From assembly GCA_013151645.1 (NCBI GenBank), contig JAADHU010000057.1:1-64000 (forward strand): a stretch of 64,000 nucleotides of DNA. The letters run 5' to 3'. A program made the position numbers and the translations under genes. Position 1 is the first letter of the stretch, and the number at the start of each line of letters is the position of its first letter. Shown here piece by piece: positions 1 through 64,000 of the stretch. The notes beneath the pieces were generated by a model, which was not told the origin of the DNA, made no database searches, and was given only the letters and a program-made list of their open reading frames with translations. The stretch comes from Gammaproteobacteria bacterium (GTDB lineage: Bacteria; Pseudomonadota; Gammaproteobacteria; Steroidobacterales; Woeseiaceae).

Positions 1-10
1 AACGTGGTTT

Positions 11-207
11 TCGAATTGCTCACATTTTCTAAGGCTTGCAGCCATCGAAAATGACGGTACATCCCTGTACCGTACGCAACCTGTCGAAAAATCCGTCCGT
101 GATGTTTTCGACATCGCAATTCAGAACACGTCATTCTCGAATGGTTCACGTTTTCAAGGGCTCGCAGTCATCGAAAGCGACGGCACATCCGCGTACCGTG
201 CGCAGCC
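11..207 (+). repeat. Two degenerate 71-bp direct repeats, 126-bp period
   Basis: Positions 11-81 and 137-207 align without gaps and differ at 14 of 71 positions by my count. The period of 126 bp is a multiple of three. One plus-strand frame stays open from base 2 to a TAG at 227-229, so this could be the tail of a protein with a 42-residue repeat that begins left of the window. However, the differences fall about equally on the three codon positions, which gives no sign of selection on a protein. I therefore call a repeat and leave coding open. No other copy was found in the window. Confidence 0.6.
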
Positions 208-213
208 AATTGG

Positions 214-240
214 GGTAGTGACCCGGTAGCTGCAATATGC
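214..240 (+). repeat. Left arm of a 27-bp inverted repeat
   Basis: This stretch matches the reverse complement of 1423-1449 at 26 of 27 positions (the mismatch is the A in GGTAGC). The two arms enclose the divergent HxlR/VOC gene pair. The arm begins just after the 71-bp repeat and overlaps the TAG at 227-229 that closes the open frame. No clear target-site duplication is visible outside the arms, and no transposase is enclosed. Confidence 0.8.
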
Positions 241-385
241 ACTACTTCGAACTACCAAACACAGTTTGACGGGCGCCTTTCGCCTGCAAACGGACCGTCC
301 CGGGTAAAATTGCGGACGGCGCGAAGCGACATTCAAGACGTCTCGCGCTTTCGACCGGATCACGGAGACTCGGATCATGGTCGGT

Positions 386-925
386 TCAAACGCGTTCAAT
401 TTCGGCCGCTCTACTGATCCGGGCTCCAACATCGGCTGCTTTATACAGTGGTCGCGAAGGGATGATCGCACTATCTACGGTGCGTTGAAGCCAACGCTGT
501 TCCAGCAATTGTTTGAGCGATTGCGACAAGGCGCGATCGGTGATCGAATTTAGGTCGGTCTTAATTTGCGTGAAATGCCGAGGTGTTCGGCTTACCACCA
601 AAACAGGGACGGTCCACACCCGCCTAAGCAAGTTTCGACCGGCTGGTTCGGGAGCTGCTCTCTTGATCTTGTCAGCGATAACCGCGGCCTCCGTGCCTTT
701 TGATGTCAGACGATACTCGGGCCTAAGCGGATGACCATGGCCCGGATTTCTTTCCAGCAATCGAAGATCAACAAGATGACCCAGACTTTGAACGAGTGCT
801 GTTCGTCCTGCGCCCGATGCAGATACCAAGGCAGCCTGTCGCCCTGGTGTTCCCGAATGCAATAACGCGAGGATGTCCAGAGACCAGGCCCGCGACGTCA
901 ACTTGACAAGTGTCGTAATGTCCAT
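386..925 (-). CDS. Double winged-helix HxlR-type transcriptional regulator
   Basis: A 179-residue protein built from two winged-helix units, at about residues 10-80 and 100-170. Each has the HxlR-like order of a W-x2-(V/D)-(I/L)-L helix start, a recognition helix ending in a leucine-rich stretch, and a wing ending in a Y/L-T or Y-K-A segment. Ordinary HxlR proteins have one such unit and dimerise, so this one may act as a built-in dimer. It is divergent from a VOC-family gene, with only 41 bp between the starts, so it probably controls that gene and itself. No Shine-Dalgarno is obvious and an AT-rich box lies right before the ATG, so the mRNA may be leaderless. The ligand is unknown. Confidence 0.7.
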   Translation of the reverse strand: MDITTLVKLTSRAWSLDILALLHSGTPGRQAALVSASGAGRTALVQSLGHLVDLRLLERNPGHGHPLRPEYRLTSKGTEAAVIADKIKRAAPEPAGRNLLRRVWTVPVLVVSRTPRHFTQIKTDLNSITDRALSQSLKQLLEQRWLQRTVDSAIIPSRPLYKAADVGARISRAAEIERV

Positions 926-930
926 AAAAT

Positions 931-946
931 ATAGTTTATATACTAT
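931..946. promoter_or_regulatory. Putative operator between divergent HxlR and VOC genes
   Basis: The 16-bp ATAGTTTATATACTAT has ATAGT/ACTAT arms around an AT-only centre. It sits in the 41-bp gap between two divergent starts, where a HxlR-type repressor would be expected to bind. The AT-rich centre can also serve as a -10 region. The operator role is inferred from symmetry and position only. Confidence 0.45.
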
Positions 947-966
947 TCAACCTAAGGAAAAGGCCC

Positions 967-1344
967 ATGCCAATCGTTTCGTTGGACAACACAATTACCA
1001 TCGCCATATCTGTAAGTGATCGCCATGCCAGCGCCCAGTGGTACTACGACAAGCTTGGTTTTGAGCTCGTTTACCACGCAGATGAAGCAGGCTGGAGCGA
1101 ACTTCAGACAAAAACTGAGGGCGTCACGTTGGGCCTGGGTGAACAGACCAAACCAACTCCGGGAAATGCCGTCCCGGTGTTTGGCATCTCGGACATTGTC
1201 ACCGCTCGGAAAGACCTTGAATCGGCTGGCGTTGAGTTTGACGGTGAAACCGAGGTGATCGAGGGCATGGTCAGCACAGCTTCATTCTACGACCCTGATA
1301 GGAATGCACTCATGTTGGCTCAGGATCTGACGAGCGAAGGCTAA
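967..1344 (+). CDS. VOC (glyoxalase/bleomycin-resistance) family protein
   Basis: A 125-residue single-module vicinal-oxygen-chelate protein. It has the typical opening (strand, then an A-x-WY-x-D-x-LGFE helix-turn around residues 20-35), a central G-N-x-V-x-V-F-G-I strand and a closing F-YDPDRNALML strand, where the last acidic/aromatic segment usually carries a metal ligand. VOC members range from glyoxalases and dioxygenases to antibiotic-binding proteins, and the substrate cannot be told here. A good AAGGA site precedes the ATG. Divergent pairing with an HxlR regulator suggests induction by a small electrophile or aromatic compound. Confidence 0.8.
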   Translation: MPIVSLDNTITIAISVSDRHASAQWYYDKLGFELVYHADEAGWSELQTKTEGVTLGLGEQTKPTPGNAVPVFGISDIVTARKDLESAGVEFDGETEVIEGMVSTASFYDPDRNALMLAQDLTSEG

Positions 1345-1422
1345 CGATACGAGAGCAGGGCCGTATCGCACAGACGGTCTATGGGCTCCGAATCGACATC
1401 AAAACATGACGATCAAATGGCG

Positions 1423-1449
1423 GCATATTGCAGCAACCGGGTCACTACC
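1423..1449 (-). repeat. Right arm of a 27-bp inverted repeat
   Basis: This is the partner of 214-240, with 26 of 27 bases matching in inverted orientation, and the enclosed unit is about 1.2 kb. It lies 78 bp beyond the VOC stop. A 61-codon minus-strand open frame crosses it (1413-1598), but that frame resembles no protein I know and I do not call it. Confidence 0.8.
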
Positions 1450-1560
1450 TCGAATGGGCAGGCATTCCTCGATTGTACGGATTTTGGGCCGGTCGAGCGT
1501 ACCTGATTGATATTATTCGGTATTATGCCAACCTGAAAAGTGGAAATCGCCGTCCGAACG

Positions 1561-2088
1561 CTAGGTGCATGCCTTGGTGATCTTGGCTTTTGACTCATCT
1601 TCTTCGTCCGACCCGGGTGCCACCGAATAATCCAGAACGCCCGTCGCGATCATGTCCGTGGCTGCTTGTGCAATTGACAGTTCCGTTTCAACTTCCCTGA
1701 GTTTGACCTCGGATTTTATGTTCTCCGTTGCCCGGTCACTCAGATCCGCACGCAATTCGCGGGTTTTGCGCACTGACTCTTTCAAATCCCGACGCAGGGT
1801 CTTCGTCAGATCCAACTGTTCATTGATGGTCTTGTCGAGATCGACACTCTTCTTTTCAAACTCGCCGATCTCTTTGGTTTTTTCGTCCAGTTCAGCCTTG
1901 AGTTTTTCGTTGGCGCTGTGCGCAATTCGCAGCTCGGCGTCCAGGGAGCGAATACGGTCGTCGCGCGGATCTCGCTGTTTGTCGGCAATCTTGTTGCCAA
2001 AATAGGCGCCGATTTTCCCCACAAGCCAGCCCAGAAGGAAAGCACCTCCGGTCACAAAAAGTAGCGTTTGTGGGGTCTCCATGAACAT
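1561..2088 (-). CDS. Membrane-anchored coiled-coil protein of unknown function
   Basis: A 175-residue protein with one hydrophobic segment near the N-terminus (about residues 8-28, glycine-rich). It is followed by a long charged helix (about 40-145) with heptad-like Leu/Ile spacing and many Lys/Glu pairs, then a short acidic, Lys-tipped tail. The layout suggests a cytoplasmic coiled coil tethered to the inner membrane. I do not recognise the family. No neighbour shares its strand closely enough to imply an operon; the next minus-strand gene upstream starts about 1.1 kb away. Confidence 0.6.
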   Translation of the reverse strand: MFMETPQTLLFVTGGAFLLGWLVGKIGAYFGNKIADKQRDPRDDRIRSLDAELRIAHSANEKLKAELDEKTKEIGEFEKKSVDLDKTINEQLDLTKTLRRDLKESVRKTRELRADLSDRATENIKSEVKLREVETELSIAQAATDMIATGVLDYSVAPGSDEEDESKAKITKACT

Positions 2089-2254
2089 TGCCGTTTCCTG
2101 ATTCTAGTGGCAACTTAGTAGAATATGCGCTTTTCGACCGGAGAAAAGGACTCGGTTCTCACTCCGGTATTGCCAACGGACGACGAAGAAACGGCTTAGG
2201 GACCCTTCCCTTGCGCGGCTTCCTATTTTATCTTCGTACATTCAATGAGTTATA

Positions 2255-3220
2255 CTATTTTTTACTCAACTCTGCCACCGCCAGATCGGGAAAATCGGTA
2301 AATAAACCGTCAATGCGAATCGTTTCGACGAACCAGTGCACCATGTCGGCATAGGACTCAAAGCCCGCGCCCAGTGCATCCGCCCTGAACGTAAACGGGT
2401 GCACCGTCAGGCCTTCCTGGTGCGCCATCCGCACCAGTCCGGTTGAAACAGGATGGCCATCGATTTCAGCCAGCGTGTATAGCTGCCCTATCCACGGACC
2501 GAGTCCGTCGGCGTATTCAGCCACCTCCGCAAGGCCGGCTGCCGTTTTGAGGTGATCATAGTCTGTATCCGACTCGCCCCAGCTATTTTCGGCCAGTAAC
2601 TGAACCAGCTGCAATTTACAGCCCAGTTCCTCTCGCACCCGGCGCAGTTCACGCGCGTCGAAACACTGTACGAAAACCGCATCATCGTGTTCCGAATAAC
2701 CGTAGTCGCCCAGCATGTCGAGCAACAGCCGGGCTAAATCGACGCCCTCTTCGTGATGCCACGCGGGACTCTTGATCTCCGGGTATAACCCCACGTTCCT
2801 GCGACTGGATCGGTTCATTCCCTGTGTAAGCTCGATCTCCTCTCGCAGCGTCGAAAGCTGAAAATAACCGCTCCGGTAGGGAAAGCGATTCGGAAAAACA
2901 GTCGCGCTGCCAGCGTCATTCATGCGTTCAAATACACGTAGTGATTTGAGTTCCGCCAGGTCGAAATCCCGAGCATACCAACGCCCGTCATCGCGGGCGC
3001 GGTGCGGAAATCGTTCCCGGACATCGGAAACGCTTTCCAGATGTATGTCGTGCAGAACGATCAGTTCATCGTCCCTGGACGCGACGATGTCCTGTTCCAG
3101 GTAGTCGGCGCCCATACCGTAGGCCAGCGCCTTGGCCGGCAAAGTGTGCTCGGGAAGATAGCCGCTGGCCCCTCGATGGGCGATGACCAATGGGCGTTTC
3201 GCAGCGGGATTCGTCTTCAT
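2255..3220 (-). CDS. glpQ: Glycerophosphodiester phosphodiesterase
   Basis: A 321-residue GDPD-family TIM barrel that hydrolyses glycerophosphodiesters to glycerol-3-phosphate and an alcohol. Visible catalytic and metal residues are the early AHRGASG motif, the LEQDI pair (Glu and Asp metal ligands), VLHD with the second catalytic His, and PEIKSP with the metal-binding Glu and Lys. The length and the insertion between HD and the FPNRFP segment match periplasmic GlpQ. Unlike E. coli GlpQ, I see no N-terminal signal peptide, so the enzyme may be cytoplasmic. It lies 36 bp downstream of the TIR-like gene on the same strand. Confidence 0.88.
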   Translation of the reverse strand: MKTNPAAKRPLVIAHRGASGYLPEHTLPAKALAYGMGADYLEQDIVASRDDELIVLHDIHLESVSDVRERFPHRARDDGRWYARDFDLAELKSLRVFERMNDAGSATVFPNRFPYRSGYFQLSTLREEIELTQGMNRSSRRNVGLYPEIKSPAWHHEEGVDLARLLLDMLGDYGYSEHDDAVFVQCFDARELRRVREELGCKLQLVQLLAENSWGESDTDYDHLKTAAGLAEVAEYADGLGPWIGQLYTLAEIDGHPVSTGLVRMAHQEGLTVHPFTFRADALGAGFESYADMVHWFVETIRIDGLFTDFPDLAVAELSKK

Positions 3221-3256
3221 AGTTCCCTTTAACTTTGTTTTATAAATAACTGATTA

Positions 3257-3706
3257 TCAAGGAAAGTCGATAACATCCCAGCGAGCGGTATCTTCGAGTC
3301 GAGCCTGACGCCGTATCGCGTCAGCCATCTCGCGATCATTCCACACAACGTGCTCCTTGACTCGGTCAACCAGTTCGTCGGCCGTTTCTTTCACGCCGCC
3401 AAAAGGACGTATGACAATAATCGGCCTTTCGTTGGCCTCTGCGACATCCATCTGAAAGCGCACCAGATCCCTGTTTTCATCAAAGTGAGTCGCTAACACA
3501 ACCACGGCTTCCGCCTCTTTAATTTGTGCGATGTACGCATCCTTAATGGCCTCAAGTCCGCCAGTTTGCGGAATCGCCTCGGGCTTGCTGAGATTGACGT
3601 AAAAAAATCGATCGACACCTTCAAGGAATTCGAACACCCTGAGGTAGTCCACGTCTTCCGCAAACAGGTGGCTGATAAATAACCGAATCGGGTTTTTCTC
3701 TGACAC
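3257..3706 (-). CDS. Small TIR-like (DUF1863/MTH538-type) protein
   Basis: About 149 residues. An open frame extends to 3907, but I place the start at the GTG at 3706 because a perfect GGAGG lies 5 nt upstream and the conserved fold begins just after it (RLFISHLF strand). The order is strand FISH, helix, the V-VVLATH strand, a helix with D-x-AEA and a closing IIVIRPFG strand, as in the TIR-like family that includes Thoeris ThsB. At the place of the usual catalytic Glu (W-x2-E) I read RFQMDVAEA, so NADase activity is doubtful. It is next to a phosphodiesterase and opposite an EEP-family protein. Its role is unknown. Confidence 0.6.
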   Translation of the reverse strand: MSEKNPIRLFISHLFAEDVDYLRVFEFLEGVDRFFYVNLSKPEAIPQTGGLEAIKDAYIAQIKEAEAVVVLATHFDENRDLVRFQMDVAEANERPIIVIRPFGGVKETADELVDRVKEHVVWNDREMADAIRRQARLEDTARWDVIDFP

Positions 3707-3907
3707 GCACGCCTCCAATGCACCATGAGTCCGAGGCCAGTTTATCCAATTGCGTACCACTGTGGCCAGCAGTCCATCACAATCAACCGAATGCCGCTGA
3801 AACGGGTGTCCAATGAATCGGCCTTTACTGTATGGTACTACGCCGAACATGGCAGGAATTAATGCGTTCCTCGCGGTCAAAGTACGAAGGAATCCCGCTG
3901 GCCCCAC

Positions 3908-4654
3908 ATGCGATTGCTCTTATATAACATCCGATATGCCGTTGGCGCCGGGGCGTCCATGCACATGCCATTACCCGGTGCCGGCTATTTGCTCGGCAAT
4001 CAGAATGTCCTGCCCGACATTACCCAGTTCATTCGCTCTTGCGACCCGGATATTGTCGGCCTGATCGAAGTCGATACCGGTTCAATAAGAAGCCGTATGG
4101 TCAACCAGGCAGAAAGTATCGGTGCGGAACTCGGTATGAATTCGTCTTACGAGATCAAATACGGTGAGTCATCGTTGAACCAGTTGTTGCCGATCGTCCG
4201 CAAGCAAGGGAACGCGTTTCTGGCGGCAGCAAGAGTCCATGGAGAAACCTTCCATTATTTCGACACAGGCGTAAAACGGCTGATTATCGAGTTGGAGATG
4301 GAAGATTTTGCAATTTTTCTGGTGCATTTGTCGCTAAAATACCGACACCGGCACTTGCAACTGCGGCGACTGTACGACCTTATTTGCGATACTGAAAAAC
4401 CGGTGATTGTCGCGGGCGATTTCAATACCTTTTGGGGTGAAAACGAGATCTACCTGTTCATGAAAGCAGCGGGCCTCAAGAGCGCCAACATTCAGAGCCT
4501 GCCCTCTTACCCGAGTCGGTCGCCGCGCAAGGAACTGGATTTCATTCTCTATCAGGAAGGAATCAAGATGCGTCATTTCGAGATACCGCAGGTTCGTTTT
4601 TCCGATCACCTGCCACTCGTTTGTGACTTTGACGTCGCCCGGCACAAACGCTAG
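3908..4654 (+). CDS. Endonuclease/exonuclease/phosphatase (EEP) family protein
   Basis: A 248-residue metal-dependent phosphodiesterase or phosphatase of the DNase I/exonuclease III fold. It carries YNIRYA near the N-terminus (metal-binding Asn), GLIEVD (catalytic Glu), a VHL strand, AGDFN (Asp/Asn catalytic pair), LDFIL and SDHLPL at the end (catalytic Asp-His). No signal peptide or membrane segment is seen, so it is probably cytoplasmic. The family includes nucleases, sphingomyelinases and inositol phosphatases and the substrate is open. It diverges from the TIR-like gene across about 200 bp that should hold both promoters. Confidence 0.8.
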   Translation: MRLLLYNIRYAVGAGASMHMPLPGAGYLLGNQNVLPDITQFIRSCDPDIVGLIEVDTGSIRSRMVNQAESIGAELGMNSSYEIKYGESSLNQLLPIVRKQGNAFLAAARVHGETFHYFDTGVKRLIIELEMEDFAIFLVHLSLKYRHRHLQLRRLYDLICDTEKPVIVAGDFNTFWGENEIYLFMKAAGLKSANIQSLPSYPSRSPRKELDFILYQEGIKMRHFEIPQVRFSDHLPLVCDFDVARHKR

Positions 4655-4698
4655 CTTGGGCCGACTCAATCCAGACCGAATATGCAACGAGGACATTG

Positions 4699-6750
4699 AT
4701 GAACGATTCAACGCCACAGAGTTCCACGCACTGGACACTGGAAAAAGACAGCGGGGGCATCGCCTGGCTGTGTATCGACAAATCCGATGGCAGCGCCAAC
4801 GTATTGTCCGGGCCGGTTCTGCAAGAGCTTGCCGACCATATCAAGCGTTTTGAGAAAGATCGGCCCAATGGGCTCGTGATTTATTCCGGCAAGCGCAACG
4901 GCTTCATCATGGGAGCCGACATCAATGAATTCACGACCATCGAAAATCCCGAGCAGGCCTACACACTGATTCGCCTGGGACAGCAGGTGCTCGACCGATT
5001 GGCAGCGCTGAATTGTCCCACCGTCGCCGTCATCAACGGCTTTGCCTTAGGCGGCGGACTTGAGTTGGCACTGGCATGCGACTATCGGCTGGCGCATCGA
5101 CAAAGCAAACCGGTATTGGGGTTACCTGAAGTCCAGCTGGGTATTCACCCTGGATTTGGCGGTACCATTCGCGCTGTCCAAATCGCCGGTGTACGGGCGG
5201 CTATGCAGCTAATGCTGACTGGCAAGTCGATAACAGTGGACAAGGCACGGCAACAGGGTCTTGTTGATCGCATTTGCGATGCAAACGACTGGCGGCCGGC
5301 GGCCGCGGAAATCATCGCATCAGCGCCGCCAAAGTCCCGTGCATCATGGGTCGATCGGATCCTCAATCTGGCCATCATGCGGCCGTTCATCGTGCGCATG
5401 CTCAGGAAGCAGGTCGCTGCCAAAGCGCGTCCGGAGCATTATCCCGCGCCCTACGCCATTATCGATCTGTGGGCGAAATACGGCGCGTCGCCAAAGACCG
5501 GTTACGAAGCCGAGGCGCGATCCATCGCAGAGCTAATGTGTGGCCGCACAGCCCGCAACCTGATTCGCGTCTTTTTTCTGCAAAACCGCTTGAAGTCCCA
5601 GGGACAAAAGCCCGCCCATCGTATCTCCACGGTGCACGTCATTGGTGCCGGAGTTATGGGTGGGGATATAGCGGCCTGGTGCGCATTGCGCGGCCTGAAC
5701 GTGACGCTCCAGGACCGCGAAATGAAATACATTGAGCCTGCGCTCGCGCGGGCGGCAAAACTTTTTGCGAAGAAGGTCCGCGATGACGATCAACGTCAGG
5801 CAACGTCATCGAGACTTCGGGCCGATGTTGAGGGCGCCGGAATTGCGGCGGCCGATCTGATCATAGAAGCGATTTACGAGGATCTTGACGCCAAGCAGAC
5901 ACTTTACGCGACGGTTCAGGAGAGCATGCCGAAACAAGCAATTCTGGCGACGAACACCTCCAGCATTCGTCTGCAGGAACTGCGTACGAACCTCGACAAG
6001 CCACAACAGTTTATCGGTCTGCATTTTTTCAATCCGGTCGCGCAACTTCCGCTAGTAGAAATCATTCATTGCGACGATACGGAACAGGAAGTTCTGGATG
6101 TCGCGCTTGCGTTTGTCAAAGGAATCGGAAAAATACCGCTACTGTGTGCCAGCTCACCGGGCTTCGTCGTCAATCGGGTCCTGGCTCCGTACATGGCAGA
6201 AGCAATGCATCTCGTGGAAGAAGGTGTCGCATGCGCCGAAATCGACGCGGCCGCAGAGTCCTTTGGCATGCCGATGGGCCCCGTGGAATTGATGGACAGT
6301 GTCGGCATTGATGTCGCGCTGCACGTATCCCGCGTACTGGGAAGTGCATTCAACAAACCGATCCCGTCCCGTCTGTCCGACATGGTCGAGCAAAAGCACC
6401 TGGGGCGAAAATCCGGACAGGGGTTTTATCGCTGGGAGAATGGCAAAGCGATCAAGACAGCGATCGGCACCCGGCCTGTAAAGGAAGACCTGGTTGACCG
6501 ACTCATGCTTCCCATGATCAACGAAGCGGTCGCCTGCCTGCATGAAAACGTGGTCAACGATGCGGACCTGCTCGATGCAGGCGTTATTTTCGGCACCGGG
6601 TTTGCGCCCTTTCGGGGCGGTCCGCTGCAATACGCCCGGGATCGCGGCATTGAGGATGTTTTGGCGCGACTTGCCGAACTGGAAAGCAAATACGGAGAGC
6701 GATTTGCTGCTCACGCGGGCTGGACCGGCCTCGCTGACACAAAAGATTAA
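4699..6750 (+). CDS. fadJ: Fatty-acid oxidation complex alpha subunit (enoyl-CoA hydratase / 3-hydroxyacyl-CoA dehydrogenase)
   Basis: A 683-residue bifunctional beta-oxidation protein. The N-terminal crotonase domain (about 10-200) has the oxyanion GGG-LELALACDYR segment and LPEVQLGI, supplying both catalytic Glu residues. A linker leads to the 3-hydroxyacyl-CoA dehydrogenase domain (about 305-680) with the NAD motif GAGVMGGDIA, the NTSS segment and HFFNPVAQLPLVEI. It hydrates enoyl-CoA and oxidises the product. I start it at the ATG at 4699, 5 nt after GAGGA, not at the TTG 3 nt earlier. The thiolase partner is not adjacent, so FadJ and FadB cannot be separated with certainty. Confidence 0.9.
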   Translation: MNDSTPQSSTHWTLEKDSGGIAWLCIDKSDGSANVLSGPVLQELADHIKRFEKDRPNGLVIYSGKRNGFIMGADINEFTTIENPEQAYTLIRLGQQVLDRLAALNCPTVAVINGFALGGGLELALACDYRLAHRQSKPVLGLPEVQLGIHPGFGGTIRAVQIAGVRAAMQLMLTGKSITVDKARQQGLVDRICDANDWRPAAAEIIASAPPKSRASWVDRILNLAIMRPFIVRMLRKQVAAKARPEHYPAPYAIIDLWAKYGASPKTGYEAEARSIAELMCGRTARNLIRVFFLQNRLKSQGQKPAHRISTVHVIGAGVMGGDIAAWCALRGLNVTLQDREMKYIEPALARAAKLFAKKVRDDDQRQATSSRLRADVEGAGIAAADLIIEAIYEDLDAKQTLYATVQESMPKQAILATNTSSIRLQELRTNLDKPQQFIGLHFFNPVAQLPLVEIIHCDDTEQEVLDVALAFVKGIGKIPLLCASSPGFVVNRVLAPYMAEAMHLVEEGVACAEIDAAAESFGMPMGPVELMDSVGIDVALHVSRVLGSAFNKPIPSRLSDMVEQKHLGRKSGQGFYRWENGKAIKTAIGTRPVKEDLVDRLMLPMINEAVACLHENVVNDADLLDAGVIFGTGFAPFRGGPLQYARDRGIEDVLARLAELESKYGERFAAHAGWTGLADTKD

Positions 6751-6931
6751 ATCGAGTCAGATCATCGCCGAATTCCGGCAATACGATGATAAACTGTGCG
6801 GCGCTTCACGCTGCAAGCACAGGACAGTACCAGAACACCACAAAATCAAGTTAGAATAACGACTTAGGAAGTTAAAGCCGCCGCCGGCTCCCACACGAAT
6901 AATGATAAAACGAGCGACCACAGGATGAAGA

Positions 6932-7978
6932 ATGACGGCTGATCAGCTAAACGCTGAACTACTCAAGAGATTTTCCCCTCTCGACGGTTTGAAACGAGAC
7001 AATCTGGCTGCCTTAGTGGGCAAGATTCAGATCCGCGAGCTGTCGCCGCAACAATTTCTGTTTAAGGAAGGCGATACCGAGAAGCGCACGGTCTATATTT
7101 TATCGGGCACTCTGGAACTGGTGGACCAGGGGGAAGTCACGGAAATTATCGAAGGTGGCACCGACGGCGCCAGGAACCCGGTCGCCGCCGCTTTTCCGCG
7201 TCGTGTCTCCGGACGCGCACGGGATCGTGTTCAGTATATTGCGATCGACAGTGATCTCCTCGACGTGATGCTGACCTGGGACCAGACGGGTTCCTACGAG
7301 GTTTCGGAATTAAGCGGTGGCCAGGATCAGGGTGCTGACGACTGGATGACCACCTTGTTACAGGCCAAGGCATTCCACAAGATTCCACCCGCCAACATCC
7401 AGGCGATCTTCATGCGTATGCAGCAGATCAACTACAAGTCGGGCGACGTCATTTTGAAGCAAGGCACGGAAGGTGATTATTTTTACGTGCTCACGCGGGG
7501 CAAGTGCCTGGTGACGCGTGAAACACCGTTGAATAAGGAAGGTATCCGACTGGCCGAACTCGAAGTCGGCGATACGTTTGGTGAAGAAGCGTTGATATCG
7601 AATGCAAAGCGAAACGCAACCGTCACAATGCTGCAGGACGGTTCTGTGATGCGACTCGGCAAGGATGACTTCAAGACATTACTGAACGAACCGATGCTCG
7701 AGTGGGTCGATTTCAAGGAAGGCGAGCAAATTATCAACAGCGGTGGCCAGTGGCTCGACGTTCGGTTGCCGAGTGAATTTGAAAATCAGCATCTTGAGGG
7801 TGCCATCAACGTACCGTTGTATTTCATCCGCCTAAAGATTAATACGCTGGACAAGTCGAAAAAGTACGTGCTTTGCTGCGATACCGGTCGACGCAGTTCG
7901 GCGGGTGCCTACATTCTGAGCGAACGCGGTTATCAAACCAGTGTCTTGCGCGGCGGAATCAGCATCGCGGAACAGTAA
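6932..7978 (+). CDS. Double cyclic-nucleotide-binding domain fused to rhodanese domain
   Basis: A 348-residue soluble protein. Domain 1 (about 10-115) is a divergent cNMP-binding barrel lacking the phosphate cassette. Domain 2 (about 140-250) is a canonical one with GDTFGEEALISNAKRNATV, close to the F-G-E-L...R-x-A-T/S phosphate-binding cassette. Domain 3 (about 260-345) is a rhodanese fold whose loop CDTGRRSS supplies a catalytic Cys. This looks like a sulfur-transfer or persulfide-handling domain gated by a nucleotide. No DNA-binding domain is present. It is monocistronic, with 180 bp of non-coding DNA before it and pilZ convergent after it. Confidence 0.8.
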   Translation: MTADQLNAELLKRFSPLDGLKRDNLAALVGKIQIRELSPQQFLFKEGDTEKRTVYILSGTLELVDQGEVTEIIEGGTDGARNPVAAAFPRRVSGRARDRVQYIAIDSDLLDVMLTWDQTGSYEVSELSGGQDQGADDWMTTLLQAKAFHKIPPANIQAIFMRMQQINYKSGDVILKQGTEGDYFYVLTRGKCLVTRETPLNKEGIRLAELEVGDTFGEEALISNAKRNATVTMLQDGSVMRLGKDDFKTLLNEPMLEWVDFKEGEQIINSGGQWLDVRLPSEFENQHLEGAINVPLYFIRLKINTLDKSKKYVLCCDTGRRSSAGAYILSERGYQTSVLRGGISIAEQ

Positions 7979-7989
7979 AACCGCCGCCA

Positions 7990-8328
7990 TTACATGGTGT
8001 GTGTGGGTTTATCACCGCCCAGTGCGCCAGCGAGATACGTTTCGATCTTCTTTTGCGTGTTGCCCTGATCCTGATCGCTGAATTGCACGCCGATTCCCGC
8101 GGTTCGCTTCCCTTGCGCGCCTTTCGGCGTCATCCAGATTACCGTTCCGGCGATCGGTATTTTTTCGTCTTCGCCCATCAGGTTAAGCAGCATGAAAACT
8201 TCGTCGCCCAGGCGATAAGAGCTGTTGGTCGGAATGAATAGTCCGCCGTTAATCACCTGCGGCATATACGCCAGGTACAGTGCACTCTTGTCTTTGATTG
8301 TCAGCGTCAAAAGCCCTGGTTTTGTCAT
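7990..8328 (-). CDS. pilZ: PilZ domain type IV pilus protein
   Basis: A 112-residue protein with a single PilZ-like beta barrel (strands from the start through GTVIWMTP and G-VQF). The N-terminal c-di-GMP-binding RxxxR motif is absent and the D/NxSxxG motif is reduced to N-G-G. This is the pattern of Pseudomonas PilZ itself, which does not bind c-di-GMP but supports type IV pilus assembly through PilB. In Pseudomonas pilZ also lies right after holB, as here (8-bp gap), which supports the name. No other pilus gene is in the window. Confidence 0.85.
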   Translation of the reverse strand: MTKPGLLTLTIKDKSALYLAYMPQVINGGLFIPTNSSYRLGDEVFMLLNLMGEDEKIPIAGTVIWMTPKGAQGKRTAGIGVQFSDQDQGNTQKKIETYLAGALGGDKPTHTM

Positions 8329-8336
8329 TACAGCGT

Positions 8337-9323
8337 CTACCTTGATTTAGCGACCGGCAGCATTTCGCCGGGATGAAACGAGCGGTGGCAATCCTTGAGG
8401 CCCGCGGCCCAATGGATCAGCAGGCTTTCCAGCGTTAGCTGGACATTAAATGAACCCGCCGCCTGTCCTCTTAGTCCATTTATTATGTCTAAATAGCAGA
8501 ACAAATTTCGTCTGTCTATGCGGCGGAGCACAGATTCCGGCAAGCCGCTGACAATCTCGCCCGAAGCACCGCAGGACGCCTGTTTAGCGACTTGCAATAC
8601 GGTGCGAGAAAGCCATTCGAGCCAAAACCCGGTGTCATATTTCGCCCATCGCGCAGCGATATCGATCGGCGATAGCTTGCCATCGGGCAAAGCGGCAAGC
8701 TCCTCCAGCATGCTGGCAGCCTGATCCAGTTGGGTCATGGCCGTAATCGCCGCAAGCGGGGCTCCGCCGGCGAGCTGCAGTGCCTCGGGCCAGGCGTTCG
8801 ATGGTTGCAAACGGTCCAGCCACGGCAGGCTGAGCGCTTCCGCGGGCACCGACACGTTAACGCGCTGGCAGCGGCTCAAAATCGTCGCCGGTAGCGACCC
8901 CATTCGATCCGCCACGAGAATCAGCAGCGCGTCTCCGGGCGGCTCTTCCAGTGTTTTCAGCAGACCGTTGGCCGCGTTGGCCGTCATTGCATTGGCCGGT
9001 TCGATCACGGCAACCTTCCCACCGCCTTCGTAACTCGTCAGGCTCATATCGGCCACCAGAGCACGGATTTGCTCGATACCGATAGTCTGCTTGTCGTCGA
9101 GCGGCGAGAGCCAGTGAAGGTCCGCATGTTCCGCGACGACCAGCGGATAGCAGACCCCGGAGTCAGCGCCTGGGAGTCCCAGTCGTGTGCACGCAAGCCA
9201 GGCGGCCAGCGCCCGTTTGCCCAGCCCGGCGGCACCGAATAGCAACACGGCGTGTGGCAAACGAGCGTGCTCCAGCTGTTTTATCCAGCCATCCTCGATT
9301 GACTTAAGCCACGGTATATTCAT
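8337..9323 (-). CDS. holB: DNA polymerase III delta' subunit
   Basis: A 328-residue clamp-loader subunit. It has an AAA+ module with a P-loop-like GAAGLGKR (about 30-37), a K-V-AVIEPAN strand (degenerate Walker B), the N-A-ANGLLKTLEEPP segment and the sensor-1-like TILSRCQR with the SRC motif typical of clamp loaders. The four-Cys zinc module normally between Walker A and B appears lost: in that interval I see only two isolated Cys residues. It is transcribed after tmk and before pilZ, a common gammaproteobacterial order. Confidence 0.9.
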   Translation of the reverse strand: MNIPWLKSIEDGWIKQLEHARLPHAVLLFGAAGLGKRALAAWLACTRLGLPGADSGVCYPLVVAEHADLHWLSPLDDKQTIGIEQIRALVADMSLTSYEGGGKVAVIEPANAMTANAANGLLKTLEEPPGDALLILVADRMGSLPATILSRCQRVNVSVPAEALSLPWLDRLQPSNAWPEALQLAGGAPLAAITAMTQLDQAASMLEELAALPDGKLSPIDIAARWAKYDTGFWLEWLSRTVLQVAKQASCGASGEIVSGLPESVLRRIDRRNLFCYLDIINGLRGQAAGSFNVQLTLESLLIHWAAGLKDCHRSFHPGEMLPVAKSR

Positions 9324-9350
9324 TATATTTCAACTAGATCTGCTAATTAT

Positions 9351-9986
9351 TTAAAGCAAATAATCATCCAGGAGACGCGCTAGCACCTGGCCAATATCGG
9401 CTTTTACCGCGGCCAGCGACTGACTGGCATCAATGACCTCGAAACGAGCGGGCTCGGCGCGAGCAAGACTCAGATAACCATCACGCACCCGCTCATAGAA
9501 AGAAATCTGTTCCGACTCGAGTCGATCGGTCGCGCCGCGTTGTTCGGCGCGCCCCATGCCAATTGCGGCGGGCGCGTCCAGCAGTAGCGTAACATCGGGC
9601 TCCAGTCCCTCTTGAACCCATTGAGCGAGAGTGTTGATACGCTGCATATCGAGGCCCCGACCATTTCCCTGGTAAGCCCGGCTCGCGTCCGTAAATCGAT
9701 CGCAAACCACCCATTTCCCGGCCGCAAGCGCCGGCCGAATGGTATTGGTCACGTGCAATGACCGTGCGGCGAAGAACAGCAACAGTTCCGCCGTATCCGG
9801 TAGTGATTCATCGCCATGTTCCAGGAGTAAGCCACGAATACGTTCCGCCATTGGCGTACCGCCCGGCTCGCGCGTACGAATGACCTCGATACCCTGCTTT
9901 TCAATCAATCCGGAGAGGAAATCGATATTCGTGGATTTTCCCACGCCCTCACCTCCCTCGACGGTGATGAATTTACCGAACTTCAC
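9351..9986 (-). CDS. tmk: Thymidylate kinase
   Basis: A 211-residue dTMP kinase that makes dTDP from dTMP and ATP. The P-loop GGEGVGKST occupies residues 11-19, followed by the substrate-binding REPGGTP motif, the VCDRFTDASRAYQG (DR[Y/F]) segment and a LID region with R-G-ATDRLE. The length is typical. The start overlaps the mltG stop by 4 bp, so the two are translationally coupled. Confidence 0.95.
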   Translation of the reverse strand: MKFGKFITVEGGEGVGKSTNIDFLSGLIEKQGIEVIRTREPGGTPMAERIRGLLLEHGDESLPDTAELLLFFAARSLHVTNTIRPALAAGKWVVCDRFTDASRAYQGNGRGLDMQRINTLAQWVQEGLEPDVTLLLDAPAAIGMGRAEQRGATDRLESEQISFYERVRDGYLSLARAEPARFEVIDASQSLAAVKADIGQVLARLLDDYLL

Positions 9987-11032
9987 GGCTTTCGCTCCTG
10001 GTTCCTTGCGGCACGTTGCCGCGCCAGGTATTCCCGTACAGCGGCATCGTGCTCTTGTTTGGTGGCCGAAAATTGATGACTGCCATCTCCCAGGCCACTG
10101 GCGACGAAATAGACTTCATTACCGGCTTGTGGGTGCAAAGCCGCGACGATCGCGGCTTTGCCGGGCAACGCGATGGGTGTCGGCGGAAGTCCGTGGCGAG
10201 TATAGGTGTTATACGCGGTATCAGCGCGCAAATGCTTGCGCGTCAGGTTGCCATCGAAGTCCTCACCGATCCCGTAGATCACCGTCGGATCGGTCTGCAG
10301 ACGCATGCCCTGCTGCAAACGCCGAATGAAGACACCGGATATGCGCGCGCGCTCCGCGGGTAGCGCAGTTTCCTTTTCGATAATCGATGCAAGAATCAAT
10401 GCCTCGTAGGGCGTCTGCAGGGGCAGATTCACATCGCGCCGCTGCCATTCGTCCTGCAGGACCTCCTGCATGGCGCCGAAGGCCTGACGTAACACCTCGA
10501 TATCCGGCGTCTTGCGGGGGAAAAGATAGGTTTCCGGCAGGAACAAGCCCTCGGGGTCCACGTATTCCGTCGACAACGACGTCAGAATTGCCGGCCAATC
10601 CTCAAAGACCGCGGTGTTTTCGATCGCAGCGTTCGCCGCGAGCGCGCTGAAGAGCTCACGGTAGGTCCAACCCTCAATGATCGTAAACGAGTGCAATTGC
10701 ACATCGCCCGAAACGAACTTGTCCAGCAAACCGATCGCCGTAGAACCCGTCTCAATCCGGTACTCGCCCGCACGTATTTTCTGGGCCTTACCACTCCAGC
10801 GACCATAGCCGGTCAAGACGCGTGGATGCTCGAGCAAGCCCAGCGCCGCGAGGCGACTGCTCACCCTCGCGAACGGCGTACCCGGCGCAATTTCGAAGGA
10901 AATGCCGTCTTCCGGTACATTGAGCGGCGTCTCCAGGTACTGATTCAGTTGCCAAAGGCCCGCCATCGTGACCATCGCACCGATCGCCAACAACCCGGCG
11001 AGCCACGCCATATAACGCTTTAACAAGTTCAC
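9983..11032 (-). CDS. mltG: Endolytic murein transglycosylase MltG (YceG-like)
   Basis: A 349-residue inner-membrane enzyme that cuts nascent glycan strands and limits peptidoglycan chain length. One N-terminal transmembrane helix (about 8-28) precedes a LysM-like region and the YceG catalytic domain. The key segment LASIIEKET holds the catalytic Glu, followed by the conserved Q-TDPTVIYG and YNTY-R-GLPPTPI segments. It lies between fabF and tmk, the usual order, except that pabC, often found between fabF and mltG, is missing. Confidence 0.93.
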   Translation of the reverse strand: MNLLKRYMAWLAGLLAIGAMVTMAGLWQLNQYLETPLNVPEDGISFEIAPGTPFARVSSRLAALGLLEHPRVLTGYGRWSGKAQKIRAGEYRIETGSTAIGLLDKFVSGDVQLHSFTIIEGWTYRELFSALAANAAIENTAVFEDWPAILTSLSTEYVDPEGLFLPETYLFPRKTPDIEVLRQAFGAMQEVLQDEWQRRDVNLPLQTPYEALILASIIEKETALPAERARISGVFIRRLQQGMRLQTDPTVIYGIGEDFDGNLTRKHLRADTAYNTYTRHGLPPTPIALPGKAAIVAALHPQAGNEVYFVASGLGDGSHQFSATKQEHDAAVREYLARQRAARNQERKP

Positions 11033-11142
11033 GCAGGCGCTCGGTTGCGAACAACGGGGATCGTGGCGGATGAATCAGAATTGATGACGTTCACCGCGCC
11101 AGAGTATATGACGGCCGGTCACTAACAAAGGCGTCAAACCGT

Positions 11143-12387
11143 TTAGTCGTCAAAAGAGCGAAATACCAGACTGCCGTTCGTCCCGCCAAACCCAAAAGAG
11201 TTGGAAATAACGGTGGCAAGCCTGGCGTCGCGCGCGACATTTGGCACGTAGTCCAGATCACATTCCGGGTCCGGCGTCTCCAGGTTGATCGTCGGTGGCA
11301 ACACCTGATCGCGAATCGCCAGAATGGAAAAAATGGCTTCCACGACGCCGGCGGCACCCAGCAGGTGTCCGGTGCTCGATTTGGTGGAACTCACCGCCAG
11401 CGTTTTCGCTGCATCGCCGAAAGCGCGTTTGATCGCCACCGTTTCACCCAGGTCCCCCGCTGGCGTCGACGTTCCGTGCGCATTCAGGTAGTCGACGTCC
11501 GCCGCGCAAATGCCGGCATCATTCATAGCCGCAACCATGCATTTGCGGGCGCCCTCGCCATCGGCCGGCGGCGATGTAATGTGGAAGGCGTCGCTGCTCA
11601 TGCCAAAGCCAATCAACTCCGCGTAAATATGTGCGCCGCGGGATTTGGCGTGTTCCAGCTCTTCGATCACCAGGCATCCCGCGCCGTTGCTAAGCACGAA
11701 GCCGTCACGATCCAGATCAAACGGGCGACTGGCCCGCTGCGGATCGTCGTTTCGCGTGGACATCGCCCGTGCCGAACAAAATCCCGCCACGGCCAGGGGG
11801 GTCGTCGCATGTTCGGATCCACCGGCCAGCATGACTTCCGCATCGCCGTACGCAATCGTACGCGCGGCGAGTCCGATACAGTGAGTCGCAGTGGTACAAG
11901 CGGTCACTACCGATAGATTGGGCCCGGTAATGCCGTACATGATGCTGACATTGCCGGAGGTCATATTGATAATGCTGCCCGGTATGAAAAACGGTGAAAC
12001 CCGCCGCGGACCGCCCTGCAGGAGCTTGCTGTGATTCTCCTCAATGGTCTTGAGACCGCCGATTCCAGCGCCCATCGCAATGCCGATGCGGTGTCCGTTT
12101 TGTTCCGTAACTTCCAGTCCGCAGTCCTTGAGTGCATCCACACAGGCGCCGACACCGTAATGCATGAACGGATCCATTTTGCGAGCATTCTTGGGCGACA
12201 TATAGTCGGTAACGTCAAAATCGCGTACGACGCCGCCAATACGCGTACTAAACCCGGTGGTGTCAAAATCCTCGATAGGGCCAATGCCGGATTGACCCTC
12301 GCGGATGTTGTTCCAGGCTTTTTCTATCTGGCTACCGACCGGGGAAATAATGCCCATGCCGGTGACGACAACGCGACGTTTACTCAA
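11143..12387 (-). CDS. fabF: 3-oxoacyl-[acyl-carrier-protein] synthase II
   Basis: A 414-residue beta-ketoacyl-ACP synthase for chain elongation in type II fatty-acid synthesis. The Cys-His-His triad is visible: the nucleophile in [10 protein letters not shown], the first His in [11 protein letters not shown] and the second in [12 protein letters not shown], plus the C-terminal NSFGFGGTN loop. The start [10 protein letters not shown] is typical. It lies 81 bp downstream of acpP in a fab operon. Confidence 0.96.
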
Positions 12388-12438
12388 GACTCATCCGATT
12401 GACCGCGGCCGAAATGCCGGCGTGAAAGGGAAAGCGGC

Positions 12439-12454
12439 GCGGCAGGTCTGCCGC
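12439..12454 (-). other. GC-rich hairpin between acpP and fabF
   Basis: GCGGCAG and CTGCCGC arms face each other around 2 bases, so in practice a 6-bp stem with a 4-nt loop. There is no clean U-tract on the minus strand. Such a stem between acpP and fabF could protect the 3' end of the abundant acpP message or dampen read-through. The role is inferred. Confidence 0.3.
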
Positions 12455-12468
12455 ACCGCCCATTATTC

Positions 12469-12711
12469 TCAGGAGTCGCTGCGACGAGCCGTAACGAAAT
12501 CAATGGCTTGTTGGACGGTAGTAATTTTTTCAGCGTCCTCATCCGGAATTTCAGTCTCAAACTCCTCTTCGAGCGCCATAACCAGTTCCACGGTATCCAG
12601 TGAATCGGCACCCAGGTCATCAACGAAAGATGCATCGTTGGTGACTTCCTCCGCCTTAACGCCGAGTTGTTCCGCAACGATAGCCTTTACTTGTTCTTCG
12701 ATACTGCTCAT
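12469..12711 (-). CDS. acpP: Acyl carrier protein
   Basis: An 80-residue acidic four-helix protein. The phosphopantetheine attachment Ser is residue 37 in GADSLDTVE. It is nearly identical in layout to E. coli AcpP. A strong AAGGAG site lies upstream of the ATG, in keeping with high expression. It sits between fabG and fabF. Confidence 0.97.
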
Positions 12712-12927
12712 TTGATCGCTTCTCCTTAAGAAGAGACTCTAAAGTTAATAATTCCGGCTCTCGCGAACCGCGGGGTGGCCCTTCGAAGCCCCGTTATCGT
12801 GCTTGCTGCAGCGCTGGCATACCCGCCTCAATGGCTGCTTTCCCCACGTAAGTCATTGATATTTCAAGCCGGACCAAGTCGTGGCCGGGTATTGTAGGGC
12901 AAAGTGATGCTGCATTCTAGCGCGAAA
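12712..12927. other. Non-coding gap between fabG and acpP
   Basis: These 216 bp hold no convincing gene. On the minus strand a CGGGG...CCCCG stem (around 12770-12793) could form, and the acpP ribosome-binding site lies at the low-coordinate end. A separate acpP promoter is plausible here, because acpP is usually transcribed more than its neighbours, but no strong -35/-10 pair stands out to me. Confidence 0.4.
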
Positions 12928-13683
12928 TCAGTCCATCAACATCCCACCATTAACGTGCAACGTTTCGCCAGTGATATAAGCACCACCCGGCGATACCAGG
13001 AAAGCGACCGCGGCCGCAATATCCTCCGCATCACCCAGCCGGCCCAGCGGTATTTGCGTCAACATCGAGTCGCGTTGCGCCTCGGGCAGGACCCTGGTCA
13101 TATCGGTATCGATAAAGCCCGGTGCTACCACGTTCACCGTGATATTTCGGGAACCCACTTCGCGTGCCATCGATTTAGAAAAACCGATAATACCGGCTTT
13201 GGCGGCCGCGTAATTGGCCTGGCCCGCGTTCCCCGTCACTCCGATCACCGAGGCGATATTGACGATACGGCCGAAGCGCGCTTTCATCATGCCACGCAGA
13301 CTGGCTTTGCACACACGGTAAACACCACTGAGGTTGGTGGAAATAACCTCATCCCACTGTTCTGCGTTCATACGCATCAACAGATTGTCCCGCGTGATGC
13401 CGGCATTGTTGATCACGATTCCGGGTGCTCCCTCGTCGTCTTTGATGCTGGCCAGCGCCGCATCGACAGACTCCGGGTTGGCGACATTCATCACCAGTCC
13501 TCGACCGCGTTGGCCCAAAGCAGCCGATATCGTCTCTGCGCCACTATCGCTCGTGGCAGTACCGATCACCTGCGCACCCGCGGCGGCAAGTATCTGTGCG
13601 ATGGCCGCGCCAATACCACGTGTCGCACCGGTCACCAGCGCAACGCGCCCGTCAAGAATCTCAGAACCAAACAGCTTATTCAT
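12928..13683 (-). CDS. fabG: 3-oxoacyl-[acyl-carrier-protein] reductase
   Basis: A 251-residue short-chain dehydrogenase that reduces beta-ketoacyl-ACP with NADPH. It has the cofactor motif TGATRGIGAA near the N-terminus, the NNAGITRDNLL segment, the catalytic Ser in NIASVIG, and Y-x3-K in NYAAAKAG. I start it at the ATG at 13683 (MNKLFG), with GAGGA upstream, rather than at an earlier in-frame codon at 13758 that would run into fabD. Confidence 0.95.
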   Translation of the reverse strand: MNKLFGSEILDGRVALVTGATRGIGAAIAQILAAAGAQVIGTATSDSGAETISAALGQRGRGLVMNVANPESVDAALASIKDDEGAPGIVINNAGITRDNLLMRMNAEQWDEVISTNLSGVYRVCKASLRGMMKARFGRIVNIASVIGVTGNAGQANYAAAKAGIIGFSKSMAREVGSRNITVNVVAPGFIDTDMTRVLPEAQRDSMLTQIPLGRLGDAEDIAAAVAFLVSPGGAYITGETLHVNGGMLMD

Positions 13684-13720
13684 CAGTAGCACTTCCTCGG
13701 GACAATACGAGGCGCCACAA

Positions 13721-14644
13721 TCATGCCAGCGCCTTTTGTAAATTATCGGGGGTATCAAGACAGATCACCGGCACCGATTTATCGATTCGCCGGCAGAGTC
13801 CGGCCAGCACCTTGCCGGGACCGCATTCCACGAGCGAATCGGCGCCGGCCGCGATCAACGCCTGCACGGTTTCCACCCACTGGACCGGGCTGGAAATCTG
13901 ACGCTGCAGTCGTTCACGAATATCATCAGGATTGCCATACGGTTGTGCATCGACACTATTGAGCACGGTGATCCTGGCCACCGAAAAATCGGTATCGGCC
14001 AGATATTCAGCGAGTGCGTCACCCGCCGGACGCATCAGGGAAGAATGCGAGGGTACGCTGACATCCAGCAAGATTGCCCTTCTTGCGCCCTGCTCCCTGG
14101 CAAGATCCACCAGCGTCGCTACCGCAGACTTGTGCCCGGCCACGACGACCTGACCCGGCGAATTGAAATTGACCGCCTCTGCAACACCAATTGCGGACGC
14201 CGTCTCACAAATATCCAGTACGCTGTTTGTGTCCAGTCCCAGCAATGCGGCCATCGCACCCACCCCGACCGGAACGGCTTTTTGCATCAGTTCCGCACGC
14301 CGACGCACCAACAAAACGGCGTCGGAGAACGACAACGCGCCCGCACAAACCAGCGCCGTGTATTCGCCCAGGCTGTGGCCGGCCATGTGGACCGGCAAGT
14401 CCCCGCCAGCCCCTCGCCAGACTCTCCACGTGGCGACGCCCGCCGTCAGCATCGCGGGTTGCGTCACCACCGTGTTGTCGAGCGCTTCTTTAGGGCCATC
14501 CTGGACCCGCTTCCACAAATCGTAGCCAAGCACCTCGCTGGCCTCGTCATAAGTCGCCCTGACCACATCAAACTGCAGCGCGAGTTCAGCTTGCATACCG
14601 ACGGATTGCGATCCCTGACCGGGGAAAACCATGGCGAGCGTCAA
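13721..14644 (-). CDS. fabD: Malonyl-CoA:ACP transacylase
   Basis: A 307-residue enzyme that moves malonyl from CoA to AcpP. It has the GQGSQ oxyanion motif near the start, the nucleophile Ser in GHSLGEY, the malonate-binding Arg in a VRRRAELMQ segment, and the catalytic His in VPSHSSLM. It is the first gene of the fab block here. plsX and fabH, which usually precede it, are replaced by a rhombosortase gene 40 bp upstream. Confidence 0.96.
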   Translation of the reverse strand: MTLAMVFPGQGSQSVGMQAELALQFDVVRATYDEASEVLGYDLWKRVQDGPKEALDNTVVTQPAMLTAGVATWRVWRGAGGDLPVHMAGHSLGEYTALVCAGALSFSDAVLLVRRRAELMQKAVPVGVGAMAALLGLDTNSVLDICETASAIGVAEAVNFNSPGQVVVAGHKSAVATLVDLAREQGARRAILLDVSVPSHSSLMRPAGDALAEYLADTDFSVARITVLNSVDAQPYGNPDDIRERLQRQISSPVQWVETVQALIAAGADSLVECGPGKVLAGLCRRIDKSVPVICLDTPDNLQKALA

Positions 14645-14684
14645 AGCGAGTCTCCAGTACCAAACAGGTAAGAATGGCCGCGCA

Positions 14685-15308
14685 TTATATAGTCCTCGCC
14701 GCCCGGACTCTAATCAAATAGATGATCGCGACGACTGTCGCGGAAATCGACCCATAAAGGTGTGCGTTGACGATGACCGGTCCGCCGGATGCCATCTCGG
14801 AACCGGGCAGCGAACCCGACAATTGCTCAAATGCCAGTTTTGCAACGACGAACGCTCCGATAAGCAGAGATTCCCGTGGCTCCGATAACACACCCATCAC
14901 GAGCCCCGCCATCAGCAGTCCGTGTAACAGGCCGGACATGCCGACGTACCACTGGAGTTGCGGATCGAGAAACCAAAAACCCAGATCGGTGCCGGCGATG
15001 GTGACCACAACGATCCATACCCAGTTTCGCGACGAAAAGCGCTCACCGACCAGCAGCCAGACCAAAATCAGTCCGGCGGCATTGAGCCCGAAATGCGACC
15101 AATTCATGTGCACGAGGTGGCCGCTCACCAGGCGCCAGATTTCACCGTCCGCGATAGCGCCGCGATCCCAGCGTAACCATTGACGTCCTGCATCGCCGGC
15201 AAGGGCCGCCAGCAGAGAAAAGCCGCCGAGAACCGCCGCGATTCGCCAGGTTCCGGCCATAGCGAAACGTCTCACCATCACACTTTTCAGATCATTGCTT
15301 AACCCCAT
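14685..15308 (-). CDS. rrtA: Rhombosortase (rhomboid-type intramembrane protease)
   Basis: A 207-residue polytopic membrane protease with about six hydrophobic helices. It has the rhomboid/rhombosortase marks GHLVHMNWSHF-LN, the catalytic Ser in YVGMSGLLHG and the catalytic His in VNAHLYGS. Rhombosortases cleave the C-terminal GlyGly-CTERM anchor of secreted proteins, many of which are T2SS cargo. It is head-to-head with gspG, which fits that partnership. It lies 40 bp upstream of fabD on the same strand, so it may share a transcript with the fab genes. Confidence 0.85.
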   Translation of the reverse strand: MGLSNDLKSVMVRRFAMAGTWRIAAVLGGFSLLAALAGDAGRQWLRWDRGAIADGEIWRLVSGHLVHMNWSHFGLNAAGLILVWLLVGERFSSRNWVWIVVVTIAGTDLGFWFLDPQLQWYVGMSGLLHGLLMAGLVMGVLSEPRESLLIGAFVVAKLAFEQLSGSLPGSEMASGGPVIVNAHLYGSISATVVAIIYLIRVRAARTI

Positions 15309-15314
15309 GTTTGC

Positions 15315-15320
15315 TATACT
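15315..15320 (+). promoter_or_regulatory. Probable -10 box of the gsp operon
   Basis: A TATACT hexamer lies between the divergent rrtA and gspG genes. The start point would be near 15327, which excludes the TTG at 15326 as the gspG start. The -35 side is weak (TCATTG at the right distance), so activation may be needed. Confidence 0.4.
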
Positions 15321-15388
15321 GACGTTTGTCCAAATACAGAGTCAATACACGGCCGTGGGGCCGTATGGCAGACATTCGGAGCATTACC

Positions 15389-15838
15389 GTGAGCATACCC
15401 AATTCGCCTCGCTACGCAGCGCGCTGCCAGCAGGGCTTTACGCTAATCGAAATCATGGTCGTTGTGATTATTCTTGGTATTCTGGCCGCCATCGTCGCAC
15501 CCAACGTCATCGGCCGCGTCGGCGACGCGCAGGTTTCCGCGGCCCGGCAGGATTTGCGCGGCATCGAAAGTGCGCTGAAACTGTACCGGCTCGACAACTT
15601 CGGCTATCCGACCACCGAGCAGGGACTCAGCGCATTGGTGACCAAGCCCGCCGATCCCAGCATCCGCAACTGGAAAGGCAGTTACCTGGAACGCCAGCCG
15701 AAAGACCCGTGGGGAAATGCCTATCTCTACCTGAATCCCGGCAACAACGGTGAAATTGACATTTACACGCTCGGTCGCGACGGACGCCCCGGCGGTGATG
15801 GTGAAGATGCTGACATCGGTAATTGGGACGCCGAATAG
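15389..15838 (+). CDS. gspG: Type II secretion major pseudopilin GspG
   Basis: About 149 residues from a GTG at 15389 with CGGAG 8 nt upstream; an ATG at 15365 is the alternative. A short basic leader ends in G before FTLIEIMVVVIILGIL, the prepilin peptidase site and hydrophobic helix with Glu at position +5. The C-terminal part carries the GspG-typical GYPTTEQGL, DPWGN-Y and GRDG--GG-GEDADI calcium-binding segments. It forms the shaft of the T2SS pseudopilus in the inner membrane/periplasm and is the first gene of an eight-gene block. Confidence 0.95.
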   Translation: MSIPNSPRYAARCQQGFTLIEIMVVVIILGILAAIVAPNVIGRVGDAQVSAARQDLRGIESALKLYRLDNFGYPTTEQGLSALVTKPADPSIRNWKGSYLERQPKDPWGNAYLYLNPGNNGEIDIYTLGRDGRPGGDGEDADIGNWDAE

Positions 15839-15847
15839 CACAGTCCG

Positions 15848-16447
15848 ATGAGGGACCGCCGTCGCTCCTGGAGTCAGCCCGAAAACCTGTCGAGTGGTTT
15901 TACGCTGATAGAGATTCTTGTGGTCGTCGTTATTGTGGGCATCGTCAGTTCAATCGTACTGCTGTCGATGGGCACCCTTCGGGACGATCGGGATCTGCAA
16001 CAAGAGGCCTACCGAATGGCCTCTTTGATCGAACTTGCCGCCGACGAGGCCGAACTGCAGGGCCGCGATTTCGGCATCGAAATACTGCGGCGCGGCTATC
16101 GCTTCGTCGAATACGACCCGTTTACCGATCGCTGGGTCAATATTGTCGGTGATGAAGTGCTTCGCCAACGGACGTTGCCCGAGGATTTCGACTTCGAATT
16201 GTTCGTTGAGGACCGGCGCATAACGCTCGCCGACCAGGCAGCCGAGATTCAAGACGATGACGATGACGACGAAAAGGACCGGGTTAACGGCGACGTCTAT
16301 GCGCCGCATGCACTGCTGCTTTCCAGCGGAGACCTTTCTCCGATTAAGCTGACCCTGCGGCGACTGACTGACGATGCTGAGTTGCAATTGCGCATCATGC
16401 CAAATGGCGAAGTTCGCATTGGCACGGAAGAAGCTGATTTTGAATAA
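15848..16447 (+). CDS. gspH: Type II secretion minor pseudopilin GspH
   Basis: A 199-residue pseudopilin with a 16-residue leader ending in SG before FTLIEILVVVVIVGI. The rest is a globular beta-rich domain (GspH/FimT type) with W-N and LPEDF segments. A run of six Asp flanked by Lys/Glu (about residues 136-144) forms an unusual acidic insert that could bind cations. It follows gspG by 9 bp and overlaps the likely gspI start by 8 bp. Confidence 0.88.
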   Translation: MRDRRRSWSQPENLSSGFTLIEILVVVVIVGIVSSIVLLSMGTLRDDRDLQQEAYRMASLIELAADEAELQGRDFGIEILRRGYRFVEYDPFTDRWVNIVGDEVLRQRTLPEDFDFELFVEDRRITLADQAAEIQDDDDDDEKDRVNGDVYAPHALLLSSGDLSPIKLTLRRLTDDAELQLRIMPNGEVRIGTEEADFE

Positions 16448-16895
16448 GCGTCAATGCAAACGCAATCAACTTGCTGCGAGCGGCGGCTTCACACTGATTG
16501 AAGTCGTCATTGCGCTTGCGGTCGCCGCCATCAGTCTCGCCGCCGTGACCGCGTCGGTCAGCCAGATGATCGATGCCGGATCGTCCATGCAGGAACGAAC
16601 GTACGCGAGCTGGATTGCGCAAAACAAAATTGCTGAAATGCGCCTCGCCAACACCGTGCCGGACGTCAGTACAAGCCGCGGTGAAATCGTCTATGCGAAC
16701 CTTGAATGGTCCTGGCGCGCGACCGTCTCGGAAACCGGCATCGACAAGCTGTATCGAGTGGACGTTGTCGTGAGTCTCGTCACCTCCGAAACACCGGCGG
16801 GATCCGTTAGCGGATTTATCGGCGAGCCGGTCGCCCTGGGTAGCAGCAACGCCACCTGGGGTTCCATGTCCCAGGCCATTGGCAACACAATATGA
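16440..16895 (+). CDS. gspI: Type II secretion minor pseudopilin GspI
   Basis: About 151 residues if begun at the TTG at 16440, which overlaps the gspH stop and follows a GGAAGA site; an ATG at 16374 is in frame but would give a 38-residue leader. The cleavage site is G before FTLIEVVIALAVAAIS. The W-A--NK-AE-RL segment after the helix is the usual GspI mark. It is a pseudopilus-tip subunit working with GspJ and GspK. Confidence 0.88.
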   Translation: MNKRQCKRNQLAASGGFTLIEVVIALAVAAISLAAVTASVSQMIDAGSSMQERTYASWIAQNKIAEMRLANTVPDVSTSRGEIVYANLEWSWRATVSETGIDKLYRVDVVVSLVTSETPAGSVSGFIGEPVALGSSNATWGSMSQAIGNTI

Positions 16896-17512
16896 GTGCC
16901 TTTCGCAAACATCGAGGTGGCTTTACCCTGATCGAAGTTCTGGTCGCGCTGACCGTATTTGCCATCATGTCGGGACTGGCCTACGGGGCACTGAGCCAAA
17001 CGATGATCAGCGCGGAAATCCTCTCGGCACGCATGGATCGGCTGCAGGCAATCCAGCGCACAGTGCGACGCGTCAGTCAGGATTTCATGCAACTCGCGCC
17101 GCGCCCGATCCGCGATGAACTCGGCAGCAGCTTTAAAGCGGCACTGCAAACGGATATTCGCACCGGGTTTGCAATCGAACTCACGCGCGGCGGCTGGACC
17201 AACTCGATCGGCTTGCCACGCGGTACGTTGCAACGAGCCGCTTACCGCCTTGAAGATGACGAACTCATTCGCTCTCACTGGACCGTGCTCGATCGCACGC
17301 TGAGCAACCCGGTGATCGATGTCACCTTGCTCGACGGCGTCGAAAATATCGTTTTCCGGTTTATGCAGGAAAATGGAGAATGGACGGAGCAATGGCCACC
17401 CAGTCAGCGAGCCGGTCCGCTGGGGCTGCGCTACCGGCCGCGCGCGGTGCAATTGATTCTGACACTGGTTGACGAAGGCGAGATCACACGACTGATCGAG
17501 GTTGCGCCATGA
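16892..17512 (+). CDS. gspJ: Type II secretion minor pseudopilin GspJ
   Basis: 206 residues. The leader MSAFRKHRGG precedes FTLIEVLVALTVFAIM, and the GspJ-typical pattern R-L-A-QRT-RR-S-DF-QL-PRPIRD follows the helix. It overlaps gspI by 4 bp (ATGA) and gspK by 4 bp, so translation is coupled. It is part of the tip complex with GspI and GspK. Confidence 0.93.
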   Translation: MSAFRKHRGGFTLIEVLVALTVFAIMSGLAYGALSQTMISAEILSARMDRLQAIQRTVRRVSQDFMQLAPRPIRDELGSSFKAALQTDIRTGFAIELTRGGWTNSIGLPRGTLQRAAYRLEDDELIRSHWTVLDRTLSNPVIDVTLLDGVENIVFRFMQENGEWTEQWPPSQRAGPLGLRYRPRAVQLILTLVDEGEITRLIEVAP

Positions 17513-18453
17513 ACATGGCGGGCGGCCATCGAAAGCGGTCACGCGGCGTCGCGCTGATCACGGCGATGATGATCATGGCGCTTGCAACCATCGTCGCGGT
17601 CAACCTTGCCTGGGACAACGCACTGGATGTCCGCCGCACCATGATGTTGTTGAATCGCGACCAGGCAATACAGGTGGCGCTGGGTGCGGAAAGCTGGGTG
17701 GCGACGATTCTCAGCCAGGATCTCGCGGAGACTCCAACAGACCATCTTGGTGAAATCTGGGCCAGTAACCTGCCCGGCTTACCCATCGACGGCGGCGAGG
17801 TTTTTGGCGTCATCGAAGATCTGCAGGGCCGGTTCAATATCAACAACCTCGTCGATCAAAACGGGCAAGTGGACCAACAATCGCTGGAGCAGTATGAGCG
17901 CTTGCTCAAAGCCCTCGGTCTGGATCCACGATTTGTCGGCATCACCGTCGATTGGCTGGATGCGGACGTTAACGCCAGTTTCCCGGACGGCGCGGAAGAC
18001 AGTGTCTATACGGGCATGCAACCGCCCTATCGCGCGGCCAACCAGCCGTTAAGCAGTGTCAGTGAGCTCGCGGCGCTCGAGGGCATGGACAAGCAAACCT
18101 TTGACCGCCTGGCACCGCACATTGCGGCGCTGCCGAAGCAAAGCGAGCCCACCGGCATCAACGTCAACACGGCAACGCCCGCCGTATTGCTGTCGCTGGG
18201 TGAGAATATGACGCTGGCAGATGTCGACGGACTCGTTGCCATGCGCGAGTCCGATGGATTTGCCAACGTAGATAATGCTTTTACATCGCTTGTCTCACCG
18301 CTGGTATTGAATACGCTCACCGACTCCACGAATTATTTTCAATTGAAGGTCATCGTCCGTATTGATACCGTTCGTATCACTATGTACAGCGTGCTGTATC
18401 GTGGACCACGTGGCAGCGTGACGCCCCTCGTGCGCAGCTTTGGAACCCTCTGA
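17509..18453 (+). CDS. gspK: Type II secretion minor pseudopilin GspK
   Basis: 314 residues. The basic leader ends in RG before VALITAMMIMALATIVAV; as usual for GspK, the Glu at +5 is absent (Thr here). The large globular part has the INNL segment, the DWLDAD and Y-PP-YR-AN-PL-SVSEL segments and two helix-hairpin-helix-like stretches (INVNTATPAVL). It caps the pseudopilus. Confidence 0.93.
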   Translation: MNMAGGHRKRSRGVALITAMMIMALATIVAVNLAWDNALDVRRTMMLLNRDQAIQVALGAESWVATILSQDLAETPTDHLGEIWASNLPGLPIDGGEVFGVIEDLQGRFNINNLVDQNGQVDQQSLEQYERLLKALGLDPRFVGITVDWLDADVNASFPDGAEDSVYTGMQPPYRAANQPLSSVSELAALEGMDKQTFDRLAPHIAALPKQSEPTGINVNTATPAVLLSLGENMTLADVDGLVAMRESDGFANVDNAFTSLVSPLVLNTLTDSTNYFQLKVIVRIDTVRITMYSVLYRGPRGSVTPLVRSFGTL

Positions 18454-18468
18454 TGTTGGAATTGCTAC

Positions 18469-19755
18469 ATGCTCGCTGAATACCTTGTCATTCGTCTTGG
18501 CGACACAACGGACACGACGGCGCACTGGATTGCGGTCGATAGCACCGGCGCACGCCATGGCCCGCCAGCCAGCGGCCCTCTGAGCGAGGCCGCCGCGGCC
18601 CTCGGCGATCGCAAGGTTATCGTCCTTGTACCGGGTGTCGAAGTGTTAAGTACCAGCGTCGATATTCCCGTAAAATCCGCCGCACGAATTCAGGCGGCAT
18701 TGCCCTTCGCACTCGAAGAATTTCTCGCCGACGACGTGGACGATTTGCACTTCGCGGCGGGACCGCGTTACGAAAACGGACAAATTCCGGTGTCAGTCGT
18801 GCGCGAAGACAGGCTTCGAGAGTGGCTTGGTTTGCTCGACGATGCGGGAATTACACCGTCTTCAATCATCGCCGACAACCTGGGGCTGGCGCGAATCCCG
18901 GGCACCATCAGCCTGCTTCTGACCGGCACACAGATTTTCATCAACAACGGCACCGACATGGAACTGGTCTTGCAGGACCTTGCCCCGGGGGATGCACTCG
19001 CGGCGATAGGCGCACTCGATAATGGTCAGGACGATGACAGCGAAGAAAAAGAAGCTGGCGTTGCGGATACGCCGCGGCACGTTCTGGTGTACTGCGAGGC
19101 TGGCATCGACGAAAAATACTCGACTGACTGGATTGGCATTCGGCACGAATTCGACAGCCTCGATATCAAGATACTGCCGGATGGAATTCTGCCGCGACTC
19201 GCCGTGACGGTCGCGACGGGCGTCGGTATAAACTTGTTGCAAGGCGAATTCGGTTCCAGGACGGAGTACGCCAACCTGTTTCAGCCGTGGAAGGCAGCGG
19301 CCATCCTGCTAGTGGCGTTGGCCGTAACGATGCTTGCGTCAAAATCCGTCGACTACTACAAACTGCGCAGTCTCGAAGCCCAATTGCAGGAACGATTTCT
19401 CGCTGAATATCGCCAGATTGTGCCCGGTGCCACCGATGTTCGCGATCCGGTCGCCGCCGTATCGTCGTTGCGATCGCGTGCGGGTGGCTCAGGTTCCGAT
19501 TCCCCGGAATTGCTGTTGCAGTCCCTGCAGCAACTGAGCCGCGCAATGCAGCGCAATGCTAAAGCGAAGATTGAAGCGATCAGCTATCGCGCGGGCGTTG
19601 TTGATGTTCGCCTGTCCGCGCCCAGTGTTGCCGTGCTGGACAGCATACGGCAGATTGTCGACGAGAGTGGTACGTTTACCGCCAGAATTCTCTCAACCGA
19701 TCAGGAAGGCGACATTGTCAACAGTCGGATTCAGATACAGGCGAATGGCCTATGA
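18469..19755 (+). CDS. gspL: Type II secretion protein GspL
   Basis: 428 residues. A cytoplasmic actin-like domain (about 1-260) binds the GspE ATPase; one transmembrane helix (about 275-292, AAILLVALAVTMLASK) and a periplasmic ferredoxin-like domain (about 340-428) follow. The N-terminal VPG--V-----DIPVKSAARIQAALPFALEE segment is typical. GspE itself is not in this window. It is coupled to gspM by a 4-bp overlap. Confidence 0.92.
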   Translation: MLAEYLVIRLGDTTDTTAHWIAVDSTGARHGPPASGPLSEAAAALGDRKVIVLVPGVEVLSTSVDIPVKSAARIQAALPFALEEFLADDVDDLHFAAGPRYENGQIPVSVVREDRLREWLGLLDDAGITPSSIIADNLGLARIPGTISLLLTGTQIFINNGTDMELVLQDLAPGDALAAIGALDNGQDDDSEEKEAGVADTPRHVLVYCEAGIDEKYSTDWIGIRHEFDSLDIKILPDGILPRLAVTVATGVGINLLQGEFGSRTEYANLFQPWKAAAILLVALAVTMLASKSVDYYKLRSLEAQLQERFLAEYRQIVPGATDVRDPVAAVSSLRSRAGGSGSDSPELLLQSLQQLSRAMQRNAKAKIEAISYRAGVVDVRLSAPSVAVLDSIRQIVDESGTFTARILSTDQEGDIVNSRIQIQANGL

Positions 19756-20237
19756 AAGACTGGTTTGAGGAACTCGAAGTTCGCGAGCGATTGTTTCTCG
19801 TGGTCGGCGCACTCTTTGTTGCCGGTGCTATTTTCTATTACGCGATTTGGTCGCCGCTGGCGCGCGGGCAAGCGACCTTGTCAGCGAATGTCAGCGCACT
19901 GGAACGTTCGCTCGCGGAGTTAAAACCGCTCAAAGCCGCCTTGAGTAGCGCGGGTGTTTCATCGACGACGATCGCGGGAGGCAATCAATCACTGGTCGTC
20001 ACCGTCGATACGACATTGCGCGAGCACGGTTTGTACAGCACCCTGCAACGCAGTCAGCCGACACGTGACAACGGTATTCGCGTTGAACTCGAAGATGCGC
20101 CTTTTGACGATTTGGTTCTCTGGTTGGGCGATCTCGGCAATCGATACGGCTTGCAGGTTATCTCCGGCAGTTTTTCCGCGCCCGCGCAAGATTCCCAGGG
20201 TCGGGTCAATGTGAGCCTGACGCTGGAGAAGCAGTGA
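19752..20237 (+). CDS. gspM: Type II secretion protein GspM
   Basis: 161 residues: a short cytoplasmic start, one transmembrane helix (about 15-35), a coiled stretch and a small periplasmic domain with the F--L--WLG-L---YGL-V segment. It is the GspL partner in the inner-membrane platform. It overlaps gspL and gspN by 4 bp each. Confidence 0.9.
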   Translation: MKDWFEELEVRERLFLVVGALFVAGAIFYYAIWSPLARGQATLSANVSALERSLAELKPLKAALSSAGVSSTTIAGGNQSLVVTVDTTLREHGLYSTLQRSQPTRDNGIRVELEDAPFDDLVLWLGDLGNRYGLQVISGSFSAPAQDSQGRVNVSLTLEKQ

Positions 20238-20977
20238 CCTATTCCCCGAAAAGACTGATCGTTGTTGGTGTCGCAACGCTGCTGCTCGGATTGCTGGCCA
20301 CTTTTCCGGCCCGCATTGCCTACCACTGGTTTGCGCCGGCTACACTGCAACTTGCCGGCATTGACGGCACCGTCTGGCGCGGCAGCGCCACGGAGGGCCA
20401 GGCCGCGGGTCTCTATATTCGCAACCTCTACTGGACGTTCAAGCCGCTGTCATTGCTGACGGGAAAACTGGCCTTCAATACGCGCATGGATCCGGCCGGC
20501 GGCTTTATGCAAACCGATCTGTTTACCGGCATGAACGGCGACATCCTGTTCGAGAATCTCGAAGGGGCTGTTTCCATCGGAGCACTGCGGGATCTGATTC
20601 AAATACCCGGACTGGACGGACGGATCAGTCTGCAGTTTTCGGCACTGGAAATTATTGACAATCTCCCCGCAACTGCGAACGGCGTCGCTGAAATCACCAA
20701 CCTGTTTGTTGCCGGACTGTCATCGGCCCCGATTGGCGACTTTCGAGCGGAATTCAGCTCGACAAGTGACGGCATTCTCGCGAGCATCGAAGACACGGCT
20801 GGCATGTTTGACCTGGCCGGGACACTCCGGGTTTCCCCGGATGGTGTTTACTCGCTGATCGGCTTGATCGCACCGACAACGACTACAACACCTCAGGTTA
20901 TCGAGCAATTGCGTTTTCTTGGATCGCCGAATGCGCGTGGGCAACGCGAGTTTCGCCTCGAAGGTGAGCTTCGTTAG
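20234..20977 (+). CDS. gspN: Type II secretion protein GspN
   Basis: 247 residues from a GTG that overlaps the gspM stop (GTGA). One N-terminal membrane helix (about 8-25) precedes a beta-rich periplasmic domain with the GspN-typical G--GTVW-G and W-F-P--LL-G segments. GspN is an accessory T2SS protein absent from some systems. Its stop overlaps the stop of the convergent AddA-like gene by 4 bp, and no terminator is seen between them. Confidence 0.88.
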   Translation: MTYSPKRLIVVGVATLLLGLLATFPARIAYHWFAPATLQLAGIDGTVWRGSATEGQAAGLYIRNLYWTFKPLSLLTGKLAFNTRMDPAGGFMQTDLFTGMNGDILFENLEGAVSIGALRDLIQIPGLDGRISLQFSALEIIDNLPATANGVAEITNLFVAGLSSAPIGDFRAEFSSTSDGILASIEDTAGMFDLAGTLRVSPDGVYSLIGLIAPTTTTTPQVIEQLRFLGSPNARGQREFRLEGELR

Positions 20978-23900
20978 CCTTTGGAATGACCGGACGAAGA
21001 AGCCGGCTCACCGCTAACCGAAACCTCGCGAAATTGCTGCAGTAACGGAAAATACAAGGCCGCCTTTACCGACACATCTTCGTAGTGGCGATAAATGGCC
21101 ACGTACTTTTGCAACTGTTGTCGGTACCGTTCCGTTTCGTGAGACAGGAACTCGTCAAGACCTCCCCCTTCGTGGGTCGAGGTCTTGTAGTCGATAATCC
21201 AGTGGACGCCATGGTCGTCGACGCGTACGCGGTCAATAATGATCGACTCGACATGGTTTTGCCAAAGGCCCGTCAATGCCAGTTCTGCGCGACCCTCTCC
21301 CTCCAGGATCCAGCGACCCTGAGGGTCCTGCAAGATACCCGACAGGGCCTCTCGTACGCGCTCACAGACAAAACCAAGGTCGTCGCTCGCGACGTGCAAG
21401 TCTTGAGCCCACAGACGTGTCGTCGAATCAGTCGCACTGAGTTGTGCGGCATCCGGGAGGCGGCGCGCTTCAACGAAGGCATGCAGCCACCGATGGACGA
21501 TCGTTCCCGCATGGCGTGCGGCCGTGCCGACCCAGTAGAACTCAACCGGCTTGTCCTGGATGTCAGGCCTGTCCCGATGATCCGTATATGAGGCCGGCAA
21601 TTCAGGCGGCCGCGGCATCGCCCAGTCCTGTGCGCTGCGTTGCAGTGGCGCAATCAAATAGCCTTCTGAATCGTCAATCTCGGTAGCCGCTCCCTCGTCG
21701 TCGTATTGAGCGAATGCTTTCGCAAAAGTCGCTTCGAGCGCAGGCCAAAGCCGGTACAAAAGGCTGCCGGCATTCGGCAATCGCATGTCGGCACCGTCAG
21801 GCGACGTATTCACATGACCGATCAGATGCAGCGACTTCTTCGCGCGTGTGCAGGCTACATAGAGCAATCGATCCATCTCCAGGCGATCGCTGTCCTGTAA
21901 ACGTGCCTCAATGTATTGATGCAGCGGATCGTTCTCGAGTTCGGCGGATGGTCCAACCGGGCTGATGATCATGTCACTCGCACCACTGTCGCCAGGAACA
22001 TTCAGCCAACTCAGGACCGCCTTCTTGTTGGTACTCGTTGCACGTCCGAGCGACGGCAGGATCACGTGATCGAACTCGAGTCCTTTCGCCTTGTGAATCG
22101 TCATGACCTGAAGGCGACAAAGCTCGTTCACCTGGCTGGACACGCGCTCATCATCGAGGCGTTGCTCAAGCTCCGCAGGGTCTGCCAGCGTTCCGGCGGT
22201 TTCCAGTTTTTCCAGCACATCGAAGAATCGATAAACATTGTCCAGGTGTTCACGCGTCTGGATATGGCCGGGCCCACCCAGGAGATGCCAACTCGATTCA
22301 ATACGAAGTCGCAGTGACTGCACTCGATTCGGGGCGAAACAGCGCTGCAAGACCGGTATGAAAGCGGCCAGCAACGTTTGCGCATCCTGCGACAACGAGG
22401 CCAGGCGAGATTCGTCCTGAAGCAGGCTCCAGACCGTGTCACCTTTTGCGTTGAATACCAGTCGATGCAGGTCCGTCCAGGTCAATCCCACCAAGGGACC
22501 GCGTAACAGGCCAAGCCAGGCAGTCCTGTCGCCCAGGTGACAAAATGCGCGCGTTAGTGCCAGTAAATCAATGATTTCCGGCAGGTCCGTCAGCCGGTCG
22601 ATCTCGCGCGCATGATAGTCGATCGCGTTTCGGCGCAGCTCCGCGAGAAGCAGTTTCAACTGCGTGCGGCTGCGTACCAGCACAACAACGTCCTGCTCCA
22701 CGGGTGTCGTCAGGCATTCTCTGATTACCTCTACGGTCGTCAGCGCCTCCACCGCAGCACTCGCGTTAAACAGGGCATGAACCTTGCAATCGCCGCTTGC
22801 GTGCAAGCTCGGGACGGGTACGGATTCCGAATATCGAACCGCTCCCGAACCGATATCGTCGCGCTCGGGGAATATTTGTGCGAATACTGTGTTGAACCAA
22901 TGCACCAGTCGCTCGGCCGAACGAAAATTTTGTCGCAAGGTCAGCGACTCGAGCGGTAAGCCACTGACCCCGGCCTCCCGTGCAAGCACGAATTGCCCGA
23001 CCTCGGCATTGCGGAATCGATAAATTGACTGCATCGGATCGCCCACACAAAAAAGCGTACGGCCGTCTGTGGCTTGCCAGCCTGCCGTCAGCCTTTCGAG
23101 TAATCGGTACTGGCCAATGGAGGTGTCCTGCATTTCATCCAGCAAGAGGTGGCGGATGCGATAGTCAAGCATCAACGCGATTTCACCGGGCTCGTCAGGG
23201 TCTCCCAAGGCGACCTCGGCCGCCTGCGCAACCTCAACATGATCAATAACGCCCTGCTCGCTGAACATGCGTTTTAGTTCCGTGACGGCCAGCGGCAGCA
23301 AAGTGAGTAGTGAGAGCAGAACATCCCATTGCTGATCGTCGTATCGTGGCTCAGGCAAGAGACGCACACGGTGCAGCGCACTGAGCAAGACGTGATCCGA
23401 CGACAGATCGCCAATGAGCTGCATCCAGGCCTTTTTCTGGCCATCATCGCCGGTCGGGAAACCGTCCGCTTTGGTGATCGTTTTGCGCCAGGTGCCGGGT
23501 TTGGTCAGCAGCAATGAGGCAATGCCTCGCCATTTCGCCAAATCCTCCGCCGCGTTGCCGGGGATCTTTTCCAGACCAGAAAGTATCGCCGCGACATGTT
23601 CGTTCTTACCGCAATCGCGGAGTGTTGAAGCGGCATAGCTGACCAACGCCGGCAATCCGTCAACGTCGTTTCGTAGAAGCCTTTGTCGAGTTTTGCTCAA
23701 GTGCTGTTGAACCACATCCGCGATGTTCTGTTCCAGCAGCTTGCGCACTGCTGCGGCATCTTCCACCTGACCGCTCCCGGTAATCATCAACCATTGATCG
23801 CGGGTCTCGAGCATGCGAGAAACGTAGGTTACATAGACGCCGGTATTGTTATCCAGATGACTCAGCACATTTTCAACGGCGGCATTCCGCGCGTCGTTGC

Positions 23901-24408
23901 CCAGTAACCAGTCAAGTGTCGCAACAGCGGCCGACCGGTAAATGGACTTCGCTTCCGCATCGACGACCGTAGTGGAAATGCCACCGATTCCGGAGCTCAG
24001 CGGCAACAGGCGAGCGATTCCTGCACACAGGGAGTCGAGCGTCTGGATACGCATACGCCGCGGTGTTTCGATCAAATGCCAGCCAAGCGCCGCATCCCTT
24101 GCCATTACCGCGATCGCGGCATCGAGTGTTATCTGCTCATGAGCGAATTGTGCAACAGCGCCCGCCTTTGCCTGTTGCAGCGACTTCGCCACTCGCTGTT
24201 GCATCTCGCGCGCGGCCTTGCGCGTAAACGTAATCGCGAGCACTTCCTCCGGATTGTCGACGGTCGCAAGAAGCCGCAAATAACGCTGGATCAGTAACTC
24301 GGTTTTTCCTGAGCCGGCCGGTGCCTGAACGATGAAGGAGCGCGTGACATCGAGCGCTTGCGCACGGGCGCGGGAATCCGCCTCAATCAGCGCCGGCTCA
24401 GACAGCAC
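20974..24408 (-). CDS. addA: UvrD-family helicase with C-terminal nuclease (AddA-like)
   Basis: A 1144-residue double-strand-break repair helicase-nuclease. Superfamily 1A motifs in order: APAGSGKTELLIQR (I, about 29-42), AITFTRKAA (Ia), LLLDEMQDTS (II), VGDPMQSIYRFRNAEV (III), RQNFRS (IV), VMTIHKAKGLEFDHVILP (V) and LLYVACTRAKKSLHL (VI). Near the C-terminus WIIDYKTS and QLQKYVAIY form a RecB-type nuclease motif. The 11-bp overlap with the upstream AddB-like gene marks a two-gene operon. No recBCD genes are seen in the window. Confidence 0.88.
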   Translation of the reverse strand: MLSEPALIEADSRARAQALDVTRSFIVQAPAGSGKTELLIQRYLRLLATVDNPEEVLAITFTRKAAREMQQRVAKSLQQAKAGAVAQFAHEQITLDAAIAVMARDAALGWHLIETPRRMRIQTLDSLCAGIARLLPLSSGIGGISTTVVDAEAKSIYRSAAVATLDWLLGNDARNAAVENVLSHLDNNTGVYVTYVSRMLETRDQWLMITGSGQVEDAAAVRKLLEQNIADVVQQHLSKTRQRLLRNDVDGLPALVSYAASTLRDCGKNEHVAAILSGLEKIPGNAAEDLAKWRGIASLLLTKPGTWRKTITKADGFPTGDDGQKKAWMQLIGDLSSDHVLLSALHRVRLLPEPRYDDQQWDVLLSLLTLLPLAVTELKRMFSEQGVIDHVEVAQAAEVALGDPDEPGEIALMLDYRIRHLLLDEMQDTSIGQYRLLERLTAGWQATDGRTLFCVGDPMQSIYRFRNAEVGQFVLAREAGVSGLPLESLTLRQNFRSAERLVHWFNTVFAQIFPERDDIGSGAVRYSESVPVPSLHASGDCKVHALFNASAAVEALTTVEVIRECLTTPVEQDVVVLVRSRTQLKLLLAELRRNAIDYHAREIDRLTDLPEIIDLLALTRAFCHLGDRTAWLGLLRGPLVGLTWTDLHRLVFNAKGDTVWSLLQDESRLASLSQDAQTLLAAFIPVLQRCFAPNRVQSLRLRIESSWHLLGGPGHIQTREHLDNVYRFFDVLEKLETAGTLADPAELEQRLDDERVSSQVNELCRLQVMTIHKAKGLEFDHVILPSLGRATSTNKKAVLSWLNVPGDSGASDMIISPVGPSAELENDPLHQYIEARLQDSDRLEMDRLLYVACTRAKKSLHLIGHVNTSPDGADMRLPNAGSLLYRLWPALEATFAKAFAQYDDEGAATEIDDSEGYLIAPLQRSAQDWAMPRPPELPASYTDHRDRPDIQDKPVEFYWVGTAARHAGTIVHRWLHAFVEARRLPDAAQLSATDSTTRLWAQDLHVASDDLGFVCERVREALSGILQDPQGRWILEGEGRAELALTGLWQNHVESIIIDRVRVDDHGVHWIIDYKTSTHEGGGLDEFLSHETERYRQQLQKYVAIYRHYEDVSVKAALYFPLLQQFREVSVSGEPASSSGHSKG

Positions 24409-27025
24409 GTTTATGCTCCTCGGCCCGACTCAGCACATTCAACAGCCTGCTCTGTTCCGTACTAAGTCGCAGGTTGAGGCGTACATCGCCGGCACCTATT
24501 TGTTCCATGGCGGAGTACACCAGCTGCTTCCAGTTCCGCAACATGTCATGCCAGTCACTCTGGACAATGTCGTTCCAGGCGACACTACCGCCCACGCCCT
24601 TGTACAAGATTGCGCGACTGCCGATATTGAACAAGGCCAGCGCGCCGACCTCCTCTTCCAGCGCCGCGGCATAGACCACGACTTGCAGGTCGACCGGATT
24701 TCCGTCACGGCCCAGCAAATGCTTCACCAGGCCGGTCTTGTAGTCGATAATCAGCAGCGCACCATCCGACAGTCGATCTATACGATCCGCCCTCAGGCTC
24801 AGTTGGACTCCGGCGAATTCGAACTCAATGCGCTCCTCGACATGCTCAATACTAAATTCCGGGCGCGTCTTCTCCATCGCCAGGAATTGTGAAATTACCG
24901 CATGCAGGCGTACTCGCTCGAGCGCAAACAGTCGCCGTAAGATTGCGTCTGCGTGCCGCAATGACTCCGAAAACCCGGCCGTAATCGCCGCGTCGATCCG
25001 CCGGGCAATGTCCTGTTCGGACCATGCCGCTATATCGATACGGGACGGCTTTTGACGCATCAGTTGATACAGCGTTTCGTGCAACAAACTGCCGCGCAAA
25101 CTCGCGGACAGGCCTTCCTCAAAGCGACGCAGCTCCTGTAATCCCAGGCGACCGAATGCAAAGGCCGCAAAGGGCTCGACCGTTTGCCGGTGAACGGTAT
25201 ACGCACCGCCCGCGACTCGCTCGACACCATCGACTGCAGGGACGGGATCATCGCTGATCGTGTGCGCGCCGGCACGGTCAAGCAGCGTAGCGGCATACCA
25301 ACAGGGGTCGTTGTGATCGGCCGAGGGTTGCGCCGATAGTTCTTCGAGCAACGGGCTTGGCAATTGTGCGCTATCTTGCTCCGTACAGGCCCAGCTCAGG
25401 TGCACCGCCGGGGCTGATGCAACCAGGCGCGTTAGAACCCGGCGCGAATACTCCAGTGAGTCCTCCGGGCTGGCATCCGGCATGGCATGCGCACGTTGCA
25501 GATTTCGTGAAACAAGTGCCATCGGCTGACCGGATGCAGGCCAGCGACTCGCATCCGTGCCGGCTACCCAAAGATGGTCGAACTCCATGCCGGCCGCCTC
25601 CAGGCTACCCAGAAGACTGACCAGTCCGGGTCCCGTATCGGGTTGATAAACGATGTCGCGTGCAAGACTTTCCACGTAATGAACCGTATCGGAAAACGTC
25701 ATTTCGGCAACGAGCACATCCAGCGCTGCAAACTCATTCAACAGATTTCGCCAGCGGTTAAGCAGCTGAAAATCACTACTGTTGAGTACTGCCTCGCCGG
25801 GCCAGCCAAGATTCGTCAATATCTCATCGAGACGTGCCGCCCAGTTGGCGGGCGTATCGTTTTCACCGGCCAAAGTCTGCAATGAGGCAATACCCCGTAC
25901 ACCATCAAGCCAGCCAAGCGCATCCGTACTGTCGGCATACTCGGCAAGCGCGTCCGCCAGTGCGGCGGCTGTCCATTTGCGATCCGGCAGACTCCGCAAT
26001 CGCAGTTCCAGTTTCGATCGCCCGTCCGTCCCGCCAGTGCCGAGAAACGGGCTGCGCAACAGGATACTCACATCGCGCGATACCAGCCCCCGCTGTGTCC
26101 AGCGCAGGCACAGCAAGGCAACGTGGATAGCCGGGTAAGCGGACAGCCTGCGACCATAGGAAACGTTGACCGACCGATCGTACGGCTGGCCGCCACTTTG
26201 CCAGCCGGGCGCAAGCCCCTCCCGGATCAGACGTGCGAATCGTGCCGATTCAGTCTCAAGGTCCGTGGCGACGATGGCCACCCGTGCCGCTGGATTCTGC
26301 GCCAGCTTTACTCTTGCCCAGGCACCGGCGGCCCGCATCTCGGCTTCTGCGTTCGCATAGGAAGAACAACTCAGGGCGGCCGCAGGCACCCCGCGCGTTG
26401 CCGCCGCAACCTTACAACCGACGTCTCTCAATGCAGCAAAAAGCGCCTCGATAACGGGCGTGGTTCGGTCAAAGCCGGCATACACAATGTGCTGAGGGAG
26501 CGGAAGCTCACCGGTGGGCAGCGCCGCAATCACGGTCGCCGCAACCTGCTCCGCATCGATCCAGTGACGTTCGAGCAATGCGTCTTTATAGCTTCGGGCT
26601 GCCTTCGCAAAAGCGAGCTCATCACGACTTCGTGCTTGCCGAGCAAGCTCGGAGACCGGTACCCGCCACTCGACGATGCGTTGCCAGGCTGCACGAGCCT
26701 GCCGGAGTATGTTGTGCGGCGGCGTAAGTGCGTCACCCAGATATCGAGCGACGCTCCGTTCCCAGAAAATCTTACTGGGATAGGGGTCGATCAAACGCGG
26801 CAGATTATTCCCTGCGGATAATTGCAGCAACGTACTTAACCAGTCCTGACAAGACTGAATTCGGGGTGTCGACCAGGCCAGACGTCCTGCCGCAAGCTGC
26901 TGTCTGTCGTGCTCGGCGCGCAGTTCACGGGCAAGCCGTCGGCTGGACGTTATAATCGTCGCATCTGCTTCAACAGCATCCGCAAGCCAGGTATAAAGAG
27001 CGCTACGGTCGCGCGTTTCAGTCAT
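24398..27025 (-). CDS. PD-(D/E)XK nuclease repair protein (AddB-like)
   Basis: An 875-residue partner of the AddA-like helicase, of the family often named probable DNA repair protein. The N-terminal part is an inactivated helicase fold without a Walker A motif. The C-terminal nuclease has LRADRIDRLSDGALLIIDYKTG (Asp and D-x-K catalytic residues) and DLQVVVYAAAL. In AddB-type proteins a Cys opens a CPF motif and more Cys residues at the C-terminus hold an iron-sulfur cluster; here the motif reads EPFAAFAFGRLG and the tail has no Cys, so a cluster is unlikely. Confidence 0.82.
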   Translation of the reverse strand: MTETRDRSALYTWLADAVEADATIITSSRRLARELRAEHDRQQLAAGRLAWSTPRIQSCQDWLSTLLQLSAGNNLPRLIDPYPSKIFWERSVARYLGDALTPPHNILRQARAAWQRIVEWRVPVSELARQARSRDELAFAKAARSYKDALLERHWIDAEQVAATVIAALPTGELPLPQHIVYAGFDRTTPVIEALFAALRDVGCKVAAATRGVPAAALSCSSYANAEAEMRAAGAWARVKLAQNPAARVAIVATDLETESARFARLIREGLAPGWQSGGQPYDRSVNVSYGRRLSAYPAIHVALLCLRWTQRGLVSRDVSILLRSPFLGTGGTDGRSKLELRLRSLPDRKWTAAALADALAEYADSTDALGWLDGVRGIASLQTLAGENDTPANWAARLDEILTNLGWPGEAVLNSSDFQLLNRWRNLLNEFAALDVLVAEMTFSDTVHYVESLARDIVYQPDTGPGLVSLLGSLEAAGMEFDHLWVAGTDASRWPASGQPMALVSRNLQRAHAMPDASPEDSLEYSRRVLTRLVASAPAVHLSWACTEQDSAQLPSPLLEELSAQPSADHNDPCWYAATLLDRAGAHTISDDPVPAVDGVERVAGGAYTVHRQTVEPFAAFAFGRLGLQELRRFEEGLSASLRGSLLHETLYQLMRQKPSRIDIAAWSEQDIARRIDAAITAGFSESLRHADAILRRLFALERVRLHAVISQFLAMEKTRPEFSIEHVEERIEFEFAGVQLSLRADRIDRLSDGALLIIDYKTGLVKHLLGRDGNPVDLQVVVYAAALEEEVGALALFNIGSRAILYKGVGGSVAWNDIVQSDWHDMLRNWKQLVYSAMEQIGAGDVRLNLRLSTEQSRLLNVLSRAEEHKRAV

Positions 27026-27149
27026 GCTGTCCTGAGACGAGATTGTGATGGATGTGGAAGATCATATAGCACCCGCCGCTCGAAGTGAGTCAATTTTTTC
27101 CTGCGATAACCCGCTTCATCCCGAAGTCGCCCGGCATCCATCTCGGCAT

Positions 27150-27182
27150 AAAAAACCCGGCCAACCGTGACGGTTGGCCGGG
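27150..27182 (-). terminator. Intrinsic terminator after the lipoprotein gene
   Basis: A perfect 12-bp stem (27156-27167 with 27171-27182, 3-nt loop) is followed, read on the minus strand, by six U. It ends the minus-strand lipoprotein transcript about 75 bp after its stop and insulates addB. Confidence 0.9.
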
Positions 27183-27256
27183 CGGGTCCGCACGGAGATT
27201 GCGGATTGCGCGACTGAAACGCCGCAGCCGGTCATATGACCTAACTGCTATCCGAT

Positions 27257-27748
27257 TCAGTCTTGCTCTTCGACCTCGGCACCCTTGACAATTGCGGGCT
27301 CCGGGGGCTTTTGTTCGGCCCTTTCAATAATTCCATACTGAACCAGTAATTCCAGTTTCTCTTCCTCCGTCACCCGGCTGATGGCCCTGATACTCACGGA
27401 CTCTTGCGAAAAAGTACCGAAAATGATCGCGTCGCCGCCGTAAGGGCAGAGCTGACTGTCCCGCGATTCGAACCTGAGACTCGTGGAATGGCGCAGCTCA
27501 TAGGCGGGCCAAAACAGGGTCACGAAATACGATCGCTTGCTGGAACTGCTAATCAGCAGGTGACTCTTGTCCAGTGGTCTATAGTCTCGGATAGTCCGGA
27601 TCAGGATGCAATCCGTGCCTTGAAAATTGGCATCCGCGCGAACCTCGGATTCATCGCCAGTGCCGCCGGAAACAGTTGCGCATCCACTTAAAGTTAGTGC
27701 TATTAGTAATTGAAATATAAAGAGTTGTGTTATTTTTCCAGTCAACAC
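27257..27748 (-). CDS. Putative outer-membrane lipoprotein (DUF6491-like)
   Basis: About 163 residues. The start is a GTG at 27748 or TTG at 27745, both just after GAGGAG; an upstream TTG at 27778 lacks such a site. The signal peptide ends in a lipobox (LTLSGC), so the Cys should be lipidated. The mature domain has two further Cys (DCILIRTIRDYRPLD and LCPYGGD) and an I-FG----E--SIRAISRV segment, matching small uncharacterised gammaproteobacterial lipoproteins I recall as DUF6491. Its tail is Pro/Glu-rich. Function unknown. Confidence 0.65.
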   Translation of the reverse strand: MLTGKITQLFIFQLLIALTLSGCATVSGGTGDESEVRADANFQGTDCILIRTIRDYRPLDKSHLLISSSSKRSYFVTLFWPAYELRHSTSLRFESRDSQLCPYGGDAIIFGTFSQESVSIRAISRVTEEEKLELLVQYGIIERAEQKPPEPAIVKGAEVEEQD

Positions 27749-27854
27749 TTTCTCCTCGTTTCCGGCCAATCCAGGCAACCATAATTAATCGTTTGGACAT
27801 TCCAATTTGATATTAAGTTCAGCACAAATCCGCGCCCGGCTACGATGTCTGTCC

Positions 27855-28727
27855 TCATATTTCACGCTCAGCACGGTGCTCGGCAACAATCGGCCGTGCC
27901 GGATCCTGTAACCACTCGCTCCACGAACCCACGTAGAGACACGGTTCGGGTAATCCGGCCATTGAAGCTGAGAGCGCCAGATGACACGCGGTCACTCCGG
28001 AGCCACACATCACACCCCATTCCTTCTCGCCCGGCCTGACGCCAATATTGGCCCAGCAAGCCTTGATTTCAGCCTTTTCTCGCCACGTCCCGTCGGCGTT
28101 CAAGGTATCCGTAAACGGCAGATTAAGGGCGCCAGGCACGTGCCCTGCCACCGGATCGATGGGCTCCTGTTCCCCCCTGAAGCGTGCTCCGGCGCGAGCA
28201 TCAACAAGCGTGAAGGCACTATCGGCGACCAGCCATGATTCAATCTGAGCGCTGCTCCAGATCCGATCCACAGCCGCACTACCGCTGAACGAGCCCGCCG
28301 GTGGTGCCGTTTCATCCTGACTCACCGGTTGATTCGCTCGCGTCCACGCGGCGAAACCACCATCGAGCAATGCGACATCCTGGTGACCGAGCCAGCGCAA
28401 CATCCACCACAGGCGTGCGGCGACACCACCACCGGCATCGTCGTAAACAACAAGCTGTGAATCGTTCGATAGGCCCCATCGACGCAGGCAGTCAACGAAC
28501 GTCTCAACCTCAGGCAACGGATGCCGGCCGGAACCGGCCGTAATGGGTGCGGCCAGATCGGTATCCAGATTCGCGTAACTCGCGCCCGGTATATGTCCGC
28601 TCCTGTAATCCTTCAGTCCCTGTTCGGGCTGGGCCAGCGAGAAGCGGCAATCCACAACCCGGAACGCCGGATTGTTCAGGTTTCCAGCGAGTGTGTTCAC
28701 GGAGATGAGTGACTGATAACGTCTCAT
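27855..28727 (-). CDS. sseA: 3-mercaptopyruvate/thiosulfate sulfurtransferase
   Basis: About 290 residues from the ATG at 28727 (MRRYQS). Two rhodanese domains: an inactive N-terminal one (about 10-130, with the GHIPGA segment) and a catalytic C-terminal one (about 160-285, with GHVPGALNLPF). The active-site loop reads CGSGVTACH; CG[S/T]GVT favours mercaptopyruvate over thiosulfate. It is divergent from etfB with about 150 bp between the starts. Confidence 0.9.
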   Translation of the reverse strand: MRRYQSLISVNTLAGNLNNPAFRVVDCRFSLAQPEQGLKDYRSGHIPGASYANLDTDLAAPITAGSGRHPLPEVETFVDCLRRWGLSNDSQLVVYDDAGGGVAARLWWMLRWLGHQDVALLDGGFAAWTRANQPVSQDETAPPAGSFSGSAAVDRIWSSAQIESWLVADSAFTLVDARAGARFRGEQEPIDPVAGHVPGALNLPFTDTLNADGTWREKAEIKACWANIGVRPGEKEWGVMCGSGVTACHLALSASMAGLPEPCLYVGSWSEWLQDPARPIVAEHRAEREI

Positions 28728-28881
28728 AGGCAGGGATACACCGTCGTTAATTTTTCCGCAAGGAACAAGACATCGCCCGCATTTCACTTGTACCGGGCGC
28801 TTGGGTCGTAGACAATACGCGTTTTTTGCGCCGCAGCAAAGTGGCGAAAACCTCGCTTTATCCGGTACGGGAGACCCTTCG

Positions 28882-29631
28882 GTGGAAAAAATTCTGGTAG
28901 GCCTGAAACGTGTCGTCGACTACAACGTCCGCGTCAGAGTGCGCTCCGACGGCAACGGTATTGAGACCGATGGCGTCAAGATGAGCATCAACCCGTTTGA
29001 TGAAATTGCCCTCGAAGAGGCTTTGCGGATCAAGGAACGCGGTGAGGCCAGCGAAGTCATCGTCGTCTCCATCGGCCCATCCGAGGCGCAACAGCAGCTT
29101 CGTACCGGGCTGGCAATGGGCGCAGACCGCGCCATTTTGATTGAGAGCGCGGAGCCTGTCGATCCACTGAGCGGGGCGCGCGTATTTCTCGAATTGGTCA
29201 ATCGCGAGCAACCTGGACTGGTTTTGCTGGGTAAACAAGCTATTGATAACGACAACAACCAGGCCGGCCAGATGCTGGCTGCTATCTGGGGCTGCCCGCA
29301 GGCGACGTTTGCGTCCAAAATTGATATTCAGGGATCGACAGCAACCGTCACGCGTGAGGTCGATATCGGGCTCGAGACCATCGAAATCGAGCTACCCGCC
29401 GTTATTACCACCGACTTGAGACTCAATGAACCCCGTTACGTCAAACTGCCCGACATCATGAAGGCCAAAAAGAAGCCACTCGATATCACACCGATTGCCG
29501 ACCTTGGCGTCGAAATGGCCAGCGCCTACACCAACGTCGCATTTGATCCTCCGGAACAACGCACCAAGGGTGTCATGGTTCAGGATGTTGCGGGACTCGT
29601 GGATGCACTGAAAGACAAGGGGCTGATCTGA
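28882..29631 (+). CDS. etfB: Electron transfer flavoprotein beta subunit
   Basis: About 249 residues from the GTG at 28882 (VEKILVGLKRVVDYN) with GGGAG 8 nt upstream. It has the AMP-binding alpha/beta domain with MSINPFDEIALEEA, the LGKQAIDNDNNQAGQM segment and the C-terminal arm that wraps the alpha subunit. Electrons from acyl-CoA dehydrogenases (two are encoded in this window) pass through ETF to the quinone pool via ETF-QO, which is not here. The stop overlaps the etfA start. Confidence 0.95.
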   Translation: MEKILVGLKRVVDYNVRVRVRSDGNGIETDGVKMSINPFDEIALEEALRIKERGEASEVIVVSIGPSEAQQQLRTGLAMGADRAILIESAEPVDPLSGARVFLELVNREQPGLVLLGKQAIDNDNNQAGQMLAAIWGCPQATFASKIDIQGSTATVTREVDIGLETIEIELPAVITTDLRLNEPRYVKLPDIMKAKKKPLDITPIADLGVEMASAYTNVAFDPPEQRTKGVMVQDVAGLVDALKDKGLI

Positions 29632-30569
29632 TGTCAAAAGTACTGGTTATTGCCGAGCACGATGCTTCGACGCTGAACGAGAGCACCTCGAAATGCGTTG
29701 CCTGTGCCAATGAACTGCCGGACGCGGAAATTGAAATCCTGGTCCTCGCAAAGGACGGTAGCGGGATTGCACAGCAAGCGGCCGCACTGGACTCTGTCGC
29801 GAAAGTCCTGCTCATCGAAAATGACGCGAACGAACACGCGCTCGCTGCAATCCTGGCACCGCAGATTGTTACGCTCGCCAGTGAGTACTCTCACGTTTTC
29901 GGTCCGTCCACCACCTTCGGCAAGGACCTGATGCCACGCGTCGCCGCATTGCTGGGCGTCAATCAGGTCAGCGACATCATGAGCGTTACCGGCAGCCACA
30001 CATTCAAGCGACCCATTTACGCGGGTAATGTTGTGCTGACGGTTGAAGCGCCCGCCGACCTTCCCGTGGTTGCCACGATCCGCACAGCGTCCTACAAGAG
30101 CGTTGCGACAACGAACAATGCCGCGGTGGAAACGCTCACCGACAACACCGAATTGCCACAACACACTCGCTTCGTCGAACTCAGTGCCGGAAGTTCAGAT
30201 CGTCCGGACCTGCAAACGGCTGCCCTGGTGGTATCCGGTGGACGGGCTTTGGGCAGCGCTGAAAACTTTGACTTGATTTACGGCCTGGCCGACAAACTGG
30301 GTGCGGCCGTTGGTGCTTCCCGAGCCGCCGTAGATGCAGGCTATGTTGCAAACGAGCTGCAGGTCGGACAAACCGGCAAGATCATCGCCCCGGAACTTTA
30401 CGTCGCGATCGGTATTTCCGGTGCGATACAACATCTCACCGGCATAAAAGATGCGGGTACGATCGTTGCCATTAACAAAGACGAAGACGCACCGATCTTT
30501 GAAGTCGCCGACATCGGTCTGGTAGGTGATTTGTTCAAGATCATTCCTGAACTAAAAGATGCGCTTTGA
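29631..30569 (+). CDS. etfA: Electron transfer flavoprotein alpha subunit
   Basis: 312 residues. The N-terminal domain (about 1-185) is followed by the FAD-binding domain with VVSGGRALGS, the PxSRAAVDAGY-like stretch (GASRAAVDAGYVANELQVGQTGK), PELYVAIGISGAIQH and AINKDEDAPIFEVADIGLVGD. It starts at an ATG overlapping the etfB TGA, so the two chains are made in step. Confidence 0.96.
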   Translation: MSKVLVIAEHDASTLNESTSKCVACANELPDAEIEILVLAKDGSGIAQQAAALDSVAKVLLIENDANEHALAAILAPQIVTLASEYSHVFGPSTTFGKDLMPRVAALLGVNQVSDIMSVTGSHTFKRPIYAGNVVLTVEAPADLPVVATIRTASYKSVATTNNAAVETLTDNTELPQHTRFVELSAGSSDRPDLQTAALVVSGGRALGSAENFDLIYGLADKLGAAVGASRAAVDAGYVANELQVGQTGKIIAPELYVAIGISGAIQHLTGIKDAGTIVAINKDEDAPIFEVADIGLVGDLFKIIPELKDAL

Positions 30570-30743
30570 CGATGATGCGCGGAGCTTATGGTCGATGGTT
30601 TTAGTTTGAAATTAAGACAATTGCTGAACATGAACCGGGGCATTCTTGTACGCAAGGACCTCTCTCGAAAAAAACCGTCCAGGGCTCATCGTGGTGGCTC
30701 TTCTTATTCAGTTCTTACATCATTACAGTCTTGATTGATTTAT

Positions 30744-31727
30744 TCAGGTAAGGACGACGATCTTTCCACCGGCCGCATTGTCTTCCATGCAGCGGTGTGC
30801 TTCAGCAATGTTGTCCAGTTGAAACACACGGCCGATTCCGGGCTCTATCCGGCCAGCCTCAACTTCGTTCGCGATCGTTTCAAGCGGTGTATCGATAAAG
30901 TCCTGCGCGCTACCTGAGTAGGTGGTGAGGTTCACCGTAGACGGGATCGCAGCCATTGGACTGAATTGTTCTAACTCCCAGGCATTGCCGACCATACCGG
31001 TCATGCACACCGACCCGCGATGGGCAACGCTTTGCAGGGAGTCGAGCAGCGTTGTTGTGCCGATGAGCTCGAGAACTTTGTTCACTCCGTCCGGAAATAC
31101 CTGACGGATATCGCCTGCGATATTGCCGTCGTCGATGAACACGAGATCGGCGCCGTTATTTTTCAACATCGATTCGCGATCCGTTATTCGGGTCGTTGCG
31201 GCGACGGTGGCACCTTTTCGTTTCGCCAGAATCGCGGCGGCCAGACCGACTGAAGTGGTGCCCCCGCGGATCAGCAAGGATTGGCCGGCCTGCAGATCCA
31301 ATGACCTGGTCAGAGAACCCCAGGCCGTCTGCATCATTTCAGGAAGAGCACCGAGTACGTGCCAATCTAACGATGTGTTTATGGCCTGCACTTGTTCAGC
31401 TGGCACCGACGTGTATTCAGCGTAGCTGCCGTCGAATGCCCGCCCCATCCCGCCCATGGCGGTTGCCACGATCTGGCCCCGGTTGAATTCACGACCTGGC
31501 GCATGTTCCACGATGCCGACGGCCTCGATACCGAGCACGCGGGGAAAGCGAACCCCGGGCGAGAGGCCCCGGCGCGTGAACAGCTCAGAGCGGTTCAGAC
31601 CAAAGGCCTTCACTCGGATCAGGATCCACCCGGGCGCCGGCCGGGGAATCGGCCGTTCTTCAATCACCAACACCTCGGCAGCGCCTGGCTCACGAATCAC
31701 GGCGGCTTTCATGGTCAGCGCATTCAT
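30744..31727 (-). CDS. Zinc-free MDR family quinone oxidoreductase/alcohol dehydrogenase
   Basis: 327 residues, medium-chain dehydrogenase/reductase fold. The N-terminal GroES-like domain has the GLNRSELFTRRG segment typical of quinone oxidoreductases, and the Rossmann part has the LLIRGGTTSVGLAAA nucleotide motif. No catalytic or structural zinc Cys clusters are visible. GAGGA 7 nt before the ATG sets the start. It runs with the SnoaL-like gene (98-bp gap) and opposite the LysR gene, so the three probably form a LysR-controlled unit. Substrate unknown. Confidence 0.8.
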   Translation of the reverse strand: MNALTMKAAVIREPGAAEVLVIEERPIPRPAPGWILIRVKAFGLNRSELFTRRGLSPGVRFPRVLGIEAVGIVEHAPGREFNRGQIVATAMGGMGRAFDGSYAEYTSVPAEQVQAINTSLDWHVLGALPEMMQTAWGSLTRSLDLQAGQSLLIRGGTTSVGLAAAILAKRKGATVAATTRITDRESMLKNNGADLVFIDDGNIAGDIRQVFPDGVNKVLELIGTTTLLDSLQSVAHRGSVCMTGMVGNAWELEQFSPMAAIPSTVNLTTYSGSAQDFIDTPLETIANEVEAGRIEPGIGRVFQLDNIAEAHRCMEDNAAGGKIVVLT

Positions 31728-31825
31728 CGCGCTATCCTCAGCGCATGGAGGCCACCGGCCACGCTAAATAGCGGATCGAATTTATTCACAGTGTTCTCCC
31801 TAAAAGACTCAGTGAGGCCGACGGA

Positions 31826-32293
31826 CTAGCGCCGCGGGTTGGTGGTGGAAAAGGCATAACGCGCAATCTTCCAGTTGCCGTCGACCTTTTGCAGGATGAA
31901 CAACTCCTGGTTGCCTTCGCGGATTTTGTCGCCCGTGGCATTGATTGTCGTCGTCCCGGTTGAGTTGGTGCGTGCAAATGCCCAGTCATCGGCAATCGTC
32001 TCAACCTCGACGATGTCGAACTCGACGTTCAGGTCGATGGCTTGAAACACCGCGGTGTAGGCCGCTTCCAGCTGATGAGCGCCAACGGCCGACGGCTTGT
32101 GCTGTGCCATGAAAACTCCGTCTTTGGTGTAGAGCTTCAGAACGCCGCCGACGTCGCTGGCATTGAGCACCTGTTGGTACGCCCTGAGCAGCGCGTGGAC
32201 GTCCTCTCGGTCCGAATCAGCGGCCTGCACGCACGACAACAAGCCTAAAACCAGGCTGGCAGCCGCCAGTGTTTGAGTCAGTCGGCTTTTCAC
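31826..32293 (-). CDS. Exported SnoaL/NTF2-like (DUF4440-type) protein
   Basis: 155 residues. The N-terminal signal peptide ends near VQA-AD; the LLSC within it could instead serve as a lipobox. The mature part is an NTF2-like cone: EDVHALLRAYQQVLNASDV helix, LYTKDGVFM, D-W-FART-S-GT strands and the closing FILQKVDGNWKIARYAF strand. Such proteins are often small-molecule isomerases or binding proteins. It is divergent from a LysR gene, which probably controls it. Confidence 0.78.
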   Translation of the reverse strand: MKSRLTQTLAAASLVLGLLSCVQAADSDREDVHALLRAYQQVLNASDVGGVLKLYTKDGVFMAQHKPSAVGAHQLEAAYTAVFQAIDLNVEFDIVEVETIADDWAFARTNSTGTTTINATGDKIREGNQELFILQKVDGNWKIARYAFSTTNPRR

Positions 32294-32342
32294 AATTTAT
32301 CTCCTTGGCAATGGGTTGGGGTGCTACGGAAGATACGGTAGA

Positions 32343-32399
32343 CTTTTCCATACATAAGAATAAGCGCATAATATGCAAAGCTCTTTTCCATACCTGGAA
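32343..32399. promoter_or_regulatory. Putative LysR operator: two CTTTTCCATAC repeats 40 bp apart
   Basis: The 11-mer CTTTTCCATAC occurs at 32343-32353 and 32383-32393, exactly 40 bp apart (about four helical turns, so on the same DNA face). The second copy is part of the perfect dyad TTCCATACCTGGAA (32386-32399), which fits the T-N11-A pattern of LysR regulators. The sites lie in the gap between the LysR gene and the divergent SnoaL gene. Confidence 0.55.
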
Positions 32400-32411
32400 T
32401 TATCAAATTAG

Positions 32412-33320
32412 ATGATCGACAAGAATGCGATGGCGCTGTACGTAAAAGTCGTTGAAAACAATAGTTTTTCGAGAACAGCTCAGCGAGAGGACGTCCCCGT
32501 CTCGACCGTGAGTCGAAAGATCAGCGAACTTGAGAAAGCGTTGGGCGTGCGGCTGCTTGAACGCTCGACACGACGACTTCGAATGACCGAAATCGGCCAG
32601 GATTACTACCAGCGCTGCCGACGCGGACTGGATGAGTTTGAAACCGCCAATCTGATGGTGAGTGATCAGCAAGCTAATGTGTCAGGACGCCTGCGCCTGT
32701 CGGTACCGCCCAGCCTTTCCGATGCAGTCGTTATGCCGCTCATCGAAGCCTTCCAGGCGCTCTACCCCAATGCAACCGTCAATTGCCTGGTTACAGACCG
32801 TCATGTCAATCACATCGAAGACGGCATAGACATTTCCTTTCGGGTCGGCGATTTAATCGACAGCAGCCTGGTAGCACGGCGGTTACTGAACTATCGATCG
32901 GTGCTGGTTGCTTCGCCGGGTTACTTACAGCGGGCTGGCGCACCCGCTCATCCGAATGAGCTTTCCTTGCACGGCTTGGTTGCGTTCTCACGCTGGCAGC
33001 CGGCCGTAACGTGGATACTGGAAAACAATGGCGAAACGTATAAGGTCAACGTGCAACCGCGCATTGCTATCAATGACTACGCAGGTGTACAGAGCGCGGT
33101 CATCAAAGGACTGGGCATTTCAGAAATCCCGCAAATCTTATGCGGTCCGGGCCTTCAGGATGGTCGATTGGTAGAGGTCATGCCCGAATGGAAATTTTCG
33201 CCGGTAACATTGTCTGCCGTCTATCCCAGTAACCGTAATCTGTCCCGGCTTGTACGATTGTTTAAGGATTTTTGTGTCGAACGGATTCAAGGTCTCGCGC
33301 CTCACGCGAAAATCACATAA
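32412..33320 (+). CDS. LysR-family transcriptional regulator
   Basis: 302 residues. The N-terminal winged helix-turn-helix (about 1-60) has SFSRTAQREDVPVSTVSRKISELEKALGVRLLERSTRRL, the family signature. A periplasmic-binding-like effector domain (about 90-290) follows, with the R-RLSVPPSL---V strand. The AAL-SARL variant seen in CrgA/YafC-type members is similar. Its likely targets are the divergent SnoaL and oxidoreductase genes. Effector unknown. Confidence 0.9.
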   Translation: MIDKNAMALYVKVVENNSFSRTAQREDVPVSTVSRKISELEKALGVRLLERSTRRLRMTEIGQDYYQRCRRGLDEFETANLMVSDQQANVSGRLRLSVPPSLSDAVVMPLIEAFQALYPNATVNCLVTDRHVNHIEDGIDISFRVGDLIDSSLVARRLLNYRSVLVASPGYLQRAGAPAHPNELSLHGLVAFSRWQPAVTWILENNGETYKVNVQPRIAINDYAGVQSAVIKGLGISEIPQILCGPGLQDGRLVEVMPEWKFSPVTLSAVYPSNRNLSRLVRLFKDFCVERIQGLAPHAKIT

Positions 33321-33355
33321 GCCGTAAAGGAGTTCATATTGAAGCGGTATTGGTC

Positions 33356-33568
33356 TTAAGTTCCTTCTATTTCCGCGTTCAATTGCCGCTCATACTCCGC
33401 ATGGTCGTAGTGCCCACGTGACTCAAGGATCAGGCCGTCTCCGTCAAAGGTCCACTCCTCAAACCCTATTAAGTTGATCGGGGTTCCCGCGCCGCCCGGG
33501 CCCGAATGCGTCCCGGTCCAGTGCCAATAAAAAACGGCTTGCTGATCTTTCTGATGTATCGCCACCAT
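33356..33568 (-). pseudogene. 3' remnant of a SnoaL/NTF2-like gene
   Basis: A 70-codon frame ending in EEWTFD--GLI-ESRGHYDHAEYERQL, the C-terminal half of a SnoaL-like fold of about 130-150 residues. A TAA lies in frame 12 nt before the ATG, and neither other frame upstream supplies the missing N-terminal helices and strands. I therefore read a truncated gene rather than a short functional one. It lies 36 bp beyond the LysR stop. Confidence 0.55.
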
Positions 33569-33837
33569 TTTTAGGATTTACGCTCACAGAGTCCGCGTTC
33601 CGGTATCGAGCCGTTAGTAAACCAATGGCTCGACCCAGGCACCCACACTGGCTTTGCCAGTTGGCGCCCAGCCAAGACACGGCCACCCCGCAAAGTGGTC
33701 GTGCCAAAGAGCAACCTGTGCATCGACGCCGTCAGAAGAAGCCTGGCGTCAGGAGCGCCAGCGAGATTATTCTTTCCATGTCACTTCCGCCACGAAATCA
33801 CTCTAAACCTGTGACCACATCGTGACATTCCGCCCTG
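33569..33837. other. Gap without a supported gene
   Basis: These 269 bp hold no frame I can assign. They adjoin the SnoaL remnant and may be the eroded 5' part of that gene, although I cannot align any frame to the family. No hairpin with a U-tract and no repeat was noticed. Confidence 0.4.
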
Positions 33838-34404
33838 CTAGTCCTTTCCTCTTGCGCTTTCGTAGCTGTGTCTTGCTCTGGCAACTTCGTTCAAAGCCTC
33901 GCGCAGCTCCGCATGTTCCGACAACAACGTTTTCATCTCGCGCCACATCATCTCCTCTTTTTTTCGCGTTCTTGAATCCTGCGAAAAGGTGCCCGATCGA
34001 GCGGCTTCGAAATCCGGCACTTCCAGTTGCGCAGCGGCCAGTTGGAGGCTTTGAATGTATCGTGCGGATGCGGCCGCTTCGAGTTTCGTCGCGAATTTCG
34101 GAGTACATACGTGATACCGCCTGCGCTCACCAAGAATCGTTTGAAAGTCGCAATTTATATCGAATTCGTCGCGACTGTTCAGCGAATTAAAAACGTTAAA
34201 GAAGTCTTCCTGAGCGCTGTACATTTCACTGCGCAAGTTGGTCAACGACCTTTCGCCGTAGACGACAACTTCTTCGACGCTTTCAGCAGCGTTCCCCGTT
34301 TCTTCCTGGGCGAGCACTACCTGGAACGGACTCGCAAGTGCTACTGAAAGCACCAGCACGTACTGGATGAAAATCTGTGCACTATTCGTCAGTTTGGACG
34401 GCAT
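33838..34404 (-). CDS. Exported protein of unknown function
   Basis: 188 residues with a clear signal peptide (hydrophobic core about 13-30, cleavage likely after VLA-Q). The mature start has EEVVVYGERSL, like the segment after the signal peptide in some TonB-linked proteins. A conserved-looking core (MYSAQEDFFNVFNSLNSRDEFDINC and a second Cys in YHVCTPKF) could form one disulfide. A long charged helix follows (about 110-185). I recall similar uncharacterised proteins in marine Gammaproteobacteria but cannot name a function. It is 22 bp upstream of... the peroxiredoxin stop lies on the same strand further on, so no operon is clear. Confidence 0.6.
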   Translation of the reverse strand: MPSKLTNSAQIFIQYVLVLSVALASPFQVVLAQEETGNAAESVEEVVVYGERSLTNLRSEMYSAQEDFFNVFNSLNSRDEFDINCDFQTILGERRRYHVCTPKFATKLEAAASARYIQSLQLAAAQLEVPDFEAARSGTFSQDSRTRKKEEMMWREMKTLLSEHAELREALNEVARARHSYESARGKD

Positions 34405-34425
34405 GAGGGTTCCTGCAATCGAAAT

Positions 34426-34908
34426 TTATAAATTAGCCAGAATAGCCTCAGCCTTGCTGACGTCGAATTCGCCGGGTGCTTCTACTGCGACGTGGGTCGC
34501 AGTGCCATCGTCAACAATGATCGCAAATCGCTTGCCGCGCATGCCCAGGCCAGCTCCCGTTGCATCGAGCTCGAGATCGAGCGCGCGTGTGTATTCTCCA
34601 TTGCCGTCCGCCAGCATAACGACTTTGTCGCCAACATCGCGATCTTTTCCCCAGGCGTCCATGACAAAGACATCATTCACGGCCATACACGCTATTGTGT
34701 CGACACCCTTCTCAAACAGGCTGTCGGCCTGACCGACGTATCCGGGTAAATGCCCCTTTGAGCAGGTCGGTGTAAAGGCACCGGGAACCGAAACGAGCAC
34801 AACCTTTTTGCCGGCAAATAACTCGTCAGCAGACATTCCCCCGGGTCCCGACTCGGTCATCACTCCGAACACGCCGGAGGGCATTTTTTCGCCTGCTTGT
34901 ATTGGCAT
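34426..34908 (-). CDS. Peroxiredoxin (Prx5-type)
   Basis: 160 residues from the ATG at 34908, with GAGGAG upstream; the open frame continues further but without a ribosome-binding site. The peroxidatic Cys lies in PGAFTPTCSKGHLP, and the fold continues with ACMAVND-FVM-AWG and ADGNGEYTRALDLELD, matching Prx5/hybrid AhpE-like thiol peroxidases that reduce hydroperoxides. No resolving Cys is clear, because CMAVND is the only later Cys. It diverges from an acyl-CoA dehydrogenase gene. Confidence 0.9.
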   Translation of the reverse strand: MPIQAGEKMPSGVFGVMTESGPGGMSADELFAGKKVVLVSVPGAFTPTCSKGHLPGYVGQADSLFEKGVDTIACMAVNDVFVMDAWGKDRDVGDKVVMLADGNGEYTRALDLELDATGAGLGMRGKRFAIIVDDGTATHVAVEAPGEFDVSKAEAILANL

Positions 34909-34988
34909 TTGTCTTCTCCTCAGTATTTTACGGCGTGCTGTCATCGCAGCACCGCGCAAGTATAATCGTCTCAACCACAGGAGGCAGT

Positions 34989-36155
34989 ATGATTTTCGAA
35001 TTAAATGAAGAGCAGCAGATGATTCAGGCCGCCGCCCGCGAATTCGCACAAAATGAAATCGTCCCGATTGCCGCGGAATTTGACGCCAGCGGAACATTTC
35101 CGCTGGCCACGATACGCAAGGCCGGCGAATTGGGCTTCATGGGCGTTGAAGTTCCTGAGGAGTACGGTGGTGCGGCGTTCGATACCATTGGCTATGCCCT
35201 GGTAGTGGCAGAGATCTCCGCCGCCGATGCAGCGCACGGCACGATCGTATCGGTAAATAATTCTCTGTATGGCAATTCCCTTATGGACTTCGGTACGGAC
35301 GAGCAAAAACAGCGATTCCTGGAGCCTGTCGCTTCGGGCAAAGTCATTGGCGCCTACGCGCTAACCGAGCCGCAATCCGGCTCTGACGTATCCATGATGC
35401 GCGGCCGCGCCCGGCTTTCGCCGGATGGCACCTACTATACGATCAATGCCAGGAAGGCCTGGATATCCTCGGGACCCGTCGCAAAGTACATCGTCTTGTT
35501 CGCCAAGACCGATACCGATGTGGACGCTTCTTCGGGTATCAGTGTTTTCCTGATTGACACCGAGGAAGCCGGTTTCGAATGCGGCAAAACGGAACCGAAG
35601 ATGGGTATCCGGGCATCGGCGACCTGCGAGATAGAGCTAAACGACTATCGATGTCCCGTTGAGAACCGTATTGGCGAAGAAGGCCAGGGATTTCGCATTG
35701 CGATGACCGTACTGGATGCCGGTCGAATCGGCATTGCCGCGCAAGCGCTCGGGATTTCCCAGGCCGCTTATCAAGCGGCCATTGAGTATTCACGCGAACG
35801 GCAGGCTTTTGGAGCCAAAATAGGCAGCTTTTCAGCGATACAGTCGAAAATCGCCGACATGAAAGTCCGCATCGAGGCCTCCCGGCTACTGGTGATGCAA
35901 GCGGCGTGGCAAAAAATGGAAAGCAGGAAAAACGGCACCCGCAATACGCTCAACAGCAGTATCGCAAAATTGTTCGCCTCCGAAACGGCCATGTTCGTGA
36001 CACACCAGGCGATGCAGATTCACGGCGGCATGGGGTACAGCAAAGAACTGCCGCTCGAACGCTATTTTCGCGACGCAAGAATCACTGAGATTTACGAAGG
36101 CACCAGCGAAATACAGCGCATGGTCATTGGTCGTCTGGAGACGGGTCTGCGCTAG
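34989..36155 (+). CDS. Acyl-CoA dehydrogenase (short/branched-chain type)
   Basis: 388 residues from the ATG at 34989 with AGGAGG upstream. It has three-domain ACAD architecture: [16 protein letters not shown] helices, the [11 protein letters not shown] FAD/substrate segment, the W-SSG strand, [14 protein letters not shown], and a C-terminal [34 protein letters not shown] with the catalytic Glu in YEGTSE. It oxidises acyl-CoA to enoyl-CoA and passes electrons to ETF. Chain length is not certain. Confidence 0.9.
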   Translation: [388 protein letters not shown]

Positions 36156-36178
36156 TTGCCGGCAGCAGGCTTTATGAG

Positions 36179-36499
36179 CTAGTACTCGTTTTCAGCAACA
36201 TGCACGATTAACCCATCGAGCTCTTCGGTGACTTCAATCTGGCAGGTCAAGCGGCTCGTGTCTTTACGTTCATACGCCGCATCGAGCATGCTGTCTTCCA
36301 TGTCGTCCATTTCAGGCATTTTGGAGATCCAGGCTTCGTCGATGTAGCTGTGGCAGGTTGCACAGGCGCACGCGCCACCGCACTCGGCCACAATGCCCTC
36401 AATGTTATTGTTGATTGCTCCTTCCATGACGGAGTATCCAACCTCCACTTCGACCTCGTGGCGTTCACCGTCGGATGTGATGTAACAAATTTTCGGCAT
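36179..36499 (-). CDS. 2Fe-2S ferredoxin, adrenodoxin type
   Basis: 106 residues. Cluster ligands are C-x5-C-x2-C in AECGGACACATCHSYI plus a later Cys in LTCQIEV. The D-x2-EDSMLDAA segment is typical of adrenodoxin/putidaredoxin-like ferredoxins that serve cytochrome P450 or other oxygenases and Fe-S assembly. No P450 or ferredoxin reductase is adjacent. It converges on the acyl-CoA dehydrogenase gene. Confidence 0.9.
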   Translation of the reverse strand: MPKICYITSDGERHEVEVEVGYSVMEGAINNNIEGIVAECGGACACATCHSYIDEAWISKMPEMDDMEDSMLDAAYERKDTSRLTCQIEVTEELDGLIVHVAENEY

Positions 36500-36549
36500 T
36501 CTCGGGACTTCCTCTCGTTTCTATTTCGTGCGTTCGTTCATGGACCACA

Positions 36550-36580
36550 ATAAAAACAGCCCGACTATTGCCGGGCTGTT
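36550..36580 (-). terminator. Intrinsic terminator of the TonB2 operon
   Basis: A 9-bp stem AACAGCCCG/CGGGCTGTT (36555-36563 with 36572-36580, 8-nt loop) runs into U residues on the minus strand. It lies just after the TPR gene and before the ferredoxin gene. Confidence 0.85.
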
Positions 36581-36606
36581 GCAGAGTCACTCACTGACTA
36601 TTTAGA

Positions 36607-37974
36607 TCAGATACGATTGACCTGTTTACGTCGCTTGGCAAGTTCCGCTGCCTGCTTACGTGCCGCATTTTCGGCCAGTCGAATTTGTCGATTTCGTTCC
36701 AGATCACTGTTAATGACGTTAATCCATTGCCTGGCGATACGCGCAGAGCGTTTGGTCTTACCCGCTTCGTTGAACGCCTTAATAGACTCCTGATATTTCT
36801 GCAGGTTGTAAAGACACATGCCCAGCGAAATCTGTGCATTGTCATCGCTCTTGATGCCACCCTTGCGTATACCCGTGCGCACGGCCGATACGCATTCACT
36901 GTATTTACCCAGATTCAGATAGGCATTCCCCAGGCGCAAATCCAGCTCGCCCTCGTCACTCAATCTGGCCGCTTCCTGAAGGGCCGGAATAGCCGATTCG
37001 TCCTCTTGAGCCAGTGTCCAGGCCTGTGACAGCAAGCGATAGTTTTTCGCTGTCTTGCCGACTCGACCGGTTTCCATTTCGCTGTCGAGCAACCTGGCCG
37101 CTTTATAGGGCACTTCCGCCTGCATGTAGAGTTGCGCCATTGTGACCAACTCAGGCTCTTTTTCCAGAAGATTCTGAGTGTGCGCGGCGTCGTAGGCATA
37201 AATCAGATTCTCGTCTTCGCCCAACTCGGTGAAAGCCCCGGCCAACGAAAACCAATATCCTTTCTTCGGCCATTTCACCAGAAGAATCTTTTGAATATCG
37301 CGGACCTTCTCAAAATTTTCCTGCTGGAAATAGGCGAAATTCAACAGCGTATACCAGTCCTCTTTGACTTCTTTGTTGCGTTTCGTAGCAACTTCCATGG
37401 CTGTTTCAATGGGCTTGATCATCTCGGCGAACTTGTTCACCTGATAGAGATTTTGCGCGTATAGAATGTACGGGTCTGGCGCCGGATTCGTTTCAAGCTC
37501 GAAATATCGCTCAAGCAGCCTGATTCCCTCGTCGTAGTCTTCCTCCATCGTATTGAGCTGCGCCATTGTATAGATGGTGCCCTTCAATATTTGTGGCTCG
37601 ATGCTCGGAATCCGGATCATTTGATCGTAGGCCTTCAACGCAGCACTGATGTTGTCCATGTTGTAATAGACGAAGCCTAAGTAGTTGAGGACGTTTTGCC
37701 GCTCATATTCTGAAAGCTTGCCGCCATTGATCAGGTTATTCAGAATCTTCAGCGCGGGATTGTATTCCTTGGCATCGACGTGCTCTTGCGCTTTGGTGAT
37801 CTTGTCATAGACGGCCTTACTGACCGCCTGGGCCTTCTTGGTTTGCTGCTTGTCGCGCTCAGCACGCTCCTCTTTTTTCGTCGTCTGCGCACTGACCGAA
37901 CCAATGGCGAGAAAAACAGCCATAACGACCAGTACGATTCGGGTGGATATTCTATTTGAAATATTCATTCTCAT
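36607..37974 (-). CDS. Periplasmic tetratricopeptide-repeat protein of the TonB2 operon
   Basis: About 455 residues from the ATG at 37974 or 37968. The signal peptide ends near VSAQ. A Lys/Glu-rich segment (about 30-55) leads into a long array of TPR-like helix pairs (for example NVLNYLGFVYYNMDNISAALKAYDQMI and ISLGMCLYNLQKYQESIKAFNEA), and the tail is Lys/Arg-rich. It is the last gene of the DUF3450-TtpC-ExbB2-ExbD2-TonB2 operon. A TPR protein in this position is known in Shewanella/Vibrio-type TonB2 systems, where it assists uptake. Confidence 0.8.
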   Translation of the reverse strand: MRMNISNRISTRIVLVVMAVFLAIGSVSAQTTKKEERAERDKQQTKKAQAVSKAVYDKITKAQEHVDAKEYNPALKILNNLINGGKLSEYERQNVLNYLGFVYYNMDNISAALKAYDQMIRIPSIEPQILKGTIYTMAQLNTMEEDYDEGIRLLERYFELETNPAPDPYILYAQNLYQVNKFAEMIKPIETAMEVATKRNKEVKEDWYTLLNFAYFQQENFEKVRDIQKILLVKWPKKGYWFSLAGAFTELGEDENLIYAYDAAHTQNLLEKEPELVTMAQLYMQAEVPYKAARLLDSEMETGRVGKTAKNYRLLSQAWTLAQEDESAIPALQEAARLSDEGELDLRLGNAYLNLGKYSECVSAVRTGIRKGGIKSDDNAQISLGMCLYNLQKYQESIKAFNEAGKTKRSARIARQWINVINSDLERNRQIRLAENAARKQAAELAKRRKQVNRI

Positions 37975-38025
37975 TGATTCCTCAGTGTCGTCCCGCACTT
38001 GGAATTGCTCTCCATGATTTGTCTC

Positions 38026-38631
38026 TTAATCTTCCATCTTGAAAGTAATTCGAGTCTTGACACCGGCGACGCTAATCGGCACACCGTCAACGACACGCGG
38101 TTTATACTTGAACTTAAGCACCGCCCGCGTGGCCGCCCGTTCGAATAATCCGCTGGTTGAAAAAAGTACAATCGGATCAATAACACTGCCCGCCGCAGTC
38201 ACGGTGAAACTCATGTCTACATAGCCTTCAAGACCACGTGACTGAGCACGCGCCGGATAGATGGGTGCCACACGAACGATGGGCAGATAATCACCCTCGG
38301 CAATGTTCATTCCGCCGGGCCCGCCAATATCGATATTTTGCGAGACGGAAGGAGGCGGCACATTGATCGTCGGCGCATTGGGGTCAATGTTATCCAGATC
38401 CTGCGGTGGTACCTCAGGCGGAACCTGAGGCGGCTTTGGCGGCTTCTCCGGGGTGATGTCCTGTGTATTGACGTTTTCGTTACGTCGTACGCGGACGAAA
38501 TCCAGAACTGCACGCTCCCTTGGCTTGACCAGCGCCTCCTTACCCGATGCGATAAGGATTTGCATGACGAATAACAGGCTTAGCGTAACAACACACCCCG
38601 CTACAATAGAAAAAGCGTATCGGCCTAACAT
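38026..38631 (-). CDS. tonB2: TonB-family energy transducer (TonB2 type)
   Basis: About 201 residues from the ATG at 38631 with AGGAG upstream. One N-terminal membrane anchor (about 5-27) is followed by a short Pro-rich spacer (PEKPPKPPQVPPEVPP), much shorter than in E. coli TonB, as usual for TonB2. The C-terminal domain has YPARAQSRGLEGYVDMSFTV and LKFKYKPRVVDG. It spans the periplasm to reach outer-membrane receptors. It lies 49 bp after exbD. Confidence 0.92.
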   Translation of the reverse strand: MLGRYAFSIVAGCVVTLSLLFVMQILIASGKEALVKPRERAVLDFVRVRRNENVNTQDITPEKPPKPPQVPPEVPPQDLDNIDPNAPTINVPPPSVSQNIDIGGPGGMNIAEGDYLPIVRVAPIYPARAQSRGLEGYVDMSFTVTAAGSVIDPIVLFSTSGLFERAATRAVLKFKYKPRVVDGVPISVAGVKTRITFKMED

Positions 38632-38680
38632 AAATTCATTCTCCTGCTGGCTTTCCAATACTGTGCTTTCACAGCAGTGC

Positions 38681-39088
38681 CTAGTCGTTATTCGCTGCGA
38701 TGGAAATGTTATAGACGCCGGCCTGTCGGGCCGCATCCATAATAATCACGAGCATCTCATTGGTTGATTTCTTATCCGCCTGAATCACAACCGACCCCTT
38801 CGGGTTTTCCGCGTGAAGTCGCTCGATATTCGGTCGCACCGCACGCGGATCGATCAGTCGTTTGTCGATCCAGATTTCATCGTTCGGGCTGATCGCGATC
38901 AATATATTCGCATCTTCAACTTTCTGCGCCGTTGGAGCGTCGGGTCTGTTCACATCGATTCCGGCCTCTTTAATAAAAGACGCCGTAACAATGAAGAAAA
39001 TAAGCATGATGAATACAACATCGAGCATGGGCGTCAGATCGATCTCCGCCTCTTCTTCCTGTTCTATTCCCTGATTGCCTCTACGCAT
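38681..39088 (-). CDS. exbD2: ExbD/TolR-family biopolymer transport protein
   Basis: 135 residues. A short cytoplasmic start with EEEAEIDLTPMLDVVFIMLIFFIVTASF holds the membrane helix and the proton-conducting Asp in LDVVF. The periplasmic domain has V-I-ADK-----ML-IMDA-R-AGV-NIS. It works with the ExbB2 and TtpC proteins encoded just upstream. Confidence 0.94.
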   Translation of the reverse strand: MRRGNQGIEQEEEAEIDLTPMLDVVFIMLIFFIVTASFIKEAGIDVNRPDAPTAQKVEDANILIAISPNDEIWIDKRLIDPRAVRPNIERLHAENPKGSVVIQADKKSTNEMLVIIMDAARQAGVYNISIAANND

Positions 39089-39100
39089 AACAATTACCTT

Positions 39101-39628
39101 TTAGTGATCCATGGTGAGCGAGTCCCCAAGGAACTCAATCTCACGTGCTGCCCGCCTGGTTAACAGAGTGACCAGGAGCACTCCGGAGAGTGCTCCGACC
39201 ATACCCGCCATCGTAGGCACTGTGGCCTGAGATACACCGGCCGCCATCGCCCTGACATTGCCGGAACCGGAAGTGGCCATCGCCCCGAACACCTTGATCA
39301 TGCCGGTCACGGTACCCATCAGTCCCAACAAGGGACATAAGGCAACCAGCGTCTTGATCATCGATATCGGACCATTGGTCGCCATCGAAAACCGCGAAAT
39401 CATTCCTTCCCGGATTTGATGCGCGTTCCACGACCGGCGCTCTGCCCGCTGTTCCCAATCGGCCTGTATGTCCTTCGCGATGGTTTTCAGATTGGTTCTG
39501 AAAAACAACAGACGTTCGATAATTAACGCCCACATCGAAAAAATCACGACCGCGATCCACGTCAATACAGGGCCACCCAGTTCCATGAAATCCCGGATGG
39601 CCTCTAAAGCATCAGCTAGCCAAAGCAT
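39101..39628 (-). CDS. exbB2: ExbB/MotA/TolQ-family proton channel (ExbB2)
   Basis: 175 residues with three membrane helices (about 15-37, 88-112 and 132-156). It has the GLMGTVTGMIKVF and G-S-A-VPTMAGMVGALSGVLL segments typical of the family. It forms the proton channel with ExbD2 for TonB2. It is shorter than TtpC and lacks its N-terminal periplasmic region. Confidence 0.93.
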   Translation of the reverse strand: MLWLADALEAIRDFMELGGPVLTWIAVVIFSMWALIIERLLFFRTNLKTIAKDIQADWEQRAERRSWNAHQIREGMISRFSMATNGPISMIKTLVALCPLLGLMGTVTGMIKVFGAMATSGSGNVRAMAAGVSQATVPTMAGMVGALSGVLLVTLLTRRAAREIEFLGDSLTMDH

Positions 39629-39645
39629 ATTCGCTCCTTACCGGC

Positions 39646-41007
39646 TTATGAACCGTGCTTCTCAGAGTGAACGGCAACAATGCCCGCGCTCTGCGAATGG
39701 ATGATGTTGACGATCTTGCGACTCTGGCCGCTGACCAACGTATGAATCAGGATCATCGGAATGGCGACAACCAGTCCCAGTACCGTCGTCATCAACGCTT
39801 GCGAGATACCGCCGGCCATCATTTTAGGATCGCCTGCACCGTACAACGTAATGACCTGGAACGTCTTGATCATGCCGGTCACTGTTCCGAGCAGCCCCAT
39901 CAACGGAGCTACGGCGGAAATAACCTTGATCAGCAACAGTCCTTTGGTCAATCCGGGCATTTCTTTCAATGCCGCCTCACTCAGTTTCAGCTCGATCGTT
40001 TCGGTATCGGCATTTCGATTTGACTCGTAAGCTGCAAGAACACGTCCCAGCGGATTGTTGGTACTCGCCGTATCGCTTTTCAGCTGCGCCTTAACCCGAC
40101 GACCATCACCCGACAGCCCGACCCAACGCCACAATGCGATGAGGAGCCCGATGAAACCGAGCGCGATAATGCAATAGCCCACGATGCCACCCTGATGAAC
40201 TCGTTCCATCACAGTGGGCGATTCGACCAACAAAGCCAGAATGCCACCGCGCGTCACGTCAAGGCCGAATCGAACCAGCCCATCCGTCGAGTCCAGCATG
40301 TCACCGGTAGAATTCGTATAACGCGCCTGTTCCGGCTGACGTTGCAATTCCGTCACGTTTTTAGTCTGCGAATCGTATTGCAAATAACCGTCTTCGAAAG
40401 CCAGGTTGAATACGCCGACACGAACGACGTCACCCGTGACACGGTCGCCATCTGCCGTCGCATACTCCGTCTGGAAACGAACAATCTTGCCCTGCTCCGT
40501 AACTTCGCGCTGCAGCTCAAACCAAAGTCGCTCAATGTCTGCGATTGAGGCCAGGCTGCTGGCACTGGCCATTTTGCTGCCCAGCTCGACCAGGAAATCC
40601 GCACGATTCGGAAATTGAATGTTGGTCAGGGAAGTATCGAATCGCCCCTGCGCATCACCCGAAACCGTCTGCAAGACACCGAACAACTCTTTCAGTGCGC
40701 CAAGACGCTTGTCCAGGGCAGCTCTCGCATCGACAATTTTCTGTTGGTTCGACGCAAACAGATTTTCCAGTCGCTGGCTGTTATTTTCCTGGCGAGTGCG
40801 TTCCGCGCGTGATTGATTCAACAGGCTTTGCTGTTCGCCGCGCGCCGCTGCAAAACGTGCTTCGCGTTGTTTGGCTTCCACCGAATCCCGGGCCTGGCCT
40901 TGCTCGATCTGCTTCAAAAGCTGATCCATTGAGCTGGCATCTTCCTGCGCCTGTGCTGCACCGAAGGCAAGCAGGCAGGCAGCGATAATTATTGTTATGC
41001 GTTTCAT
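39646..41007 (-). CDS. ttpC: TtpC-type MotA/TolQ/ExbB protein with periplasmic extension
   Basis: 453 residues. The signal peptide (about 1-20) is followed by a charged coiled coil (about 25-110) and a periplasmic domain (about 115-260), then three membrane helices with the ExbB-like APLMGLLGTVTGMIKTF and GGISQALMTTVLGLVVAIP segments. This enlarged ExbB relative is a fourth component needed by TonB2 systems in Vibrio. Its stop and the DUF3450 gene meet without a gap: DUF3450 ends at 41008 and ttpC starts at 41007. Confidence 0.9.
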   Translation of the reverse strand: MKRITIIIAACLLAFGAAQAQEDASSMDQLLKQIEQGQARDSVEAKQREARFAAARGEQQSLLNQSRAERTRQENNSQRLENLFASNQQKIVDARAALDKRLGALKELFGVLQTVSGDAQGRFDTSLTNIQFPNRADFLVELGSKMASASSLASIADIERLWFELQREVTEQGKIVRFQTEYATADGDRVTGDVVRVGVFNLAFEDGYLQYDSQTKNVTELQRQPEQARYTNSTGDMLDSTDGLVRFGLDVTRGGILALLVESPTVMERVHQGGIVGYCIIALGFIGLLIALWRWVGLSGDGRRVKAQLKSDTASTNNPLGRVLAAYESNRNADTETIELKLSEAALKEMPGLTKGLLLIKVISAVAPLMGLLGTVTGMIKTFQVITLYGAGDPKMMAGGISQALMTTVLGLVVAIPMILIHTLVSGQSRKIVNIIHSQSAGIVAVHSEKHGS

Positions 41008-41808
41008 TTAGGAAGTCTCCCCGGCATTGGTTGCAGCGGGCATTGGCAATAACAGAAGTTCAGGTGCAATCAACTGTCTTGCCATGCGCAGGCCTTTTCG
41101 AATTTCACTACGGTCTTCATTGCCGAGCACGACGAATTCGCCCGCGTCTACATCCCACATTCCGGTGATTTGCGAATCGTCAGACTGGAAGTACAAACCG
41201 ATGCGGCCGATTCTCAACATGTTGTAGTCGCGAATACCACCTTCGATTTCCAGCGTTTGTTTGTACCATTCCGCCGAAGAACCATAGTCGAGTTCGATCT
41301 GGTAGGCCTCCATCACTTTGCGGAATTTCTCCGCAACGCTGACATCAGAACGCGCCAGTGTGCCTTTCAGTGTCTCGACCCGTTTTTCACGTTCATCGAG
41401 CAAGAACGGAATATCCAGTGCAATGGATTGCGCGATGCCATCGATCATGCGCTCCATCAACGGGAAGATTTGCCGGTTGATGACGTCAACCTGGTCCATG
41501 GACAAGGCGATATCGTCCAGGGTCGCCTGTTGGCCCTGTACCTGGGCTGTCATCAAACGGTTATAGACTCTGAGGCCATCAACTTCTTTGTTAATCGCCC
41601 GGTACTGATCAGTCAGCGTTCGTGCAGCCTCGTTCGTATTATTAACGCGTTCCTGTGACGCCTGAGCGAGCTTCAGTCGTTTTTCGTCTGCGCGAAGCAC
41701 ATCGTCGACTGTCGCCTGCTGGGCGAGGACGCTGCCGGTTAGCACTAAAACAACTGCTGCAATTCCTACAGTTGTCATATGCCGACTGCTACTTTTGTAC
41801 CGTTTCAT
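41008..41808 (-). CDS. DUF3450 family periplasmic protein
   Basis: 266 residues with an N-terminal signal peptide (cleavage near VLA-Q). A long coiled coil (about 30-150, RADEKRLKLAQASQERVN onwards) is followed by a small beta domain with the G-YFQSDD---G-WD segment. DUF3450 proteins are the regular first gene of TonB2/TtpC operons. Periplasmic coiled coils in both this protein and TtpC suggest that they bind each other. AGGAG before the ATG supports the start. Confidence 0.88.
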   Translation of the reverse strand: MKRYKSSSRHMTTVGIAAVVLVLTGSVLAQQATVDDVLRADEKRLKLAQASQERVNNTNEAARTLTDQYRAINKEVDGLRVYNRLMTAQVQGQQATLDDIALSMDQVDVINRQIFPLMERMIDGIAQSIALDIPFLLDEREKRVETLKGTLARSDVSVAEKFRKVMEAYQIELDYGSSAEWYKQTLEIEGGIRDYNMLRIGRIGLYFQSDDSQITGMWDVDAGEFVVLGNEDRSEIRKGLRMARQLIAPELLLLPMPAATNAGETS

Positions 41809-42145
41809 GGATACTCCTTCAAATACATCGGTTTTAGGTTATTTGGATATTTGGAAGAGGGATGCGCCGTATTCAAACGAATACTTAGCACAATAGTTTC
41901 CGAAGACACGCCTCTCGCCGTGTCTTCTACTGCGCTCGCGACCCTCTCCCCTGACGTCGCGGCGGTTAAAATTTATTGCTACCTTCTCTCTGGTTCTAGT
42001 TATGGACCAAATCATCGTCACGGTACTCCGTTTTCCGCGATTGTTCGGTCGGACCCTTCATCCCTGTGGGCAAGAATAACATATGACTCATATATCGCCA
42101 GCCCAACAGTGACATAACATAAAGGTATGTGAATCACCGATATAG
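41809..42145. other. Non-coding gap before the TonB2 operon
   Basis: These 337 bp lie between the acyl-CoA dehydrogenase stop and the DUF3450 start and should carry the TonB2 operon promoter (minus strand). I found no convincing Fur box, no terminator hairpin with a U-tract and no gene. Confidence 0.4.
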
Positions 42146-43363
42146 TTACGTTTGTAACCCACGCTGCCGACCCAGTTCAAGTTTCGCTATTGCCGCCCTG
42201 TGCACTTCGTCGGGACCGTCGGCAAGACGCAAAGTTCGCGCACCTGCCCAGGCGGCCGCCAATCCGAAATCGCCACACACACCGCCGCCGCCGTGCACCT
42301 GCACCGCGCGATCGAGCACGCGCAGCGCCATGGCAGGGGCAACGACCTTAATCATCGCAATCTCCGCTCGGGCCATTTTATTGCCCATTTTGTCCATCAT
42401 GTCCGCCGCCTTAAGCGTCAGCAGCCTGGCCTGCTCAATGTCGATTCTGGATTCAGCGATGAGTTCCCGGACCACACCCTGTTCCGCCAGCGGCTTGCCA
42501 AACGCCACCCGTTCGCTCGCGCGTGCGCACATATCCGACAAAGCACGTTCCGCCATGCCGATGAGCCGCATGCAATGATGAATACGGCCCGGGCCGAGAC
42601 GTCCTTGTGCAATCTCAAAACCGCGCCCCTCACCGAGCAGGATATTCGTCGCCGGTACCCGTACGTTTTCAAACGACATTTCGGCATGACCGTGAGGCGC
42701 ATCGTCATAGCCATACACGGTAAGCGGCCGGACGATTTTCACGCCATGCGTTTTCATTGGCACCAGGATCATTGACTGCTGACTGTGGCGTTCGGCGTCC
42801 GGGTTCGTCTTACCCATAAAGATAAGGATCTCACAACGCGGATCCATGGCGCCCGAGGTCCACCACTTGCGACCGTTAATGACGTAGTCGTCGCCGTCTC
42901 TGAGAATCGTGGCTTGTATGTTGGTCGCATCCGAGGACGCCACCTCCGGCTCAGTCATGGCAAATGCGGAGCGAATCTCCCCGTTCAAGAGCGGCAATAA
43001 CCACTCCTCTTTTTGTTCATCGCTGCCATAGCGAAACAGAACTTCCATGTTCCCCGTGTCCGGCGCGGAACAATTAAATGCCTCGGAGGCGATCAACGAG
43101 CGACCCATGATCTCCGCAAGCGGCGCATATTCGAGATTCGTCAGACCGGCGCCGTACTGGTCATCCGGCAGAAACAAATTCCACAGGCCTGCTGCGCGCG
43201 CCCGGGTCTTCAGTTCCGCCATGATTGGCGGAATGGTCCAGCGTGAATCCCCCTGATTTACCGCATCGAAATACACCGATTCGCCGGGATAGACATGCTC
43301 GTCCATGAAGGCGGATACCCTGGCGCGCAGGTCCTGCATTTTCGGTGTGTAGTCAAAGTCCAT
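42146..43363 (-). CDS. Acyl-CoA dehydrogenase (ACAD10/11-like)
   Basis: 405 residues. It has the ACAD fold with [18 protein letters not shown], the [15 protein letters not shown] segment, [16 protein letters not shown] and a C-terminal [35 protein letters not shown]. The ending matches the large-substrate ACAD10/11-like group, where Asp-Gly-Pro-Asp-Glu-Val-His replaces the EGT(S/N)E segment of classical enzymes. It probably acts on unusual or branched acyl-CoAs with ETF as acceptor. Confidence 0.88.
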
Positions 43364-43548
43364 GCGGTGTGATTTCGCGATCAGGCGCCGTGCGCGGTCG
43401 GCGGAGCATACCGCTATATAAAGGATGGAACCAGTCCGGTTTCAACACGCCGTCGGCTGGCAGCCCAACAAGGCTGCGAGTGCATTCATGAAAAGCGCGG
43501 GCTAGACTCCGCGCAACCATTTCACTCATCGTCAGGAGAGATCGCTCA

Positions 43549-44523
43549 GTGAAAGCAATACTGTGTAAAGAACACGGCAGCCCGGACATGCTCAGCTTCG
43601 AAGACGTTACTGAACCGGCACTGGAAACCGGTCAGGTGCGCATCGGCGTAAAGGCGTGCGGCGTAAATTTTCCGGATGTATTGATGATCGCCGGCAAATA
43701 CCAGATGCAACCGCCGCTGCCATTTTCCCCGGGCGCCGAATTAGCCGGTGAGATTCTGCAGACCGCCAGTGACGTCACACAGTTTCAGGTGGGGCAGCGA
43801 GTATTGGCCTTGTCTGCCTTCGGTGGCATGGCGGAGCAAATCTGCGTGCCGGCACAAACCGTTATGCCGATTCCCGATGAAATGCCTTTTGAAACAGCGG
43901 CTGGCTTCCTGCTGACCTACGGAACTTCATACTACGGCTTGAAACAACGTGGCGAATTGCAGGCAGGAGAAACATTGCTGGTATTGGGCGCGGCGGGCGG
44001 CGTTGGTCTGGCGGCGGTCGAACTGGGCCACCGGCTGGGCGCCAACGTCATCGCCGCGGCCAGCAGCGCCGAAAAACTGGCCATCGCACAGGAATACGGT
44101 GCAAGCATGAGCATTAACTACGCGCAGGAGAACCTGAAAGACCGGATGCGGGAATTAACCCGCGGAAAAGGCGCCGACGTCATATACGATCCGGTGGGCG
44201 GCGAGCTCTTCGATCAGTGCCTGCGTTCGATCGCCTGGAATGGGCGCCTGCTAGTAATAGGCTTCGCCAGCGGTACGATTCCGAAAATTCCCGCCAATCT
44301 GCCACTGCTGAAAGGCGCCTCGATCGTCGGTGTATTTTGGGGGCGGTTCGCTGAAAAAGAAGCCGCCGTTCACCAGCAAAACACGCGCCAGTTATTCGCC
44401 TGGTACGCAGAAGGCAAAATCCGCCCCAAGATTTCCCGGACATTCGCACTCGAGGACGGCGCGGCGGCCATTGCGATGCTCGCAGAACGCCGGGCGACGG
44501 GAAAAGTGGTTGTCACAATCTAG
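43549..44523 (+). CDS. NADPH:quinone oxidoreductase family protein
   Basis: 324 residues from a GTG with AGGAGAG upstream. It has the MDR fold without zinc ligands: VNFPDVLMIAGKYQ near the N-terminus, LVLGAAGGVGLAAVELG for NADPH and GADVIYDPVGGE, all typical of the quinone-oxidoreductase group next to acyl-CoA metabolism genes. It diverges from the acyl-CoA dehydrogenase gene and may process its products or a quinone. Confidence 0.87.
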   Translation: MKAILCKEHGSPDMLSFEDVTEPALETGQVRIGVKACGVNFPDVLMIAGKYQMQPPLPFSPGAELAGEILQTASDVTQFQVGQRVLALSAFGGMAEQICVPAQTVMPIPDEMPFETAAGFLLTYGTSYYGLKQRGELQAGETLLVLGAAGGVGLAAVELGHRLGANVIAAASSAEKLAIAQEYGASMSINYAQENLKDRMRELTRGKGADVIYDPVGGELFDQCLRSIAWNGRLLVIGFASGTIPKIPANLPLLKGASIVGVFWGRFAEKEAAVHQQNTRQLFAWYAEGKIRPKISRTFALEDGAAAIAMLAERRATGKVVVTI

Positions 44524-44664
44524 ATGATTATCATCATGTTGTCGGATGATTATAAGGTCTATTCTGATTAGCATTCCGGCGCCTTGCGCGGTGCCCTCGC
44601 CGTGACCGGCAAGCCGTCGTCGGGGAAGGCAAATTAGTATCCCAAGCAACTGATTTTTCAATGG

Positions 44665-44693
44665 TTGACATCGTTAAAAGCTTCAAACATAGT
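44665..44693 (+). promoter_or_regulatory. Sigma-70 promoter of the ilv-leu operon
   Basis: TTGACA (44665-44670), a 17-bp spacer and CATAGT (44688-44693). The expected start point near 44700 coincides with the ATG of the leader ORF. It lies 244 bp upstream of the ilvC ATG. The rest of the gap 44524-44664 shows no gene. Confidence 0.75.
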
Positions 44694-44699
44694 CGGCTC

Positions 44700-44804
44700 A
44701 TGCGTCATTCAACCCTTATTGCGGATTTTTTCTTCCCGGAGACGGCCGTGAAGCTTCTAGCGGTGCTTCTAAGCGTGGTCCTTGTGGGGAATCGTCGCGG
44801 GTAG
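44700..44804 (+). CDS. Leader peptide of the ilv-leu operon (Leu/Val-rich)
   Basis: An ORF of 34 codons from the ATG at 44700, or 18 codons from an in-frame GTG at 44748 with GGAGA 5 nt upstream; both end at the TAG at 44802. The region KLLAVLLSVVLVG holds five Leu and four Val codons in a row of thirteen, as expected of a sensor for charged tRNA-Leu and tRNA-Val. The segment GCGGG (44797-44801) at its end can pair with CCCGC (44833-44837) of the terminator stem. Stalling at the Leu/Val codons should free that pairing and prevent termination. Confidence 0.75.
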   Translation: MRHSTLIADFFFPETAVKLLAVLLSVVLVGNRRG

Positions 44805-44829
44805 TGCAGCATTAACGACAAAAAACACA

Positions 44830-44865
44830 AACCCCGCATTCCAACTGGATCGTGGGGTTTTTTTT
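44830..44865 (+). terminator. Attenuator terminator before ilvC
   Basis: The stem AACCCCGC/GTGGGGTT (44830-44837 with 44852-44859, one G-U pair) is extended by an inner TCC/GGA helix with a 4-nt loop, and the stem runs straight into eight T (44858-44865). It lies after the Leu/Val leader ORF and 71 bp before ilvC, the classic place for attenuation. Confidence 0.85.
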
Positions 44866-44936
44866 GGCACTCAAAGCGGTGTCAGTCAGTCAATCCAGGT
44901 AAACGGCCGATTGCCGTGTAAAAGGACCTATCAAGC

Positions 44937-45923
44937 ATGCAAATGTATTCAGAAAAAGACGTCGACACGGCCATTCTGGCGACCAAGCGTATCGCTATCC
45001 TCGGCTACGGCAGCCAGGGCCGAGCCCATGCGCTAAATCTCAAGGACAGCGGTTTCGACGTGGTCGTCGGGCTTCGCCGCGATGGTGCCAGCTGGCCCAG
45101 GGCGCAGGCCGACGGGCTCGAAGTCAAGGAACCGGCCGAGGCGGTAAAAGGCGCGGCCATAACGGCGTTTCTTACCCCGGATATGGTGCAAGCGTCGCTT
45201 TATGAGGCCATTGAACCGAACCTGGCAGAAGGGACCGCCATACTCTTTGCCCACGGCTTTAACATCCACTACAAGCGAATTGAGCCCAGGGCCGATCTGG
45301 ATGTCGTGCTCATTGCACCTAAAGGCCCCGGCGGTCTGGTGCGCCGGCAGTATGAAGAAGGTCATGGCGTTCCGTGTCTCGTCGCGGTTGAAAAAGATGC
45401 CTCCGGCAATGCCCTGGCACTCGCACTGGCGTATGCGCACGGCATCGGCGGCGCTCGCGCCGGCGTCATTGCCACCACCTTCGCCGAAGAGACCGAAACG
45501 GATTTATTCGGCGAACAGGCCGTGCTTTGCGGCGGGACAACCGAACTGGTTGTGGCCGGCTTCGAAACGCTGGTTGAGGCGGGCTATCAACCGGAAGTCG
45601 CCTATTACGAGTGCATGCATGAACTGAAGTTGATCGTCGATCTGCTGCACGAAGGCGGACTGAAGAAAATGCACCAGTTTATTAGCGATACAGCCGCCTA
45701 TGGCGACCTGGTCAGCGGTCCACGAGTCATCGACGCACATGTACGGCAAAACATGAAAGACGTCCTGGGCGACATTCAGGACGGCACATTTGCCAACAAC
45801 TGGATCAGGGAAACGGAGAGCGGCCAGAAAGAATACCGCCGCATGATGGACGAGGATCTGCAAAACCCGATCGAGAAAGTCGGTGCTGCGTTGCGCGCCC
45901 AGATGGACTGGCTCGAAAACTAA
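44937..45923 (+). CDS. ilvC: Ketol-acid reductoisomerase (NADP+), class I
   Basis: 328 residues. It isomerises and reduces acetolactate or acetohydroxybutyrate in Val/Leu/Ile synthesis. The Rossmann motif [17 protein letters not shown] is followed by VGLRRDGAS (cofactor phosphate side), the AHGFNIHY and [10 protein letters not shown] segments, and the metal/substrate region with [11 protein letters not shown] and [21 protein letters not shown]. The length fits class I. It is the first structural gene after the attenuator. Confidence 0.96.
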
Positions 45924-45945
45924 TAGTCAAAGGTGGCTGAATACT

Positions 45946-47031
45946 ATGCCTGCACGAATCGACAATCTGGATGAGACCGACTGGGGATCGGATGCCGGTT
46001 CGCCGCCCTCGCCCATAACGCTGGCCGATGTCAAACGAGCCCACGAAGTCATTTCACCAATTCTGCAGCCGACCCCATTGATCAGTCACCCGCTGTTATC
46101 GGAGCGGCTCGGCGCAGAGACGTTCGTCAAACTGGAAAACGTGCAGAGAATTGGCGCGTTCAAGATTCGTGGCGCGATCAACCTGCTGGCCAGCATGAAC
46201 AAGAAAATGCGACAACAGGGAATTGTTACGGCGACGCGAGGAAACTATGGCGCAGCGCTGGCCGAGGCCTGCGCAATGTATGGCGTCGAGTGCACGGTAT
46301 TCGTCCCCGAGGGCAACAGCCTTGAAAAAAATGCCGCCGTAGTCGCTTTGGGCGGCAATATCGTCATTAAAGGTCATGATTTTGACGCGGCCTGGGATGC
46401 GTCCGTACGACATGCGCGGCGCATCGACGCCATATCCATTCACCCGGCCAAACGGCCGGAGCTGGTTGCCGGCCAGGGCACCGTCGCACTCGAAATGCTT
46501 GAACAAGCGCCCGGCGGGCTGGACGTATTATTCGTTCCGGTCGGTGGTGGCAGTCTTGCCGCAGGCGTAACCACCGTGGTGAAAGCGCTGTCGCCAGACA
46601 CTCGGATCGTTGCGGTTCAGGCTGAAAACGCGCCCGCGTTTCACCATGCCTGGCACAGCAAGGAATACTCCCCCATGGTGGTCAACGAGACCATCGCGGA
46701 CGGCCTTGCGACGCGCGTGCCGGTTCGATACACGCTCAATATGATGCAGGACCTGGACGATTTCGTCGTGGTCAGCGAAGAAGATATTTGTGCCGCCATT
46801 CGATGTTACGCGCAAACACTGCACCAATTGTCCGAAGGGGGCGGCGCGGCGCCACTTGCTGCTGCCCTCAATATGAAGGACGAACTCGCCGGTCAGCGGG
46901 TCGGTCTCATTCTCTCCGGCGGAAATATTGACCGACCGACGTTGCAAAGGGCACTACGACTCGACGCACCGGTACACACACCACACGCGGTACCTAATTT
47001 CCCAATGGCCAGTCTCGATTACGGCGACTAA
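45946..47031 (+). CDS. ilvA: Threonine dehydratase without ACT domain
   Basis: About 361 residues from the ATG at 45946. It is a fold-type II PLP enzyme: the Schiff-base Lys lies in RIGAFKIRGA, the substrate loop in TATRGNYGAALA (usual form S-x-GNH-A), the phosphate-binding loop is VPVGGGSLAAGV and the C-terminal Ser/Gly loop is LSGGNID. Its place between ilvC and leuA supports making 2-oxobutanoate for isoleucine. The two C-terminal ACT-like domains of classic biosynthetic IlvA are missing, so Ile feedback may be absent. A serine/threonine dehydratase of other purpose is the alternative. Confidence 0.78.
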   Translation: MPARIDNLDETDWGSDAGSPPSPITLADVKRAHEVISPILQPTPLISHPLLSERLGAETFVKLENVQRIGAFKIRGAINLLASMNKKMRQQGIVTATRGNYGAALAEACAMYGVECTVFVPEGNSLEKNAAVVALGGNIVIKGHDFDAAWDASVRHARRIDAISIHPAKRPELVAGQGTVALEMLEQAPGGLDVLFVPVGGGSLAAGVTTVVKALSPDTRIVAVQAENAPAFHHAWHSKEYSPMVVNETIADGLATRVPVRYTLNMMQDLDDFVVVSEEDICAAIRCYAQTLHQLSEGGGAAPLAAALNMKDELAGQRVGLILSGGNIDRPTLQRALRLDAPVHTPHAVPNFPMASLDYGD

Positions 47032-47042
47032 GAGAAATCAAT

Positions 47043-48611
47043 ATGGGCGACAACCACGTAAAAATATTTGACACCACATTGCGAGACGGTGAACAGGCGC
47101 CCGGATGCAGCATGACGCTGCGCGAAAAACTCCGCATTGCCAAAGCGCTGTCCGATCTCAACGTCGACGTCATCGAGGCGGGTTTTCCCGCCGCATCGCC
47201 GGGCGATTTCGATGCAGTAAAAGCCATTGCCGACGAGAATCGCGGTCCGGTAATTTGCGGCCTCGCACGCTGCAATCCCGAAGACATCCAGAAAGTTCAT
47301 GCGGCCGTCAAGGGTGCCGACCGCCATCGCATTCATGTTTTCGTGGCAACAAGTGCCATTCACCGCGAATACAAGCTCAAGATGGCGAAAGAGGAAATTA
47401 TCAAGAGCGCCGTCGGTGCGATCACGCTCGCACGAGAACTGTGCGATGACGTCGAGTTCTCGCCCGAAGATGCATCCCGGACCGAACTGGCGTACCTGGC
47501 CGAGGTCGTCACGGCCGCCATCGAAGCCGGTGCGAAAACCGTGAATATCCCGGATACTGTCGGCTACACCGTACCCTCCGAATTTGACAGCCTGTTTCGT
47601 TATTTGAAGAAAAATGTGCCACGAATTGACGAAGTCACACTCAGCGTCCATTGCCACAACGACCTGGGCATGGCGGTCGCCAACAGCCTGGCGGCAGTTG
47701 CGGCCGGCGCGAGACAGGTTGAATGTACGATCAACGGCATTGGCGAGCGTGCAGGCAACTGCTCCCTGGAAGAAGTCATCATGGCCATCAAGACGCGGGC
47801 CGAATACTTTGACCTGGAAACCGGTATCGACTCAACCCGACTCTATCCAACCGCGCGACTGGTGGCGGGAGTTATCGGCATGCAAATCCCCCGCAACAAA
47901 GCGATCGTTGGCGAAAATGCCTTTGCGCATGAAGCCGGAATCCATCAACACGGTATGTTGCAGCACCATTCGACCTACGAAATCATGCGTCCTGAAGACG
48001 TCGGGTTGAGCGACACCAACCTGGTTCTCGGCAAACACAGTGGCCGCCATGCTTTTCGCGAACGGGTCAGCGACCTGGGATTCGACCTGGATGAGTTTGA
48101 GACCAACCGTGCGTTCCTCGAATTCAAAAGCCTCGCGGACAAGAAAAAAGATATGTACGACGGTGATATCGAAGCCATCATAATGAATGCAGGCAATGCC
48201 TCATTGGGACCGTGGGTCTTGAAATCGATGCAGGTTTCCACCGGCACCGATCAACCGGCAACGGCCGACATTACGCTGGTCGACGCGAAAAACCGCGAAA
48301 TATCAGAGACCGCACAGGCATCCGGACCGGTTGAGGCTGCGTTTCAGGCGCTGGAACGCGCCACCGGCATCAACCTGATACTTAAGAAATTCGAGTTGCA
48401 CAGCGCCACGATTGGTGACGATGCCCAGGGCGAAGTCACGGTGACGGTCGAATATAACGGGCAGCCTCATCGTGGTCACGCAGCGTGTGTCGACATCGTG
48501 GAAGCCGGCAGCCGAGCGTACCTTGAGGTCATCAATCGTATTCTGCGACGCCAGGCACGCGGCATGGACAAGGTTGCCATCGAGCCCGACGTAAATCGTG
48601 CACCCATTTGA
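47043..48611 (+). CDS. leuA: 2-isopropylmalate synthase
   Basis: 522 residues. It condenses 2-oxoisovalerate with acetyl-CoA, the committed step to leucine. The catalytic TIM barrel has FDTTLRDGEQAPG near the start, the metal ligands in VHCHNDLGMAVANSLAA, and the GIGERAGN segment. A linker (about 290-390, with the NAFAHEAGIHQHG and LGKHSGRHAF segments) leads to the C-terminal LeuA regulatory domain (about 400-515), where leucine feedback normally binds. It lies 11 bp after ilvA. Confidence 0.96.
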   Translation: MGDNHVKIFDTTLRDGEQAPGCSMTLREKLRIAKALSDLNVDVIEAGFPAASPGDFDAVKAIADENRGPVICGLARCNPEDIQKVHAAVKGADRHRIHVFVATSAIHREYKLKMAKEEIIKSAVGAITLARELCDDVEFSPEDASRTELAYLAEVVTAAIEAGAKTVNIPDTVGYTVPSEFDSLFRYLKKNVPRIDEVTLSVHCHNDLGMAVANSLAAVAAGARQVECTINGIGERAGNCSLEEVIMAIKTRAEYFDLETGIDSTRLYPTARLVAGVIGMQIPRNKAIVGENAFAHEAGIHQHGMLQHHSTYEIMRPEDVGLSDTNLVLGKHSGRHAFRERVSDLGFDLDEFETNRAFLEFKSLADKKKDMYDGDIEAIIMNAGNASLGPWVLKSMQVSTGTDQPATADITLVDAKNREISETAQASGPVEAAFQALERATGINLILKKFELHSATIGDDAQGEVTVTVEYNGQPHRGHAACVDIVEAGSRAYLEVINRILRRQARGMDKVAIEPDVNRAPI

Positions 48612-48696
48612 TTCGCAAGAACGCGGGTGCGAAGTCGCAAGACCCCTGCTAGAGTACGCGTCCCAATATTAGCGCTGCCGAGCGCGGAGACAGAAC

Positions 48697-49650
48697 ATGA
48701 GTTTTGACGGTGGAAAATTGATCTGGCTAAACGGCCGGATGGTGGCGTGGAACGAAGCAACGATTCACATAATGGCGCATGCCCTCCACTACGGATCGTC
48801 GGTATTTGAAGGCATCCGCATGTACAAAACGCCGGCCGGGCCCAGAATTTTTCGTCTGACGGATCACATGCAGCGGCTTTACGATTCCGCGACAATTTAC
48901 CGTATGCCCATCCCCTACAAACGTCACGAACTGATCAATGTTTGTAAGGAAGTGATTATCGCCAACGAGCTCACAGACGGAGCCTATCTCCGACCCATTG
49001 CATTGCGCGGTTACGGCGAAATCGGACTCGCCCCGAAACCGGATCACCCGGTGGACGTTGCCGTGGCCGCCTGGAACTGGGGCGCCTATCTTGGCAGCGA
49101 AGCGCTCGAAGAGGGTGTCGACGTTTGCATATCCAGCTGGCAACGCGTGGCGCCGAACACCCTGCCCGCGCTGGCGAAAGCCGGTGGCAATTATCTTTCC
49201 AGCCAGCTCATCAGCACCGAGGCAAAACGACTCGGCTTTGCCGAAGGCATCGCCTTGTCAACTGACGGTACGGTCAGCGAAGGGGCTGGCGAAAACCTGT
49301 TCGTCATTCGTGACGGTGAAATTATGACGCCGAGCGCGACCTCCTCGATCCTGACCGGCCTTACTCGCGACGCGATTATCAAGCTGGCAACACGGCTTGG
49401 CATGCCGGTGAAAGAATGTTCAATTCCCCGGGAAGCACTGTATCTCGCCGACGAGCTGTTTTTTACCGGTACGGCCGCAGAGATCACGCCGATTCGATCA
49501 GTCGATCGGATTCAGATCGGCAATGGCAAACGCGGCCCCATTACTGAAAGATTGCAAAGTACTTTTTTCGGCCTGTTCAGTGGCGAAACCGAGGACAGCA
49601 ATGGCTGGCTGGAGGATTTGAGCCCCGTCCCGGCAGACGCCGACGCCTGA
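48697..49650 (+). CDS. ilvE: Branched-chain amino-acid aminotransferase
   Basis: 317 residues, fold-type IV PLP aminotransferase doing the last step to Leu, Ile and Val. It has [13 protein letters not shown] near the start, the catalytic Lys in [15 protein letters not shown], the [20 protein letters not shown] segment and the phosphate-binding [10 protein letters not shown] loop. A good GGAGA site precedes the ATG. It is followed by leuC. Confidence 0.95.
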
Positions 49651-49675
49651 AACAGGCCGTGCACCAAGGATGCAA

Positions 49676-51082
49676 ATGAGCGCCATACACCCCAGAACCC
49701 TGTACGAAAAAGTCTGGTCGGAGCACCTGGTTGTCGATGAGACCGCTGATGCACCTGCCGTGCTGTACATCGACCTGCACTTGATTCACGAAGTAACAAC
49801 GCCGCAGGCGTTTTCATTGCTGGACCAACGGGGCCTGCCGGTACGACGCCCGGACCTTACCCTGGCAACGATGGATCATTCGACGCCAACAACGCCGGTA
49901 AGGACGTTGAAAGACCTGCAGATTGTTGGCGCGGATGCAGCGGCGCAAGTGGTGAAAATGCAGGACAACTGCCGGCAGTTCGGTATTAAGCTGCTGGACT
50001 TCGACAGCGACCAGCGCGGCATCGTGCATGTGATCGGCCCGGAACTCGGCGCGACACAACCCGGCAAAACCATCGTTTGCGGCGACAGCCATACCAGCAC
50101 ACATGGTGCGTTTGGCGCACTGGCCTTTGGTATAGGAACAACCGAAGTTGCGCATGTTCTTGCGACGCAGTGCCTGCTGCAGCGCAAAGCCAGAACATTG
50201 CTCATTGAAATAACAGGCGACCTGCAAAAAGGTGTTACCGCGAAGGACGTCATTCTCGCGACGATTGGCCAGATTGGCGTCAACGGTGGTACCGGTCACG
50301 TTATCGAATATCGCGGCGAGGCCATTTCGAGCATGGATATGGACGCGCGCATGACCATCTGCAACATGTCAATTGAAGCAGGTGCACGCGCCGGGCTGAT
50401 CGCGCCGGACGACACCACCATCAACTATCTGCGCGATCGTCCCCGGGCTCCGAAAAATTCGCAGTGGGACGCTGCGGTAACTCGTTGGCGAAAATTATGC
50501 AGCGATGACGGCGCAAGATTCGACAAGGTCGTGACAGTAAACGGAACAGCGCTTGAACCAATGGTGACCTTCGGCACCAATCCCGGCATGGTCGTACCGA
50601 TCAATGAGCCGATACCCCGGGATGGCGACGCCGGTTTTAAAAAGGCCATCGAGTACATGCAAATAACGCCCGGCAAACCACTTTCCGACGCCCGTGTCGA
50701 TGTCGTGTTTATTGGCAGCTGCACAAACTCGAGAATTTCCGATCTGCAGCAAGCCGCCAGTATTCTCGAGGGACGAAAAGTCGCCGAGGGCGTCAGGGCT
50801 CTCGTGGTGCCAGGGTCGCAACAAATCAAGCGTGAGGCCGAATCGATGGGACTGGACAGGATTTTTGAACAAGCCGGTGCCGAGTGGCGTGAATCGGGCT
50901 GCTCCATGTGCCTGGGAATGAACGGTGACACGGTGCCCACGGGAAAACTCAGTGTCAGTACCAGCAATCGCAATTTCGAAGGCAGGCAAGGCAAAGGGTC
51001 GCGGACGATACTTGCCAGTCCGCTAACCGCGGCAGCTTCGGCGATAGAAGGTCGGGTTGCCGACCCACGACCTTACCTGTGA
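49676..51082 (+). CDS. leuC: 3-isopropylmalate dehydratase large subunit
   Basis: 468 residues from the ATG at 49676; an ATG 6 nt earlier overlaps the AAGGA ribosome-binding site and is unlikely. It is an aconitase-family enzyme with cluster ligands in [11 protein letters not shown] and SMCLGMN, plus [13 protein letters not shown] and the [10 protein letters not shown] segment. It isomerises 2- to 3-isopropylmalate with LeuD, whose gene follows after 7 bp. Confidence 0.96.
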
Positions 51083-51089
51083 GCCGGCA

Positions 51090-51674
51090 ATGAATCCTGT
51101 CACCCGCATTCAATCGCGTACCGTGGTCATGGCGAACACGGATATCGATACGGACCAGATCATTCCCGCCCGCTACCTGACGACAACGACGCGTGAGGGT
51201 CTCGGCAAACACCTGTTTAACGACTGGCGTTATCGGGCGGACGGTTCACTCAACGACGATTTCATACTAAACAAACCAGACTCGGCAGGCTGTCAGGTTC
51301 TCGTCGCGGGACGAAACTTCGGTTGCGGTTCTTCGCGTGAACATGCCCCATGGGCATTGATCGATTTCGGCATCGCGGCCGTCATCAGTTCGGAAATCGC
51401 CGACATTTTTCGATCCAATGCGCTGAAAAACGGTTTACTACCCATCGTTGTCGACGAAAACACGCTCAACTGGCTGCTCGACCATCCGTACGCCGAGGTT
51501 GTCATCGATGTTGCGGACTCGACGCTGACACTGGCCGATGGCACGACGGTCAACTACCCCATCGATCGCTTCGCACGTTATTGTCTGCTGGAAGGTATCG
51601 ATCAACTCGGTTATTTGCAAAAACGGCAAAACGAAATTAGACAATTTGAGGAGAATCGATCCTGGACGCCCTGA
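51090..51674 (+). CDS. leuD: 3-isopropylmalate dehydratase small subunit
   Basis: 194 residues from the ATG at 51090. It is the swivel domain of the aconitase fold with [15 protein letters not shown] at the N-terminus and the [17 protein letters not shown] signature. It pairs with LeuC. Its last codons overlap the likely leuB start, and the leuB ribosome-binding site (GAGGAG, 51648-51653) lies inside leuD. Confidence 0.96.
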
Positions 51675-52726
51675 TTACCGTATTGGCCGGTGATGGCATT
51701 GGCCCTGAAGTTGCCGTCGCCGGTACAAAAACGCTGGCCGCCGTTGCGGCGTTGTCGGGCCACCGTTTCACTTTTTCCGAACAGCTGATTGGCGGTGCGG
51801 CGATCGATGCGACCGGCGAGCCGTTACCACAGGACACGATCGCCAGCTGCAGCGAAAGTGACGCCGTGATCCTGGGCGCGGTTGGCGGCCCGAAATGGAC
51901 GGACCCGAATGCCGCGGTGCGCCCCGAGCAGGGCATACTGGCCCTCCGCGCCGCGCTGCAGGTGTTCGCCAATATCCGGCCGGTGCAGATATTTCCAGAG
52001 CTTGCCGACGCCTCACCGCTAAAAAACGAATTGCTGGACGGTGTGGATCTGGTGGTCATTCGCGAATTGACGGGCGGTATCTACTTCGGTGAAAAAATGC
52101 GCGACGAGCATTCGGCCAGCGATCTGTGCATTTACCACGATTACGAGGTCGAACGAATCGTACGTTTTGCGGCACGACTGGCCGCGGAACGCCGCGGTAA
52201 TCTCTGTTCTGTCGACAAAGCGAATGTGCTGGAATCATCGCGACTCTGGCGAGATGTGACCACCCGACTCATGTCAGCCGAGTTTCCGGGAGTCAATCTT
52301 GAACATATGCTGGTCGATGCTGCATCGATGTACCTGATTCGTCGTCCGGCGACGTTCGACGTCATTGTGACTGAAAACATGTTCGGCGATATTCTGACGG
52401 ACGAGGCCTCCATGCTTGCGGGATCCATGGGCATGCTGCCCTCGGCATCGCTCGGCGATTCCGGCGCCGGACTGTACGAACCGATTCACGGATCGGCGCC
52501 CGACATTGCGGGGCAAGGCATTGCGAACCCCTGCGGCATGATCGCCAGCATCGCGATGTTGTTGCGGCACAGTTTGAATCTCGAAGAAGAAGCGGATGCC
52601 GTCGAAAAGGCGATACAAACCGTCATCGCCGACGGTGCACGGACGGCGGACATCGCCACCGGAGATATGACTCCGCTCAATACGGAGCAGATGACCGACC
52701 GGATTATCGCCGCGTTACCCGCCTGA
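51662..52726 (+). CDS. leuB: 3-isopropylmalate dehydrogenase, apparent CTG start
   Basis: About 354 residues. It oxidises and decarboxylates 3-isopropylmalate with NAD+. It has the [13 protein letters not shown] first strand, [21 protein letters not shown], the [12 protein letters not shown] segment, [13 protein letters not shown] and [11 protein letters not shown], and the NAD-binding [19 protein letters not shown]. The frame meets a TGA at 51647, and between it and the first strand there is no ATG, GTG or TTG. The CTG at 51662, 8 nt after GAGGAG, gives the expected length; the TTG at 51683 would delete the first strand. Confidence 0.9.
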
Positions 52727-52732
52727 TCGCGA

Positions 52733-53896
52733 TCAGATAACGATTTCCTGAGGCGGTTCCCGCAAGTTATATCGGGATGACATGACGCGGCCATAAGCGC
52801 CCGCGTTGGCGATGACAATAACGTCATTTTCGTGGCTCACCGGCATTGGACGATCGACTCCAAAGGTATCGCCCGTCTCGCAAATCAGGCCAACAATGTT
52901 GGCCGTCTCGGCGAGCGGATCGCCGTAACGCGTCAAATTGACGATCTCGTGATACGCGTCGTAGAGCGCCGGACGAATCAACGCATTCATCCCGGTGCCA
53001 ACGCCGATGTAGCGCCGGTTTCCTTTGCCCTTCAACTGTGTCACGTGCGTCAGGAGAATGCCGGCTTCGGCAACCAGGTATCGTCCGGGTTCCAACCAGA
53101 ACTCATAGCCTGGTAATCGGGCTTTAACCAGCGCAAGCGCCTGGTCCATTGCCTGCAGATCGAACGCCTGCTCATCGGCTCGACCCGGGACGCCGAGACC
53201 GCCACCAAGATCCAGGACCGACACATTCTCGAATCGGGCCGCGATCCGTGCCAATTCGGTGGCAACCTGCCCCCAGCTGTCGGGTTCGGGGATACCACTG
53301 CCGCTATGTGCATGGATACCCACGACGTCGGCACCGGCTTTCTCCACGAGGGAAACAAGCTCATCGACTTCAAACCGCGGGATGCCAAACTTGGAACGAT
53401 CGCCGGCCGTTTTCACATGCTCATGGTGGCCGTGCCCCTGACCCGGGTCCACGCGCAGGAATATTTTTTGTCCTGCAAAAATCTCCGGCCACGCCTGCAG
53501 CGGATAGAGGTTGTCGAGCGTCACCTGAATGCCCAGATCCCGGCTCCATTGATAATCCTCGCGTGGCGCGAAATTCGGCGTAAACAATATTCGGGATTTG
53601 TCCAGATCAGGGACGACACGCAGCAGATGTTCAACTTCGCCCGGTGAAACGCATTCGAAATCCACCTTGAGGGAAGCCAGCAGACGCAGCAGATGCGGAT
53701 TAAAATTTGCCTTCATTGCATACAGCACACGATCGATCGATTGCAGATCTCGCAATCGCTGCACCGACTGCCGCACCGTTTCCAGCTCGTAGACGTAAGC
53801 ATTCAGCTGTCCGTCCGCGATTTTCAGGATTTCATCTCGTCGTCTAAGCCACCATGCCGGTTGCGGCATGCTGGGATGATGTTCTTGTCGCGTCAT
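52733..53896 (-). CDS. lysA: Diaminopimelate decarboxylase
   Basis: 387 residues from the ATG at 53896. It is a fold-type III PLP decarboxylase making lysine from meso-diaminopimelate. The PLP Lys is in YAMKANFNP, with FECVSPGE, the HAHSGSGI and DLGGGLGVPG phosphate-binding loops, LEPGRYLVAEAG and the second-subunit ICETGDTFG (Cys and Asp). The sequence resembles, from memory, the LysA half of the fused LysC-LysA enzyme of Xanthomonas, but no kinase domain is attached. A terminator and short ORF precede it. It converges with leuB across 6 bp. Confidence 0.93.
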   Translation of the reverse strand: MTRQEHHPSMPQPAWWLRRRDEILKIADGQLNAYVYELETVRQSVQRLRDLQSIDRVLYAMKANFNPHLLRLLASLKVDFECVSPGEVEHLLRVVPDLDKSRILFTPNFAPREDYQWSRDLGIQVTLDNLYPLQAWPEIFAGQKIFLRVDPGQGHGHHEHVKTAGDRSKFGIPRFEVDELVSLVEKAGADVVGIHAHSGSGIPEPDSWGQVATELARIAARFENVSVLDLGGGLGVPGRADEQAFDLQAMDQALALVKARLPGYEFWLEPGRYLVAEAGILLTHVTQLKGKGNRRYIGVGTGMNALIRPALYDAYHEIVNLTRYGDPLAETANIVGLICETGDTFGVDRPMPVSHENDVIVIANAGAYGRVMSSRYNLREPPQEIVI

Positions 53897-53929
53897 TCGC
53901 GTTTCCCGATAGATCGAAACAGGCGGCCC

Positions 53930-53963
53930 AAAAAAAAACCCGCAGAAGTTATTCATGCGGGTT
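53930..53963 (-). terminator. Intrinsic terminator/attenuator upstream of lysA
   Basis: The stem AACCCGCA/TGCGGGTT (53937-53944 with 53956-53963, 11-nt loop) runs on the minus strand into an uninterrupted U run, encoded by A at 53930-53938. It sits between a 39-codon ORF and the lysA ATG, only 34 nt before the latter, so it can either end the small transcript or attenuate lysA. Confidence 0.85.
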
Positions 53964-53990
53964 CGATGACAGTAGCCGGTTTCTTTTTAT

Positions 53991-54110
53991 TTAGCCGGTT
54001 TCACCGCCAGTCTCACCCACGCTCCTCTGGCGCACCATTTGTTTTGTCTGTTGTTCGACATCGAAGTCTTCGATAGCCGGGCACACGACGCAGGTGGATT
54101 TCAAATACAT
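53991..54110 (-). CDS. 39-residue leaderless small protein or leader peptide before lysA
   Basis: ATG at 54110 to TAA at 53991. The sequence starts MYLKSTCVVCPAIEDF, has a CxxC pair (Cys7/Cys10) and ends in a GETG-GETG repeat. It contains only two Lys codons, so a simple lysine-codon attenuator is not obvious. The promoter at 54117-54145 places transcription start at or next to the A of the ATG, hence a leaderless mRNA. An 11-bp direct repeat (TAGCCGGTTTC on the plus strand at 53973-53983 and 53992-54002) spans the stop codon. The terminator follows 28 bp later. I do not recognise the peptide with certainty. Confidence 0.5.
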   Translation of the reverse strand: MYLKSTCVVCPAIEDFDVEQQTKQMVRQRSVGETGGETG

Positions 54111-54116
54111 CCGTGC

Positions 54117-54145
54117 AGTAAAGCGAACCCGGCGGGCCAGGTCAA
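54117..54145 (-). promoter_or_regulatory. Sigma-70 promoter of the 39-codon ORF and lysA
   Basis: On the minus strand TTGACC (54140-54145), a 17-bp spacer and TTTACT (54117-54122). The start point 7 nt beyond the -10 box is 54110, the A of the small ORF's ATG. The -35 box lies 4 bp after the ilvD stop. Confidence 0.7.
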
Positions 54146-54149
54146 GTTT

Positions 54150-55835
54150 TTAGTCCCAGGGTGGAGCAATCGTAATCGCGCCCTCCGACGCTGACGTCAC
54201 CTCAGCCCGGTATTTTGCAAGGACTCCGCGCCGAACGCTGGAGCCCGGTCGAACCCATGCTTTGCGCCGCGCCTCCATCGTCGTTGCATCGACCTGCAAA
54301 TCGATGCGCCTCGTTTCCGCATCGATGGTAATGCCATCACCGTCCTCAATCAGGGCGATGGGTCCGCCGACGGCCGCCTCGGGGGAAACGTGACCCACGA
54401 CGAAGCCGTGACTGCCGCCCGAAAACCGACCGTCCGTAATCAGCGCAACGTCAGCACCCAGGCCCTTGCCGATAATCGCCCCCGTCGGACTCAGCATCTC
54501 TCGCATGCCCGGCCCGCCCTTTGGCCCTTCGTAACGAATGACGACGACATCACCTTTTGTTACTTCATCGTTCAAAATGGCCTTGAGTGCCAGTTCCTCG
54601 GAATGAAAGACCCGCGCCGTGCCCTCAAAACGCAGGCCTTCTTTGCCGGTAATTTTGGCCACCGCACCATCCGGCGCTACGTCGCCATGGAGGATAACCA
54701 GATGGCTGTCCGGCTTGATGGGATCCTCGAACGGACGCACTATTTCCTGCCCGGCCGGATAATCTTCGACATCCGCGAGATTTTCAGCCACCGACTTCCC
54801 GGTCACCGTCAAACAATCCCCATGCAACAGCCCGTGATCCAGAAGCCGTTTCATCAGCGGCCGAATGCCGCCAATCGCAATCAGTTCCGACATAAGGTAA
54901 CGACCACTTGGCCGGACATCCGCCAGCAAGGGCACGCGTTTGCCGACACGCGAAAAATCATCCAGCGAAAGCGCCACCTCGGCCTCATTAGCCATCGCAA
55001 TCAGGTGCAAAACAGCGTTCGTCGAGCCGCCAAGCGCGATGACAACCGTGATGGCGTTTTCGAACGCCTCAAGGGTCATGATATCCCTGGGTTTGATGTC
55101 CTTGCGGATCAATTCGACGACCGCCGCGCCGGCGCGAACGCAATCGTCGACTTTGCTCTGCGAAACGGCCTCTTGTGCGGAGCTGTTCGCGAGACTTAAC
55201 CCTAACGCTTCAATCGCCGAGGCCATGGTGTTGGCGGTATACATACCACCGCAGGCACCGGGTCCCGGTATCGCCGTACGTTCTATTTCCGTCAGTTGCT
55301 CGGCACTGATTTTATTGCTTGATATCGCGCCGACGGCCTCGAATACAGAAACAATGTCGCGGCGTTTTGCGCCGGGCTGGATCGTGCCACCGTATACGAA
55401 CACGGACGGTCGATTCAGACGCGCCATTGCCATGACGCATGCCGGCATGTTCTTGTCGCAACCGCCGATGGTCACCAAACCGTCGAATCCCTGCGCCGCC
55501 GTGACGGCTTCTATCGAGTCCGCAATTATTTCCCGGGACACGAGGGAGTAGCGCATGCCGGGCGTCCCCATCGAAATACCGTCCGACACCGTAATCGTAT
55601 TGAAGATAATCGCCTTGCCACCCGCCTTGTCCGCTCCGGACGCCGCCTGTCTCGCCAACTCATCCAGGTGCATATTGCACGGCGTGATCATGCTCCACGT
55701 TGATGCTATACCGACCTGTGGTCGAGCAAAATCCGCATCCTCAAAACCTGTCGCACGCAACATAGCGCGGCTTGGCGCGTGCTCGGCGCCGTCTGTCACG
55801 ACACGTGAATATCGTCGCAGCTCTTTTTCCGTCAT
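54150..55835 (-). CDS. ilvD: Dihydroxy-acid dehydratase
   Basis: About 561 residues from the ATG at 55835 ([10 protein letters not shown]); an in-frame ATG at 55859 has no ribosome-binding site. It is an Fe-S dehydratase of Ile/Val synthesis with the ligands in [17 protein letters not shown] and [13 protein letters not shown], then the C-terminal [10 protein letters not shown] and [20 protein letters not shown] segments. It lies apart from, and opposite to, the ilvC-leuB operon, so it is not under that attenuator. Confidence 0.95.
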
Positions 55836-55889
55836 GGTGTTCGCTCTTGAATGGCCCATCGCTTTGCAACAGGCCCCGACAATGGAATC

Positions 55890-58298
55890 CTATTGAGCAG
55901 CGGTATCGTCATCCCGAATCATAACCGTAATGCGCCGGTTTATGTTCGCTTCGTTGTCGGCTGTCGCTGAAACAATTTCGAGCAGGAAGGTTTCATCGAT
56001 TTCGTCCAACGAGTCCTGCACCAGCGGTATGAGCAATCGGGCGCTGCGCTGATTGGCGGCGAACGAGATCGTCGTCGTTGCAGGTGCGAAATAGTCCTCG
56101 CCTTCGGTCGCACTGATGTCCCGCACAATATAGTCGACCTCGAAGGCCTGCGAATCCGGATGCAGGCGAAGTACGTCAATCTGCACGGCCGGATCGCCCT
56201 CACGCACCGACATCCGATCCAGCCAGAACGCAACGGTATTCGGCGAAAGACCGGCCTCGATCGTTCGACGATCATCGTCTTCGATGGTGAAATTGATAAT
56301 GGCCAGCTCCGAATTCGGGTTATCTGCAACGTGAACCAGCAGGGTCACCTTTCGGTCCGCTTCACTGACGGTGTCCGATGCCAGGCTGATTGTCGTCTGC
56401 GCCGTTGGCTGGCCGGCGGCGAAATCGACCACACCACTATTAGCGATCACGTACTTGCCCGTACTTCCCGGTGAACGGTTGCCGGAAAAACTCACTTCCT
56501 CAATGCGTAACGAAAGCGGTACTCCGATACCCGCTGTCCGATGAAAACTGATTCTTGCGGGCACCGAATCTTCGCGCAAGATGACGCCCACTTCCACCGG
56601 CTGCATCCCGGCCAGGCTTAGCGTGACTTCATGCGTTGCCGGTTCAAGGACGACCACAGGCGTCGCTCCTGCATCTACGTCAGTCGATGTCACCCGCAAC
56701 GCACCCGGATCGTAATCGCGCAACCCATCAACGCCCGCATCGCGCTCGACGTTATTCGCCGGGACCGTCAATGCAGGATCGCTGACGCCGGCAGGCGTAT
56801 CATCGACGCTGACACCGCTCGTGCCAGTCTCCTTACCGGACTCCGACACCGCCGACAATTCAGTCGCTGCGACGTCAGAGAGCGGATTATTCACTGTATC
56901 CGGAGCCGTGATGCCGACAGCGTCACCTCGTATCCACGGAAAATACTCGTCCAGGAACGTCGTTTTAATGCCAACGTATGCGAGCACCATCAGCAACGCG
57001 ATTACGACAACGCGTCGCAACCATCGACCTTCCGGTCGCGGGTCCGGACTTTCGACCAGCGGTTCGCCGGCACTGACCTGAGCCGGCGGCTCGACATCGA
57101 CCGATTGCAGACCGTCGATGAATTCCTGCGGCGAGGAATAGCGCGCGACGCGCGAATACGCCAGGCCTTTTTTCAGCGCTTTCCATTGCGAATCACTCAG
57201 CCCGTCCGGGCGTTGCGGTTCCATTCCGGATTCCGCCGCTTCGGCCGCATTGCGCGGGCCGAACACACGAAAGCCGGCAATCAACCGGTACATGAGACAT
57301 GCCAGCGAAAAGACATCGTCGGCGGGCACCGGTTCGTCACCCGTGAGCACCTGCATACTGGAATAGGCCGGCGTCACGGCACCGAGGACCGCAGGGTTGA
57401 ACTTCGACAGCGTATCACTCTGTTTTTGGCGAATTCGGGCGACGCCAAAATCGAACAGTTTGACCTGACCCGAGGGTAATATCATCACGTTGGCCGGTTT
57501 GACATCGGCATGCACGACACCGCATCGGTGCGCATAGTCAAGCGCACGACCCAACTGATTGACGATATCCAGCGCGGTCGCCAGATCAATATTCTTGCTC
57601 TTCCCTTCATCGAGTATATTCGCCAGCGAGCGCCCTTCGAGCCACTCCATGACGATGAAATAAAGTTCATCGTCCCGATCGAGATCGAGGAAACGAACGA
57701 TGTTCGGATGGGACAGACACCGCCCCTTCGCCGCTTCTTGTTGCAGTGCGCGCAGTGCGTTGCCATTACGGGACAATTTTCGCGAAAGAACTTTGATGGC
57801 CACCCAGGGTTCAGCGGCATCCGCTTCAGCCAGCCGGCGATCCAGTGCCCGGTAGACCACGCCCATGCTGCCACCTGACACGCGCTCTTTTAACAAGAAC
57901 CGATCCCGCAGTACGGAACCGACCTGCAGGTGATCTTCGGGCTGATCAGAGTCCTCTGCCGAAGCATCGATTACGTCCGTTTCGCCGAAATCGCCTGCGT
58001 ACGGGCTATTGCTCTGATCCAGACCCGGCAGCGTATCAATGTCATCGGAGACGATTCGATCAAGCATCGTTCGAACCAGTTGAAAAGACTCTTTCCTCAA
58101 TTCACCGCTTTCAAGCCGCGAGAGCAGGATACTGCGGATATCCGCTTCGCTGTCCTGACGCTCTTTGAGCAATTCCCTGATGGTGCGATGAACATCCTGC
58201 AGCAAGGATGCGTCATCCATGGTCTGCTTGAGCTGTCCCTCGAAATCCGCAAGCTGTTCCGAATACGATGGCTCTGAGTTGTCCTGCCGGGAAGTCAT
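55890..58298 (-). CDS. Transmembrane Ser/Thr protein kinase with Calx-beta-like domain
   Basis: About 802 residues from the ATG at 58298. An N-terminal helical region (about 1-130) precedes a Hanks-type kinase (about 135-400): VSGGSMGVVY loop, VAIKVLSR Lys, VVHADVKPANVM catalytic loop (Asp) and LFDFGVARI (DFG). One membrane helix follows (about 425-445, VVVIALLMVLAYVGI), then a Pro/Thr/Asp-rich linker and a periplasmic part ending in a Calx-beta-like module (VREGD, YIVRDISATEGEDYFAPATTTISF, DEIDETFLLEI) that may bind calcium. The HRD motif is HAD. It is probably a receptor-like kinase. Confidence 0.85.
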   Translation of the reverse strand: MTSRQDNSEPSYSEQLADFEGQLKQTMDDASLLQDVHRTIRELLKERQDSEADIRSILLSRLESGELRKESFQLVRTMLDRIVSDDIDTLPGLDQSNSPYAGDFGETDVIDASAEDSDQPEDHLQVGSVLRDRFLLKERVSGGSMGVVYRALDRRLAEADAAEPWVAIKVLSRKLSRNGNALRALQQEAAKGRCLSHPNIVRFLDLDRDDELYFIVMEWLEGRSLANILDEGKSKNIDLATALDIVNQLGRALDYAHRCGVVHADVKPANVMILPSGQVKLFDFGVARIRQKQSDTLSKFNPAVLGAVTPAYSSMQVLTGDEPVPADDVFSLACLMYRLIAGFRVFGPRNAAEAAESGMEPQRPDGLSDSQWKALKKGLAYSRVARYSSPQEFIDGLQSVDVEPPAQVSAGEPLVESPDPRPEGRWLRRVVVIALLMVLAYVGIKTTFLDEYFPWIRGDAVGITAPDTVNNPLSDVAATELSAVSESGKETGTSGVSVDDTPAGVSDPALTVPANNVERDAGVDGLRDYDPGALRVTSTDVDAGATPVVVLEPATHEVTLSLAGMQPVEVGVILREDSVPARISFHRTAGIGVPLSLRIEEVSFSGNRSPGSTGKYVIANSGVVDFAAGQPTAQTTISLASDTVSEADRKVTLLVHVADNPNSELAIINFTIEDDDRRTIEAGLSPNTVAFWLDRMSVREGDPAVQIDVLRLHPDSQAFEVDYIVRDISATEGEDYFAPATTTISFAANQRSARLLIPLVQDSLDEIDETFLLEIVSATADNEANINRRITVMIRDDDTAAQ

Positions 58299-58425
58299 CC
58301 GTTCAATAGTGTCCAAAGTTCCGGTTAACGCCAACCGATAAGTCGCGACAGCGCTCTGAGCCGCCCATTTTAGCGTTAAATCCGCAACGCACGGTGGGAA
58401 CTGGTCAGCATAATTGGCGGTCTGC

Positions 58426-59814
58426 TTAAAGGACTTTACCGGGGTTCATGACGTTATGCGGATCAAGTGCCTTTTTGACCGCACGCATCACCGCAATCTC
58501 TGTCTCGCTGCGATACTCGCGTAACGCATCTCGTTTCAGGGCTCCGATGCCATGTTCAGCACTGAAACTTCCGCCGAATTTCGCCACGATGTCATACACA
58601 AGTGACGCCATGGCATCGCGTTGTTGCAGAAAATGACTGGCGTCCGCCGACTTCGCCTGGCTCACATTGAAATGAACATTGCCATCGCCAACGTGACCAA
58701 ACGCGACAACCCGCGCCCCCGGAAAGGTTTGAAGAATCGCTTTTTCCGCGGCCACTATAAACTCGCCCACCGCGCCGACCGGCACTGATACGTCATGTTT
58801 CAGGCTCGCGCCTTCTCTTTTCTGAGCTTCGGAAATTGAATGCCTGATGCGCCACATTTGCTGCTGCTCACGGCTGTTTTTCGCCAACACAACATCCTGT
58901 GCCAGACCGCTTTCGATCACCTGAAGCAGCTCGTGCTCCACCGCCTCTCCGGCGGCACTGGTCGAAAACTCCAGCAGGACATACCAGGGAGAAGCCTCTG
59001 CAAACACACAGCGGGTATCCGGAATATGTTTCAGCACATAGCGCATGGCGCGATCGGAAATAAGTTCGAAGGCCTGCACCTGATCGGACAGGCGACCGCG
59101 CAGCACGGCAAAAAGGTCGACGGCCGCTTGCGGATCTCGCACGGCAACAAGCGCCGTCTGCAGAGTTCCGGGGCGGGGGAAAAGACGCAGACTCGCCGCA
59201 GTAATGATGCCTAACGTCCCTTCTGCGCCAATAAACAGCTGCCTGATGTCGTAACCGGAGGTATCTTTTCGCAATGTCCGCAAGCCATCCCAGATATCGC
59301 CGTTGGCGAGCACCACTTCCAGGCCGAGGACCTGTTCGCGCGCCGTGCCATAACGCACAACATTGGTGCCGCCGGCGTTGGTCGACAGATTGCCGCCGAT
59401 CTGACAGCTCCCTTCCGCCGCCAGACTCAAAGGAAACAATCGATCAACCTCCGCGGCCGCCGCCTGCACATCCGCGAGTACGCAGCCGGCCTCAACCACC
59501 ATGGAATAGTCCGCAGGAGACAGCGCCCTGATCCGATTCATGCGCGACAGCGACAACAGCACCTGTGTCCCGGTCGCATCCGGAATAGCGCCGCCGCACA
59601 ACCCTGTGTTTCCGCCTTGCGGAACGATTGACGTACCGCTCGCCGCACAGGCCCGGACGACGGCGGCCACTTCCCCGCTCGAACCCGGCATGACCACAAT
59701 GGCGGCGCGACCGTGAAAACTATCTCGCCACTCCGATAGAAAGGGTTCGAGAGCCTCCGGATCGGTGACCCAGCCTTTGTCGCCGACAATCGTTTTGAGC
59801 TGATCAAGCAGCAT
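58426..59814 (-). CDS. FAD-linked oxidase (D-2-hydroxyacid dehydrogenase, GlcD-like)
   Basis: 462 residues from the ATG at 59814, inside the end of the upstream dehydratase gene. It has the PCMH-type FAD domain with VPQGGNTGLCGGAIPD, the LAAEGSCQIGGNLSTNAGG segment, VLANGDIWD and LFIGAEGTLGIITAASLRLFP. The C-terminal domain has HVGDGNVHFN and AEHGIGALKRD with metal-binding His residues. It resembles D-lactate/D-2-hydroxyglutarate dehydrogenases that pass electrons to quinone or cytochrome c. Substrate not certain. Confidence 0.87.
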   Translation of the reverse strand: MLLDQLKTIVGDKGWVTDPEALEPFLSEWRDSFHGRAAIVVMPGSSGEVAAVVRACAASGTSIVPQGGNTGLCGGAIPDATGTQVLLSLSRMNRIRALSPADYSMVVEAGCVLADVQAAAAEVDRLFPLSLAAEGSCQIGGNLSTNAGGTNVVRYGTAREQVLGLEVVLANGDIWDGLRTLRKDTSGYDIRQLFIGAEGTLGIITAASLRLFPRPGTLQTALVAVRDPQAAVDLFAVLRGRLSDQVQAFELISDRAMRYVLKHIPDTRCVFAEASPWYVLLEFSTSAAGEAVEHELLQVIESGLAQDVVLAKNSREQQQMWRIRHSISEAQKREGASLKHDVSVPVGAVGEFIVAAEKAILQTFPGARVVAFGHVGDGNVHFNVSQAKSADASHFLQQRDAMASLVYDIVAKFGGSFSAEHGIGALKRDALREYRSETEIAVMRAVKKALDPHNVMNPGKVL

Positions 59815-60793
59815 CTTGCATTCCCAGTTGTGCCTGTTTCGAGAAGGTTTGCCAGTCGATGTTGCTGCCGCACAGCAACAGCACAATGCGTTTTTTCCGG
59901 AACCGGTTGCGTAACGGACCCAATAGTGCAGCGGTAGTCGCCGAGCAGGCCGGTTCGACGGCGATTCTCATGTCATGATAGAGCGTGCCCATCGCCACGC
60001 GCAGCTGTTCGTCGTCAACCATTACCAGTTCGTCAACATTGTCACGACAGAGCCCGAACGACAGTGGCATCGCAAACGGGGCACCGAGGCTATCGGCAAT
60101 CGTCGTTACTCGCTGAATTCCCTGCGGGGATCCGGCCCGAAAGCTTCGATGCATGGTGTCCGCACCCTCCGGCTCAACCCCCAACACCTCGCAGGACGGA
60201 TTGAGCTGCTTCACAGCACTCGCAACGCCGGCACACAGCCCACCGCCCCCGACGGGCACAAGAACGGCGTCACACCCGCCTACCTGGTCGCATATCTCTG
60301 CGCCCACGGTCGCTGTTCCCAGCACGATATCGGAACCCTCAAAAGGATGCACAAAGAAACGTCCCTCCTTCGACTGAATGGATTCTGCACGCTTGAACGC
60401 GCTGTGTACGTCGTCCGCAAATATGACCTCTGCACCGAAATGCTGACAACGCTCTACCCGGAATGGATTTGCGCTCCGGATCATCACCACTTTCGCACTC
60501 GTACCCAGTTCCCGCGCTGCAAACGCAACAGCGATCGCATGATTTCCCGCGCTAACCGCTGTCACGCCGGCGCGGAGCTGTTCTTGTCCGAGACGGCCCA
60601 ACGCCGCCAGTGCACCACGCGCCTTGAATGTGCCGGTGTGCTGCAAGAACTCAAGTTTGGCGTAGATTTCGACATCGCCGCCATAGCGGCCCTCCAGTCC
60701 CGGGCATCGGACAACCGGCGTATGGATCAGGCGAGGTCGCAAGGTCTTTTGCAAGGCTCGAATGGCGTCGATTCCTATCACTGCGCCCGCCAC
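59804..60793 (-). CDS. Threonine/serine dehydratase family PLP enzyme
   Basis: 329 residues. It is a fold-type II PLP protein: Schiff-base Lys in GTFKARGALAAL, AVSAGNHAIAVA (substrate loop), VPVGGGGLCAGV (phosphate loop) and LLCGSNID at the C-terminus. It is a separate enzyme from the ilvA product at 46 kb and probably degrades Thr/Ser or a related hydroxy-amino acid (for example hydroxyaspartate). Overlap with the FAD oxidase gene by 11 bp marks an operon, so a 2-oxo/2-hydroxy acid pathway is likely. Confidence 0.82.
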   Translation of the reverse strand: MAGAVIGIDAIRALQKTLRPRLIHTPVVRCPGLEGRYGGDVEIYAKLEFLQHTGTFKARGALAALGRLGQEQLRAGVTAVSAGNHAIAVAFAARELGTSAKVVMIRSANPFRVERCQHFGAEVIFADDVHSAFKRAESIQSKEGRFFVHPFEGSDIVLGTATVGAEICDQVGGCDAVLVPVGGGGLCAGVASAVKQLNPSCEVLGVEPEGADTMHRSFRAGSPQGIQRVTTIADSLGAPFAMPLSFGLCRDNVDELVMVDDEQLRVAMGTLYHDMRIAVEPACSATTAALLGPLRNRFRKKRIVLLLCGSNIDWQTFSKQAQLGMQDAA

Positions 60794-61101
60794 TCACCTG
60801 CGGCCCGCATTCCGAACGGACGCATTGCGCATTCCGCGAGACCGGCTATTGCAGCGCGATACCGGCTATATTCCCGGGCCAACATTATGTAAATCATCGT
60901 CTTTTTTCGATTTCCGTATTGTTAGTGATTTGAACTGACTACGCCGTGTTCTTAACAATACTTGCGCTGTTTCCAAGAGTTCATTACCGTCATTCGACGA
61001 TACCGAAATTCAAACACCGACAGCAAGTGCTGAGAACCTCTTCCAATGGATTCGCAGGGCCACTTGCTGACATACAATGTCCGACATCTTAGGCCCATTC
61101 A
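60794..61101. other. Divergent intergenic region
   Basis: These 308 bp separate the PLP dehydratase (minus) and the cyclase-like gene (plus) and should carry promoters for both. No gene, repeat or intrinsic terminator is recognised. Confidence 0.4.
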
Positions 61102-62346
61102 ATGGAACTTGACGACCTTTCACAGTCGAGCATTCGGCGAATTGCAAACTATTCGCCCTACCTCGATCAATTGGCCGGCCTGGCCAACGAGATGGGGCTG
61201 AAACAACGCAGCAACCTGGTGCATCTCGAGCAATGCCTGAACCGTGAGTGGTCACTCGGACAAAACACCATTTTAAGCTGGTCGCCGCTCGATGATGGCA
61301 TCCTGATTCTTGTGGTGCCACATTACGCCATCGCCGAGTACACCACCGGCGTTGCCAACGGCACTCGCGAACCGCAAAAAGTATCGGCACGTTTTATCAC
61401 GGACCTGATTTCCGGCAATCGCCAACTGACGCTCTCGCAAACACAAAAAGTTGCCAGACTGCTCAACGTAGAACCTCACTTCATTCCCTTACGCCAGGCG
61501 CTGAGCGATCATCCGGTCGAAATCCAGATCATCGAGAAAATGATTCGTCGTTACGGAATCAACTACGTCGCGAGCCGGGCGGTCACACTTTTTGATATCA
61601 CCGGTTTTGGACTGCTGACACCGTTTGAACAAATGACGCAGTTAAACAGCTTGTCGTATTCCCTGAATTCGTCCCACGCCAAGATGCTGGAACTCGACGT
61701 CGGCATTAATTTCGCGCGGTCATCCAGTGGCGACGGCTTTTACATATGGAATCGGGATCAGGGCCTTGAAGCGAATGTGAATTTGTATCACTTCATGCAC
61801 CTGGTTCTGGCGGACAACGCCATTGCACGCAGCAAATCAACGTCGAAAACGGTGCCTCGCTTACGCGCCTGTTTTCACGTGGGCAGTTGCTATGAATTTC
61901 ACCAGGCCGAAGGACTGAACCCGACAATTCACGATTTCATTGTTGGTGACGTGACGATTGAGCTGGCACGTATGATCGACGCCGCGATGCCGGGTCAGAT
62001 TCTGGTGGGCGATTTCCTCGCCAACGTGTCCGCTCAGCACACTGACGAACTGCAATCGCAGGTACATCTCGACGCGGCTGCTTTTCTGCAGCGTGCGCAG
62101 GGCAATCTGGCGAAACTCAGTGGCCTGGTTCTCTCTGGCGAAAGAGTGTCCGCCATCAAGTGTTACCTGACGGGCGAGCGACTTGCGAACGGTGAGTTCA
62201 ATATTCGCCGCCTCAACATAACGGACAAACACGGTCTGACGCGAGTCGCGTATAATGCCAAGGTCAACATTTACCGCGAATCGGCACGGCCCATATTGCT
62301 CGGCATCGAAGACAGGAAACTTGACATGCCGCATGAATCGAGCTGA
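61102..62346 (+). CDS. Divergent class III nucleotidyl cyclase-like protein
   Basis: 414 residues, soluble. The N-terminal half (1-155) resembles no domain I know. From about residue 160 the class III cyclase pattern is visible: VTLFDITGFGLLTPFEQ (metal Asp165), SSSGDGFYIW (metal Asp211), a CFHVGSCYEF strand (the usual AIHxG strand), and IVGDVTIELARMI--AMPGQILVGD, matching VGxxVNxAARLxxxAxxGxIlVs. The usual transition-state Asn is not where expected (Thr/Ile/Glu there) and Arg290 is kept. It could make a cyclic nucleotide or merely bind one. The double cNMP-binding protein at 7 kb is a conceivable target in the same cell. Confidence 0.6.
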   Translation: MELDDLSQSSIRRIANYSPYLDQLAGLANEMGLKQRSNLVHLEQCLNREWSLGQNTILSWSPLDDGILILVVPHYAIAEYTTGVANGTREPQKVSARFITDLISGNRQLTLSQTQKVARLLNVEPHFIPLRQALSDHPVEIQIIEKMIRRYGINYVASRAVTLFDITGFGLLTPFEQMTQLNSLSYSLNSSHAKMLELDVGINFARSSSGDGFYIWNRDQGLEANVNLYHFMHLVLADNAIARSKSTSKTVPRLRACFHVGSCYEFHQAEGLNPTIHDFIVGDVTIELARMIDAAMPGQILVGDFLANVSAQHTDELQSQVHLDAAAFLQRAQGNLAKLSGLVLSGERVSAIKCYLTGERLANGEFNIRRLNITDKHGLTRVAYNAKVNIYRESARPILLGIEDRKLDMPHESS

Positions 62347-62449
62347 TTCACGCTGTTCGCAGAGAAACTGCAACGACACCGCGACAGGCCACCTCACGCC
62401 GAATACTCGCGGCGAAAATCAACCCTGAACGCTAAATACGGAGACACCG

Positions 62450-63043
62450 ATGGCACTGATCAGACCGCTCGAAGAAAATGAAATAGATCCTGCTCTGCTG
62501 GAATTTGTACAATTTTTCAAAGGAACGCTCGGCGTCATTCCGAACAGCGTACGCACCATGGCAAGACGACCGGCGGTTGCGAAGGCTTTCACCGACCTGA
62601 ACATGGCCGTGATGCAATGCGAAGGAGAAGTAACCCCGGAGTTCAAGCGTATTATCGGCTACGTAACGAGCTACGTGTCCGGTTGTCGCTACTGCCAGGC
62701 ACACACCGTTCTTGCCTCGGCTCGCTTTGGGTCCACCGATGAGCGATTGAACGATGTCTGGAATTTTGCCGAGAGCACTCATTTCACGGCAGCGGAAAAA
62801 GCGGCCTTGGCCTTCGCCCATGCGGCCGCCACGGTGCCGAATTCTGTCACTGAAGAAATTGGCGAGGAATTACGCAAACACTGGCATGACGACGATATCG
62901 TCGAGATCATGGCGGTGATCGCGCTGTTCGGTTACCTCAATCGCTGGAACGATTCCATGGGTTCGGCGCTAGAGGAATTGCCGATTGAGGCGGGTGAAAA
63001 ATATCTGGGTGCCACGGATTGGGAGGTGGGCAAGCACCAGTAG
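62450..63043 (+). CDS. AhpD-like carboxymuconolactone decarboxylase family protein
   Basis: 197 residues, all-helical AhpD fold of the peroxidase-related type. The active site is SGCRYCQAH (Cys79, Cys82, His85), the CxxC-x2-H motif used for alkylhydroperoxide or thiol redox reactions. The surrounding [11 protein letters not shown] and [10 protein letters not shown] segments are typical. It follows the cyclase-like gene by about 100 bp on the same strand. Confidence 0.87.
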
Positions 63044-63090
63044 TGCATCGGGGTCGCGCGGTTCGAAATGCTTCGTTAGACAATTAGCCC

Positions 63091-63103
63091 GGGCGAGAAG
63101 ATT
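63091..63103. repeat. 13-bp copy of the tRNA-Pro 3' segment
   Basis: GGGCGAGAAGATT here also occurs at 63261-63273 inside the tRNA-Pro gene (acceptor/T-arm side). The two copies lie 170 bp apart in direct orientation, with the copy downstream of the tRNA in its direction of transcription. This is the layout left by integration or excision of an element at a tRNA 3' end, though chance is possible at 13 bp. Confidence 0.45.
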
Positions 63104-63108
63104 GATTC

Positions 63109-63199
63109 GTCGGCTTTGCCGACTCACCCCTTCGGGGCGCCTGCGGCGTCCAAAACACGATGCGTTTTGTCGAACGCGGCCTTTGGGCCGCAAAGTTCG
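63109..63199. other. Array of five adjacent hairpins next to tRNA-Pro
   Basis: Five perfect short stems follow one another: GTCGGC-TTT-GCCGAC (63109-63123), CCCC-TTC-GGGG (63127-63137), CGCC-TGC-GGCG (63138-63148), CAAAAC-7 nt-GTTTTG (63151-63169) and GCGGCC-TTTG-GGCCGC (63176-63191), the last inside a further CGAAC/GTTCG stem (63171-63175 with 63195-63199). They lie just downstream of tRNA-Pro on the minus strand. This could be a structured RNA, a repeat element or a processing signal; no protein is supported. Confidence 0.55.
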
Positions 63200-63254
63200 A
63201 AGTACCTTCGTGACGATCAGCAGGTTGATCCTGCCAGGTGATTCATTTGAGAAA

Positions 63255-63331
63255 TGGTCGGGGCGAGAAGATTCGAACTTCCGACCCCCACAACCCCATT
63301 GTGGTGCGCTACCAGGCTGCGCTACGCCCCG
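63255..63331 (-). tRNA. tRNA-Pro (anticodon GGG)
   Basis: A 77-nt cloverleaf with an encoded CCA end. The acceptor stem is CGGGGCG/CGCCCCG, the D-arm GCGC-AGCCTGGTA-GCGC, the anticodon stem CCACA/TGTGG with the loop ATGGGGT, which gives GGG, and the T-arm has the TTCGAAT loop. The discriminator is A. It lies downstream of ihfA and merR on the same strand, a common gammaproteobacterial order. Confidence 0.95.
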
Positions 63332-63396
63332 ACCGGACTTGATACGAAACGAGGGCGGCAATGATACTTGCCGCCCTCGTCCGTGAAAAGCAATTT

Positions 63397-63753
63397 TTAA
63401 CGACGCAGAATCTTAAGAACTTGTTCAAGTTCTACGCGTAACTGTTTGATAATTTGTTGGCTTTGGCTCAGGTCTGACTTCGCACCTTCACCCATCAGCC
63501 GTTGTCGCGCGCCGCCAATGGTAAATCCGTCTTCATAGAGAAGGCTGCGAATCTGCCGAATGATGAGCACATCCTGACGCTGATAGTAACGACGATTTCC
63601 GCGCCGTTTTACCGGTTTCAGTTGTGGGAACTCTTGCTCCCAATAGCGCAGTACGTGCGGCTTAACCGCACACAAATCGCTTACTTCACCGATGGTGAAA
63701 TAGCGTTTGCCCGGTATTGGAGGTAGTTCGTCGTTATTCCCCGGTTCCAGCAT
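63397..63753 (-). CDS. MerR-family regulator (ihfA-linked)
   Basis: 118 residues. The N-terminal MerR winged helix reads [47 protein letters not shown], then a short coiled-coil tail (about 80-118) without a ligand-binding domain or metal-binding Cys. This short MerR next to ihfA is widespread in Gammaproteobacteria, and its role is not settled. It overlaps the end of ihfA by 20 bp. Confidence 0.9.
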
Positions 63754-64000
63754 AGGCCTCTACTCGGGCTTTTAGTTTTTGCCCTGGACGGAATGTCACC
63801 ACACGACGTGCTGTGATCGGGATTTCTTCTCCCGTTTTCGGGTTCCGGCCCGGACGTTCATTTTTATCCCGGAGGTCAAAATTTCCAAACCCGGAAAGTT
63901 TGACCTGCTCCCCAACCGCGAGCGACGCCCGCAATTCCTCAAAGTACAAATCGACCAGTTCGCGTGCTTCACGCTTGTTCAATCCCAGCTCGTTGAACAG
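63734..64000 (-). CDS. ihfA: Integration host factor alpha subunit (5' end beyond window)
   Basis: 88 codons are visible, running off the right edge; by comparison with other IhfA proteins about a dozen N-terminal residues are missing. It has the HU/IHF fold: [19 protein letters not shown], the [29 protein letters not shown] signature with the DNA-inserting Pro in the RPGRNP arm, and [13 protein letters not shown]. The GFGNFDLR and [14 protein letters not shown] forms are IhfA-specific rather than HU. It bends DNA at specific sites. Confidence 0.96.

What the first reader, a model, noticed from the sequence alone, without database searches (positions are those of the whole stretch)
53930..54145. 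Unannotated leaderless 39-codon ORF and terminator before lysA
A clear -35/-10 pair places the start point on the ATG of a 39-codon ORF with a CxxC motif and a GETG-GETG tail. It is followed by an 11-bp repeat across its stop codon and a strong terminator only 34 nt before lysA. It is either an unusual small protein or a leader that controls lysA by a means other than lysine codons, for example a Cys/redox or stop-codon signal.
Basis: partly seen in the sequence, partly recalled or inferred. Interest (0 to 1): 0.65.

Follow-up and report, generated by a model that had tools for sequence, protein, structure and literature searches.

The report
Lysine-gene leader RNA of marine bacteria
Just before a lysine-synthesis gene in a common family of marine sediment bacteria lies a previously undescribed, strongly conserved, folded RNA with its own promoter, a tiny translated reading frame that starts at the very first base, and a terminator, which together look like a switch that decides whether the lysine gene is transcribed.

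Summary
The promoter, the ATG at the predicted +1, the 39-codon ORF, the 11-bp repeat and the terminator 34 nt before lysA are all present. They belong to a ~180-nt structured RNA that matches no Rfam family. A covariance model finds it at 100-176 bits in about 80 Woeseiaceae genomes and nowhere else sampled (best outside hit 35 bits, a chance terminator). The fold is backed by covariation: 94.5% of cells paired against 37-53% when slid. The 11-bp repeat is the two arms of one hairpin. Lysine genes follow the RNA in 75/82 cases (65 aspartate kinase-LysA fusions, 10 lysA), usually 10-60 nt beyond the terminator, so they must be read through it. One arm of the RNA can pair with the terminator's first arm (antiterminator, 98% of cells). 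The ORF is real as a translated leader: 63 of 64 sequences with NTG at +1 keep the frame to the same stop, against 3 of 17 without. But amino acids are not under protein-level selection, and at least five lineages lost the ORF while keeping the RNA. Best reading: a leaderless-uORF transcription attenuator of (aspartate kinase-)lysA, possibly also a trans-acting sRNA. Effector unknown; the lysine riboswitch was not found in the relatives searched.

The parts
54117..54145 (-). promoter: TTGACC - 17 nt - TTTACT
   Evidence: Read directly; same architecture, spacer exactly 17, in 81/82 homologous loci.
53930..54110 (-). structured leader RNA, about 180 nt, from predicted +1 (A of ATG) to the end of the T run
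   Evidence: CM R1 match 53930-54097, 144.3 bits; 82 homologues, 94.5% of cells paired vs 37-53% when slid.
53991..54110 (-). 39-codon leaderless ORF including the stop (TAA 53993-53991)
   Evidence: NTG exactly 6 nt after -10 in 64/81; 63 of these keep the frame to the stop, 3/17 without NTG; no protein-level selection.
54088..54096 (-). P1 5' strand (segment A)
   Evidence: Pairs with 54014-54022; 97% of cells paired, 5 of 9 pairs with changes on both sides.
54014..54022 (-). P1 3' strand (segment B); 54015-54020 is also the antiterminator 5' strand
54080..54084 (-). P1b 5' strand GUGCC
   Evidence: Pairs with 54032-54036; 100% of cells paired.
54032..54036 (-). P1b 3' strand GGUGC
54057..54077 (-). 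P2 hairpin, sequence-variable
   Evidence: 8 of 8 pairs covary.
54023..54031 (-). P3 GCC-AGA-GGA (GCCAGAGG nearly invariant)
   Evidence: 98% of cells paired; conserved also where the ORF is lost.
53965..54012 (-).
   Evidence: 10 of 12 pairs with changes on both sides; window fold.
53930..53964 (-). intrinsic terminator; 5' arm 53957-53963 (segment D), 3' arm 53937-53943 (segment E), T run 53930-53938
   Evidence: 98.9% of cells paired.
53957..53962 (-). antiterminator 3' strand ACCCGC, partner of 54015-54020
   Evidence: 98.0% of cells paired vs 19-48% when slid; co-transcriptional balance.
52736..53896 (-). lysA, controlled gene (homologue of the C-terminal half of the aspartate kinase-DAP decarboxylase fusion)
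   Evidence: PRK08961 positions 483-859, 532.9 bits; TIGR01048 293.5 bits.
54150..55859 (-). ilvD, upstream neighbour (constant in 79/82 loci)
   Evidence: TIGR00110 738.8 bits; synteny.

Best explanation
A Woeseiaceae-specific transcription attenuator (leader RNA) for the lysine gene that follows it. SHOWN BY SEQUENCE: a constitutive-looking promoter starts a ~180-nt RNA just after ilvD; the RNA folds into P1/P1b/P2/P3, P4 and a terminator. The lysine gene starts a few tens of nt beyond that terminator. Segment B (P1 3' strand) can pair either with A (P1 5' strand) or with D (terminator 5' arm). INFERRED: when A:B forms, the terminator D:E forms and the lysine gene is off. When A is kept busy, B:D forms first and RNA polymerase reads through into (aspartate kinase-)lysA. 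INFERRED, less sure: what keeps A and B apart is a ribosome on the ORF that begins at the first base of the RNA (leaderless translation), slowed in its A-rich middle (codons 19-23, often AAA, lysine). The peptide itself does not matter. In lineages that lost the ORF the conserved core (GCGCCAGAGG plus A-rich linker) must work without translation. A second, trans-acting role of the terminated RNA, as for rnTrpL of Sinorhizobium, is not excluded.
For: Downstream gene is AK-LysA (65) or LysA (10) in 75/82, first start codon usually 10-60 nt past the T run. Other families of the order have ilvD and AK-lysA as a tight operon without the RNA, so promoter, RNA and terminator evolved between two genes of an operon. 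Antiterminator: 98% of cells pair; before the second terminator arm is made the ensemble is balanced (P1 0.33, antiterminator 0.56) and moves to 0.77 when A is masked, with 75/82 above 0.5. ORF: 63/64 vs 3/17 start-frame-stop coupling; 49/49 open against about 35 expected from column composition; still p=0.0014 on 20 cluster representatives. In G005 the relocated AK-lysA carries its own leader of the same plan: TTGACG-N17-TTTACT-6 nt-ATG, 32-codon ORF with EKKFGKRK, P1-like and P4-like helices, antiterminator, terminator 30 nt before AK-lysA. Lysine riboswitch RF00168: no match in any of 60 relatives, positive in 4 of 14 controls.
Against: Seven loci in several separate branches keep the RNA at full score with no lysine gene next to it. 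The ORF is lost in at least five lineages that mostly keep the lysine gene. Lysine codons are few in the window (2) and nearly absent from the linker of its closest relative; the A-rich linker is kept also where no ORF exists. At equilibrium the terminator wins even with A masked. Only one antiterminator pair covaries. No transcript or regulation data.
Confidence: 0.58

Rival explanations
1. Stand-alone or dual-function small RNA: the promoter-to-terminator unit makes an abundant ~180-nt sRNA acting in trans; readthrough into lysA is incidental.
For: Own conserved promoter and terminator. Retained at 134-167 bits in seven genomes without a lysine gene next to it and in three without ilvD. Conserved core outlives the ORF in at least five lineages. 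In G005 the ilvD-side copy lost the ORF and keeps the fold while AK-lysA took a separate leader.
Against: Lysine gene 10-60 nt behind the terminator in 75/82, with no room for another promoter; conserved antiterminator pairing with the terminator arm. No target known.
Confidence: 0.22
2. New riboswitch class: P1-P1b-P2-P3 is a metabolite aptamer (lysine or another aspartate-family compound) whose P1 competes with the antiterminator.
For: Variable peripheral helix P2 with nearly invariant junction letters (GCGCCAGAGG, A-rich linker) and P1 in balance with the antiterminator; core kept without ORF; no lysine riboswitch found in the relatives searched.
Against: Start-frame-stop coupling of the ORF is unexplained; the G005 AK-lysA leader lacks the core; core retained where no lysine gene follows.
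Confidence: 0.15
3. Functional small protein of 39 residues with a redox CxxC.
For: Start, frame and stop kept together.
Against: Synonymous changes 0.79 of expectation; second codon positions the most variable; CxxC only in this genus; ORF lost in at least five lineages.
Confidence: 0.05

Closest known systems
rnTrpL / peTrpL trp attenuator of Sinorhizobium meliloti (PMC7298713)
   Same: 5' end of the RNA is the ATG of the leader ORF; terminator before a biosynthetic gene; terminated RNA reported to act in trans.
   Different: Trp codons and a 14-aa ORF there; here 39 codons, no codon run, large conserved core, different gene and bacterial class.
Polycysteine leaderless-ORF attenuators of mycobacteria (Canestrari et al. 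2020, as cited in PMC9031893)
   Same: Leaderless short ORF upstream of operon genes proposed to attenuate.
   Different: Contiguous Cys codons there; here no codon run, plus a covarying RNA fold.
Lysine riboswitch, RF00168
   Same: Position before lysine genes with a terminator; shares the short string AGAGGUGCG with L-box sequences as I recall them (from memory, not tested).
   Different: No RF00168 match in the window or in 60 relatives.
Thr/Leu/Trp/His leader attenuators of Gammaproteobacteria (RF00506, RF00512, RF00513, RF00514)
   Same: A:B / B:D / D:E architecture with a translated leader.
   Different: Scores far below gathering (14.3 and 11.7 bits for RF00513 and RF00512); no run of cognate codons; leaderless.

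Membership tests
Ribosome-mediated amino-acid attenuator (trp-leader type) | short translated ORF at the start of the leader | tested here: met
   63/64 coupling of start, frame and stop; 49/49 open vs about 35 expected. Translation inferred from selection, not measured.
Ribosome-mediated amino-acid attenuator (trp-leader type) | run of codons for the product amino acid | tested here: not met
   Lys per ORF mostly 2-3, scattered; 2 in the window. Only the G005 relocated leader is Lys-rich.
Ribosome-mediated amino-acid attenuator (trp-leader type) | mutually exclusive terminator and antiterminator | tested here: met
   (computed, not experimental).
Ribosome-mediated amino-acid attenuator (trp-leader type) | readthrough rises when the cognate tRNA is uncharged | not testable with these tools
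   Needs an experiment.
Lysine riboswitch RF00168 | covariance-model match above gathering score | tested here: not met
   control genomes positive.
Leaderless-ORF attenuator | start codon at the transcription start | tested here: inconclusive
   NTG at -10 +6 in 64/81 predicts it; 5' end not mapped.
Small regulatory RNA gene | own promoter, own terminator, conserved fold | tested here: met
Small regulatory RNA gene | stable transcript and targets | not testable with these tools
   No expression data held.
Small protein gene | purifying selection on amino acids | tested here: not met
   Synonymous/expected 0.79 in frame; codon position 3 most conserved.
Any Rfam 15 family | match at gathering score | tested here: not met
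   Only a tRNA in the window; best sub-threshold 16.2 bits vs gathering 50.

The most novel reading that the evidence does not exclude
A new RNA class that is three things at once: a metabolite- or translation-sensing switch for the lysine gene, a leaderless translated leader ORF woven through the sensing core, and, once terminated, a trans-acting sRNA that survives when the lysine gene is lost.
Probability: 0.2. Interest if true: 0.8.

Novelty: new variant of a known kind. Interest (0 to 1): 0.62.

Why it matters
Woeseiaceae are abundant in marine sediments (general knowledge, not checked here) and no regulatory RNA of theirs came up in the papers searched. This is a family-wide RNA with strong covariation support that matches no Rfam family, placed where other bacteria use the lysine riboswitch, which was not found in this order's sampled genomes. 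It gives a clear case of a leader ORF under selection to be translated but not for its peptide, and a natural experiment (G005, and the lineages that lost the ORF, the lysine gene or ilvD) that separates the attenuator part from the conserved RNA core.

Tried and rejected
First thought of a pure non-coding sRNA with a chance ORF: rejected after the start-frame-stop coupling. First thought that the downstream gene varies: wrong, because tblastn with lysA alone missed the aspartate kinase half of the fusion. Small protein: rejected. Rfam families, lysine riboswitch included: rejected. Relatives outside the family: the three best were inspected and are terminators with chance partial matches. Pattern hits outside Woeseiaceae: those tested have no model match above 15 bits. 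Equilibrium folding with A masked did not show the switch; folding of the transcript before the second terminator arm did. Lysine-codon sensing: Lys codons sit in an A-rich linker that is kept also without ORF, so not decided. Second weak R1 hits in other genomes (L232-L236, L240) were fetched, score 20.7-25.9 bits and look like chance or terminators; only G005 C97 lies before AK-lysA. trans targets were not searched: without conservation across genomes the result would be noise.

Full report
WHAT IS THERE. On the minus strand between ilvD (54150-55859) and lysA (52736-53896) the sequence reads TTGACC-17 nt-TTTACT-6 nt-ATG, a 39-codon ORF ending TAA at 53993-53991, an 11-bp direct repeat and a terminator whose T run ends at 53930, 34 nt before the lysA ATG. 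All points of the observation hold.

IT IS A CONSERVED RNA. A search with the DNA found the element downstream of ilvD throughout the same family. An alignment of 25 loci shows invariant stretches (GCGCCAGAGG, A-rich linker) and variable but pairing stretches. A named structure gave 92% paired cells on 24 sequences against 35-51% when slid; on 82 loci 94.5% against 37-53%, with 27 of 47 pairs changed on both sides, all eight pairs of P2 covarying. A covariance model hits about 75 family genomes at 100-176 bits in the order sample, one strong place per genome; outside the family nothing exceeds 28 bits in the order or 35.4 bits in the class sample, and the three best of those are terminators with a poor remainder. 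Names from an exact-pattern scan show the family is Woeseiaceae; the pattern hits in other taxa that were tested have no strong model match. Rfam has no such family.

THE NEIGHBOURS. ilvD lies upstream in 79/82 loci; a lysine gene lies downstream in 75/82, 65 times the aspartate kinase-DAP decarboxylase fusion and 10 times lysA alone, with the start codon usually 10-60 nt past the RNA. No separate promoter fits between, so the lysine gene must be read through the terminator. In other families of the order ilvD runs straight into AK-lysA with no RNA, as it does in G007 and in the reduced genus g4 of the same family. The RNA, its promoter and its terminator thus lie inside what is elsewhere one operon. 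RF00168, the lysine riboswitch, has no match in 60 relatives while four of 14 control genomes are positive.

THE SWITCH. The P1 3' strand (54015-54020) is complementary to the terminator 5' arm (53957-53962): 98.0% of cells over 82 loci, 19-48% when slid, one pair with changes on both sides. With the full transcript the terminator wins. When transcription has made only the first terminator arm, P1 and antiterminator are near balance (0.33 and 0.56), and masking the P1 5' strand moves 75 of 82 sequences to the antiterminator. This is computed, not measured.

THE ORF. NTG lies exactly 6 nt after -10 in 64 of 81 loci. One search scored 60 of these as having the frame intact to the same stop in the P4 loop; three more (L105, L110, L116) were misread by the core pattern, and the ORFs printed there show 39 intact codons, giving 63 of 64. 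Of the 17 loci without NTG only 3 have an intact frame; a fourth, L031, has an ATG shifted downstream (my reading of the sequence). Among ungapped sequences 49/49 with NTG are open against about 35 expected from column composition, and the coupling holds on 20 cluster representatives (p=0.0014). Frame +1 is open in 3/61 and +2 in 20/61. Yet synonymous changes are 0.79 of expectation and third codon positions are the most conserved. So the frame is kept for being translated, not for its peptide. On a tree of ilvD fragments the ORF was lost in at least five places (genus g12 with L041; L035/L037; L107/L108; L111; L114) while the fold stayed.

NATURAL EXPERIMENTS. In G005, AK-lysA sits elsewhere and has its own leader of the same plan: promoter, leaderless 32-codon ORF with EKKFGKRK, P1-like and P4-like helices, antiterminator and terminator. 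It scores only 20.9 bits with R1, so homology is likely from position and plan but not proven. The RNA left beside ilvD in G005 lost the ORF and kept the fold (149.5 bits). Seven loci in several branches have no lysine gene next to the RNA and still score 134-167 bits. In three g10 genomes of this kind only a distant LysA-like protein (31-33% identity) was found, and in two more no LysA above the cut-off; these assemblies are 78-93% complete.

MECHANISM. I commit to a transcription attenuator of the lysine gene with a leaderless leader ORF (0.58). Shown by sequence: promoter, fold, alternatives, readthrough geometry, ORF selection. Inferred: that a ribosome on the ORF keeps P1 from forming and so allows B:D and readthrough. 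Not decided: the signal. Lys codons occur in the A-rich linker in many species but are few in the window, and the linker is conserved without the ORF. The lines against are the retention of the RNA without the lysine gene and of the core without the ORF; both point to a further role, for which rnTrpL of Sinorhizobium, an attenuator RNA that starts with the ATG of its leader ORF and acts in trans (PMC7298713), is the nearest precedent. Leaderless Cys-codon attenuators in mycobacteria (Canestrari et al. 2020, as cited in PMC9031893) show that leaderless ORFs can attenuate.

NOVELTY. The kind (attenuator leader) is known; the family, the leaderless 39-codon ORF woven through a large conserved core, and the host group are new as far as Rfam 15 and the papers searched show. 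The papers library is open-access only.

Noticed in passing
window 52736-53896 (-): The 'lysA' matches the C-terminal half of the aspartate kinase-DAP decarboxylase fusion far better (532.9 bits) than TIGR01048 (293.5, below cut-off); in this genus and in g12 the kinase half is gone, elsewhere in the family the fusion is intact.
   Followed up: partly
window 55890-58334 (-): 814-aa Ser/Thr protein kinase with a long repeat-like C-terminal part beside ilvD; in three genomes that lack ilvD a protein with a similar C-terminal end abuts the RNA.
   Followed up: no
L231 (G005 C97 16500-18000), about 17175-16957 (-): Separate leader before a relocated AK-lysA: same promoter geometry, leaderless Lys-rich ORF, terminator; a good second subject.
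   Followed up: partly
L213-L215 (genus g4): Reduced AT-rich Woeseiaceae genomes have ilvD followed at once by lysA, without the RNA.
   Followed up: no
L039: About 54 nt inserted between the promoter and the RNA core.
   Followed up: no
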